Shown piece after piece: positions 1-41,083 of a stretch of 41,083 nt of DNA. The stretch is taken from positions 1-41,083 of the forward strand of contig JAHQVP010000210.1 of assembly GCA_019634275.1 (NCBI GenBank), in the 5' to 3' direction. The notes beneath the pieces are model-generated. The model did no database searches. It was not told the origin of the DNA and saw only the letters and a program-made list of their open reading frames with translations. The position numbers and the translations under genes are program-made. Source of the stretch: Saprospiraceae bacterium. Lineage in GTDB: Bacteria > Bacteroidota > Bacteroidia > Chitinophagales > Saprospiraceae. Numbering within the stretch: the stretch's first letter is position 1; each line of letters opens with the position of its first letter.

Positions 1-2
1 CT

Positions 3-56
3 CATAATGTACGCGTGACTAAGGAAGCACCTAATTATTTCAGAGGTTCTTTCTAG
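3..56 (+). CDS. possible C-terminal end of an upstream CDS (HNVRVTKEAPNYFRGSF*)
   Basis: Open frame from the window edge to a TAG at 54-56; too short to assign. Confidence 0.25.
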   Translation, partial: HNVRVTKEAPNYFRGSF

Positions 57-331
57 GCCTCTTAGGCATTTAGGGCCATCCTCACTTAGGATGCAACAAC
101 CCCCGTCGCCACTGCTAATGTGCAGATACATAGGGCCTCGGACCTCGTATGTGGTCTGATTGTGGCGCTCAGAATTCCCAAGATTCTGTTAAAGGGAACC
201 CGTTTTTCAAAAATATTCCAAAAAAAAATCGGCAAGCTGCAACTCTCTCGAAATTGATTCGCTCTTTTAGAACATCTGCGGGCAAAAAGACCCCAGCTTG
301 GCAGAAATTGAAAACTTAAAAGCAAACAATC

Positions 332-913
332 ATGCGAACTATTTTGATCAGTTTTCTTGTACTAGGAACAACACTTGTCCATGCGCAATTTTCCCTACGT
401 CCACAGATGGGCTTTAACACCGCCAATTTCAGATCAGCGGATCGAGGAGATTACTTTGAAGAACGGGTAGGATTTCAGTTTGGCGTAGATGCGCAAATTG
501 GCCGCAGCTTTTACCTTCAGCCGGGGATCTTTTGGGAATCCTCTGAAAACGAAATTTACCAGGAGATCGACCAAAGAGAGAATACCGTCAGTGTAGAGCG
601 CATTCGCATTCCTGTAATGTTGGGTTATAAGTTAGCAGGCAATCATACCTCTGGCTGGCTCAATGCTCGCGTATTCACCGGACCTAATGTTTCATTTAAT
701 GTCTCCAAGGATCTAGGGGACGATCCTCTATTCGATGATGACGATTACCGCAATTCTACCTGGGGATGGAACGTGGGATTCGGTCTTGACCTGGCCTTCT
801 TGTTTGTGGATGCCGGATATCAGTTCGGGTTGGACAACGTCTTTGATGGCATCGACGGTACGGCCAACAACGATCTCTTTTACGGAAATGTAGGTTTGCG
901 GATCGGATTTTGA
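332..913 (+). CDS. outer membrane beta-barrel protein (PorT-like family)
   Basis: Signal peptide (MRTILISFLVLGTTLVHAQ), alternating aromatic/hydrophobic strands, ends NVGLRIGF. Confidence 0.8.
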   Translation: MRTILISFLVLGTTLVHAQFSLRPQMGFNTANFRSADRGDYFEERVGFQFGVDAQIGRSFYLQPGIFWESSENEIYQEIDQRENTVSVERIRIPVMLGYKLAGNHTSGWLNARVFTGPNVSFNVSKDLGDDPLFDDDDYRNSTWGWNVGFGLDLAFLFVDAGYQFGLDNVFDGIDGTANNDLFYGNVGLRIGF

Positions 914-1022
914 TCTCTCCCTGCAAGATCGTTGGGGTATCATAGTACTGCGAGCGCACTGATCTTTAAAGGGACAAGAAAGAGGATGCTTCCTGGATGG
1001 ATTTTTTGAGTTTCTTTGACCC

Positions 1023-1664
1023 ATGCATTTCGATCCAGAAGCCGGTGCAATGCGCAGCGAGGCAGTCCTCTCCCCCTCCTTCTACAGAAGCCCCGATGTG
1101 GTCAAGATTGCCAGATTGTTGATCGGGTCTGTGTTGCACACGAGAATTGATGGGGTACATACCGCTGGTGTAATCGTAGAAACGGAGGCCTACCGTGCAC
1201 CCGAAGACAAAGCATGCCATGCCTACGGAAATAAACGAACACCACGTACAGAGACCATGTTTGAGGCAGGCGGAATCAGCTATGTATATCTATGCTATGG
1301 CATCCATCATCTTTTTAACGTGGTCACAGGACCGGCAGGTAGCGCTCATGCAGTCTTGATCAGAGCCATTCAGCCCCTCATCGGGTTGGAGCGTATGCTG
1401 ACAAGAAGGGGGCATGAACAACTGCAGAAGAACCTGACTACCGGACCGGGTTCGCTGACGCGCGCACTTGGGATTACCAAGGAGCTAAATGCGGTCTCGT
1501 TGCAAGGTTCTGACTCACCCATCTGGATTACGCAAGGGAGCGCGGTTGCTTCGGAGCGTATTGTCGCCAGTCCCCGCGTCGGCGTTGATTATGCCGCCGA
1601 GTGCGCTCAGTGGCCTTGGCGATTTAGGCTTAAGGATTCTCCCTGGGTGAGTCCGGCCAAATAG
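1023..1664 (+). CDS. mpg: DNA-3-methyladenine glycosylase (AAG/MPG family)
   Basis: Motifs IVETEAYRAPEDKACHAYGNKRTPRTETMF, YVYLCYGIHHLFNVVT, GPGSLTRALGI are typical of the AAG family. Confidence 0.93.
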   Translation: MHFDPEAGAMRSEAVLSPSFYRSPDVVKIARLLIGSVLHTRIDGVHTAGVIVETEAYRAPEDKACHAYGNKRTPRTETMFEAGGISYVYLCYGIHHLFNVVTGPAGSAHAVLIRAIQPLIGLERMLTRRGHEQLQKNLTTGPGSLTRALGITKELNAVSLQGSDSPIWITQGSAVASERIVASPRVGVDYAAECAQWPWRFRLKDSPWVSPAK

Positions 1665-1727
1665 GGAATCCAGACTGCCGTATATTGAGGAACCTTTTGA
1701 GTGCGTTATGAATTCTCAGCAGTAGAA

Positions 1728-2981
1728 ATGTACCGATCGCATATGCCCATTGTCGTATTCCTTTTTATCGCGCTCCTTTTTGGGAATCTGAGTGCCCAAG
1801 ATTTTCGCAATGAGGATTGCATCTATAATCCCAACATTAAGTCTATTCAGTTTACCATTCCGGGCCTCCAAACGGCTTTTCCCATCATAAATCTAGGTGA
1901 TCGCGTTCAATTGGACTTTGACGAAATAAATGGAGATGCTCGGTATTTACAATATCGCATTGAGCATTGCAATGCGGATTGGAGCCCATCCGATCTTGAG
2001 CAAATGGAATACCTGGAGGGGTTTAACGACGAGGAGATTCGAGAATTTGCTTTTTCAGTCAATACAAAGATTCCCTACACGCATTATTCTTTGGAGCTGC
2101 CCAATCAGGATGTCAATTGGACAAAGTCTGGTAATTATATGTTACATGTCTATGACTCCAACTCAGGCGAACCACTTTTTAGCAGAAGGTTTTGCGTAGT
2201 AGAAAGCAAGATGAAGATCGATGCAACATTACAGAGACCTGCGGACGTATCGAAAATTCGAACCCATGTAGAGATCGATTTCGAGGTTAATCACAAAGGC
2301 ATCTATCTGCGTAATCCACTCGAAGAGGTACAGGCCGTCGTGCTACAAAATGGCAGATGGGACCGCTCCATCTCTCAAATACCGCCCTTTCGATTTCAAG
2401 GCGAAGATCTCCTCTTTGATCATCAGGACAGGATTGTTTTCCCAGGAGGTAAAGAATTTCGCAATGTAGATTTTCGAAGCTTGCGCAATACAAGCAGAGA
2501 CATCTTGGAAATCGATGAATATCAGGATGCATGGGAGGTCAAACTTATGTTGGATGAAAAACGCACATTTCGCGAATACCTCCAACAGTATGACTTGAAT
2601 GGTCAATACGTAATCGAATCCTACAATGATCGCAACTACAAGGTCGAATCGGATTATGTTTACCTTTTGTTTTCTCTGGCGTCCAGTGCGGAAATAGAGA
2701 ATCAAGATGTATACGTGATCGGTAAGTTTTCTGATTGGGAAGTTCGCCCAGAGAACAAGATGGAGTACACCGATCAATACGGTGCATACTTTGGTGAGAT
2801 CCTGCTTAAGCAAGGCGTATACGACTATGAGTATGTGTCGGTACCCCGAAATGGGACGGGATATGGGGAAGATTTAGAAGGAAGTTGGCATGAAACGGGC
2901 AACTACTACACGATTCTAGTTTACTATCGACCATTTGGCGGCCGCTACGATCAGCTGGTGTCGGTGGGCCATCTGGAGTGA
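1728..2981 (+). CDS. DUF5103 / type IX secretion system plug-like protein
   Basis: Signal peptide then IYNPNIKSIQF...NLGDRVQLDFDEINGDARYLQYRIEHCNADWSPSDL, characteristic of DUF5103. Confidence 0.85.
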   Translation: MYRSHMPIVVFLFIALLFGNLSAQDFRNEDCIYNPNIKSIQFTIPGLQTAFPIINLGDRVQLDFDEINGDARYLQYRIEHCNADWSPSDLEQMEYLEGFNDEEIREFAFSVNTKIPYTHYSLELPNQDVNWTKSGNYMLHVYDSNSGEPLFSRRFCVVESKMKIDATLQRPADVSKIRTHVEIDFEVNHKGIYLRNPLEEVQAVVLQNGRWDRSISQIPPFRFQGEDLLFDHQDRIVFPGGKEFRNVDFRSLRNTSRDILEIDEYQDAWEVKLMLDEKRTFREYLQQYDLNGQYVIESYNDRNYKVESDYVYLLFSLASSAEIENQDVYVIGKFSDWEVRPENKMEYTDQYGAYFGEILLKQGVYDYEYVSVPRNGTGYGEDLEGSWHETGNYYTILVYYRPFGGRYDQLVSVGHLE

Positions 2982-3068
2982 GTTTCGGATCATTGATCCA
3001 TGATTGGCCAATCTTCATAGAATTAATCCCTGGTCGCTTGAAGGGATGTGTATTTTGTGCAACTGAAA

Positions 3069-4514
3069 ATGTTGCACATGATGAAACGATTGATCATACT
3101 CGTACCATTCCTTTCCTTTCTGGTGGTTTTTACCTACGGTCAAACGGAAAAGTGGTCACTGGAAAAGTGCGTAGAGTACGCCTTAGAGAACAGCCTAACC
3201 ATAGAAAGTGGAAAGCTGGCCATCAAGGATGCCGACCTGGTCAGCAATTCTGCCTGGCAAGAGCGGTTGCCCTCCATCAATGGAAGCTCTGGATACAATT
3301 TAAGTTTTGGACGAAGGATAGATCCATCCACCAATGACTTTATCAATCAACGGTTTGGGAATCAGACCATCAGCGTATCCGGTGGTGTCGTGCTCTTTAA
3401 TGGAGGACGGGTAAACAATCAAATTAAGCAGTCAAAATTGCAGAGCGAGGCGGCACGTATGGACCTCGAGCAAATGGAGAATGACATTAGCCTGGAGGTC
3501 GCTCAGACCTACCTCAACATTCTTTTCTCCAAGGAAAATGCGGCCAATGCCCGAAATAGTCTCGCACTGACGCAAAATCAGCTCGACCAGATAGAGCGAT
3601 TAATCGCTGCGGGCAGTCGTCCACGCAATGCTGCTCTGGAACTTGTGGCGCAAGTCGCTGCTGGCGAACAAGCCCTGATCATGGCCGAAAATGATGCCAT
3701 CATTGGACTGCTCACCTTGAGGCAGTTGCTGCAATTGGATCCGACGACCGACTTTGAGATAGAAACACCAGAAGTGGTCTTGCCTAGTGATTATGATATG
3801 GCCAGCCTCAATTCTGAAGATGTCTATGCTTCAGCAGAAAGCAACCAACCCAGCATCAAGGCAGGAGATCTGCGGGCACGCAGTGCGGAGATCGGAGTAG
3901 CTTTGGCAAAGACAAATCATTACCCGTCCTTGAGTATTGGAGGAAGCCTGGGATCCAATTTCTCATCCGTAGCGGCCCGTCAAGGGGAAATTACTGGCGG
4001 CATGGTAGTCGATCAGCCGGGAGTATTCATCAACGGTGAGCCCGTTATGTTTGGATTCTTTCAACCTACTTTCACTACGGACAAAATCAGTTATGGGGAT
4101 CAACTCAATGAGAATTTTGGATATGGTGTAGGCGTGCAACTTGACGTACCTATATTCAATCAGGGGCGAAACAAAGTCGCACGACAACAAGCGGAGCTTA
4201 ATGTCCGTAGAGTGCAAGTTGATAACCTCAACATCAAGAACAATCTGCGAAGCACTATCGAAAGATCGGTTGCTGATGCAAAGGCCGCGAAACTCCAATA
4301 CGATGCAGCTTTACGGACGTTGGAAGCCTCACGTGCTTCTTACGGAGATACCCAGAAGCGGTATGATCTTGGTGTATCTAACAGCTTTGAGCTAACAACA
4401 GCGATTAACAATCGCGACCAAGCGGAAGTGGATCTGCTGATCGCGAAGTATGACTTCATTTTTAAACTTAAGGTGATTGATTTTTATCAAGGAAAGGCGA
4501 TAAGCCTTAACTGA
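3069..4514 (+). CDS. TolC family outer membrane efflux protein
   Basis: WSLEKCVEYALENSLTI N-terminus, long helical repeats, GVSNSFELTTAINNRDQAEVDLLIAKYDFIFKLKVIDFYQG C-terminus. Start codon ambiguous (3048/3069/3081). Confidence 0.93.
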   Translation: MLHMMKRLIILVPFLSFLVVFTYGQTEKWSLEKCVEYALENSLTIESGKLAIKDADLVSNSAWQERLPSINGSSGYNLSFGRRIDPSTNDFINQRFGNQTISVSGGVVLFNGGRVNNQIKQSKLQSEAARMDLEQMENDISLEVAQTYLNILFSKENAANARNSLALTQNQLDQIERLIAAGSRPRNAALELVAQVAAGEQALIMAENDAIIGLLTLRQLLQLDPTTDFEIETPEVVLPSDYDMASLNSEDVYASAESNQPSIKAGDLRARSAEIGVALAKTNHYPSLSIGGSLGSNFSSVAARQGEITGGMVVDQPGVFINGEPVMFGFFQPTFTTDKISYGDQLNENFGYGVGVQLDVPIFNQGRNKVARQQAELNVRRVQVDNLNIKNNLRSTIERSVADAKAAKLQYDAALRTLEASRASYGDTQKRYDLGVSNSFELTTAINNRDQAEVDLLIAKYDFIFKLKVIDFYQGKAISLN

Positions 4515-4525
4515 TCTACACGCAT

Positions 4526-5881
4526 ATGGCAAAGAAGAAAAAGCGCTCACGACTGTATTTGATTCTGGGGATTGTATTGGCAGCACTGTTGGCCTTGGCT
4601 TACTATAAGAGCCAGCAGCGCGAGACTGGAAAAGAAATCGAGGTGTCCAAAGTGATGAAAAGAGACATCAAAGAATTGGTATCCGCCAGTGGTAAGATCT
4701 TTCCGGAGAAGGAGGTCATCATCAGTTCTGATGTATCTGGTGAGATCGTGAGTCTGCCCGTAGAGGAAGGAGATTCGGTCAAGGCAGGACAAGTCTTAGC
4801 TCGGATTGATCCCGAGGCATACGTGAGTCAGGTGGAGCGAGGAACCGCCGGACTCAATAACACCAAAGCTCAACTTGCCATCTCAAAGTCTAATTATGAG
4901 AACAACGTTGCACAACTGGAACAAGTCAACGTGCAATTAAAAAATGCTCAGCGTCGTCATAAGCGCAATCAAGAACTGTTGGATCAGGGAGTGATTTCGA
5001 CGGCTGAGTTTGAGACCACAGAGACCGAACTAGAAGCAGCACAGGCCAATGTTTCAGCTACTGAGGCGGGCATTCGAGCAGCACAGGAAACCATAAATGC
5101 AAACGAGTTCTCCATTAAAAGTGCTGAAGCGTCATTGAAAGAGCTTCAAACAAGCTTAAAGCGGACCACCATTGTGGCTCCCGTGTCGGGCATCATATCA
5201 AAACTCGATGTGGAGGAAGGAGAACGCGTGGTAGGAACCATTCAGATGACGGGTACCGAAATGATGCGAATAGCCAACCTCTCGGTGATGGAAGTCCAGG
5301 TGGACGTCAGTGAAAACGACATCCTGAAAGTGGAAGAAGGCGATAGCGCAGACATTGAGGTTGATGCATACCTGGATAGGACCTTTAGAGGAGTGGTGTC
5401 TGAAATCGCCAACTCGGCCTCATCGGTAGGGACAGCCGCGGCCCTTGCCTCTGACCAAGTCACCAATTTCGTGGTCAAAATCCTTATGGACCCCAATTCG
5501 TATGATGATCTGGTCAAGCCCAGTCGGCCGTTTCCATTCAGGCCGGGCATGTCTGCGTCAGTAGACATCAATACCAATACGGTATCAGACGTCTTGGCCG
5601 TGCCCATTTTGGCAGTGACTACACGCGACTTGAATGAAGATAAAGAGGGAGAGGACGAAGACATTCGCGAGGTCGTCTTTATATGCGAGGCAGACACCGT
5701 GCGCAGGCAGCTGGTGACCACAGGAGTTCAGGATGATTCTTATATACACATACTTGACGGAGTAGAAGATGGACAGGAACTCGCATCCGGGCCATATTCA
5801 ACGATCACCAGGGATCTAGAACACGGTGACGAATACCGACAAAAAGAAAAACCTGGGTCAGACAAGGATTCGGATGAATAG
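4526..5881 (+). CDS. HlyD/MacA-type efflux periplasmic adaptor
   Basis: N-terminal TM, lipoyl-like halves (EGDSVKAGQVLARIDPEAY; APVSGIISKLDVEEGERV), coiled-coil hairpin. Confidence 0.93.
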   Translation: MAKKKKRSRLYLILGIVLAALLALAYYKSQQRETGKEIEVSKVMKRDIKELVSASGKIFPEKEVIISSDVSGEIVSLPVEEGDSVKAGQVLARIDPEAYVSQVERGTAGLNNTKAQLAISKSNYENNVAQLEQVNVQLKNAQRRHKRNQELLDQGVISTAEFETTETELEAAQANVSATEAGIRAAQETINANEFSIKSAEASLKELQTSLKRTTIVAPVSGIISKLDVEEGERVVGTIQMTGTEMMRIANLSVMEVQVDVSENDILKVEEGDSADIEVDAYLDRTFRGVVSEIANSASSVGTAAALASDQVTNFVVKILMDPNSYDDLVKPSRPFPFRPGMSASVDINTNTVSDVLAVPILAVTTRDLNEDKEGEDEDIREVVFICEADTVRRQLVTTGVQDDSYIHILDGVEDGQELASGPYSTITRDLEHGDEYRQKEKPGSDKDSDE

Positions 5882-6473
5882 CAGGGCGGTTATCGTCTTT
5901 CTCAAAACGCCCATTCCAGGTAGTGTTAAGACCCGCATTGGCCGGGTGGCCGGTAATGAAAAGGCAGCTTCGATATACCGGCACCTTCTGGAGACGACCT
6001 TTCGAGTCTTATCGGAGGTAGAAGCAGTAAAGCTCAGATACTTTAGTCCAAGCGTTTTTGACGATCCTTCATGGGCGGAGCAGGATACTCAAGACTTCTT
6101 ACAAGAAGGGGAGGATTTGGGAGAACGTATGAAGCAAGCTTTTATGAAAGCGTTGAGCGAGCATCAGGAGGTGGTGATCGTGGGAACGGATTGTCCCTAT
6201 CTCACGCCAGAAATCTTTGCAGAGGCATTTGATTCACTTCAGAAAAACGACTTAGTGATCGGCCCCTCACTCGATGGAGGATATTACCTGCTTGGGTGCA
6301 AGATGCTGCATCCGCCGTTGTTTGATCAGTTGCCCTGGAGCACTGATCAAGTCTTACCCATGACCCTCTCGATTGCGAATCGCCTTGGACTCCTCGTCCA
6401 TCAACTGCCTGCTTTGAGAGACGTCGATCACCTGGAGGACTGGGAGGCCTATCTTAAGAGCACCTCAAGTTAA
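5874..6473 (+). CDS. DUF2064 / TIGR04282-type glycosyltransferase
   Basis: VIVFLKTPIPGSVKTRIG, VIVGTDCPYLTPEIFAEAF, LVIGPSLDGGYYLLG motifs; ATG overlaps the end of the upstream gene (ATGAATAG). Confidence 0.9.
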   Translation: MNSRAVIVFLKTPIPGSVKTRIGRVAGNEKAASIYRHLLETTFRVLSEVEAVKLRYFSPSVFDDPSWAEQDTQDFLQEGEDLGERMKQAFMKALSEHQEVVIVGTDCPYLTPEIFAEAFDSLQKNDLVIGPSLDGGYYLLGCKMLHPPLFDQLPWSTDQVLPMTLSIANRLGLLVHQLPALRDVDHLEDWEAYLKSTSS

Positions 6474-6488
6474 ATTTTGGATATGCCA

Positions 6489-7334
6489 TCAGGCATGTTG
6501 ATGGGAGGCAATGTATGCTTGGCGGTAGTTTTCGAATGATGCTCCAAGTTCTTTACTGGCAGCACCGACGAGGCCATCGTTGATTTTTAGATCGTCTATT
6601 TGTGTAACAGGAAGGACCCCTTTGGTTGTGCTGGTGATAAAGGCCTCTCGTGCTCTGGAAATTTTCTCCAATGGAAGCGCACCAATCTTGACATTCATCA
6701 AGGTGCTTGCCAGTTCTAATACTTTGCTGCGCGTAATGCCCGCTAGAATCGTCTTTTGACTCGTGCAGAGTGTTCCAGCATCGTCGACGATAAAGAAATT
6801 GGCCCTTGATGTCTCCTGAATGTTACGACCGTCATGATACAGTAGATCCACTGCGCCCCCTTCAGCCAGTAGGTTTCGCAACCGAAGTGCGTTGGCGTAA
6901 TTGAGGGATTTGATGGTCGCGGTCGATCGGTGATGACGCTGCAGAAGGAGTCGGATTCCGTTATGATAGACCTCTGGTGGATAGTCGATCGAAGGATATT
7001 GCATCAAGTACAGATTGGGCTTGCCGGGCGTATAGCCGTTTTCGGAATCGCCTCCGGTCAGCACCAGACGAATGTAACCATGGTCAACGGCATTTGCTTC
7101 TGCCAGAAGCCTGACCTGCTGAGACAATTCCTCCGCAGTGACAGGCACATGCAGGCCGATTTCCTTAGCGGACCTAAAAAACCGAGCAAAGTAGTCCTCT
7201 TCAAAGACTGCACGACCAAAAGCGATGGGAAAGAAGTCAAAGATTCCATATCCCCTCAGTAGCCCGATGTCTTCCAGACACACGGTTGGCTCCTGTGTGG
7301 GCCTAAGGGATCCATTAACCAGATGATGCTTCAT
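6489..7334 (-). CDS. aminotransferase class IV (branched-chain/ADC-lyase fold)
   Basis: GYGIFDFFPI, KSLNYANALRLRNLLA, QETSRANFFIV, ILAGITRSKVLELA, EAFITSTTKGVLPV. ATG at 7334 preferred over TTG at 7346. Confidence 0.9.
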   Translation of the reverse strand: MKHHLVNGSLRPTQEPTVCLEDIGLLRGYGIFDFFPIAFGRAVFEEDYFARFFRSAKEIGLHVPVTAEELSQQVRLLAEANAVDHGYIRLVLTGGDSENGYTPGKPNLYLMQYPSIDYPPEVYHNGIRLLLQRHHRSTATIKSLNYANALRLRNLLAEGGAVDLLYHDGRNIQETSRANFFIVDDAGTLCTSQKTILAGITRSKVLELASTLMNVKIGALPLEKISRAREAFITSTTKGVLPVTQIDDLKINDGLVGAASKELGASFENYRQAYIASHQHA

Positions 7335-7346
7335 GCTCCTATTCAA

Positions 7347-9041
7347 TCAATAGCCCGCTGCAAAGTCATCCCCGCGTGGATCAGCAGCTCCTTCAAGTGT
7401 ATTGTCGCGAACGAGAATGGCATCGACACGTCCGATGGCCCCTCGATCCTGTAGTTTATGTCCCATCTCCATCAGCCGTGTTGTCGTCTCAGCAGGAAAC
7501 GCATTGGTCTCATGCAAGATCATATCAGGAAGCCACTGATGGTGGAATCGTCTTGCGTTCACTGCTTGCTGCATCGTCATCCCATGGTCAATGACGTTGA
7601 CAATGGTTTGAAAAACAGAGGTGATGATGGTGGATCCTCCTGGAGTTCCCACTACCATAAACAGTTCACCGTCTTTCTCGACAATGGTCGGAGTCATCGA
7701 ACTCAACATGCGTTTCTCCGGCACAATGGCGTTTGCTTCAGCTCCTACTAAGCCAAACTGATTGGGGACACCAGGTTTGATACTGAAGTCATCCATTTCA
7801 TTATTCAGGAAAAAACCCGCGCCTTTGACCATAACTTTACAGCCGTACCCAGAATTAAGAGTCGTGGTAATCGCTACCGCATTTCCCTCCTTGTCGACTA
7901 CCGAAAAATGAGTGGTTTCCACACTTTCCACAATTTCAACATTGCCTTCTTTGATCTCTTCGGAAGGAGTAGTGGATTTGAGATTGACGGATGCCATGCG
8001 CTCTGCTAGGTAATCAGGACTAGTCAGCATCTGTACGGGCACATCATAGTAGTCTGGATCACCCAGAAAGGTGGCCCGATCTGCATATACCCTCTTTTCT
8101 ACCTCGGTCATCAATTGTACGGTTCGAGAAGTGTTATAGCCCCATTTTGCGACAGGATATTTTTCAATGGACTCGAGCAACTGCAGAAGTGCAACCCCCC
8201 CACTGGAGGGTGGAGGCATAGAGATGATGCGGTGGCCTCGATAATCGCCCTGGAGAGGATCTCGCCAAACAGATTGATAACGGTCAAAGTCTTCTTGCAC
8301 AATGATCCCATTTGATCGTTTCATTTCTTCAAGGAAGAGTCGGGCGGTTTCTCCTTCGTAAAATCCTGCACGACCTTTGTCTCGGATACGTTCGAAGGTA
8401 TTGGCAAGATCTTCCTGCACCATTAAGTCTCCTTCCTTCCAACCTCCATCACGCACATAGAGAATGGGGTGGGTATTTACCTTATTAAATAGCTCGGCCC
8501 GACCCGTGATGCCCCGTGCCGCCATTTCAGTCAAAGCATAGCCATTACGAGCCAGTTCTACGGAAGGCTGCACCAAATCTTTCCAGGGCAGTTTGCCAAA
8601 GCGCGAATGAAGCTGTACCATTCCATCCACCGAACCGGGAACCCCAACCGCCAAATGTCCCTCTAAACTGAGTCGGCCGCTTACATTCCCCTCCTCATCA
8701 AGGTACATGTCTTTTCCAGCAGCCAAGGGAGCCTTTTCTCTAAAGTCCAGTGATCCAATCTCACCCTCTCTGGAGCGGAAAACGGCGAAACCACCACCTC
8801 CTATGTTGCCTGCATTTTGGTATACAACGGCGAGGGCAAATTGCACCGCGACGGCGGCATCCCAGGCATTGCCTCCTTGACGTAGAATCTCAGCACCTAC
8901 TTTGCTGGCTTCCGGATGTGCCGAAACCACCATGGCATTTTCGACGACCATCCCCTCTTCGAAGGGAACTTCAGTGGCTTTATCTGTCGACTTGCAGGCG
9001 AACAGTAGCAAAGCCAGCAAGGGTATCATCATCTTGTTCAT
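7347..9041 (-). CDS. ggt: gamma-glutamyltransferase (lipoprotein signal)
   Basis: Lipobox LLLFACKS; GGNAWDAAVAVQFALAVV, autoprocessing ETTHFSVVDKEGNAVAITTTLNSGYG, TPTIVEKDGELFMVVGTPGGSTI. Confidence 0.95.
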   Translation of the reverse strand: MNKMMIPLLALLLFACKSTDKATEVPFEEGMVVENAMVVSAHPEASKVGAEILRQGGNAWDAAVAVQFALAVVYQNAGNIGGGGFAVFRSREGEIGSLDFREKAPLAAGKDMYLDEEGNVSGRLSLEGHLAVGVPGSVDGMVQLHSRFGKLPWKDLVQPSVELARNGYALTEMAARGITGRAELFNKVNTHPILYVRDGGWKEGDLMVQEDLANTFERIRDKGRAGFYEGETARLFLEEMKRSNGIIVQEDFDRYQSVWRDPLQGDYRGHRIISMPPPSSGGVALLQLLESIEKYPVAKWGYNTSRTVQLMTEVEKRVYADRATFLGDPDYYDVPVQMLTSPDYLAERMASVNLKSTTPSEEIKEGNVEIVESVETTHFSVVDKEGNAVAITTTLNSGYGCKVMVKGAGFFLNNEMDDFSIKPGVPNQFGLVGAEANAIVPEKRMLSSMTPTIVEKDGELFMVVGTPGGSTIITSVFQTIVNVIDHGMTMQQAVNARRFHHQWLPDMILHETNAFPAETTTRLMEMGHKLQDRGAIGRVDAILVRDNTLEGAADPRGDDFAAGY

Positions 9042-9116
9042 GAAGGAGAGATATTTAGATCCATGCCTGTGCAGCAGGATCATGATAAAAAGAATGCAGC
9101 GTCCGTAACAAGCGCG

Positions 9117-9536
9117 CTAGCAGTAGCGATCGTAGGCCATGCGCAAATTTTCGGCAATGGCTTCTGCACTGCGCCCCTCGATATGATGTCGCTCCAGCAT
9201 ATGTACCAATTCTCCATCCTTGAACAAGCCAATGCAGGGTGAGGATGGGGGATATGGCAACATATAGTCTCGAGCACGGGTAGTGGCTTCCATATCCACA
9301 CCTGCAAAAACGGTGGCCAAATGATCTGGCTTACTTTCGTTTTGCAAGGACAGTTTTACACCAGGGCGGGCCATCGCGGCAGCACAACCACATACCGAAT
9401 TTACCACCATTAAGACCGTGCCTTCTTTTTCTTTGATGCATTGATCTACTTCATCTACGGTCTTTAGTCCGGTAAATCCATAGTCAGTGAGGTCTTGTGC
9501 CATAGGGGCTACCAATTCCAAAGGATACATACTCAT
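9117..9536 (-). CDS. BrxA/BrxB family bacilliredoxin
   Basis: [21 protein letters not shown] with the CGC motif; full-length 139 aa. Confidence 0.93.
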
Positions 9537-9654
9537 ATCTCATCTATTTAGTCGAGGCGTACAATATACAGCGATTGCTCTTATTAATGTTACCCGAACT
9601 CTATACATTCGTCATAACGTTATAGTTTCGAACGGAATACAAAAAATATCAGAT

Positions 9655-10692
9655 ATGAGCGGTGCAGCATTGGATCTTGCGCAAAAGAACATGGAGTCAA
9701 AAGGATGGTTAGACATGCATGTTGACCCTACCTTGGATTTAGAGGTGGAGATTGAGAAACTTAAGAAGGAGAAAAATGCCATCATCCTCGCGCACTATTA
9801 TCAGGAATCCGAAATTCAGGACATAGCAGACTACATCGGAGACAGCTTGGGCTTGTCTCAGAAAGCAGCCAATACCGATGCGGACATCATCGTATTTGCC
9901 GGAGTGCATTTTATGGCTGAGACGGCCAAGATGTTATCGCCTTCCAAGAAGGTTTTACTCCCTGATCTTAAGGCGGGATGCTCATTGGCAGACTCTTGTC
10001 CTCCTCATCTCTTCCGAGCATTTAAGGCACAACACCCAGATGCAGTGGTAGTAAGCTATATCAATTGCACAGCGGAGCTAAAGACATTGACAGATATATG
10101 TTGCACCAGTACCAATTCTGTAGCGGTCATTGAGAGCATTCCGGAGGACAAGCAAATCATCTTTGCGCCAGATCGAAATCTTGGAGCATACCTCAAGAAG
10201 AAGACTGGCAGGGACCTTATTTTATGGAATGGCACTTGCATGGTGCATGAGGTATTTTCAAACGAAAAAATTACAAAGCTGATGCTGCGGCATCCGGAGG
10301 CGAAACTGATCGCTCATCCGGAGTGCGAAGCCGCCTTATTGGATAAAGCCCATTACATCGGATCGACCAGTGGCCTCTTGGCTTTTACCAAGGAAGATGA
10401 CTGCGAAACGTTTATTGTTGCGACGGAGGTGGGCATCATACATCAAATGGAAAAGGCCTCGCCACATAAGACCTTCATACCGGCTCCGCCTAATAACATG
10501 TGCGCCTGTAACGAGTGCCCGCACATGAAGCGTAATACCATGGAGAAATTGTATCTGTGCATGAAATATGAACAACCAGAGATTATCCTGGATCAGTGGA
10601 TCATTGATGAAGGTGTGAAGTCGATTGATCGGATGTTGGAGATTTCTGCTGCCGCAGGTCTGGGTCTTAAGCCGGAGGAGGAACCAGATTAG
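9655..10692 (+). CDS. nadA: quinolinate synthase NadA
   Basis: [67 protein letters not shown]. Start trimmed from the ORF start at 9487. Confidence 0.96.
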
Positions 10693-10732
10693 GTCCGTTG
10701 GATGTGAAGAACGAATACACTAGTTTTAGGAC

Positions 10733-11194
10733 ATGATTCAATATCTCTTAAGGCGAGGTGGATTTTCCACATCAAGTATTCTAGTAATCCTAGTTGTTGT
10801 CTTGACTGCTTGTGGATCTAACGAAGATCCAGATAGGATAAAAGACTACAGTGAAGCAATCAAGGAGGCGGAGTCTCCCTTTGACACCAACTTCCAGAGG
10901 ACCAGTGCCGACCTGCAAGGCAAATTGGATGAGTACTCAAAAGATAAGCTGACGGAGATGGCCAATCAGACGGGGGATGCGGGACAGGAAGTTGTACCTG
11001 ATGTTCAGTTTTGGGAGGAGGTATCCAATAACGGCCGTTTTGCTGCATTTCAAAAAGCATTGAAGGGAGCTAAGAACGATGAGGATCGTTGGAAAATCGC
11101 CGATGAATTTCCTCAGATTGCTGCGCGCTCGGGAATGATTGATGCACTGGCACCGCGCCAGGATACAACTAAAGTTCCTGCAGAACAGCAGTAG
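10733..11194 (+). CDS. hypothetical lipoprotein
   Basis: Signal peptide with lipobox VVVLTACGS; charged soluble domain; no family recognised. Confidence 0.65.
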   Translation: MIQYLLRRGGFSTSSILVILVVVLTACGSNEDPDRIKDYSEAIKEAESPFDTNFQRTSADLQGKLDEYSKDKLTEMANQTGDAGQEVVPDVQFWEEVSNNGRFAAFQKALKGAKNDEDRWKIADEFPQIAARSGMIDALAPRQDTTKVPAEQQ

Positions 11195-11238
11195 GAGGCG
11201 AAACTCGCCCCACTACATTTTCCTCTCTATCTTTCAGT

Positions 11239-12231
11239 ATGATCAAGACGGCATTGGTAGGCCTCGGAAGGATGGGCCGCATTCATTTACGAAACCTTCA
11301 GGAGCATCCATCCGCAGATCTAATGGCAGTGTGTTCGAATCAACCAGGGGATGAGGAGTGGATTAGGCAGCAATATCCATGCTTACAGTACCATCAGACC
11401 TTGAGTGGATTACTCCATGCGATTGCCAAGGATGTGGATTGTATTTTTCTAGCAACGCCATCGATCCTTCATCCCGACCAGATAAAAGCATGCCTAAGGC
11501 AGGGTCTGCATGTCTTTTGTGAAAAACCCCTTGCCGTTGATGAGGCGGGTTGTCAAGCTCTTGAGCGACTGGCCATTCAGTATGGAGACCAGAAATTGAT
11601 GGTAGGATTTATGCGTCGCTTTGATCCTTCTTATCAGGAATTGAAGCAGGCCGTCGATGATGGGAGAGTTGGAATTCCCATCTTGTTTCGTGCGTACAGC
11701 TGTGATCCAGCTCATCTGATCGACGGATATTTACCTTATGCCGCCCATGGAGCGGGGCACTTTCTTGACATGTCTATCCATGACATTGACTTGATGCATT
11801 GGTTGTTGCAGTCGAACCCAATGCAGTGCATGAGTACAGGAGGAGCATTTCAGTACCAAGAACTCACAGAGCATGGTGGGGATGTGGCGGCTGCTTTCAT
11901 GAGTTTGCAAAATGGAGCAGTGGCATCTTTCTATACGAGTCGCATTGCTACGCAAGGGTATTGGGTAGAAACCGAATTGGTAGGTTCCAGGACAACCTAC
12001 CGGGTCCTCGACGATTTGGGCATTCAGGAAGTTACCTCAACGGAGAACCGTCAAACGCACTTTGGTCTAGATTTTGAGGATCGATTTGCCATTGCATTTA
12101 AGCGAGAGGTTGATTACTTTATTCGGGCCATTCGAGACAATCTGCTGATTGCTCCGAGTTGGGCGGATGGCCTCAGGGCTACTCGTACTGCGTTGATGTT
12201 GCAGGAGAGTTTTCAAATGATCAAAAAATAA
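11239..12231 (+). CDS. Gfo/Idh/MocA family oxidoreductase (inositol 2-dehydrogenase-like)
   Basis: GLGRMGRIHLRNL Rossmann motif, FCEKPLAVDEAG, GFMRRFDPSYQELK, DMSIHDIDLMHWLL. Confidence 0.9.
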   Translation: MIKTALVGLGRMGRIHLRNLQEHPSADLMAVCSNQPGDEEWIRQQYPCLQYHQTLSGLLHAIAKDVDCIFLATPSILHPDQIKACLRQGLHVFCEKPLAVDEAGCQALERLAIQYGDQKLMVGFMRRFDPSYQELKQAVDDGRVGIPILFRAYSCDPAHLIDGYLPYAAHGAGHFLDMSIHDIDLMHWLLQSNPMQCMSTGGAFQYQELTEHGGDVAAAFMSLQNGAVASFYTSRIATQGYWVETELVGSRTTYRVLDDLGIQEVTSTENRQTHFGLDFEDRFAIAFKREVDYFIRAIRDNLLIAPSWADGLRATRTALMLQESFQMIKK

Positions 12232-12236
12232 CACAA

Positions 12237-13226
12237 ATGAAGATCGCATTATTGGGACTTGGCCGAATCGGAATGGTATATGCCGAGGAGCTGCTGCAAA
12301 CTGCAGAAGTAGAGGTGTTGGCCTATTCGCCTACCCAACGCAAACGCTTTCGTCCACTGGTGGGAAATTCCAGGTTTAGTTTTTCAAGCGATTTTGCCAA
12401 GATCCTTGCCAGCGACTGCGATGCATTTATTATCGCTACGCCGTCCACTACCCATTTGGACTACCTCAAAGCGTTGGTGCCATTGGGCAAACCGATTTTT
12501 TGTGAAAAACCAGTTGATCTGCTCGAAAAGAACATTCAGAAGGTGCAACGTTGGCAGCAACAATATCAGACCCCCGTTTTGGTTGGATTCAATCGGAGGT
12601 TTGATCCGCAGGTTCGTCGCATGAAGGCCAAAATCGAGGATGGTCATATTGGCAATATCCATATCGTGAAACTGACCGGACGAGATCCCGCGCCTCCCTC
12701 AAAGGAATTTGCCAGACACAGTGGAGGGTTGTTCTTGGATATGATGATTCATGATTTTGATATGGTGCGCCACCTAACCGCTGCAGAACCCGTTTCGGTT
12801 TATGCAAAGGCAGACCTCAAGGTAGCGAAGTCCTTTGCCGAATTTGGGGACGTAGATACGGCCATCTGTATTGTCAAAATGAGTGATGGTGCTTTGGTCA
12901 CGATTGACAACAGCAGAAAGGCAACCTATGGATACGATCAGCGTCTCGAGGTGTTTGGCAGTAAGGGCATGATTCAAATTCCTAACCAACGCCATGATCA
13001 TACCGTAGTTTGTAATAAGTCCGGCACACATCGGTCCCCACTCAAAAACTTCTTTATGGACCGCTACCTGTCGTCTTATCAGGAAGAACTTCGACACTTC
13101 TTGTCTGTCGTCAGAGACCCGAAGATTTCCGTTGCCGTCTCCTTGCATGATGCATGGATGGCTACACGGATGGGTGTGGCAGCTCGAAAGTCAAGCCAGT
13201 CTGGCCGTGAAATATTGCTCAAATAA
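12237..13226 (+). CDS. Gfo/Idh/MocA family oxidoreductase (inositol 2-dehydrogenase IolG-like)
   Basis: MKIALLGLGRIGMVYAEEL, FCEKPVDL, VGFNRRFDPQVRRMK, DMMIHDFDMVRHL, NSRKATYGYDQRLEVFGSKG. Confidence 0.9.
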   Translation: MKIALLGLGRIGMVYAEELLQTAEVEVLAYSPTQRKRFRPLVGNSRFSFSSDFAKILASDCDAFIIATPSTTHLDYLKALVPLGKPIFCEKPVDLLEKNIQKVQRWQQQYQTPVLVGFNRRFDPQVRRMKAKIEDGHIGNIHIVKLTGRDPAPPSKEFARHSGGLFLDMMIHDFDMVRHLTAAEPVSVYAKADLKVAKSFAEFGDVDTAICIVKMSDGALVTIDNSRKATYGYDQRLEVFGSKGMIQIPNQRHDHTVVCNKSGTHRSPLKNFFMDRYLSSYQEELRHFLSVVRDPKISVAVSLHDAWMATRMGVAARKSSQSGREILLK

Positions 13227-13262
13227 AGCGAACTTAGTAACCACTGAAAAGAAATTTAAGAC

Positions 13263-14087
13263 ATGGCCATATCACAAGAAGTCGATCAGTTTCGAAATTA
13301 CGACCAGGGTGATGCGATCGCTGCCGTTCGTGAAAACTATCGCAAAATGCGAACCAACCAGACGGTTGAGTATGTCCAAAGAATGCGTACGAAGTACCTG
13401 ACCTATGACCGCCCGATGGATCTGTGGGATGCTATGGCCAGCCTTAATGACCTGGTGGACGTGAGCGATCCGGACTTAGACTTACCTAATGTCCAGCATC
13501 TTATCCAATCGGCCGAAGCCATTCGATCCGACAATCGACCTGATTGGATGCAATTGGTGGGATTGATACATGATCTGGGCAAAGTGATGTACCTCTGGGG
13601 AAGCGATGAAGATGGGACAAGCCAGAATGAGCAATGGGGGACAGTCGGAGATGTTTTTGTAGTGGGGTGTCGACTACCTGATACCTGCGTGTATCCAGAA
13701 TTCAATGACCTTAATGCTGACATGCACGATACGCGATACAATACTGAACTTGGCATGTACGCGCCAGGATGCGGCATCGACAACACCTTGCTTGCTTGGG
13801 GGCATGATGAATACTTATTTCAAGTCCTAAGCAATCACAAGACAAATCTAATTCCTGAGGAAGGCATGGTTATGATCCGATATCACTCCTTCTACCCATG
13901 GCATACGGGAGGGAGTTACCAGCAGCTGACCAGCGATCGGGATGATCAATACAAAGAGTGGATCCTTGACTTTAATCGCTACGATCTCTATACCAAGAGT
14001 CAAAAGATATTTGATCTTGACGAGGTTAGGCCCTACTACGAACCCATTGCTAAGAAGTACCTGGGTGAGGGTCCTATCTTCTTCTAA
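13263..14087 (+). CDS. myo-inositol oxygenase (MIOX)
   Basis: LNDLVDVSDPDLDLPNVQHLIQSAEAIR, LIHDLGKVM, LAWGHDEYLF, IRYHSFYPWH, EWILDFNRYDLYTKS: all expected HD-fold di-iron ligand motifs present. Confidence 0.96.
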   Translation: MAISQEVDQFRNYDQGDAIAAVRENYRKMRTNQTVEYVQRMRTKYLTYDRPMDLWDAMASLNDLVDVSDPDLDLPNVQHLIQSAEAIRSDNRPDWMQLVGLIHDLGKVMYLWGSDEDGTSQNEQWGTVGDVFVVGCRLPDTCVYPEFNDLNADMHDTRYNTELGMYAPGCGIDNTLLAWGHDEYLFQVLSNHKTNLIPEEGMVMIRYHSFYPWHTGGSYQQLTSDRDDQYKEWILDFNRYDLYTKSQKIFDLDEVRPYYEPIAKKYLGEGPIFF

Positions 14088-14089
14088 AG

Positions 14090-14455
14090 TTACTCCAGGT
14101 GGATATAACAGTCTGGTAGGAATGCCGGACAACAAATGCAGAGGAATACCAGATCTGCATCACCCATGTTGGTGATGCGCTGAGGAACATCCGCTGGAAT
14201 CATAGCGCTATCCCCAGGTCTCAATATTTGCTTTATTCCTTCTCCAATCTCTATCTCGCCTAAGCCCTCCAAGATGAAATAGATCTCAGAGGTTGCTCGC
14301 AGTTTATGCCATGCCGTGGTCACGCCGGCAGCCACAGTGGTACGAGCAAGAGAATGTGTCTTGTCTTCGGATCTATTGTAAATCTCGCCGATGCGACATC
14401 GCTCTTCGGTATAGAATTCTTCCAGCGATGATCCCAACACTATTTCGGGTTTCAC
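14090..14455 (-). CDS. cupin domain protein
   Basis: TTAWHKLRATSEIYFILEGLGEIEIG...LRPGDSAMIPADVPQRITNMGDADLVFLCICCP. Confidence 0.88.
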   Translation of the reverse strand: MKPEIVLGSSLEEFYTEERCRIGEIYNRSEDKTHSLARTTVAAGVTTAWHKLRATSEIYFILEGLGEIEIGEGIKQILRPGDSAMIPADVPQRITNMGDADLVFLCICCPAFLPDCYIHLE

Positions 14456-14459
14456 GGTC

Positions 14460-15368
14460 CTAAAACGCTACTAGATTTCGGAAAGCACTGATGCGATTTT
14501 GCAGTTCGTCATCAGAGATGTTTTTTAGTCGATCTAGACTGAAGTCTTCGACACAAAAAGATGCAAGGGCTGACCCATGTACGATTCCAGTTCGGACCGT
14601 TTCAAAAGAAACCTCGTCCTGGTTGGCAATGTATCCCATTAATCCTCCGGCAAAAGTGTCCCCGGCACCTGTAGGATCTTTTACTTCAGCGATCGGCATA
14701 CCGGGCAAGGCAAAAATTTGATCTTGATGAAAGAGGAGGGCTCCATGTTCCCCCTTCTTGATGATTAGATAGGAGGGTCCCATATCAAGAATGCTTTTGG
14801 CTGCCTCCACCAGGGAGTACTTCCCAGACAGTTGTCGGGCTTCTTCGTCGTTTATGCTGAGGAGGTCCACTTTTGATACCACTTCAAGGAGGCGATCCCA
14901 GGCGATGTCCATCCAAAAATTCATGGTATCCATAGCAATGAATTTGACGGTGGGATCCATTTGCTCAATGACTTGCATCTGGATGTCGGGAGTCAAGTTG
15001 CCAAGCATAACATACTCAGCTTTGCGAAAAGACTCAGATAGGATGGGATTGAAATTGTCAAGTACATTGAGGTCCGTGGTCACGGTCTCCCGATCCATCA
15101 TATTGTCCAGATACTTGCCAGCCCAGAAGAATGATTTTCCATTACCCACAACTTCAATGCCACTGGTGTCGATGCCCCGGTTGCGCATCGCCTCAAGTTC
15201 CTTAGAGGGCCAGTCGATGCCTACAATGCTGCTGAGCATGATGTCTTTGTGTAGACTGGAAGCAGCCCAACTAAAGTAGGTGCCAGATCCTCCAATCACT
15301 CTCTCTGCACTACCATAAGGAGTTTCGATGCTGTCAAAAGCAACCGTACCTACAATCAATAAACTCAT
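14460..15368 (-). CDS. PfkB family carbohydrate kinase
   Basis: VIGGSGTYFSWAAS N-terminal motif and KDPTGAGDTFAGGLMGY signature. Confidence 0.92.
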   Translation of the reverse strand: MSLLIVGTVAFDSIETPYGSAERVIGGSGTYFSWAASSLHKDIMLSSIVGIDWPSKELEAMRNRGIDTSGIEVVGNGKSFFWAGKYLDNMMDRETVTTDLNVLDNFNPILSESFRKAEYVMLGNLTPDIQMQVIEQMDPTVKFIAMDTMNFWMDIAWDRLLEVVSKVDLLSINDEEARQLSGKYSLVEAAKSILDMGPSYLIIKKGEHGALLFHQDQIFALPGMPIAEVKDPTGAGDTFAGGLMGYIANQDEVSFETVRTGIVHGSALASFCVEDFSLDRLKNISDDELQNRISAFRNLVAF

Positions 15369-15492
15369 ATTGGTCCGTTTTTAGCCGGGGCGAAGATATG
15401 CATTCGGCAGCGTCCGATTATGGTCGCTTTGTAATTCATAGCACGAGGACTTAAATGCCGAAAAGTGGAGTCGTCAATCACCATCTGTTGGA

Positions 15493-16194
15493 CTAGGGCT
15501 CGAGCAATGATTCTCCATTTAAATCAGTAGTGAGAATATCGCTCATGTAATCGAAAAAAGGACGCATACCACGGAAAGTATGGATTACTTCCTTGAGAAA
15601 GGTCTTTTCATGGACATCCCGATTGGAAAAGGATCGATACACCAAAAATTGCTTATGTCGGATCAAGTCTATATCGGGATCATCCCGCGTAAATCCTTTG
15701 GGAGCTGTTTTTACCTGATCCCCTTGCAACCCTCCAAATAGTTTTTTGAAGGAAGTAGAGCCAATGATTTTACGCAATGGACCCGAATCCGCACTAATTT
15801 GCTTGCGGATATGAAGAAGATCCTTGCTGTCCGGGTTCCAAAAACCTCCCGCGATAATGGTATTGCCCGGCTCCAAATGATAGTAGTATCCGCCACGTCG
15901 AGCTGCACTCGCCCTGCGCATTCGTCCTGAGAAGTGATTCTTATATGGGCGCTTATCTTTTGAGAACCGCACATCGCGATAGATCCGAAATAGACTTTGC
16001 TTGGGCGACATTGGAACCAACTCGTCGTGCTTATTCATCTCATCGAGAATCAGCTCGGCAAAACCAAGTGCCTTCTCATACTCGGTTTGGTATAAATCCT
16101 TGTTGGCATTAAACCACGTACGATCATTGTTCTTCTCTAGCTTACGTAAGAAGGAGAAAACGGATTTTGGCAGTCCTACAGAGTGCTTCATCAT
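15493..16194 (-). CDS. DUF2461 (TIGR02453) family protein
   Basis: FLRKLEKNNDRTWFNANKDLY, LFRIYRDVRFSKDKRPYKNHF, GGYYYHLEPGNTIIAGGFW. Confidence 0.92.
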   Translation of the reverse strand: MMKHSVGLPKSVFSFLRKLEKNNDRTWFNANKDLYQTEYEKALGFAELILDEMNKHDELVPMSPKQSLFRIYRDVRFSKDKRPYKNHFSGRMRRASAARRGGYYYHLEPGNTIIAGGFWNPDSKDLLHIRKQISADSGPLRKIIGSTSFKKLFGGLQGDQVKTAPKGFTRDDPDIDLIRHKQFLVYRSFSNRDVHEKTFLKEVIHTFRGMRPFFDYMSDILTTDLNGESLLEP

Positions 16195-18182
16195 GTCTTG
16201 ATAAAGGCTTTAGTAGCCAAGCGGTACAATAGGATGCAAATGGCTGTGACTACAAGCAAGCCTGGCCAACTTCCCAGCGGTTCTTCCATAATGGCAAACA
16301 CGTTCGAGCTTCCAGTGATCGCGACAGGAATGGCAAGAATGATTCCGATCAATGCTTCGCCGGTTATCAGTCCAGACGCCAGCAGCAATCCGGTCTGCTC
16401 GCTGCGTTGCGTAGCTTCTTCGAGTGTTCCTGCTGCCTGGCTGGCCCGCTTTCTTTGATACCTGGAAATCAGGAGAGCAATGACGCCCCCTATCCAGATA
16501 GCGCTGTCCAACTCGAACGGCAGGTAAAGTCCGACGGCAATGGCAAGGACGGGAAGTCGGAAGCTGCCCCTTTTTTCTTGTATCTGATCGAGAATGATGA
16601 TGATGATTCCAATCGCCATGCCGATGTACACCATCGTCCATGGGAGATCACCGTCAAAAACACCTGTGGCGACACTGGCCATCAAAGTAGCCTGCGGCGC
16701 TTGAAGGGAATCGGGATTGGCGGCAGTAGACGGGCCAAATCCGTAGCCCGTCAGGAGTAATTGCAGCACGAGGGGCATGATTAGCGCGGCGGAAACAACA
16801 CCCACCATTTGCATGATCTGCTGACGATACGGTGTAGCTCCTAAGATGTGGCCTGCTTTGAGGTCTTGCATATTATCTCCAGCAATGGCTGCTGCACAGC
16901 ATACTACGGCTCCAATGAGAATCGCTGCAGCTGGTCCACGTTCCGCTCCTGAACCCAGTAGCGCTAGCAGAATAAGTGCAGAAGTAAGGATGGTGGCAAT
17001 GGTGACACCGGAAATTGGATTATTCGAACTACCGACCAATCCAGCCATGTAGCCCGCCACTGCGGCAAAAAGAAAACCCGCAACCACCATCAGAATGGCC
17101 ATGAGACCGGTAATGGGTATCTGTTCGATCTCACGCAAATAGATGATGAATACTGGGACGATCATGATTCCAATGGCCAATATGACCTTGCCCATGGGCG
17201 CATCATGTTCCGTTCGCAAGACGGCGGCAGCATCACCGGTTTTTTCTCGAATGGCTGCCAGACCGCTAGAGACCGCTTTGCCAATAGATCCTCTGAGACT
17301 AATTAAGGCCCAGAGTCCTCCTACTACCATGGCCCCAACGCCCAGATAGCGAATTTGGCTACTCCATACCTCATATCCAATGTCAGTGCCCGCAAGTCCG
17401 GCAGGTGCTCCATTGATCCCTATCCAGATGGGGATGGCGATCCACCAGCTGATTACTCCTCCCAGAAACACCAGACTGGCAATGTGGAATCCCACGATGT
17501 ATCCCACTGCGATCAGGGCTGGTGATAAATTAACTCCTACGAAAGCATATGACTTGCCTCCTAAGGAGGATGCCGCAGCACCAACTCCTTCCCAGACCTT
17601 AAAGCCCGCTTCAAAGAATTTTACTGCTGCCCCAATCAAAGCACCCCACAGGAGGTAGATTACAGATTTGCCTCCTTTTTCGCCAGTTTTGAGGACTTCT
17701 GCTGTTGCCACTCCTTCTGGAAACTTCAGGTCTTGTTCTACAATTAAGGCTTTCCGCAACGGAATGGTAAAAAGAACCCCGAGGACTCCCCCGCACAATG
17801 CGATGAGTGCAGTCTCCCAGTAGCTAAATTCTGTCCAATAGCCCATCAAAACCAAAGCAGGGAAGGTAAATATGACACCGGCAGCGAGTGATTCGCCAGC
17901 ACTTGCCGCGGTCTGTACGATGTTGTTTTCAAGAATGTTACTGTTCTTAAACAACTTTAAGATGGCCATAGAAAGAACGGCAGCTGGGATACTTGCGGAG
18001 ACCGTCATGCCTGCAAACAATCCCAAATATGCATTCGCTGCGGATAGGACTACCGACAGCAAGGCTCCCAAGATGAATGCTTTGATGGTAGTTTCTGGAA
18101 GGGTGGTTCCTGGACCGATATAGGGCTTGTGTTCGTTCGCCATGACCGTATTTGAAAGTTTATGCGCTGGTAAAATAGCCAA
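16191..18182 (-). CDS. OPT family oligopeptide transporter
   Basis: Polytopic, ~660 aa; GALLSVVLSAANAYLGLFAGMTVSASIPAAVLSM, TAASAGESLAAGVIFTFPAL, FPEGVATAEVLKTGE. Start may be at 18143 (MANEHKPYIG). Confidence 0.92.
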   Translation of the reverse strand: MAILPAHKLSNTVMANEHKPYIGPGTTLPETTIKAFILGALLSVVLSAANAYLGLFAGMTVSASIPAAVLSMAILKLFKNSNILENNIVQTAASAGESLAAGVIFTFPALVLMGYWTEFSYWETALIALCGGVLGVLFTIPLRKALIVEQDLKFPEGVATAEVLKTGEKGGKSVIYLLWGALIGAAVKFFEAGFKVWEGVGAAASSLGGKSYAFVGVNLSPALIAVGYIVGFHIASLVFLGGVISWWIAIPIWIGINGAPAGLAGTDIGYEVWSSQIRYLGVGAMVVGGLWALISLRGSIGKAVSSGLAAIREKTGDAAAVLRTEHDAPMGKVILAIGIMIVPVFIIYLREIEQIPITGLMAILMVVAGFLFAAVAGYMAGLVGSSNNPISGVTIATILTSALILLALLGSGAERGPAAAILIGAVVCCAAAIAGDNMQDLKAGHILGATPYRQQIMQMVGVVSAALIMPLVLQLLLTGYGFGPSTAANPDSLQAPQATLMASVATGVFDGDLPWTMVYIGMAIGIIIIILDQIQEKRGSFRLPVLAIAVGLYLPFELDSAIWIGGVIALLISRYQRKRASQAAGTLEEATQRSEQTGLLLASGLITGEALIGIILAIPVAITGSSNVFAIMEEPLGSWPGLLVVTAICILLYRLATKAFIKT

Positions 18183-18298
18183 TTGGATTTACGATTCGGA
18201 TGATTTTCAACTTTGTGATTCCATGATGAGTAGGAAGCACTCCAAAACTTCCAGTACCTTATTGCCGAAACGAATGAAGGAGAAGTAACAACAACCAT

Positions 18299-19390
18299 AT
18301 GAAAGACCGACTTACCTCACTCGATTTTTTTCGGGGGGCAACGATTGCTGGAATGATCGTGGTGAATGATCCGGGTTCCTGGAAGCATGTTTACGCTCCT
18401 TTGAAGCATGCCGAGTGGCACGGGGTGACGGCAACGGATTTGGTGTTTCCTTTCTTTCTGTTCATTGTCGGAGTATCGATTGCGTTGTCCTATACAAAAC
18501 AGCTGGCATTGGGCCGTGAGAAAGGAGCCATGGCAAAGAAAGCAGCCAAAAGAGCGGCGATCATCTTTCTTTTGGGGATGTTGTTGACGCTCTTCCCCAA
18601 ATTTGATTTTGCAAATCTTCGACTTGTAGGAGTGCTGCCGCGCATAGCATTGGTCTTTCTGGCATGCTCACTTATGTTTATCTATATGAGCCCAAAGCGA
18701 ATGTTCTGGATTGGCGCAGGACTCCTGCTCTTTTACTGGCTGGTCATGATGTACATACCCTTGCCTGGCGTAGGGGAGGTCATGCTGGAGCCCGGTCAAA
18801 ATATGGCAGCATGGATAGACGGATACATCACACCAGGCAGAATGTATCGCACAACCTGGGACCCTGAAGGATTATTCAGCACCCTGCCTGCCATCGCTTC
18901 CGGCCTCTCTGGCATAGCGGTCGGGCTGATTTGGTTGCGTAAAGAGACAGATGTCTCTGCACGAATTATGTGGATGTTTACCTTGGGCTTTGTCTACTTT
19001 TTCATTGGAAATATTTGGGGATGGTTTTTTCCAATGAACAAGCACATTTGGACCAGTTCCTATGTCTTGCATACGAGTGGTTTGGCAGCGATGGGTTTTG
19101 CGGCCTCGATTGTAATCATAGACGTAATGAAGATTAAGACGGGCACCAAAATGTTTGTGGTTTTTGGTCTGAATGCCATTGCAGCCTATGTGTTGCATGG
19201 TCTTCTGTTTAAGGTCGCCCGCATTTTTACAGGAGAGGGGCCAACCGTCGGAGCGCAGTTTACTGAGCTGATGATGGGGGCAGGCCTAGAGCCAAAGCTG
19301 GCCTCACTCAGTTGGGCCTTACTGTATCTGGCGATTTGCTATGTTCCAATCTATGCACTCTATCGTAAAGGGGTCTTCATAAAGGTTTAA
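18299..19390 (+). CDS. HGSNAT-like / DUF5009 membrane acyltransferase
   Basis: RLTSLDFFRGATIAGMIVVNDPGSW...LKHAEWHGVTATDLVFPFFLFIVGVSIALS; multiple TMs. Confidence 0.88.
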   Translation: MKDRLTSLDFFRGATIAGMIVVNDPGSWKHVYAPLKHAEWHGVTATDLVFPFFLFIVGVSIALSYTKQLALGREKGAMAKKAAKRAAIIFLLGMLLTLFPKFDFANLRLVGVLPRIALVFLACSLMFIYMSPKRMFWIGAGLLLFYWLVMMYIPLPGVGEVMLEPGQNMAAWIDGYITPGRMYRTTWDPEGLFSTLPAIASGLSGIAVGLIWLRKETDVSARIMWMFTLGFVYFFIGNIWGWFFPMNKHIWTSSYVLHTSGLAAMGFAASIVIIDVMKIKTGTKMFVVFGLNAIAAYVLHGLLFKVARIFTGEGPTVGAQFTELMMGAGLEPKLASLSWALLYLAICYVPIYALYRKGVFIKV

Positions 19391-19423
19391 CAATGAGGGA
19401 TGTAGAATTGATGGGTTCTTGTC

Positions 19424-20218
19424 CTACAAGCCCTCGGTTGCCGTTTGCAAGACACTATTAACTCGTGATCTATAACTTCGCCCAATTGGGATTTTTTGAT
19501 CTCCCAAAAAGACATGCCCTGGTTTGAAAACGTCAATCAGATGGCTATTGACTATGTATGACCGATGCAATCGAATGAATCCCTTGCTTGCGAGCAAGTC
19601 CTCCAAATAACGCAATGAGTGCAGCGTCACCAGTTTTGTATTAGGCATATTCCAGCGCACGTATTCTTTCATCCCTTCAATGAAAATGACGGAATTGAGA
19701 TCAATACGGTGCATCGATTTGCCTTCTTGCAAGTAGAGTATGTTAAGCTCTTGCTCTGTGGCACTTTCATCGCCTTTTTTGAGGTCAGTCTGCGATTTCT
19801 GAGTGACCAATATGTAAGCCGTGCTAATGAAAAATGGCGTAGCTAGGACGGTAGCGTCCGATAAAAACTTCCAATATCCTTGAGACCAAATTGAGGGAAC
19901 ATTAATGGAGATCACTTGCAATTTGGGGAAAAACAAAAAGAAGAAAAAGTCTTGAAGGGGGGTGAAAATCAGGGCACTCAATACAATTGCACTGACTGAC
20001 ACAAGGACATAGATCAAGTGCTTTTTTTGAGCAAGATACTTTGCAGCGATGATAAGATTAAAGTAGACTAGGCATGCTTGCAGCGTTACCACCGATAACG
20101 TCTTGACCAGGTGAAAATAGAATGCTTGACCCGCTCCATATAGCAATGCGAGCAACAGCCATAGACCCATCCAAAAAAGCAGATGAATCATAAATACTTG
20201 CGATCTCGACTTTGCCAT
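19424..20218 (-). CDS. membrane-anchored LytTR-type DNA-binding regulator
   Basis: N-terminal TM segments; C-terminal LytTR domain (FIEGMKEYVRWNM...LHSLRYLEDLLASKGFIRLHRSYIVN...PIGRSYR). No receiver domain. ATG at 20218 preferred. Confidence 0.9.
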   Translation of the reverse strand: MAKSRSQVFMIHLLFWMGLWLLLALLYGAGQAFYFHLVKTLSVVTLQACLVYFNLIIAAKYLAQKKHLIYVLVSVSAIVLSALIFTPLQDFFFFLFFPKLQVISINVPSIWSQGYWKFLSDATVLATPFFISTAYILVTQKSQTDLKKGDESATEQELNILYLQEGKSMHRIDLNSVIFIEGMKEYVRWNMPNTKLVTLHSLRYLEDLLASKGFIRLHRSYIVNSHLIDVFKPGHVFLGDQKIPIGRSYRSRVNSVLQTATEGL

Positions 20219-20342
20219 GGATGAAATGTAGCTATTTACGGGGGCAGTCAAATTGCACTGGTTGATAATTTAAGTTGTTGGTTGAATTTGTTCGCAGCGC
20301 AGCGCATATCGATATAGTTTGCATGAAAAAAATCAGAGACAA

Positions 20343-20846
20343 ATGAAAACCGTCTTATTGTTGTGCATTGCATCGGTGTTCTGGGCGAACCTTTGTGAAG
20401 GTCAGGGAAGTGCAAGCAGCTATCATGTCGTATATGAAGCGGACAGACATGGCAATCGCATTTCCGGAGATCTTGATCAGCTGATTGACCATGTCGAGAA
20501 TGGTTGTCCCATACGTGTAGGCTGGGAATTAGAGACCTTATGGCCGGATACGATGGTTCTTCTCTCCCATTGGACCGATGGAGGATTTATTACGCTGTCC
20601 CGAGGTCAAGTTTTTGCCCAGATTCGAGGCATCTTCGGGCAAGGCAGCGCTCACATCAGCGCACCGCCAGGTGTGTTCTTGAGTTCCAATCAGCCTAATT
20701 CCTGGGTCGCCGTTGTCGGTACCGATGGGGTGCTGCGATCCAAATTTCACTTGGATGATTGGATGAAGGAGTTATCGCCTGAAGAACTTAAGTCAATGGA
20801 GACGATGAAAGTGAGAACGAAGTGGGCGGTACCTGTCCATGAGTGA
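20343..20846 (+). CDS. secreted hypothetical protein
   Basis: Signal peptide MKTVLLLCIASVFWANLCEGQ; remainder YHVVYEADRHGNRISGDLDQLIDHVENGCPIRVGWELE not confidently assigned. Confidence 0.65.
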   Translation: MKTVLLLCIASVFWANLCEGQGSASSYHVVYEADRHGNRISGDLDQLIDHVENGCPIRVGWELETLWPDTMVLLSHWTDGGFITLSRGQVFAQIRGIFGQGSAHISAPPGVFLSSNQPNSWVAVVGTDGVLRSKFHLDDWMKELSPEELKSMETMKVRTKWAVPVHE

Positions 20847-20889
20847 TGATATCTAGAAGATCCATAAACATCAGACGCTTAGCTAGCAA

Positions 20890-22038
20890 TCAGTTCTTAC
20901 TCTGATGGAGGTACTCCTTTAGCAACCTGATCCGGTCGTTTGCGAATGCCAGCTGGTCGGCATGAAGTTGCTTTGTCGCCACACACTGACGATATAGTCT
21001 CAAGGCAATGGCTTTATCTCGATAATACTGCTCACTCAGTTGGGCTTTCTGGAAAAGATGGTTGTGATTTTCAGAATAGGTGTAGGCCTCGCCATAGGCT
21101 ACAATGGCCTCCTTGAGCTTATTTTCTTGCTTGTACATCTTGGCCAAGCCACCAAAGTACTTGCCTAAACTCCCAGAGATGCCTTGGTCGATTGCTTTTT
21201 CATAGTGGTGAATTGATGTCGCCGCATCCTCTTTTTTCTGATAGGCAAGGGCCAGGTAAAAGTGCGTGTGCTCGGACTCTTCTCTATAAAGCAAGTTTTC
21301 CAGCACATGGATCGATTTATCCAGACTATCGAGTTGTAGGTAAGCGTAGCCAAGCATTTTTTGATAAAAGGGAAGAAGATCAAGTTTGCCGCGGGTTCTT
21401 TCTAAATATTTAGTCGTGCTGAGGTATTGTTTGCGTGCATAGCTTGCGCGGGCTTTGGTAAGCGTGATTTGGAGATTGGAAGAGTCCAAGGCAAGACCCA
21501 CATCGGCTAAGCTATCGGCTACCACCCATTCTTTTTCACGGAAGGCCTGATCTGCCAAACTTACCAATATGGTAATGTCAGACTCATTCAATGCACGAGC
21601 TTCCCAGTATAAGTCCTTTGCTAGTCGGTGCAGTCCGGCCTTTGCATGAGCGCGCGCCAGGTTCTTCACATAGGTGGGGTTAGTAGAATCCAATTGTATG
21701 AGTATGGAGTAGTGCTTAATCGCCTTCGGCATGTTGAATTCCTGGTCATAAATGGAGGCCAGCATCACATTGGAACCTAAATGAAAGGTATCCTTACGGA
21801 TGATGTTTTGCAAGGTCTCTTTTGCATGCTTCCATGTGCCAAGGCGATACTCGCATGTGCCGATTAGAATCTGTCGATCAAGCGTAGAATCCTGTTTCGA
21901 AAGCAAACGTAAGGCAGATTGATAGTCTTGCATGGCCATCAGCGAAGTGACCGAAACAGAATCTTGGGTCATGGAAGCCTGCAACTGCAGACAGAACAAT
22001 AGTAAGAGTGCAGGGAAGAACAAGCGTGTTGAAGGCAT
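20890..22038 (-). CDS. secreted TPR-repeat protein
   Basis: Signal peptide MPSTRLFFPALLLLFCLQLQAS, successive degenerate TPR helices. Start trimmed from 22110. Confidence 0.85.
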   Translation of the reverse strand: MPSTRLFFPALLLLFCLQLQASMTQDSVSVTSLMAMQDYQSALRLLSKQDSTLDRQILIGTCEYRLGTWKHAKETLQNIIRKDTFHLGSNVMLASIYDQEFNMPKAIKHYSILIQLDSTNPTYVKNLARAHAKAGLHRLAKDLYWEARALNESDITILVSLADQAFREKEWVVADSLADVGLALDSSNLQITLTKARASYARKQYLSTTKYLERTRGKLDLLPFYQKMLGYAYLQLDSLDKSIHVLENLLYREESEHTHFYLALAYQKKEDAATSIHHYEKAIDQGISGSLGKYFGGLAKMYKQENKLKEAIVAYGEAYTYSENHNHLFQKAQLSEQYYRDKAIALRLYRQCVATKQLHADQLAFANDRIRLLKEYLHQSKN

Positions 22039-22085
22039 AGTAAGCTGAGTTAGGATATCAGTTGTACAGATGCGTCCAATAAGAA

Positions 22086-22114
22086 AAGGGGTGCATGCTT
22101 GTACATGCACCCCT
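22086..22114 (-). terminator. intrinsic terminator downstream of the 22135-24600 gene
   Basis: Perfect inverted repeat aggggtgcatg-(cttgta)-catgcacccct (arms 22087-22097 and 22104-22114); on the minus strand followed by TTTCTTATT. Confidence 0.8.
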
Positions 22115-22134
22115 CGATACTTAAAACCCGAAAA

Positions 22135-24600
22135 CTAAAATATGCCTTCATCGCCGCCGCCCTGGTAGCCGCCACCGCGTTGGCGCTTTTTCTTTTGATT
22201 TATGCGATAGTTGAAAGTAGCCGTCACATTGCGCGCGCGTCTTTGATAGAACGAGTCCGCAATAAGTTGATCGGTCTCTGTGGTATAGCGATATACCCGT
22301 GTAAAGAATACATCGCGTACTCCAATGGTGAGGGTGGCCTTCTTCTCCAGCATGTCTTTACTGAATGTAAGGTCGAGTCCCCAGTAGCCTTTTCTTTTGC
22401 CCTGCGTGGTTCTTGCGGGAGCACGATAGTCACCTCGAAGTTGCACCTCCGCATCTTTCCAAAATCGGTAGCGTGCGTTTACTCTACTGGTCATCGTTAT
22501 GGCTTCTGCATACAAGGACTGATCATTAAACTGACCTTCAGTGACCGACCGGTAAAAATTGGCGCTGTAGTCCACACGCAATTTCTTGCTGATGTCTGCC
22601 GTGGTAGTCAGCTCGAGGCCAATGGCATTGCTGGTCGCTAAGTTTTCTGGTCGTGTTCGGGTAATTCCTTCTGCATCAGCGGTGGTCAGGCGCTCGATTA
22701 CTCCGGTGGTATGACGGTAGTAGATGCTGGATCCAAAAGTGACCTTGTCGAAATACCTCAGATAAGCCAGCTCATACGAATCTGTAAACTCAGGGTCTAG
22801 ATTTGGATTTCCGCCCCAGATTCTTCTGTTGTTTGAAAAAGTGAAAAATGGATTGAGGTACCAGAATCGAGGTCTGGAAATTCTAGAAGAATAGCTGAGT
22901 TGTAAAGAGTTGCCAGGATTGATCTCGTACGTCAGGTGTGCACTGGGAAAGAGATTGGTGTAAGACCGATCGTTCACTTCGGACGTCTGCACGAGCTCTG
23001 TGACCACATTGGAATGTTCCAGACGTAGGCCTACCTGGTAAGACCATTTACTAATCGTATTACCAAATATTGCATATGCCGCGTAGATGTCTTCGTCGTA
23101 AATAAAATCATTGGTAAACTCCGGAAGCTTAGACCAGCCATCATCCAGTTGTTCCTCGAGAAAGTAGTCGTTTCTAATATTTCGCAAAGTCATGCGGGTA
23201 CCTACTTCAAAGCGCTTATCCTCGGTAAGGGGAAGGACATAATCCATTTGTACCAAGAAGTTTTCGTCCATTTCGTCGTTCTCGGAACGTTGCAATCGAT
23301 CGGCAATCGGCCGGCCTTCACCATTGGCGAAAAAGTGCTGATCAACGAAATCTGCAGTCTCTACTTCTGAGCTATTGCGATACTGGATTTGGGCGGTGAG
23401 CTTCTCGCCTTTGCGTGCAAAAGAATGCTCATAAGACAGGTCATACTCCAGATTCGGTTCCGTCTCATCTTCATCTTGCGTCCGGGTTGTGATTTGTTGC
23501 AAGGTCCGATTTGCATCAAAATCTCGGAAAGTGGTGAAGGCATTGCTGAAGTCATTGCCATATCGGTACATGATGGATCCTGTCAGCACATCCTTTTCGG
23601 TAATGAAAAGGTCCAGTCCTCCGCGGATACTATGCGAAACTCCTCCACGATCTCGTGTTCCAATCTGCTCATTGAAGGGAAACTCGGTTGGAATTAAGAA
23701 TTGTTGATTCGTTTCCGATCTACCAGGTCCTGTACGATTACGAAAACCGTAGTTGATAAAGTAGTTGATGTTCTTTTTTCGGGCATTGAGGTTGAGAGAG
23801 ATTCCGTAGTTCTGAGGGACACCAGCTGATACATCGATTGCGCCATTGACCCCCTTCTGTTTGTCTTTCTTGAGTACGATGTTAATGATCCCTGCGGTTC
23901 CTTCGGCTTCATATCGCGCCGAAGCATTGGTCACAATCTCAACTTTTTCAATCATAGAGGAAGGGAGCGATTTAAGTCCATCCGAATCTCCGATTCCGAC
24001 CAGGCCGGAAGGTTTGCCGTTCACAAGAATGCGCACATTTTCACTCCCTCTGAGGGAGACCACTCCTTCCGCGTCTACGGTTACAGATGGGATGTTGTCG
24101 AGCAAATCATCTGCTGAACCTCCTCGATTTGCAAGGTCTTTACCGACATTAAACACCCTTTTATCCAGGTTAAATTGAAGTTCACTCTTTTCAGCCACTA
24201 CCTCTACCTCATCCAGTATTTCTGCAGAAGCACCCAGTTCGATCTTGCCCAGGTCTACCTTTCGATTTGCTGGTGATAGTGCAACCTTGGGAAGATAGAT
24301 GCTTTCGTAGGCGAGGAATTCAACTTTGATTAAATATTGCCCAAAGGGAGCATCCACAGAAAATTTGCCATCGACATCACTGACTCCTCCCGTGACCAAT
24401 ACAGAATCGATTGCGGAGAAAAGGGAAATGGTAGCAAAATCTAAGGGGGACGCTGTCTGAGCATCCAGTACCTTGCCAAATACCAGCGCTTGTCCTCCTT
24501 CTCCTCCTGGGCCACCTGGCCGATTGGCCGGGCGTTGTGCAACTGCCATTTGAACCAGCAGCAAAAAAGCCACTGACAAAATAGTTCGTGTGTTTATCAT
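22135..24600 (-). CDS. outer membrane beta-barrel receptor (CarboxypepD_reg-like + plug + OMP_b-brl_3)
   Basis: Signal peptide MINTRTILSVAFLLLVQMAVAQ, VFGKVLDAQTASPLDFATISL, plug DLLDNIPSVTVDAEGVVSLRGSENVRILVNGKPSGL, long beta-barrel, terminal F. Start trimmed from 24672. Confidence 0.9.
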   Translation of the reverse strand: MINTRTILSVAFLLLVQMAVAQRPANRPGGPGGEGGQALVFGKVLDAQTASPLDFATISLFSAIDSVLVTGGVSDVDGKFSVDAPFGQYLIKVEFLAYESIYLPKVALSPANRKVDLGKIELGASAEILDEVEVVAEKSELQFNLDKRVFNVGKDLANRGGSADDLLDNIPSVTVDAEGVVSLRGSENVRILVNGKPSGLVGIGDSDGLKSLPSSMIEKVEIVTNASARYEAEGTAGIINIVLKKDKQKGVNGAIDVSAGVPQNYGISLNLNARKKNINYFINYGFRNRTGPGRSETNQQFLIPTEFPFNEQIGTRDRGGVSHSIRGGLDLFITEKDVLTGSIMYRYGNDFSNAFTTFRDFDANRTLQQITTRTQDEDETEPNLEYDLSYEHSFARKGEKLTAQIQYRNSSEVETADFVDQHFFANGEGRPIADRLQRSENDEMDENFLVQMDYVLPLTEDKRFEVGTRMTLRNIRNDYFLEEQLDDGWSKLPEFTNDFIYDEDIYAAYAIFGNTISKWSYQVGLRLEHSNVVTELVQTSEVNDRSYTNLFPSAHLTYEINPGNSLQLSYSSRISRPRFWYLNPFFTFSNNRRIWGGNPNLDPEFTDSYELAYLRYFDKVTFGSSIYYRHTTGVIERLTTADAEGITRTRPENLATSNAIGLELTTTADISKKLRVDYSANFYRSVTEGQFNDQSLYAEAITMTSRVNARYRFWKDAEVQLRGDYRAPARTTQGKRKGYWGLDLTFSKDMLEKKATLTIGVRDVFFTRVYRYTTETDQLIADSFYQRRARNVTATFNYRINQKKKRQRGGGYQGGGDEGIF

Positions 24601-24604
24601 TGTC

Positions 24605-24612
24605 CAAAGATA
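24605..24612 (-). promoter_or_regulatory. putative Bacteroidota -7 element TATCTTTG
   Basis: Matches TAnnTTTG; 4 nt (GACA) before the ATG at 24600. Confidence 0.5.
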
Positions 24613-24617
24613 GGGGT

Positions 24618-24661
24618 GGACTCTGAAGGAAATTGATACCAAGTCTGAAGGAAATTTGAAG
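24618..24661 (-). promoter_or_regulatory. four 11-bp-phased boxes, candidate response-regulator binding array
   Basis: Minus strand: CTTCAAATTTC CTTCAGACTTG GTATCAATTTC CTTCAGAGTCC; includes an exact 13-bp direct repeat AATTTCCTTCAGA with 22-bp period. Confidence 0.6.
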
Positions 24662-24668
24662 TCTTGGA

Positions 24669-25928
24669 TCAAAGTTGGACCACCAATTGATGCTTGCCAT
24701 TGTAGGTATAGTCTACGGCCAGCCGGTGATAATCACAGATCTCTTTGACGATCGCTAAACCCAAGCCCGAGGATTCGCTGGTACCGTCGTCCTTGGAAAA
24801 CCGGCTGAACATATGCGTACGCGGTTTTTCTGGTTTCGCACCGCTGTTTTCTACCCGAAGCTCGTTTTCGGTGAGGGTCACTTCGACCTCGCCGCCTTCA
24901 ATGTTATGACGAATCGCATTGTGCAACAGATTATTAATCAGAATGGTGCCGAGGTGCTTGTTCAATTTGGCAGTCACTTTGGGCGAGATGTAGGATCTCA
25001 AATTGAGTTTCTTCAAATCAAATAATTCTCGAAAATCTTCCAGACTGTCGTTCACCAGATTACTGACATCCGTGGTCTCGGAGGGGTCAAATTCTTGATT
25101 GTCCATTTTGGTTAATATGGAAAGACTCCGACCGAGCTTGGAAATTCTGCTCAGCGAATTCTGGGCCGACAAGATGTTTTTGTATTGCTCTTCAGTGAGT
25201 GTCTGACCTTCCAACAGCAAGTCCAGTTTTCCTTTGGCAATCGCCAGCGGGGTCTGCAATTCATGAGAGGCATTTTCACTAAAGGACTTCAAGGCCTGGT
25301 ATTCGCTGCGCGCCCTCTCCGTCATGTTCTTTACGAAGGTGTTGAGCTGTTTAAATTCTTTGGTGCTGCTCTTGGGTAAATTCACTGGCGCAAGATCTTT
25401 TACTGCAAAAGAATCGATGGCACTTAAGGTCTCGTTGAAAGGATTCATCAAGAATCGAGAAATGATTACTCCACCAATCAGCAAGGCGAGTGCGAGCAGG
25501 ACAAACAACCGGGTGATGATTTTAACCACACTCTCGTAGATATCGGAATCTTCGACAATAACGTCGGTGATGGCCACTTCAAATTTATGTCCATTGACCT
25601 CCCGTACCGAATAGAGTTTGCGCATCATCTCCATTTGATTAAGGTGAGGATGCATGGCCAAGGTGTCGGTATAAATGGGGTCCGAAGGTTCTAAATCATG
25701 TACTTCTCGGATTTGCACTCTTGTTCCATTCATCCGGGAGACGTCCAGATCATTTTCTACATAGTGTTCTAACCGATTGTCGATGCGGTCCAAAATGCCA
25801 CGCAAATAGTAGTCGGTTTCAAGACTGATTTCGTCGCTGATGAGATTGTAAGCAACGACTCCTCCTATCCCAAATACAAAGATGGAAATCAGCAGATAGT
25901 ACAGTGTAGTTTTTGTCAACAGTTGCAT
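24669..25928 (-). CDS. sensor histidine kinase
   Basis: Two TMs with periplasmic region, SENASHELQTPLAIAKGKLDLL (H box), NNLLHNAIRHN, SSGLGLAIVKEICDYH. Confidence 0.96.
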   Translation of the reverse strand: MQLLTKTTLYYLLISIFVFGIGGVVAYNLISDEISLETDYYLRGILDRIDNRLEHYVENDLDVSRMNGTRVQIREVHDLEPSDPIYTDTLAMHPHLNQMEMMRKLYSVREVNGHKFEVAITDVIVEDSDIYESVVKIITRLFVLLALALLIGGVIISRFLMNPFNETLSAIDSFAVKDLAPVNLPKSSTKEFKQLNTFVKNMTERARSEYQALKSFSENASHELQTPLAIAKGKLDLLLEGQTLTEEQYKNILSAQNSLSRISKLGRSLSILTKMDNQEFDPSETTDVSNLVNDSLEDFRELFDLKKLNLRSYISPKVTAKLNKHLGTILINNLLHNAIRHNIEGGEVEVTLTENELRVENSGAKPEKPRTHMFSRFSKDDGTSESSGLGLAIVKEICDYHRLAVDYTYNGKHQLVVQL

Positions 25929-25930
25929 CG

Positions 25931-26611
25931 CTACGTTTTCAAGCGGTATCCCATGCCATAGACATTGGTTAAATAATCATTTGATCCAGCCTTGCTCAGT
26001 TTTTTGCGCAAATTCTTAATGTGTTGATAGACAAAATCGTAAGAATCCAAATAATCAACGTGATCTCCCCAGAGATGCTCGGCAATGCTCTGCTTGGTCA
26101 GTACCCGATTTTTATTGGCAATAAAATGGACCAGCAGTTGATATTCTTTTTTGGTCAGTATGACTTCGTCCCCATGCACGGTGACTTCTTGTTGTTGAGG
26201 GTCAATCGAGATTTCTTCAAACTTGATGCTGCGATTGCCATTGAATTGCCTGCGCCGATAAATCGCATTGAGTCTTGAATTCAACTCGGAAAAATGGAAG
26301 GGCTTAGTCAGGTAATCGTCCGCTCCTAAGTCAAGGCCATCCACTCGATCTTCAAGGGCATTTTTAGCAGAGATGATCAAAATGCCGGTATTTTCGGTGG
26401 TCCGGTGCTTTTGATAATTGCGTAGTATCTGCAGGCCATTCCCATCCGGTAGCATTAGATCTAACACGATGATATCATACTCGAATTCGAGAATTTTGTC
26501 TTCTGCTGTACGAATGGACCCAGCCGTCTCGCAGACATGACCTTCCTTGTGTAAGAAAGCCGAAATGTCCTGGCTTAGCTCTGGATTATCTTCTACTAAA
26601 AGAATCTTCAC
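25931..26611 (-). CDS. OmpR/PhoB-family response regulator
   Basis: MKILLVEDNPELSQD, DIIVLDLMLPDGNG, ADDYLTKPF, winged-helix LTKKEYQLLVHFIANKNRVLTKQSIAEHLWG...YGMGYRL. GTG start. Confidence 0.97.
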   Translation of the reverse strand: MKILLVEDNPELSQDISAFLHKEGHVCETAGSIRTAEDKILEFEYDIIVLDLMLPDGNGLQILRNYQKHRTTENTGILIISAKNALEDRVDGLDLGADDYLTKPFHFSELNSRLNAIYRRRQFNGNRSIKFEEISIDPQQQEVTVHGDEVILTKKEYQLLVHFIANKNRVLTKQSIAEHLWGDHVDYLDSYDFVYQHIKNLRKKLSKAGSNDYLTNVYGMGYRLKT

Positions 26612-26615
26612 ACTG

Positions 26616-26623
26616 TAAAACTA
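26616..26623 (-). promoter_or_regulatory. putative -7-like element TAGTTTTA
   Basis: 7/8 match to TAnnTTTG; 4 nt before the GTG start at 26611. Confidence 0.4.
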
Positions 26624-26628
26624 AGTCG

Positions 26629-26650
26629 GTATTTTGAGAAGACTTTGAAG
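26629..26650 (-). promoter_or_regulatory. two 11-bp-phased boxes, candidate response-regulator autoregulatory site
   Basis: Minus strand: CTTCAAAGTCT TCTCAAAATAC; first heptamer CTTCAAA identical to the first box of the 24618-24661 array. Confidence 0.5.
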
Positions 26651-26658
26651 AAAGCGGA

Positions 26659-27585
26659 ATGTATCGAATATTTTTTGTTTCCTATTTCATGGTGTGTTCA
26701 ATGGCCCTAGGGGCCCAAAATACAGCTGAACGGTTGGGATATGCGCGAGATGCCAAACTCCTAATTGTGCATGCAGATGATGCAGGCAGTGCCCAATCCG
26801 TTAATGCAGCCACTATATCTGCGCTGGAAGAGGGCATGGTCAGCTCTGCCAGTGTGATGGTGCCTTGCCCCTGGTTTCCCGACATTGCGCGGTATGCTGC
26901 CGCCCACGACGGACAACATGATTTGGGGATACATCTTACCGTCACCTGTGAGTGGGATTACTATAAGTGGGGGCCGGCAACAAACCATGACGTGTCGTCG
27001 CTGACAGATGAGAATGGCTATTTTTTTGCTGATTGTCAAAATTTCGGACTCAAAGCGGATCTAGCAGAAATCGAAACAGAACTGCGCGCCCAAATTGACA
27101 AAGCGATTGCTCACGGCTTAAAACCTACGCATATCGACAGCCATATGGGTTGCTTGTTCTTTACGCGACCTGAAGTATTCGGAATTTATCTTGAGTTGGC
27201 AGAGGAATATGGGGTTCCTGCACTGGTGAGCAAGAGCATGATGGCACTCGCACCTGATCTTTTAGGCCCATACATGGAGGCTGGAAAAATAGTAATCGAA
27301 GCGGAATACTCGGCGAGTCCGGAGAATTTTGACCAGAGCATGGCAGCCTTTTATAGTCAGACACTGCGCAACTTACAACCGGGACTTTCTACTATTATTA
27401 TTCACGTTGGGTATGACAATGACGAGCTCAGGGCTGTCTGTGAGAATCATCCTTACTGGGGGAGTGCATGGCGACAGGCAGACTACGATTACTTCACCAG
27501 TGACGAATGCCGCAATATTTTGAAGGAAGAAAAAATACACTTGGTTACCTGGCGACAGGTAGGAGAAGCCTTGAAGAAAAATTAA
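26659..27585 (+). CDS. secreted ChbG/YdjC-like carbohydrate deacetylase
   Basis: Signal peptide; LLIVHADDAGSAQSVN, LGIHLTVTCEW, PTHIDSHMGCLF. Confidence 0.88.
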   Translation: MYRIFFVSYFMVCSMALGAQNTAERLGYARDAKLLIVHADDAGSAQSVNAATISALEEGMVSSASVMVPCPWFPDIARYAAAHDGQHDLGIHLTVTCEWDYYKWGPATNHDVSSLTDENGYFFADCQNFGLKADLAEIETELRAQIDKAIAHGLKPTHIDSHMGCLFFTRPEVFGIYLELAEEYGVPALVSKSMMALAPDLLGPYMEAGKIVIEAEYSASPENFDQSMAAFYSQTLRNLQPGLSTIIIHVGYDNDELRAVCENHPYWGSAWRQADYDYFTSDECRNILKEEKIHLVTWRQVGEALKKN

Positions 27586-27590
27586 GCCCC

Positions 27591-29006
27591 ATGAAACGAC
27601 TTCCTTGTACTCTTTTGTTGGCATTGCTCACATGCATTCCATTATCTGCTCAAGAGGATGAGGATGCCGAACTCTTTCGGGTGATGGATGCCTGGCTCGA
27701 TGCACAGCAAGCATATGAGGCTTTGCCAGGCCTTTCTGTGGCGATTGTCAGGGACCAGGAGGTTGTGTATAGCAGGGCTTTTGGCTTATCCAATCCTGCC
27801 GAAGAAAAGGTTGCGACCACAGAGACCATTTACAGCATTTGTTCCATTTCAAAGCTTTTTACTGCGGTTGCCATCATGAAGTTATATGATGAAGGGAAAT
27901 TGCGTCTGGATGACGAAGTTGGAGATCTTTTGCCCTTTTATGATCTGGCTCAACAGTTTGAAGATAGTGGACCAGTAACCATAAGATCCCTAATGACTCA
28001 TTCGTCGGGCTTGCCCAGAGAGGCGGTCAATCCATATTGGACGGGGCCTGGATTTCCTTTTCCTACTCAGAGTGAAGTACACGCTGGGCTAGAAGAGCAG
28101 GAGACCTTATATCCAGCCAGCACCTACTTTCAGTACAGTAATTTGGGTCTGACACTTTTAGGTGAGATTGTCGAGCAGGTATCTGGCGTACCTTATGACG
28201 AGTACATCCATGCGCACATATTGGAGCCGCTCAAAATGGCCGATACGCGGACTACGATGCCTGATGATCTTCATGGCCAATCTCTTTCAGTTGGGCACTC
28301 CAGCATTACACGCAATGGAAGCCGTCAGCCCGTACCCCTCTTTCAAGCTAAAGGTGTTCGAGCCGCAGCTGGGTTTAGTTCGACCGTAATGGATCTCGCG
28401 GAATTTGCAAAGTGGCAGTTTAGGCTATTAGAAAATGGTGGTAAAGAGATATTGAAAGTGGCTACCCTCAAGAACATGCACCGTGTGCATTGGACCAACC
28501 CCGATTGGTCAACTACATGGGGATTGGGCTTCTCTGTGTACGAATCAGATGGCGCAACCATTGTTGGCCATGGAGGATCATGTCCCGGTTATCGTTCTAC
28601 GATTTCACTCAATCCCAGGGAAAAGACAGCCGTAATTGTGATGATAAATGCCAGTGGAACAGACCCAGGAAAATACGCCAAAGGCCTGGCTGGGCTCATG
28701 CGTGCATACGGAAATGCAGATTCGACCGCGGGACCAGATCTCGAGGAATATCGCATGACCTGCTCTCCTCAGCCCTGGTGGAGCGAGGAATACGTATTTC
28801 CCTGGAAGGGGAAGTTGGGCATGTTAGGACTGCCAAGCAATAACCCATCCCGGTTTAGTCTTTATAAGCACATCGAGGGGGATCTCTTTAAGAGATTGCG
28901 GAAGGATGATGAACTTGGTGAAGCAGTACGATTTCATAGGGATGCTCAAGGTAAAATCCAGTACTATGAGCAGCATGGCAACTTGACCCACCGCATAAAT
29001 AAGTGA
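27591..29006 (+). CDS. serine hydrolase, class C beta-lactamase family
   Basis: Signal peptide, SISK (SxxK), YSN (YxN), GHGGSCPG. Start trimmed from 27507. Confidence 0.92.
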   Translation: MKRLPCTLLLALLTCIPLSAQEDEDAELFRVMDAWLDAQQAYEALPGLSVAIVRDQEVVYSRAFGLSNPAEEKVATTETIYSICSISKLFTAVAIMKLYDEGKLRLDDEVGDLLPFYDLAQQFEDSGPVTIRSLMTHSSGLPREAVNPYWTGPGFPFPTQSEVHAGLEEQETLYPASTYFQYSNLGLTLLGEIVEQVSGVPYDEYIHAHILEPLKMADTRTTMPDDLHGQSLSVGHSSITRNGSRQPVPLFQAKGVRAAAGFSSTVMDLAEFAKWQFRLLENGGKEILKVATLKNMHRVHWTNPDWSTTWGLGFSVYESDGATIVGHGGSCPGYRSTISLNPREKTAVIVMINASGTDPGKYAKGLAGLMRAYGNADSTAGPDLEEYRMTCSPQPWWSEEYVFPWKGKLGMLGLPSNNPSRFSLYKHIEGDLFKRLRKDDELGEAVRFHRDAQGKIQYYEQHGNLTHRINK

Positions 29007-29098
29007 TGTCGTTTTCAGGGTACGGGATCTCCGATCTTTACGGTGCCACACCATGCCAAGTCGTACCAAGCGGACTTCAACATAGAGTCCTCTTTCAA

Positions 29099-29129
29099 TT
29101 GGACAATAAAGGACAATACCATACATTTG
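29099..29129 (+). promoter_or_regulatory. putative Bacteroidota promoter of tRNA-Asn
   Basis: TTG (29099-29101), 20-nt spacer, TACATTTG (29122-29129), 11 nt before the mature tRNA. Confidence 0.65.
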
Positions 29130-29140
29130 TGATCCTTTTA

Positions 29141-29214
29141 GCCTCCTTAGCTCAGCTGGTTAGAGCGGCGGACTGTTAATCCGTAGGTCCAAGGTTCAAG
29201 TCCTTTAGGGGGCG
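29141..29214 (+). tRNA. tRNA-Asn(GTT)
   Basis: Acceptor GCCTCCT/AGGGGGC, D arm GCTC/GAGC, anticodon arm GCGGA-CTGTTAA-TCCGT (GTT at 29175-29177), T loop TTCAAGT; CCA not encoded. Confidence 0.95.
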
Positions 29215-29221
29215 CATCGAG

Positions 29222-29249
29222 GCCTCGCACACTGTGCGAGGCTTCTTTT
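29222..29249 (+). terminator. intrinsic terminator after tRNA-Asn
   Basis: gcctcgcac-act-gtgcgaggc perfect 9-bp stem followed by TTCTTTT. Confidence 0.85.
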
Positions 29250-29349
29250 CATATAGCACCTTTGTTATCGCCAATTTTTAGCGCTTCTTTTGGTGCCAGG
29301 AGCAAAGTTGCTGAAGGTTTGGCTGTGCAAAATTTGTACTTTTCATACC

Positions 29350-31218
29350 ATGAGGACTTTGTTATTTTTTATGGGCCTGGCAATGCTATTTGCATGCAGC
29401 CCATCTGATGCAGATCCAGGCAAGGTAGAAGAAAGGGTCCAGCCCGAGTCACTACCCATGCAGCAGTTGCTCCTGACAGACCTTCAGGACTTTAATAATC
29501 AGGATGGCAATTGGCAGATTGGGGGCACGGTACAGTGTGATCCGTTAGTGGAGCACAGTCTCGAAATGGGAGAAGGTGAGGGCATTCTGGTGAATGTGCC
29601 GACCGAGGACAAAAAATCCAATCTCGTATCCAATTGGGAGCATGGGGATCTGGAACTCAAGTTTGAGGTGATGGTGCCAAAGGGATCCAATTCGGGAGTG
29701 TACCTCCAGGGTCGATATGAAATACAGATTCTTGACAGTTGGGGTAAAGCAGAGGTAGGCTCGGGAGACCTGGGTGGCATTTACCAGCGCTGGGATGCGT
29801 CGCTTCCTGATGGAGAAAAAGGATATGAAGGTCATGCCCCTAAGACCAATGCTGCCCGGGCACCAGGATTGTGGCAGTCATGTCACCTTCTTTTTAAGGC
29901 TCCACGATTCAATGCGATGGGCGAAAAAATCAAGGATGCACAATTCGATTGGGTTTTTCTCAACGGACATAAGATCCATGGGCTGACGGTGTTAAGTGGT
30001 CCCACTCGGGGTGCCGCCTTTCCCGATGAAGGACCTCTGGGTCCATTGTTTATCCAGGGAGATCACGGACCAGTTGCCTTCCGCAACATTGCTTACAAAT
30101 CGTTTAATCAGGATACCCTGGTCCTCCAGGGACTTACGTACGAGTTCTTTCCTGGAGAGTGGGATTCACTGCCAGATTTTGCCACCCTTAGTGCTGAACG
30201 TGAGGGTTCAATTGATCGAATGGATTTGGAAGAAGCCAGCACCCAACCCGATCATTATGGAGTGGTCTTTTCTGGCAATCTGCAGGTCAAGACACCTGGA
30301 TCCTACTTATTTGAAATCGATGCCGATGATGGAGCATCACTGATGATCGATTCAACGGTGATCGTTTTGCGCGATGGCGATCCCACACGAGGACGGGCAC
30401 GCGGCATCATAGAACTGGAGAAAGGTGCTCATGCTTTTCAAATGAACTACTATCAAAAGGTTTGGGGCGCGGTTGTCCGGCTCTATTATGAAGGGCCTAG
30501 TATCGAAAAAAGACCGCTGGCCTCGGTCATTGAGGTGTCGCAATGGCAACGCAATATAGATGCCCAACCGATGGTCATGATCGAGTCAGTGGAGGATCCT
30601 ACCCTACTACGCGGATTTGTCCAACATGGTGATGAAAAACTCACACACGCCATCAGTGTCGGACATCCATCGGGCATACACTACAGTTACAATCTATTAA
30701 ATGGAACACTGGCCAGTAGCTGGAAGGGTCAATTTATCGATGTGACCAATATGTGGAGGGGTCGAGGCAATTCACAACTTGCCCTTCCCTTGAATGCTAC
30801 CATCGAGTTTTCGGGTCAATTGCCGATCGCCCGATTGTCCCATTCAGAGGCTGCTTGGCCGCTCTATCGACCCGATGATTTTCGATATCATGGTTACCAG
30901 ATGGGCGAGAATCAAATGCCCTCTTTTCAGTACGAAGCAAATGGACTCATGGTGCAGGATGAGATCATGCCGGTGGCGGAGGATGGGATGCTGCGTCGAT
31001 CACTGACATTTGAGACAGACGGCAGCAAAAACAACCTTTACTATAAACTTGACGAAGCGACTTCGATCGATTTAATGGAAGGGGGAATGTACAATATAGG
31101 GGGTAAGTACTACATCCTCAGCGACGTAGCACTAGAGATACGCGAATTGGAAAACCAAGATGAATTGGTCGTCTCTTTGGCGGAATTAGACAACTTTAGC
31201 TATTCGATCTTATGGTGA
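29350..31218 (+). CDS. lipoprotein with DUF1080 (3-keto-disaccharide hydrolase-like) and PA14 domains plus an unassigned C-terminal region
   Basis: Lipobox MLFACSPS; DLELKFEVMVPKGSNSGVYLQGRYEIQILDSWG (DUF1080); YLFEIDADDGASLMIDSTVIVLRDG...GAHAFQMNYYQKVWGAVVRLYYEGP (PA14). Confidence 0.87.
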   Translation: MRTLLFFMGLAMLFACSPSDADPGKVEERVQPESLPMQQLLLTDLQDFNNQDGNWQIGGTVQCDPLVEHSLEMGEGEGILVNVPTEDKKSNLVSNWEHGDLELKFEVMVPKGSNSGVYLQGRYEIQILDSWGKAEVGSGDLGGIYQRWDASLPDGEKGYEGHAPKTNAARAPGLWQSCHLLFKAPRFNAMGEKIKDAQFDWVFLNGHKIHGLTVLSGPTRGAAFPDEGPLGPLFIQGDHGPVAFRNIAYKSFNQDTLVLQGLTYEFFPGEWDSLPDFATLSAEREGSIDRMDLEEASTQPDHYGVVFSGNLQVKTPGSYLFEIDADDGASLMIDSTVIVLRDGDPTRGRARGIIELEKGAHAFQMNYYQKVWGAVVRLYYEGPSIEKRPLASVIEVSQWQRNIDAQPMVMIESVEDPTLLRGFVQHGDEKLTHAISVGHPSGIHYSYNLLNGTLASSWKGQFIDVTNMWRGRGNSQLALPLNATIEFSGQLPIARLSHSEAAWPLYRPDDFRYHGYQMGENQMPSFQYEANGLMVQDEIMPVAEDGMLRRSLTFETDGSKNNLYYKLDEATSIDLMEGGMYNIGGKYYILSDVALEIRELENQDELVVSLAELDNFSYSILW

Positions 31219-33170
31219 ACTTGATTAAATATGTGGCAGTGACCTGCTGCTGTGTGGTGGGGACCTTGGATGCCCAAGTGGCACGAGGATTAGCAGAGTC
31301 CGATTATTACAAGATCGAATCCGTCCCCATACCTGAGAACGTCATCTTGGAGGTAGGAGGCTTGGCCTTCGACGACAAAGGACGACTAGGTGTGTCCACT
31401 CGACGAGGCGAAGTTTGGTTGATAACCAACCCATCTTCTGCTCAACCCGATTTTCAACGTTATGCGCATGGACTCCACGAACCGCTTGGGCTTGCCTTTA
31501 CAAATGGCCGATTCTATACTGCTCAGCGAGGGGAGCTGACCCGACTTAATGATAGGGATGGCGATGACGTAGCCGATGAGTACTACAACATTCGCGACTG
31601 GGATCTCAATGGCAACTATCATGAATATTCCTATGGGCCTGTACTGCTTCCAGACGGAGACATGTTGATTACCCTCAACCTGGGTTGGGTCGGGCGTGGC
31701 GCCAGTGAATCAAAGTGGAGAGGCTGGATGATGAAACTTACCCCGGAAGGAGAAATGACTCCCATAGCCACTGGTATGAGATCACCAGCAGGTTTTGGAT
31801 TAAACGCCAAGGGAGACATATTCTATACGGAAAACCAAGGGGATTGGGTGGGTTCCGGACGGATGACTCACATAGAGAAGGGAGATTTTGCTGGACATCC
31901 CGAAGGCTTGAAGTGGAGTGGAGAACCCGGTTCTCCCCTCAATTTGAGGATGGAAGATATTGACGATAGTGATGGACTATCCCTATATCAGTATCAGGAA
32001 AAATTCGATGCAGTGAAGCCTCCCTCTGTTTGGTTTCCTCATACCCTGATGGGCATCAGCACGAGCGATATAGCCGTCATTCCAGATGGTTTTGGCCCTT
32101 TCAACGATCAATTGCTGGTGGGAGATCAAGGCCATAGCAAAGTCATGCGGGTATACCAGGAAAAAGTAAACGGGGTCTATCAAGGGATATGCTACCCCTT
32201 CGTGGAAGGGTTTGCATCTGGAATCTTGCGTTTGGAGTGGTCAGACGACAAAACACTCTATGTGGGTATGACCAATCGTGGATGGGCTTCTACCGGTAAG
32301 GATAAGTTTGGCTTGCAAAAGCTCACCTGGACCGGTGTAGTGCCTTTTGAGGTACTGCAGGTAAATGCGGAGAGCGATGGGTTTAGGGTCTCCTTTACAA
32401 AAGAAGTTGACCGGCGTACAGCAGCCAATCCGGAGTCATACCTAATCAATGATTTTACTTATCAGTATCATCATCTCTACGGAAGTCCGGTGGTGGATCA
32501 GCAAGAAAGGACGGTGTATAAGGTGGAAGTAGCACAAGACAACCGATCCGCTCGTCTTTTTGTCGAGGGAATGAGACCAGGATATATTTATGAAATTAAT
32601 GCGGATGGAGTGCGCAGTGCTGTTTCTGAGCAGCTGGTGCATCCCACTGGATACTTCACGCTCAATGCGATTCCTGGAGATCACGTACACCACCAGCACG
32701 ATATGTCCGCCACTAGCGTGTTTTCCGCTCCAGATATCATTTCGGCCAAGCGCGTGACCGAAATGCCTGGAAGTTGGCTGGACGGACCGGATGAGACCAT
32801 CACGGTGGGAACAATACCCGGAATGAAGTTTGATCAAACCGAAATTAGGGTACGGGCAGGGAGTAAGGTTAAACTCATTTTCAACAATCCCGACGACATG
32901 ATGCACAATCTGGTCATTATCAAGCCGGAGAAAGAAGCATCAGTAGCCGATGCCGCCAATCGCATGGGGCTGCAGGGACAAGAAAAGGGATACATCCCAG
33001 ATTCTGAACATATTGTCGCCCATACCAATCTCCTAGAACCCAATGAATCTGACATCATCTATCTGACCATCCCAGAAGAGCCAGGTACATACAGCATCCT
33101 ATGTACTTTTCCAGGACATGCGGCAAGTATGCGGGCAGATCTCATTGTAGCCGACACACCATCGAATTAA
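31212..33170 (+). CDS. sorbosone-dehydrogenase-like beta-propeller protein with C-terminal azurin/plastocyanin-type copper domain
   Basis: GLAFDDKGRLGVSTRRGEVWLI...PDGDMLITLNLGW...GDIFYTENQGDWVGSG; C-terminus DDMMHNLVI...YSILCTFPGHAASM (Cys-x4-His-x3-Met as in blue copper proteins). ATG overlaps previous stop (ATGGTGA). Confidence 0.88.
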   Translation: MVNLIKYVAVTCCCVVGTLDAQVARGLAESDYYKIESVPIPENVILEVGGLAFDDKGRLGVSTRRGEVWLITNPSSAQPDFQRYAHGLHEPLGLAFTNGRFYTAQRGELTRLNDRDGDDVADEYYNIRDWDLNGNYHEYSYGPVLLPDGDMLITLNLGWVGRGASESKWRGWMMKLTPEGEMTPIATGMRSPAGFGLNAKGDIFYTENQGDWVGSGRMTHIEKGDFAGHPEGLKWSGEPGSPLNLRMEDIDDSDGLSLYQYQEKFDAVKPPSVWFPHTLMGISTSDIAVIPDGFGPFNDQLLVGDQGHSKVMRVYQEKVNGVYQGICYPFVEGFASGILRLEWSDDKTLYVGMTNRGWASTGKDKFGLQKLTWTGVVPFEVLQVNAESDGFRVSFTKEVDRRTAANPESYLINDFTYQYHHLYGSPVVDQQERTVYKVEVAQDNRSARLFVEGMRPGYIYEINADGVRSAVSEQLVHPTGYFTLNAIPGDHVHHQHDMSATSVFSAPDIISAKRVTEMPGSWLDGPDETITVGTIPGMKFDQTEIRVRAGSKVKLIFNNPDDMMHNLVIIKPEKEASVADAANRMGLQGQEKGYIPDSEHIVAHTNLLEPNESDIIYLTIPEEPGTYSILCTFPGHAASMRADLIVADTPSN

Positions 33171-33172
33171 AT

Positions 33173-33196
33173 ATGCCATAATGGCATGATTTTTTT
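33173..33196 (+). terminator. intrinsic terminator after the propeller-azurin gene
   Basis: atgccat-a-atggcat inverted repeat followed by gaTTTTTTT. Confidence 0.6.
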
Positions 33197-33199
33197 GAT

Positions 33200-33237
33200 T
33201 AAAAGCGACAAAATGTCATCAAATTTGATTGCTTTTA
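33200..33237 (+). promoter_or_regulatory. compact inverted-repeat element upstream of hsp20 (foldable as a three-way junction)
   Basis: taaaagc (33200-33206) pairs gctttta (33231-33237), enclosing gaca-aaa-tgtc and the palindrome atcaaatttgat. Confidence 0.35.
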
Positions 33238-33317
33238 GGCCATCCTGGCGCAGATAACCTGCTGGCATGGCGATTGATTCAGCATGATCAACTACGTAAA
33301 TCAAAAAGTAATTGAAA

Positions 33318-33713
33318 ATGCTATCAACACGAGTAAAAAGAGCTCCCTCCAATGGCCATCTTGCACAACGAAACCATCTTCGACGTCGAACTCCTGTTCA
33401 ACACAACATTACAGAAGACCAGAAAGTATTTGCGGTTTCCTTCGCTGTTCCGGGGTTTTCCAAGGAGGATTTTTCGATAGAGCTAGAGGACGATAAGCTG
33501 CGAGTAGAATTCTCTAAACCAGAGCCTTCTGATGATCCTTCCTATCTAGCAAAAGGATTTGATTTTCAAGATTTTACAAGAACCTTTACCCTGCGATCTC
33601 GGGACATTGACGCAGAGAACATCAAGGCTGAATATCAGCAGGGAATTCTGAAAGTGATCTTGCCCAAATCGGAAGCGGGCTTAAATCCTGTCAAGACCAT
33701 CAGCGTAGATTAA
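33318..33713 (+). CDS. Hsp20/alpha-crystallin family protein
   Basis: VFAVSFAVPGFSKEDFSIELEDDKLRVEF...FTRTFTLRSRDIDAENIKAEYQQGILKVILPK. Confidence 0.9.
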   Translation: MLSTRVKRAPSNGHLAQRNHLRRRTPVQHNITEDQKVFAVSFAVPGFSKEDFSIELEDDKLRVEFSKPEPSDDPSYLAKGFDFQDFTRTFTLRSRDIDAENIKAEYQQGILKVILPKSEAGLNPVKTISVD

Positions 33714-33754
33714 GATTTTCTTAACTCAAGTACATCAAATTAAAAGATCGTAAT

Positions 33755-34192
33755 ATGAACTATATAAAATTCAATCCGTTTTTACCCTTACAAGAGGGCG
33801 TCGACGAATTGGTACAGTCCATCTTTAACAGCAGCGTTGGGGACTTTGTCGGGTCAGACTTCGTGAGCAGTCATCCAAAAGCAAATGTCCGAGAGAGTGA
33901 AAATGGCTGGCTGGTAGAGTTGGCGGCGCCGGGATTGAGTAAAGACTCTTTCCATATCAAGATTGAAAATAGCATGTTGATCGTCACCGCAGAGCGAAGT
34001 GAGAAACGAGAGAAGGAGCAAGAGGGATACTTCCGAAAGGAATTTGATTTTGCCGGCTTGAAACGTTCCTTTCCACTGAAGGATGAAGTAGATCAAGAAA
34101 AAATAACAGCCAGCTACCAAGATGGTGTGCTGGCCATCCATCTCCCCAAGATGGACAATCAGGATCGGCGTAAGACGATTGTGGTTGAGTAA
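33755..34192 (+). CDS. Hsp20/alpha-crystallin family protein
   Basis: WLVELAAPGLSKDSFHIKIENSMLIVTAE...FKRSFPLKDEVDQEKITASYQDGVLAIHLPK-type alpha-crystallin domain. Confidence 0.95.
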   Translation: MNYIKFNPFLPLQEGVDELVQSIFNSSVGDFVGSDFVSSHPKANVRESENGWLVELAAPGLSKDSFHIKIENSMLIVTAERSEKREKEQEGYFRKEFDFAGLKRSFPLKDEVDQEKITASYQDGVLAIHLPKMDNQDRRKTIVVE

Positions 34193-34226
34193 AGATTCAT
34201 GTTCATGGGGTTAGGGTTTGGTTGAT

Positions 34227-34259
34227 AGGCCTGGATCGAAAGATCCAGGCCTTATCTTT
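34227..34259 (+). terminator. intrinsic terminator after hsp20 pair
   Basis: aggcctggatc-gaaa-gatccaggcct perfect 11-bp stem with GAAA loop followed by TATCTTT. Confidence 0.85.
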
Positions 34260-34342
34260 GTGTATATAGGTTAAAGGTCTTGCGCTGAGACCAAGGCCTC
34301 GTCATCGCAATAGTGTAATTATCTAGAATTTGGGACCAACTG

Positions 34343-35596
34343 CTAGTTAGAGTGCAGCTGAAAGGCCAGTTCCTCTTCTTCGATTTGCTCCTGTCGCAGT
34401 ATTTCGGAGAGTAAGATCTGCATATAGTCTAACCGGGGAGGCAGCAAACTTACGAGGTCTGATTTGGTGCGGATTTCTGGCAACTTGATCACTCTTTTGG
34501 CGGGATCTTGTATCTGATAATAGCGCACAATCTGCCCTCTTTTAAACAGTTCGGTACGGCTGTTCATGTCGTTCCAAATCATCAGATCGAAAGGATTCAC
34601 TTCCAATTCTTCTGACAATTCAAAAACGTCCACGTCATCCCATAGTTCGTAAGTCTCTAGGTATGTTTTAAGTGGACTCTCCGTTGTTTCTCCAGTCGCG
34701 ATATAATGGCTTAGAGCAGGTTCGTGTCGTCTGGGAATTCTTAAGGGATAACCACTCTCAGAATTCGGAATGTAGTCTCGTCTGATGGCTGGATTTAAAA
34801 TCTCGATGGATTCTAGGGACATGCCAATGGCCTCGGCTACTTCCTCTAGCGTTATTTTTTCATAGATCGTAACGACCGTAGTGAGCTGCAAGTCTCGATC
34901 GTACGCCACGGGCGAGTAGCCGTGTTGATGGAGATTGTCAAACAAGTATTGTGCTGCTGCTACTTTAGGTAGATACTCTTCGGTCTCCTGAGGTAGAAAT
35001 CTGCGAACCTCTTCGAAAGATGTTTTTCCTCCCGAAGCTCTAATCGCCCGATTCACTCTACCCGGACCACAATTGTATGCCGCCAGTACCATGGACCAGT
35101 CACCATACTCTTCGTATAAAAATTGAAGATAGGCCAGTGCTGCACTGGTTGATTTCTCTGGATCACAACGTTCGTCCAAGTACCGATTAATCCGCAGGCC
35201 CATTTGACGAGCAGTCCCTGGCATAAATTGCCAAAGACCTCGTGCTCCAACCCTCGAACTGACGGCTGGTCGGAAACTGGATTCTATCAGTGGGAGGACC
35301 TTAAGTGATAAGGGCATGCCTTTTCGCAACAACTCCTTCTCAATCGTAGGAAAGTAGAGGTGGGCACGCTCAATCAGTGATTGAGCAACTTCTGGATGCC
35401 GATGAAAGTCAGAAATGTATCGATCCATGACCTTCTTATCATTATCGCTGTCGATCGAGACGATCGCTTCTGCTATGCTTTTCTCCATCCGCTCAGAGGC
35501 AAAAGATGAGATACTAGACAATACGCAAACTGCAACCAACAGAAGGCTGAGTACATTGCAATGAGTGGGTCGTGCTATGTAGTTTTCCCTGGACAT
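34343..35596 (-). CDS. lytic transglycosylase (MltD-like, SLT domain)
   Basis: LPLIESSFRPAVSSRVGARGLWQFMPGTARQMGLRIN, WSMVLAAYNCGPGRVNRAI; C-terminal LysM-like segments. Confidence 0.93.
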   Translation of the reverse strand: MSRENYIARPTHCNVLSLLLVAVCVLSSISSFASERMEKSIAEAIVSIDSDNDKKVMDRYISDFHRHPEVAQSLIERAHLYFPTIEKELLRKGMPLSLKVLPLIESSFRPAVSSRVGARGLWQFMPGTARQMGLRINRYLDERCDPEKSTSAALAYLQFLYEEYGDWSMVLAAYNCGPGRVNRAIRASGGKTSFEEVRRFLPQETEEYLPKVAAAQYLFDNLHQHGYSPVAYDRDLQLTTVVTIYEKITLEEVAEAIGMSLESIEILNPAIRRDYIPNSESGYPLRIPRRHEPALSHYIATGETTESPLKTYLETYELWDDVDVFELSEELEVNPFDLMIWNDMNSRTELFKRGQIVRYYQIQDPAKRVIKLPEIRTKSDLVSLLPPRLDYMQILLSEILRQEQIEEEELAFQLHSN

Positions 35597-35678
35597 GTTC
35601 TAGCAAAATTACAATATATTATTAATTTATATAATATGTAACTATGCTTCAGATCGTAATTTGTTAAAACTAAGCCCG

Positions 35679-35708
35679 CAAATGTAGTGTATTTTGATAT
35701 TTAGCCAA
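35679..35708 (-). promoter_or_regulatory. putative Bacteroidota promoter of the lytic transglycosylase gene
   Basis: Minus strand TTG (35708-35706), 19-nt spacer, TACATTTG (35686-35679). Confidence 0.5.
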
Positions 35709-35735
35709 CTCTGCGGAACTATAATAATCGAAAAG

Positions 35736-37121
35736 CTAACGTTTCTCATGAGAAGACATTATCTCTCGTGCATGAAAAAGTAGCTTTTTTTCCTGAAAGG
35801 GAGCCCCTAAAATCTGCAGGCCATAAGGCATTCCAGATTTATTGGTCCACAATGGCAGAGACATTGCCGGAAGACCGGCCAGATTGGCCAAAACGGAGTA
35901 GATATCAGCGAGATAGAGTTCCACTGGGCTTTTTACTTCATCGATACCCCAGGCTACGGAAGGAGACATTGGGAGGATAAGGTAGTCATAGCGATCAAGC
36001 TGTACTTGAAGTTCGTCACGGATAAGTCGCCGAACTTGCTGGGCCTTTCCGAAATATTGATCATAGTAGCCATAGCTTAACACAAAGGTTCCGAGAAGTA
36101 TGCGACGCTTCACTTCGTCACCAAACCCAACAGTTCTGGTTTTGCGATACATGTCATCTAAGCTCTCGGCCTCCTCTGCCCTATAGCCATATCGCACTCC
36201 GTCGTATCGCGAAAGATTGCTGGAAGCCTCAGCAGATGCCAACACATAGTAAGTAGGAATAACGTAATCCAGGAACTCGAAGGCAAAGGTCTCCACAGAT
36301 GCCCCATTGCTTTGCAGGTCGCCCGTCAATTTTTGGATTGATTCTTTGATGTGCGGATCCAAACTTTTATGCTCCAATGCATTTTGCATCAGCCCAATGC
36401 GAGGAGGCTCATCGGTTGCAAAGGGCGTATGATCAGGAGTGTCTATCAAGGTAGCATCATGGTCATCTCTTCCTTTGATGACTTCAAAGACCATTTCTAG
36501 CTGGGATAAATCGTATCCCAAAAGACCGATCTGATCAAAAGATGAACCATAGGCGATCAATCCGTGCCTACTGATCGTTCCATAGGTCGGTTTGAATCCC
36601 ACCACGCCACAAAGTCCTGCTGGTTGTCGTACCGACCCCCCGGTATCAGAAGCCACAGCGACATCACAGGCGCCCACCTGAACAGAAACTGCAGCACCGC
36701 CGGAGGATCCTCCCGGAATCTTGTTGTTGCCGATTGCATTTTTGACCGGACCATAGATGCTGGTGCGATTGTCGGATCCCATGGCAAACTCGTCACAATT
36801 GGTTCGACCAATGATGATGGCGTCGGCTTCCAAAAGTCGTTCGACGACGGTTGCACTGTACACACTCCGAAAGCCATCTAATATCTTACTACAGGCGGTT
36901 AAGGAGTGGCCTTGATAAGCGATCACATCTTTGATCGAAACTATGACACCAAAGAGGGCACCTAGTGATCCACCTTCCGACTTTTTCTTGTCCAGCACCT
37001 GGGCTCTCTGCAGTGCTTCTTCTGCGAAGAGCTCTACGAAAGCATTTCGGTCACGATGCTGCTCGGCATTCGCCAATGCAATTCTCGTCCGTTCTACGCA
37101 GGTCGTTCCCTTCAGTGCCAT
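35736..37121 (-). CDS. gatA: Asp-tRNA(Asn)/Glu-tRNA(Gln) amidotransferase subunit A
   Basis: Amidase signature IPGGSSGGAAVSVQVGACDVAVASDTGGSVRQPAGLCGVVGFKPTYG; PLWTNKSGMPYGLQILG. Confidence 0.95.
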   Translation of the reverse strand: MALKGTTCVERTRIALANAEQHRDRNAFVELFAEEALQRAQVLDKKKSEGGSLGALFGVIVSIKDVIAYQGHSLTACSKILDGFRSVYSATVVERLLEADAIIIGRTNCDEFAMGSDNRTSIYGPVKNAIGNNKIPGGSSGGAAVSVQVGACDVAVASDTGGSVRQPAGLCGVVGFKPTYGTISRHGLIAYGSSFDQIGLLGYDLSQLEMVFEVIKGRDDHDATLIDTPDHTPFATDEPPRIGLMQNALEHKSLDPHIKESIQKLTGDLQSNGASVETFAFEFLDYVIPTYYVLASAEASSNLSRYDGVRYGYRAEEAESLDDMYRKTRTVGFGDEVKRRILLGTFVLSYGYYDQYFGKAQQVRRLIRDELQVQLDRYDYLILPMSPSVAWGIDEVKSPVELYLADIYSVLANLAGLPAMSLPLWTNKSGMPYGLQILGAPFQEKKLLFHAREIMSSHEKR

Positions 37122-37124
37122 CGA

Positions 37125-38462
37125 TTACCTGGTCACTTCTTCAAGAAAATGCTCAAATGAGAGAATCTGCTGATCTCCGTCTTCCATCTTCTTCCATACC
37201 AACAGATTTGGGTCTTCCTCCAACCCCACCAACACTACGTTGGGTACGTTAAGAGCATGGGCATACTTAAGCTGCTTCTTGAGCTTTTGGATGTCGGGAT
37301 GTACGGAGCATGTGATGCCCAGTTTGCGCAGGCTTGATGCCATTGCAAAGGCTTTTTCTAATGCTGCCTCATCCATGCCTACAAGCAGAAACTGAAGTGT
37401 AGATTCCAATGATTCTGGAAATTTGGCAAGTTCCACCATAATGTCATAGATGCGCTCCACGCCAAAAGATATGCCTACTCCCGACAGCCCAGGCATACCA
37501 AAAACACTTGTCAGGTCGGCGTATCGTCCGCCTCCCAGGATGCTTCCCATCTGTGCTTCTGTGGCGCGCACTTCAAAAATGCAGCCGGTGTAATAGTTGA
37601 GACCTCGTGCTAGTGTTGTATCGACTACCAAGGCATTATGGAGGTGCTCTTGCTTAAGGTAAGACTGGACCGTCTGCAGTTCTGCTATCCCTTCAGCACC
37701 TACAGGATCTCCGGCAAGCACGCTACCCAATTCGTCAACAGGCAGACGGAAGTGTGCTTCGATTTCCTGACACTGTTGTTGGGTAAATCCCCGCTTTTGA
37801 AGATCTTGGTGCACACCCGACCAGCCGATCTTACTCAACTTATCTACCGATGTGGTCATCTCCATCACACGGTCAGCAATCACCACTACATGGGCGATGC
37901 CACTTAATATCTTTCTCGAGTTTAATAAAATCTCGACCTGGAGTCCCAATGCGCTAAATACCCGATCAATTAATGTGATGAATTCTGCCTCGAGTAAAAG
38001 GGACTCACTGCCGATGGCGTCGGCATCGCATTGGTAAAATTCTCTATAGCGTCCTTTTTGAGGTCGATCTGCTCGCCACACGGGCTGTATCTGGTAGCGC
38101 TTAAATGGAAGGACGAGTTCGTTTCGATGCATCACCACGAAACGGGCAAAAGGCACCGTGAGATCATAGCGCAACCCCCGACTGGCAATCGAAGGTGTCA
38201 ATGCGCCGCTGTTTTTATTTTCGAGTGCTTCTATGTCGGCTTTGCGCAAAAAATCCCCACTGTTGAGCACTTTGAATAGCAGCCGATCCCCTTCTTCACC
38301 GTACTTCCCTGTGAGGGTGCTTAAGTTCTCCAGAACCGGGGTTTCAATGGGCGAAAAGCCAAACAACTCAAACTGTTCTTGGATAATATTAAAGATGTAA
38401 GCACGTCGTGCTACTTCGTGAGGTAGAAAATCACGTGTCCCTTTTGGAATGGAAGGCTTCAT
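37125..38462 (-). CDS. hisS: histidine-tRNA ligase
   Basis: PKGTRDFLPHE, GLRYDLTVPFARFV, PVWRADRPQKGRYREFYQCDADAIG, GLNYYTGCIFEV. Confidence 0.97.
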   Translation of the reverse strand: MKPSIPKGTRDFLPHEVARRAYIFNIIQEQFELFGFSPIETPVLENLSTLTGKYGEEGDRLLFKVLNSGDFLRKADIEALENKNSGALTPSIASRGLRYDLTVPFARFVVMHRNELVLPFKRYQIQPVWRADRPQKGRYREFYQCDADAIGSESLLLEAEFITLIDRVFSALGLQVEILLNSRKILSGIAHVVVIADRVMEMTTSVDKLSKIGWSGVHQDLQKRGFTQQQCQEIEAHFRLPVDELGSVLAGDPVGAEGIAELQTVQSYLKQEHLHNALVVDTTLARGLNYYTGCIFEVRATEAQMGSILGGGRYADLTSVFGMPGLSGVGISFGVERIYDIMVELAKFPESLESTLQFLLVGMDEAALEKAFAMASSLRKLGITCSVHPDIQKLKKQLKYAHALNVPNVVLVGLEEDPNLLVWKKMEDGDQQILSFEHFLEEVTR

Positions 38463-38470
38463 GTAAATTC

Positions 38471-39508
38471 TTAGAAGGCGGACTTAAATTGACGTAAAAA
38501 GCGGACGTCATTTTCGTACAGGTGTCTGATGTCCGAGATTTTGTACTTCCTCATGGCCTGGCGTTCTAAGCCCATACCGAATGCGAAACCACTGTACTTT
38601 TCTGAATCGATTCCACAAAGGTCCAGTACATTGGGATCTACCATACCACAGCCCATGATTTCTAACCAACCGGTCCCCTTGGTCATGCGGTAGTCTTCGT
38701 CCGTCTTCAGGCCCCAGTAGACGTCCATCTCAGCACTGGGTTCAGTAAAAGGAAAGTAACTGGGTCGCAGTCTGAATTTTACTCCCTCGCCATACAACTC
38801 GCGGGCAAAATGAAATAGTACTTGCTTCATGTCGGCAAAGGACACGTCTTCATCTACGTACAGACCTTCCACTTGGTGAAATTGGCAGTGAGCGCGAGCA
38901 GAAATGGTTTCATTTCGATAAACCCTCCCTGGTGAAATTATGCGAATGGGAGGTTGCTTATCTTCCATTTCGTGCACTTGCACGGTAGACGTTTGTGATC
39001 GCAAAACCCGAGAAGGATCAAACTTCAGATAATACGTATCTGTCATGTCCCGAGCGGGATGGTCTTCAGGAGTGTTGAGCGCAGTAAAATTATGCCACTC
39101 GTCTTCGATCTCCCGATTTTCTACCACTTGAAAACCTAATCTTTCGAAGATCTGTACAATTTGATTTAGGACAATGGACACGGGATGACGGGCTCCAACT
39201 GGAGTGGGATATCCCGGAGCAGTGAGATCAATATGAGCGCCTTCTTGGGCACGATTATTTTGGGAGAGCGACTTCTCTATCTCTGCATATTTCTCTTCTG
39301 CTCTTTGCTTGGTTTTATTTAAGAGCAGGCCAAATGCCTTCCTTTGATCCGCCTCGACGTCCCTCATTTTTGCAAACAAGGGTTTGATACGGTTCTTACT
39401 CCCAAGGTATGCGATTCGGAAGGCCTCCAATTCTTCAGTACTGGACACATTGGTCGACTCGATCTCGGCCAGTAAGGCATCGACTTCGGAGAAGAATTTT
39501 TCAGACAT
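38471..39508 (-). CDS. pheS: phenylalanine-tRNA ligase alpha subunit
   Basis: HPVSIVLNQIVQIFERLGFQV, DHPARDMTDTYYL, FHQVEGLYVDEDVSFADMK, FGMGLERQAMRKYKISDIRHLYENDVRFLRQF. Confidence 0.97.
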   Translation of the reverse strand: MSEKFFSEVDALLAEIESTNVSSTEELEAFRIAYLGSKNRIKPLFAKMRDVEADQRKAFGLLLNKTKQRAEEKYAEIEKSLSQNNRAQEGAHIDLTAPGYPTPVGARHPVSIVLNQIVQIFERLGFQVVENREIEDEWHNFTALNTPEDHPARDMTDTYYLKFDPSRVLRSQTSTVQVHEMEDKQPPIRIISPGRVYRNETISARAHCQFHQVEGLYVDEDVSFADMKQVLFHFARELYGEGVKFRLRPSYFPFTEPSAEMDVYWGLKTDEDYRMTKGTGWLEIMGCGMVDPNVLDLCGIDSEKYSGFAFGMGLERQAMRKYKISDIRHLYENDVRFLRQFKSAF

Positions 39509-39585
39509 CCTGGATTGGCTTGATTAAAGGCGATAAAGGTATAATTTTATGCCTAAGCCTTCTTCTCAGGCATTAATTCTAGCCG

Positions 39586-40830
39586 GTGCAACCGACCAAT
39601 AAAATCTCTGATTCTGATCGATGGCTATTGGGCATCGCGCTGCTTTTCCAGGTGGCCATTTTGTACTCCACCTTCTTGCTCTCTTTGTCCATGTTTGCAC
39701 TGGGAGCGCTGGTTTTTTGGCAATACCGACATAAAGGTGAATCTTTTCTCTTTGGCTTGCGTGCGTTTTGGCGTCACCCGATCTGGTGGGTCATTACGGT
39801 GCACTTTTTTATCGTTTTGCTTGGTGGTTATTATTCGGATGATACAGAGTTTTGGCTCAGTCGCCTGCGCCTCAAGACGCCCTTCCTGCTACTTCCGATG
39901 GCATTTTTTCTCTTGCCACGTATAGCTCAACGTACATACCACTTGTTGTTTTATCAATTGTTGCTGGTGATGACTTTAAGTGCCATTCCAGTTTTGGTAC
40001 ACCTTGTTATCAATCTTGGCGAATTCAAGATGTTGCTGTTGCAAGGGCAGCACCTGCCTCTTCCAGGAAACCATATTCGTTATAGCCTGCTCATCAGCAT
40101 GGCATGTGTAGCGGGCGTGCGATTGTGGCAACTTGGATTTATCTGCAAATACCGGTGGGAGCCCATGGTGCAGCTGGGATGTAGTATTCTCCTGTTTTGC
40201 TTTAGCCATCTAGTAGCCGTGCGCAGTGGGCTTGTTACCCTATACCTATCACTGCTTGTGCTGGTAATCCTCCACTTCATGGAATATCGGGGCCGTATCT
40301 CGTTGTTGATTGCACTCGCCATATTGCTCATCGCTCCCATAGCAAGCTACCTGACGCTCCCAAGCATCAAACATAAGATCGCGTATACATTGGAGGATCT
40401 TGACAATGTGCAGCATGGAGTTTGGAATGCATATTCCGATGCTGAGCGCCTGATTTCCATCAAAGGAGGATTGGAGTTGGCTCGACGCAATCCTTTGCTT
40501 GGCGTAGGATCCGGTGATCTAAGAAGGGAGATGCGCCAGTACTTTCTTACTGAACATAATGCCGGGCACTACTTACTGCCTCATAACCAATACATATCGC
40601 TGCTTGCAGGTGCAGGCATCGTCGGTTTGCTCTTATTCTTAATTGCTGTGGGCTGGCCTGTTTATCGGTGCCGAGATGATGCTTTTCTACTCCTGTTTAG
40701 CGTGATTGTGCTCACCTCAATGTTGGTCGAAAATACATTGGAATCCTCGATGGGCATTGCCCTCTACATTTTCTATCTGTGCGCTGGATTAAATGTGCAC
40801 AGGGCAGTGCCGGTTTGGTCAGATCCCTAA
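39586..40830 (+). CDS. O-antigen ligase / Wzy family membrane protein
   Basis: Polytopic; ERLISIKGGLELARRNPLLGVGSGDLR...HNQYISLLAGAGIVGLLLFLIAV (Wzy_C-like). GTG start. Confidence 0.82.
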   Translation: MQPTNKISDSDRWLLGIALLFQVAILYSTFLLSLSMFALGALVFWQYRHKGESFLFGLRAFWRHPIWWVITVHFFIVLLGGYYSDDTEFWLSRLRLKTPFLLLPMAFFLLPRIAQRTYHLLFYQLLLVMTLSAIPVLVHLVINLGEFKMLLLQGQHLPLPGNHIRYSLLISMACVAGVRLWQLGFICKYRWEPMVQLGCSILLFCFSHLVAVRSGLVTLYLSLLVLVILHFMEYRGRISLLIALAILLIAPIASYLTLPSIKHKIAYTLEDLDNVQHGVWNAYSDAERLISIKGGLELARRNPLLGVGSGDLRREMRQYFLTEHNAGHYLLPHNQYISLLAGAGIVGLLLFLIAVGWPVYRCRDDAFLLLFSVIVLTSMLVENTLESSMGIALYIFYLCAGLNVHRAVPVWSDP

Positions 40831-41083
40831 GGGTATTGCACCAGTGCAAATCGCTTGGCATGAGCGCGGTGCAAAAGTCCAAACAGAACCCCAGCTGCAA
40901 ATCCCCCGATGTGGGCCCACCAGGCGGTACCTCCCTCATTCGCATCGATTCCGATGTTTTGGAATCCGCTGAAGAGCTGCATCGCAATCCACAAGCCCAG
41001 GAAGATCAGGGCGGGCATTTTGATCTGGCGCAAGATGATCAGTAAAAAGACGAAGACTTTTACCCGGGAAGTGGGAAACATCA
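40827..41083 (-). CDS. rhomboid family intramembrane serine protease, C-terminal part (runs off window)
   Basis: GGTAWWAHIGGFAAGVLFGLL is the terminal rhomboid His-containing TM motif. Confidence 0.85.
   Translation of the reverse strand, partial: MFPTSRVKVFVFLLIILRQIKMPALIFLGLWIAMQLFSGFQNIGIDANEGGTAWWAHIGGFAAGVLFGLLHRAHAKRFALVQYP

Follow-up and report, generated by a model that had tools for sequence, protein, structure and literature searches.

Do the two neighbouring genes at positions 29350 to 33170 of this DNA encode a system that oxidises glycans outside the cytoplasm and then cleaves them as 3-keto-glycosides? An earlier note had proposed such a pathway, at the cell surface, for a DUF1080-PA14 lipoprotein and a propeller protein with a copper domain. 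In Caulobacter, the use of lactose requires a DUF1080 protein together with a sugar 3-dehydrogenase (PMC9007349). We analysed the pair in a window of 41,083 nt, meaning the whole stretch of DNA considered here, from a Saprospiraceae bacterium (GCA_019634275.1, contig JAHQVP010000210.1, positions 1 to 41,083, forward strand), and in related genomes.

Results

Gene A (29350..31218; all features described here lie on the + strand) encodes a predicted secreted lipoprotein of 622 aa with DUF1080, PA14 and C-terminal domains, and gene B (31212..33170) encodes a predicted secreted six-bladed-propeller/cupredoxin protein of 652 aa. Both ORFs are intact and form a two-gene unit bounded by terminator-like hairpins. 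The upstream hairpin, of 12 pairs and resembling an intrinsic terminator (29219..29245; also read directly from the sequence), separates gene A from its upstream neighbour, a tRNA-Asn(gtt) gene outside the unit (29141..29215; ARAGORN), and the downstream hairpin, followed by a T-run, lies directly 3' of gene B (33172..33188). Reading of the sequence confirmed the bases ATGGTGA at 31212..31218, in which the stop of A is overlapped by the predicted start of B. The ATG at 31212 is the sole in-frame ATG nearby and derives from the conserved C-terminal Trp codon of A (..tta TGG tga). The exact overlap is a prediction only, because starts at GTG 31215 or TTG 31221 would equally yield a signal peptide.

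A synteny survey, which the earlier note had suggested, showed that the pair is conserved: gene A immediately precedes gene B at 27/27 assessable loci, and at 35/36 loci of a phylum sample (a figure read from the result tables). This pairing is far beyond chance. The A-B spacing, which rests on heuristically chosen start codons, ranges from -7 to about +148 nt across the 27 loci. The 7-nt overlap (spacing of -7) occurs in only three of them, so the stoichiometric production that had been deduced from it is unsupported, and the overlap as such carries little information. No neighbours other than the pair itself are conserved in Saprospiraceae, the top family being found in 4/79. Among the scanned ORFs of the window there is no GMC oxidoreductase (the flavin sugar 3-dehydrogenase type). 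Two GFO/IDH/MocA genes are present in the window, 16 kb from the pair.

Protein A begins with a lipobox (LFAC, residues 13-16, with Cys16; 29386..29397). A lipoprotein signal was found in only 9 of 26 A orthologs, which leaves the proposed cell-surface location unsupported. The DUF1080 domain (3-keto-disaccharide hydrolase, PF06439; residues 77-248, 29578..30093) matches its profile with 84.4 bits against a cut-off of 26.8, and belongs to a 4QHZ-type branch; of the solved structures, that of the uncharacterised protein 4QHZ (BDI_3914) is nearest to it. It is followed by a PA14 domain of carbohydrate-binding type (residues 273-388, 30166..30513) and by a conserved third domain overlooked in the earlier description (residues ~412-622, 30583..31215), which is related to DUF6797 and is found in every two-gene version of the system. 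An NCBIfam search of A returned no named family.

The key DUF1080 histidine was deduced from the sequence change in the ligand-bound structure 9FBE, which is identical to BT2157 over 226 aligned residues apart from this His, mutated to Asn. In the characterised branch this His is part of a QDHG motif. Its counterpart in A is His239 (QGDHG; codon at 30064..30066), kept in 24/26 A orthologs; for His239 and the E124/Q126/D129 motif the counts are 24-25/26. The PF06439 fold and the key His are thus common to A and to the 3-keto-glycoside eliminase/hydratase structures 9FBE and 8V31. In contrast to these, A lacks the HPDA..R.A..LYD (HPDA/RAG/LYD) signature of BT2157 and 8V31, and has DSWGKAEVGSGDLGGIYQ in its place. 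The DUF1080 domain is, moreover, degenerate in two A orthologs (L097 and L102) and absent from seven two-gene relatives, and is therefore not an obligatory partner of the propeller. Against the refuting conditions that the earlier note had set, the outcome is therefore mixed: the pair is conserved and the histidine expected of a 3-keto-glycoside enzyme is in place, but the signature of the characterised enzymes is missing and the domain is degenerate in two orthologs.

Protein B carries a signal peptide and a propeller (residues 30-490, 31299..32681) with a weak DUF7133 match. Its fold assignment rests on Foldseek and hhalign, which replaced an uninformative PDB sequence search with a redox-free propeller profile, where most matches were to short propeller repeats (designed Pizza proteins). 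The predicted model (pLDDT 88) gave 2ISM, 3DAS, 6JT5 (CcPDH), 3A9G and 1CQ1 (sGDH) as top folds, the best being PQQ sugar dehydrogenases with E values of 5e-14 to 1e-10, and hhalign aligned B with PF07995-type enzymes at 97.4% (E 1.5e-11). These comparisons support the view that the propeller is PQQ-sugar-dehydrogenase-like in predicted fold and in profile. PF07995 itself has no above-cut-off match in B and weak matches in 3/28 orthologs, the NCBIfam search of B gave sub-cut-off matches only, and the match to TIGR02604 is weak and far below cut-off. Membership of B in family AA12 was considered and rejected, as PF22807 matched neither B nor proteins of 21 related genomes.

The putative quinone site is partly preserved. 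His137 (YHEY; codon at 31620..31622) falls one residue or less from the column of the catalytic His of these dehydrogenases (sGDH H144, CcPDH H363), the alignment being ambiguous by one residue; it is invariant in 28 B orthologs and replaced by Ala in two distant homologs (L174/L175). With respect to the R228-N229 pair of sGDH, R190 is invariant and the Asn229 position is occupied by the invariant Ser191, and no counterpart of sGDH Lys377 was seen in B. PqqE (TIGR02109) reached cut-off in 0/61 related genomes, which contain only sub-cut-off matches of radical-SAM type; PQQ may be supplied by uptake from outside. The propeller sugar dehydrogenases described so far oxidise C1, not C3, and known C3 oxidation of sugars is carried out by flavin or NAD enzymes.

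The C-terminal part of B is an auracyanin/azurin-like cupredoxin (32787..33155) that matches PF00127 Copper-bind over residues 535-646 (39.5 bits, cut-off 21.2) and keeps all four type-1 Cu ligands (His565, Cys631, His636 and Met640). In four B orthologs the cupredoxin is exchanged for a cytochrome c, which implies electron transfer, and in seven other loci it is the A-like partner that carries the cupredoxin. In 13 of the 14 loci examined, from at least 13 related genomes, the propeller and a canonical 3-keto-glycoside DUF1080 form a single chain; the DUF1080 of these relatives has the full canonical signature, and the CxxCH motif of cytochrome c was seen in 10 of them. That domains are swapped and fused in these ways speaks for a redox complex with glycans as its substrates.

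Discussion

Our analysis suggests that A and B probably work together as a redox complex. That this complex is an exported module which oxidises and then cleaves glycans, with the propeller/cupredoxin protein replacing the LacABC dehydrogenase, is a reading that we favour tentatively, and the 3-keto cleavage step by A is, taken on its own, about equally tentative. The propeller of B would dehydrogenate a sugar hydroxyl using PQQ or a PQQ-like cofactor and pass the electrons to its own cupredoxin, the DUF6797-like domain of A could serve as the docking or core partner of the propeller, the PA14 domain would bind the glycan, and the DUF1080 domain may cleave the oxidised (3-keto) glycoside by elimination/hydration. 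What we observed are the two genes and their domains, the predicted folds, the constant pairing, a redox domain that moves from one partner to the other, the fusions and the preserved DUF1080 His, whereas the physical complex, the cofactor, the C3 oxidation, the substrate and the cleavage are our inference. The oxidation-plus-cleavage model of the earlier note gains from the pairing, the PQQ-dehydrogenase-like propeller, the electron-transfer domain, the key His and the single-chain relatives, and loses from the missing DUF1080 signature; the disaccharide substrate, like C3 oxidation, the use of PQQ and the cell-surface location, is conjectural.

In the LacABC/glucoside 3-dehydrogenase and DUF1080 pathway (Caulobacter CCNA_01705; Bacteroides BT2157), an exported oxidation is likewise paired with a proposed 3-keto-glycoside cleaver (PMC9007349). 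Oxidation there is performed by the membrane-bound multi-subunit LacABC dehydrogenase, whereas no LacABC-type dehydrogenase is encoded alongside A and B, the proposed oxidant being a propeller with a cupredoxin; the DUF1080 of A also comes from a different branch and is joined to PA14 and the DUF6797-like domain. CcPDH of Coprinopsis cinerea (CAZy AA12-AA8), whose structure 6JT5 is among the best folds for B, carries a carbohydrate-binding module and an electron-transfer domain next to its PQQ-type six-bladed propeller (PMC6881789), but it uses heme b, as against type-1 copper or cytochrome c in the A-B family, and has no DUF1080 partner.

It is also conceivable, if unlikely, that the pair is a respiratory aldose dehydrogenase, in which B turns reducing-end sugars into lactones by oxidation at C1, the cupredoxin relays electrons and the DUF1080 and PA14 domains of A only bind carbohydrate. 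The PF07995 aldose/glucose dehydrogenases (sGDH, Asd) are the best structural and significant profile-profile matches of B, and the nearest folds (2ISM, 3DAS and 1CQ1) are C1-oxidising PQQ-type enzymes. B differs from them in having no above-cut-off match, a Ser in place of Asn229, a fused cupredoxin and a near-obligate upstream partner. There is an overlap between DUF1080 and CBM66, a family of binding modules (PMC5673643), and the degeneration of DUF1080 in L097/L102, its loss from seven two-gene relatives and the lack in A of the signature of characterised enzymes would all fit a binding role; the retention of His239 and E124/Q126/D129 in nearly all A orthologs and the full canonical signature in the single-chain relatives argue against it.

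The PVC-type TIGR02604/DUF7133 propeller-cytochrome c proteins resemble B in joining a related propeller to a redox domain. One of them, the propeller-HEAT-cytochrome c protein Lac161_ORF7, reportedly freed glucose from lactose when purified (PMC5342196), and B matches TIGR02604 weakly, which raises the idea that the propeller itself is a glycosidase whose redox domain is regulatory or structural. We regard this as improbable: the assay followed glucose release only and equally fits oxidation followed by cleavage, the fold search for B was not led by any hydrolase-type fold, and the cupredoxin/cytochrome c exchange implies electron transfer. Lac161_ORF7 further differs from B in its HEAT repeats and in that no A-type partner has been described for it (PMC5342196). 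Just as improbable is a role outside sugar metabolism, with the propeller oxidising a non-glycan alcohol or the pair forming a non-catalytic copper-handling or binding scaffold, a view that the partly conserved PQQ site, the absence of PqqE and the non-enzyme hedgehog-interacting protein of the same propeller family would allow, but against which the DUF1080 and PA14 domains, the DUF1080-fused relatives and the sulfatase-rich neighbourhoods of the pair in Cyclobacteriaceae (25/45 neighbours) all point to glycans.

The evidence thus partly supports the A-B pair as a variant of the 3-keto-glycoside pathway, in which the oxidation step by a propeller/cupredoxin protein would be what is new. If this is right, the 3-keto-glycoside route would gain another oxidation module, a propeller with a cupredoxin or cytochrome c, and glycans would be depolymerised outside the cytoplasm in direct connection with the respiratory chain. 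DUF7133 and DUF6797, both uncharacterised domains, would then have a role, and another reading would be suggested for Lac161_ORF7, the protein reported to cleave lactose. The single-chain enzymes, with the order cytochrome c - PA14 - propeller - canonical DUF1080, would allow the whole idea to be tested with one purified protein. A bolder proposal, which we consider rather doubtful, is that such a machine is widespread in Bacteroidota: its propeller, a quinoprotein, would oxidise glycans at C3, the electrons would go to a cupredoxin or a cytochrome c, which are swappable, and a DUF1080 domain of the same complex or chain would eliminate the oxidised glycosidic bond. Were it true, the C3-oxidising propeller would be a new class of sugar 3-dehydrogenase, oxidise-and-eliminate cleavage would take place within one particle, and many Saprospiraceae would carry the machine in its single-chain form.

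Organisation and conservation of the gene pair

Both open reading frames reported in the earlier note, A and B, are present on the forward strand and form a two-gene unit with a terminator-like hairpin at each end: one at 29219-29245, after tRNA-Asn, marks the 5' border, and the other, at 33172-33188, directly follows B and marks the 3' border. Gene A (29350-31218) encodes a 622-aa protein with a lipoprotein signal (LFAC), a DUF1080 domain (PF06439, 84.4 bits), a PA14 domain (34 bits) and a C-terminal domain of about 210 residues that was missing from the first description. Gene B (31212-33170) encodes a 652-aa protein with a signal peptide, a propeller that weakly matches DUF7133 and an auracyanin/azurin-like cupredoxin that keeps all four type-1 ligands (H565, C631, H636 and M640). 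The genome is a 4.29-Mb draft in 368 contigs, the window being contig C190. The neighbours of the pair in the window are unrelated genes; at 26659-29006 there is an overlap between a YdjC-like gene and the ORF listed for a beta-lactamase-family protein, whose true start is probably a signal-peptide Met further downstream, and two adjacent HSP20 small heat-shock genes (33312-34192) lie directly downstream of the pair.

A and B share seven bases (ATGGTGA), as previously noted, and their translation may be coupled in the window. The stoichiometric production once read from this overlap does not follow, since the predicted A-to-B distance (start codons chosen heuristically) spans -7 to about +148 nt over 27 loci and is -7 only in the window and at two related loci, L079 and L099. 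The ATG of the overlap arises where the final base of one codon meets the next, the TGG that encodes A's conserved C-terminal Trp, and the overlap is not a trait selected for in the family. The pairing itself is conserved: A lies directly upstream, on the same strand, of every full-length B ortholog in 60 relatives and the genome itself, and a genome scan found the pair at named loci of Cyclobacterium, Lunatimonas, Algoriphagus and others. Counts read from tables for 297 sampled genomes of the phylum give 36 B loci at E<1e-200, and A adjoins B at 35 of them, one A being partial; the sole unpaired case, genome G247, has an orphan B and an orphan A on separate contigs.

Exchange and fusion of domains

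A CxxCH cytochrome c replaces the cupredoxin at loci L090, L098, L104 and L106, and at L092 (Verrucomicrobium), L108 and L174-L178 the propeller has a gene to itself, the cupredoxin being on an upstream gene that also carries A's C-terminal domain. In at least 13 genomes of the Saprospiraceae family, propeller motifs and a canonical DUF1080 (HPD..LYD signature) occur in a single chain, 10 of them with a CxxCH motif. Two of the chains, of 1227 and 1237 aa, were examined over their whole length and read cytochrome c, PA14, propeller, DUF1080, and their N-terminal domain is related to the C-terminal domain of A (hhalign 90%, E 1.6e-6). Domain swaps and fusions are a classical sign of parts working together, and the redox-domain swaps and propeller-DUF1080 fusions thus indicate that these parts do so; the single-chain proteins lend themselves to testing better than the pair in the window. 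A's C-terminal domain is found in every two-gene version, even those lacking DUF1080 or PA14, and a few of its members weakly match DUF6797; we infer that it is the propeller's docking partner. Chains with cytochrome c, PA14, propeller and canonical DUF1080, a layout shared by many Saprospiraceae, are L030, L031, L033-L043, L109 and L110 (about 1230 aa in the last two). The genome itself (G000) also encodes propeller-cytochrome c fusions without DUF1080 (L111, contig C318; L112, contig C251) and a protein whose cupredoxin domain is of B's type (L113, contig C184).

DUF1080: enzyme or binding module

The structure closest to A's DUF1080 is the uncharacterised 4QHZ (BDI_3914); further away are 3OSD (BT2157), 8V31, a 3-keto-2-hydroxy-glucal hydratase, and 9FBE, a ligand-bound 3-keto-glycoside eliminase/hydratase. 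Because a QDHG to QDNG change is the sole difference between 9FBE and BT2157 over 226 aligned residues, this His was presumably mutated for ligand trapping and would be catalytic. Its counterpart in A, H239, is kept in 24 of 26 orthologs, and E124, Q126 and D129 are also kept in A. The key His agrees with the earlier proposal of 3-keto-glycoside cleavage, but the HPDA..R.A..LYD signature of the characterised DUF1080 branch was not found in A. Seven two-gene relatives have no DUF1080 at all, and in L097 and L102 the domain is degenerate. Given this combination of features, the domain is either an enzyme that cleaves 3-keto-glycosides with a changed specificity or partly a module for binding. 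CBM66 and DUF1080 overlap (PMC5673643), and one DUF1080 member, THTE_1561, is listed as an endo-xanthanase/lichenase (PMC9007349). The A proteins of L102 (genome G007) and L097 (G015) lack the key His, with propeller and cupredoxin intact. Across all contigs of G000 there are 18 DUF1080 matches, three proteins having two each; of the full-length ones, the domain in the window has one of the lowest scores.

The propeller and its putative cofactor

The nine best Foldseek matches of the B model (AlphaFold2, 28 orthologs, pLDDT 88) are all PQQ-type sugar dehydrogenases (E 5e-14 to 1e-10), including 2ISM, 7CGZ/7CDY, 3DAS, 6JT5 (CcPDH), 3A9G, 1CQ1 and 1C9U; other propellers come next, at E about 1e-9. 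Profile-profile comparison with Saprospiraceae PF07995 enzymes gave 97.4% (E 1.5e-11), and 96.6% (E 6.6e-10) with a second, mostly redox-free B profile. In the first alignment, with residues matched by eye from the printout and PQQ contacts taken from PMC6881789 and PMC6881810, R190 aligns with Arg228 of the glucose dehydrogenase sGDH, S191 occupies the Asn229 position, Q209-G210-D211 aligns with the Ca loop, R340 aligns with the last PQQ-binding Arg and H137 falls one residue off the catalytic-His column. All 28 orthologs share R190, S191, N208, Q209, G210 and H277; at the H137 position, Ala is found in two homologs that are more distant. None of 61 genomes reached the cut-off for PqqE, the marker of PQQ supply, so PQQ would be imported or a different cofactor used. 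Saprospiraceae also have PF07995 sugar dehydrogenases with an N-terminal cytochrome c (L118, L119, L120 and L131), yet PqqE was not found in the family.

Implications

The sole biochemical result that our literature search found near B's family concerns the TIGR02604 protein Lac161_ORF7 (propeller, HEAT and cytochrome c), which liberated glucose from lactose and whose cosmid was functional in S. meliloti but not E. coli (PMC5342196); as only glucose release was measured, this fits hydrolysis or oxidation-elimination alike. What sets the A-B system apart from the LacABC/DUF1080 route is the module for oxidation; compared with AA12 enzymes, the distinguishing features are the copper or cytochrome outlet and the DUF1080 partner. 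In Cyclobacteriaceae, sulfatases make up 25 of the 45 genes flanking the pair (L081-L091), hinting at sulfated glycans. We consider that A and B probably constitute a redox complex that is exported and acts on glycans, for which the oxidise-then-cleave chemistry put forward in the earlier note would be a plausible and testable, if tentative, mode of action.
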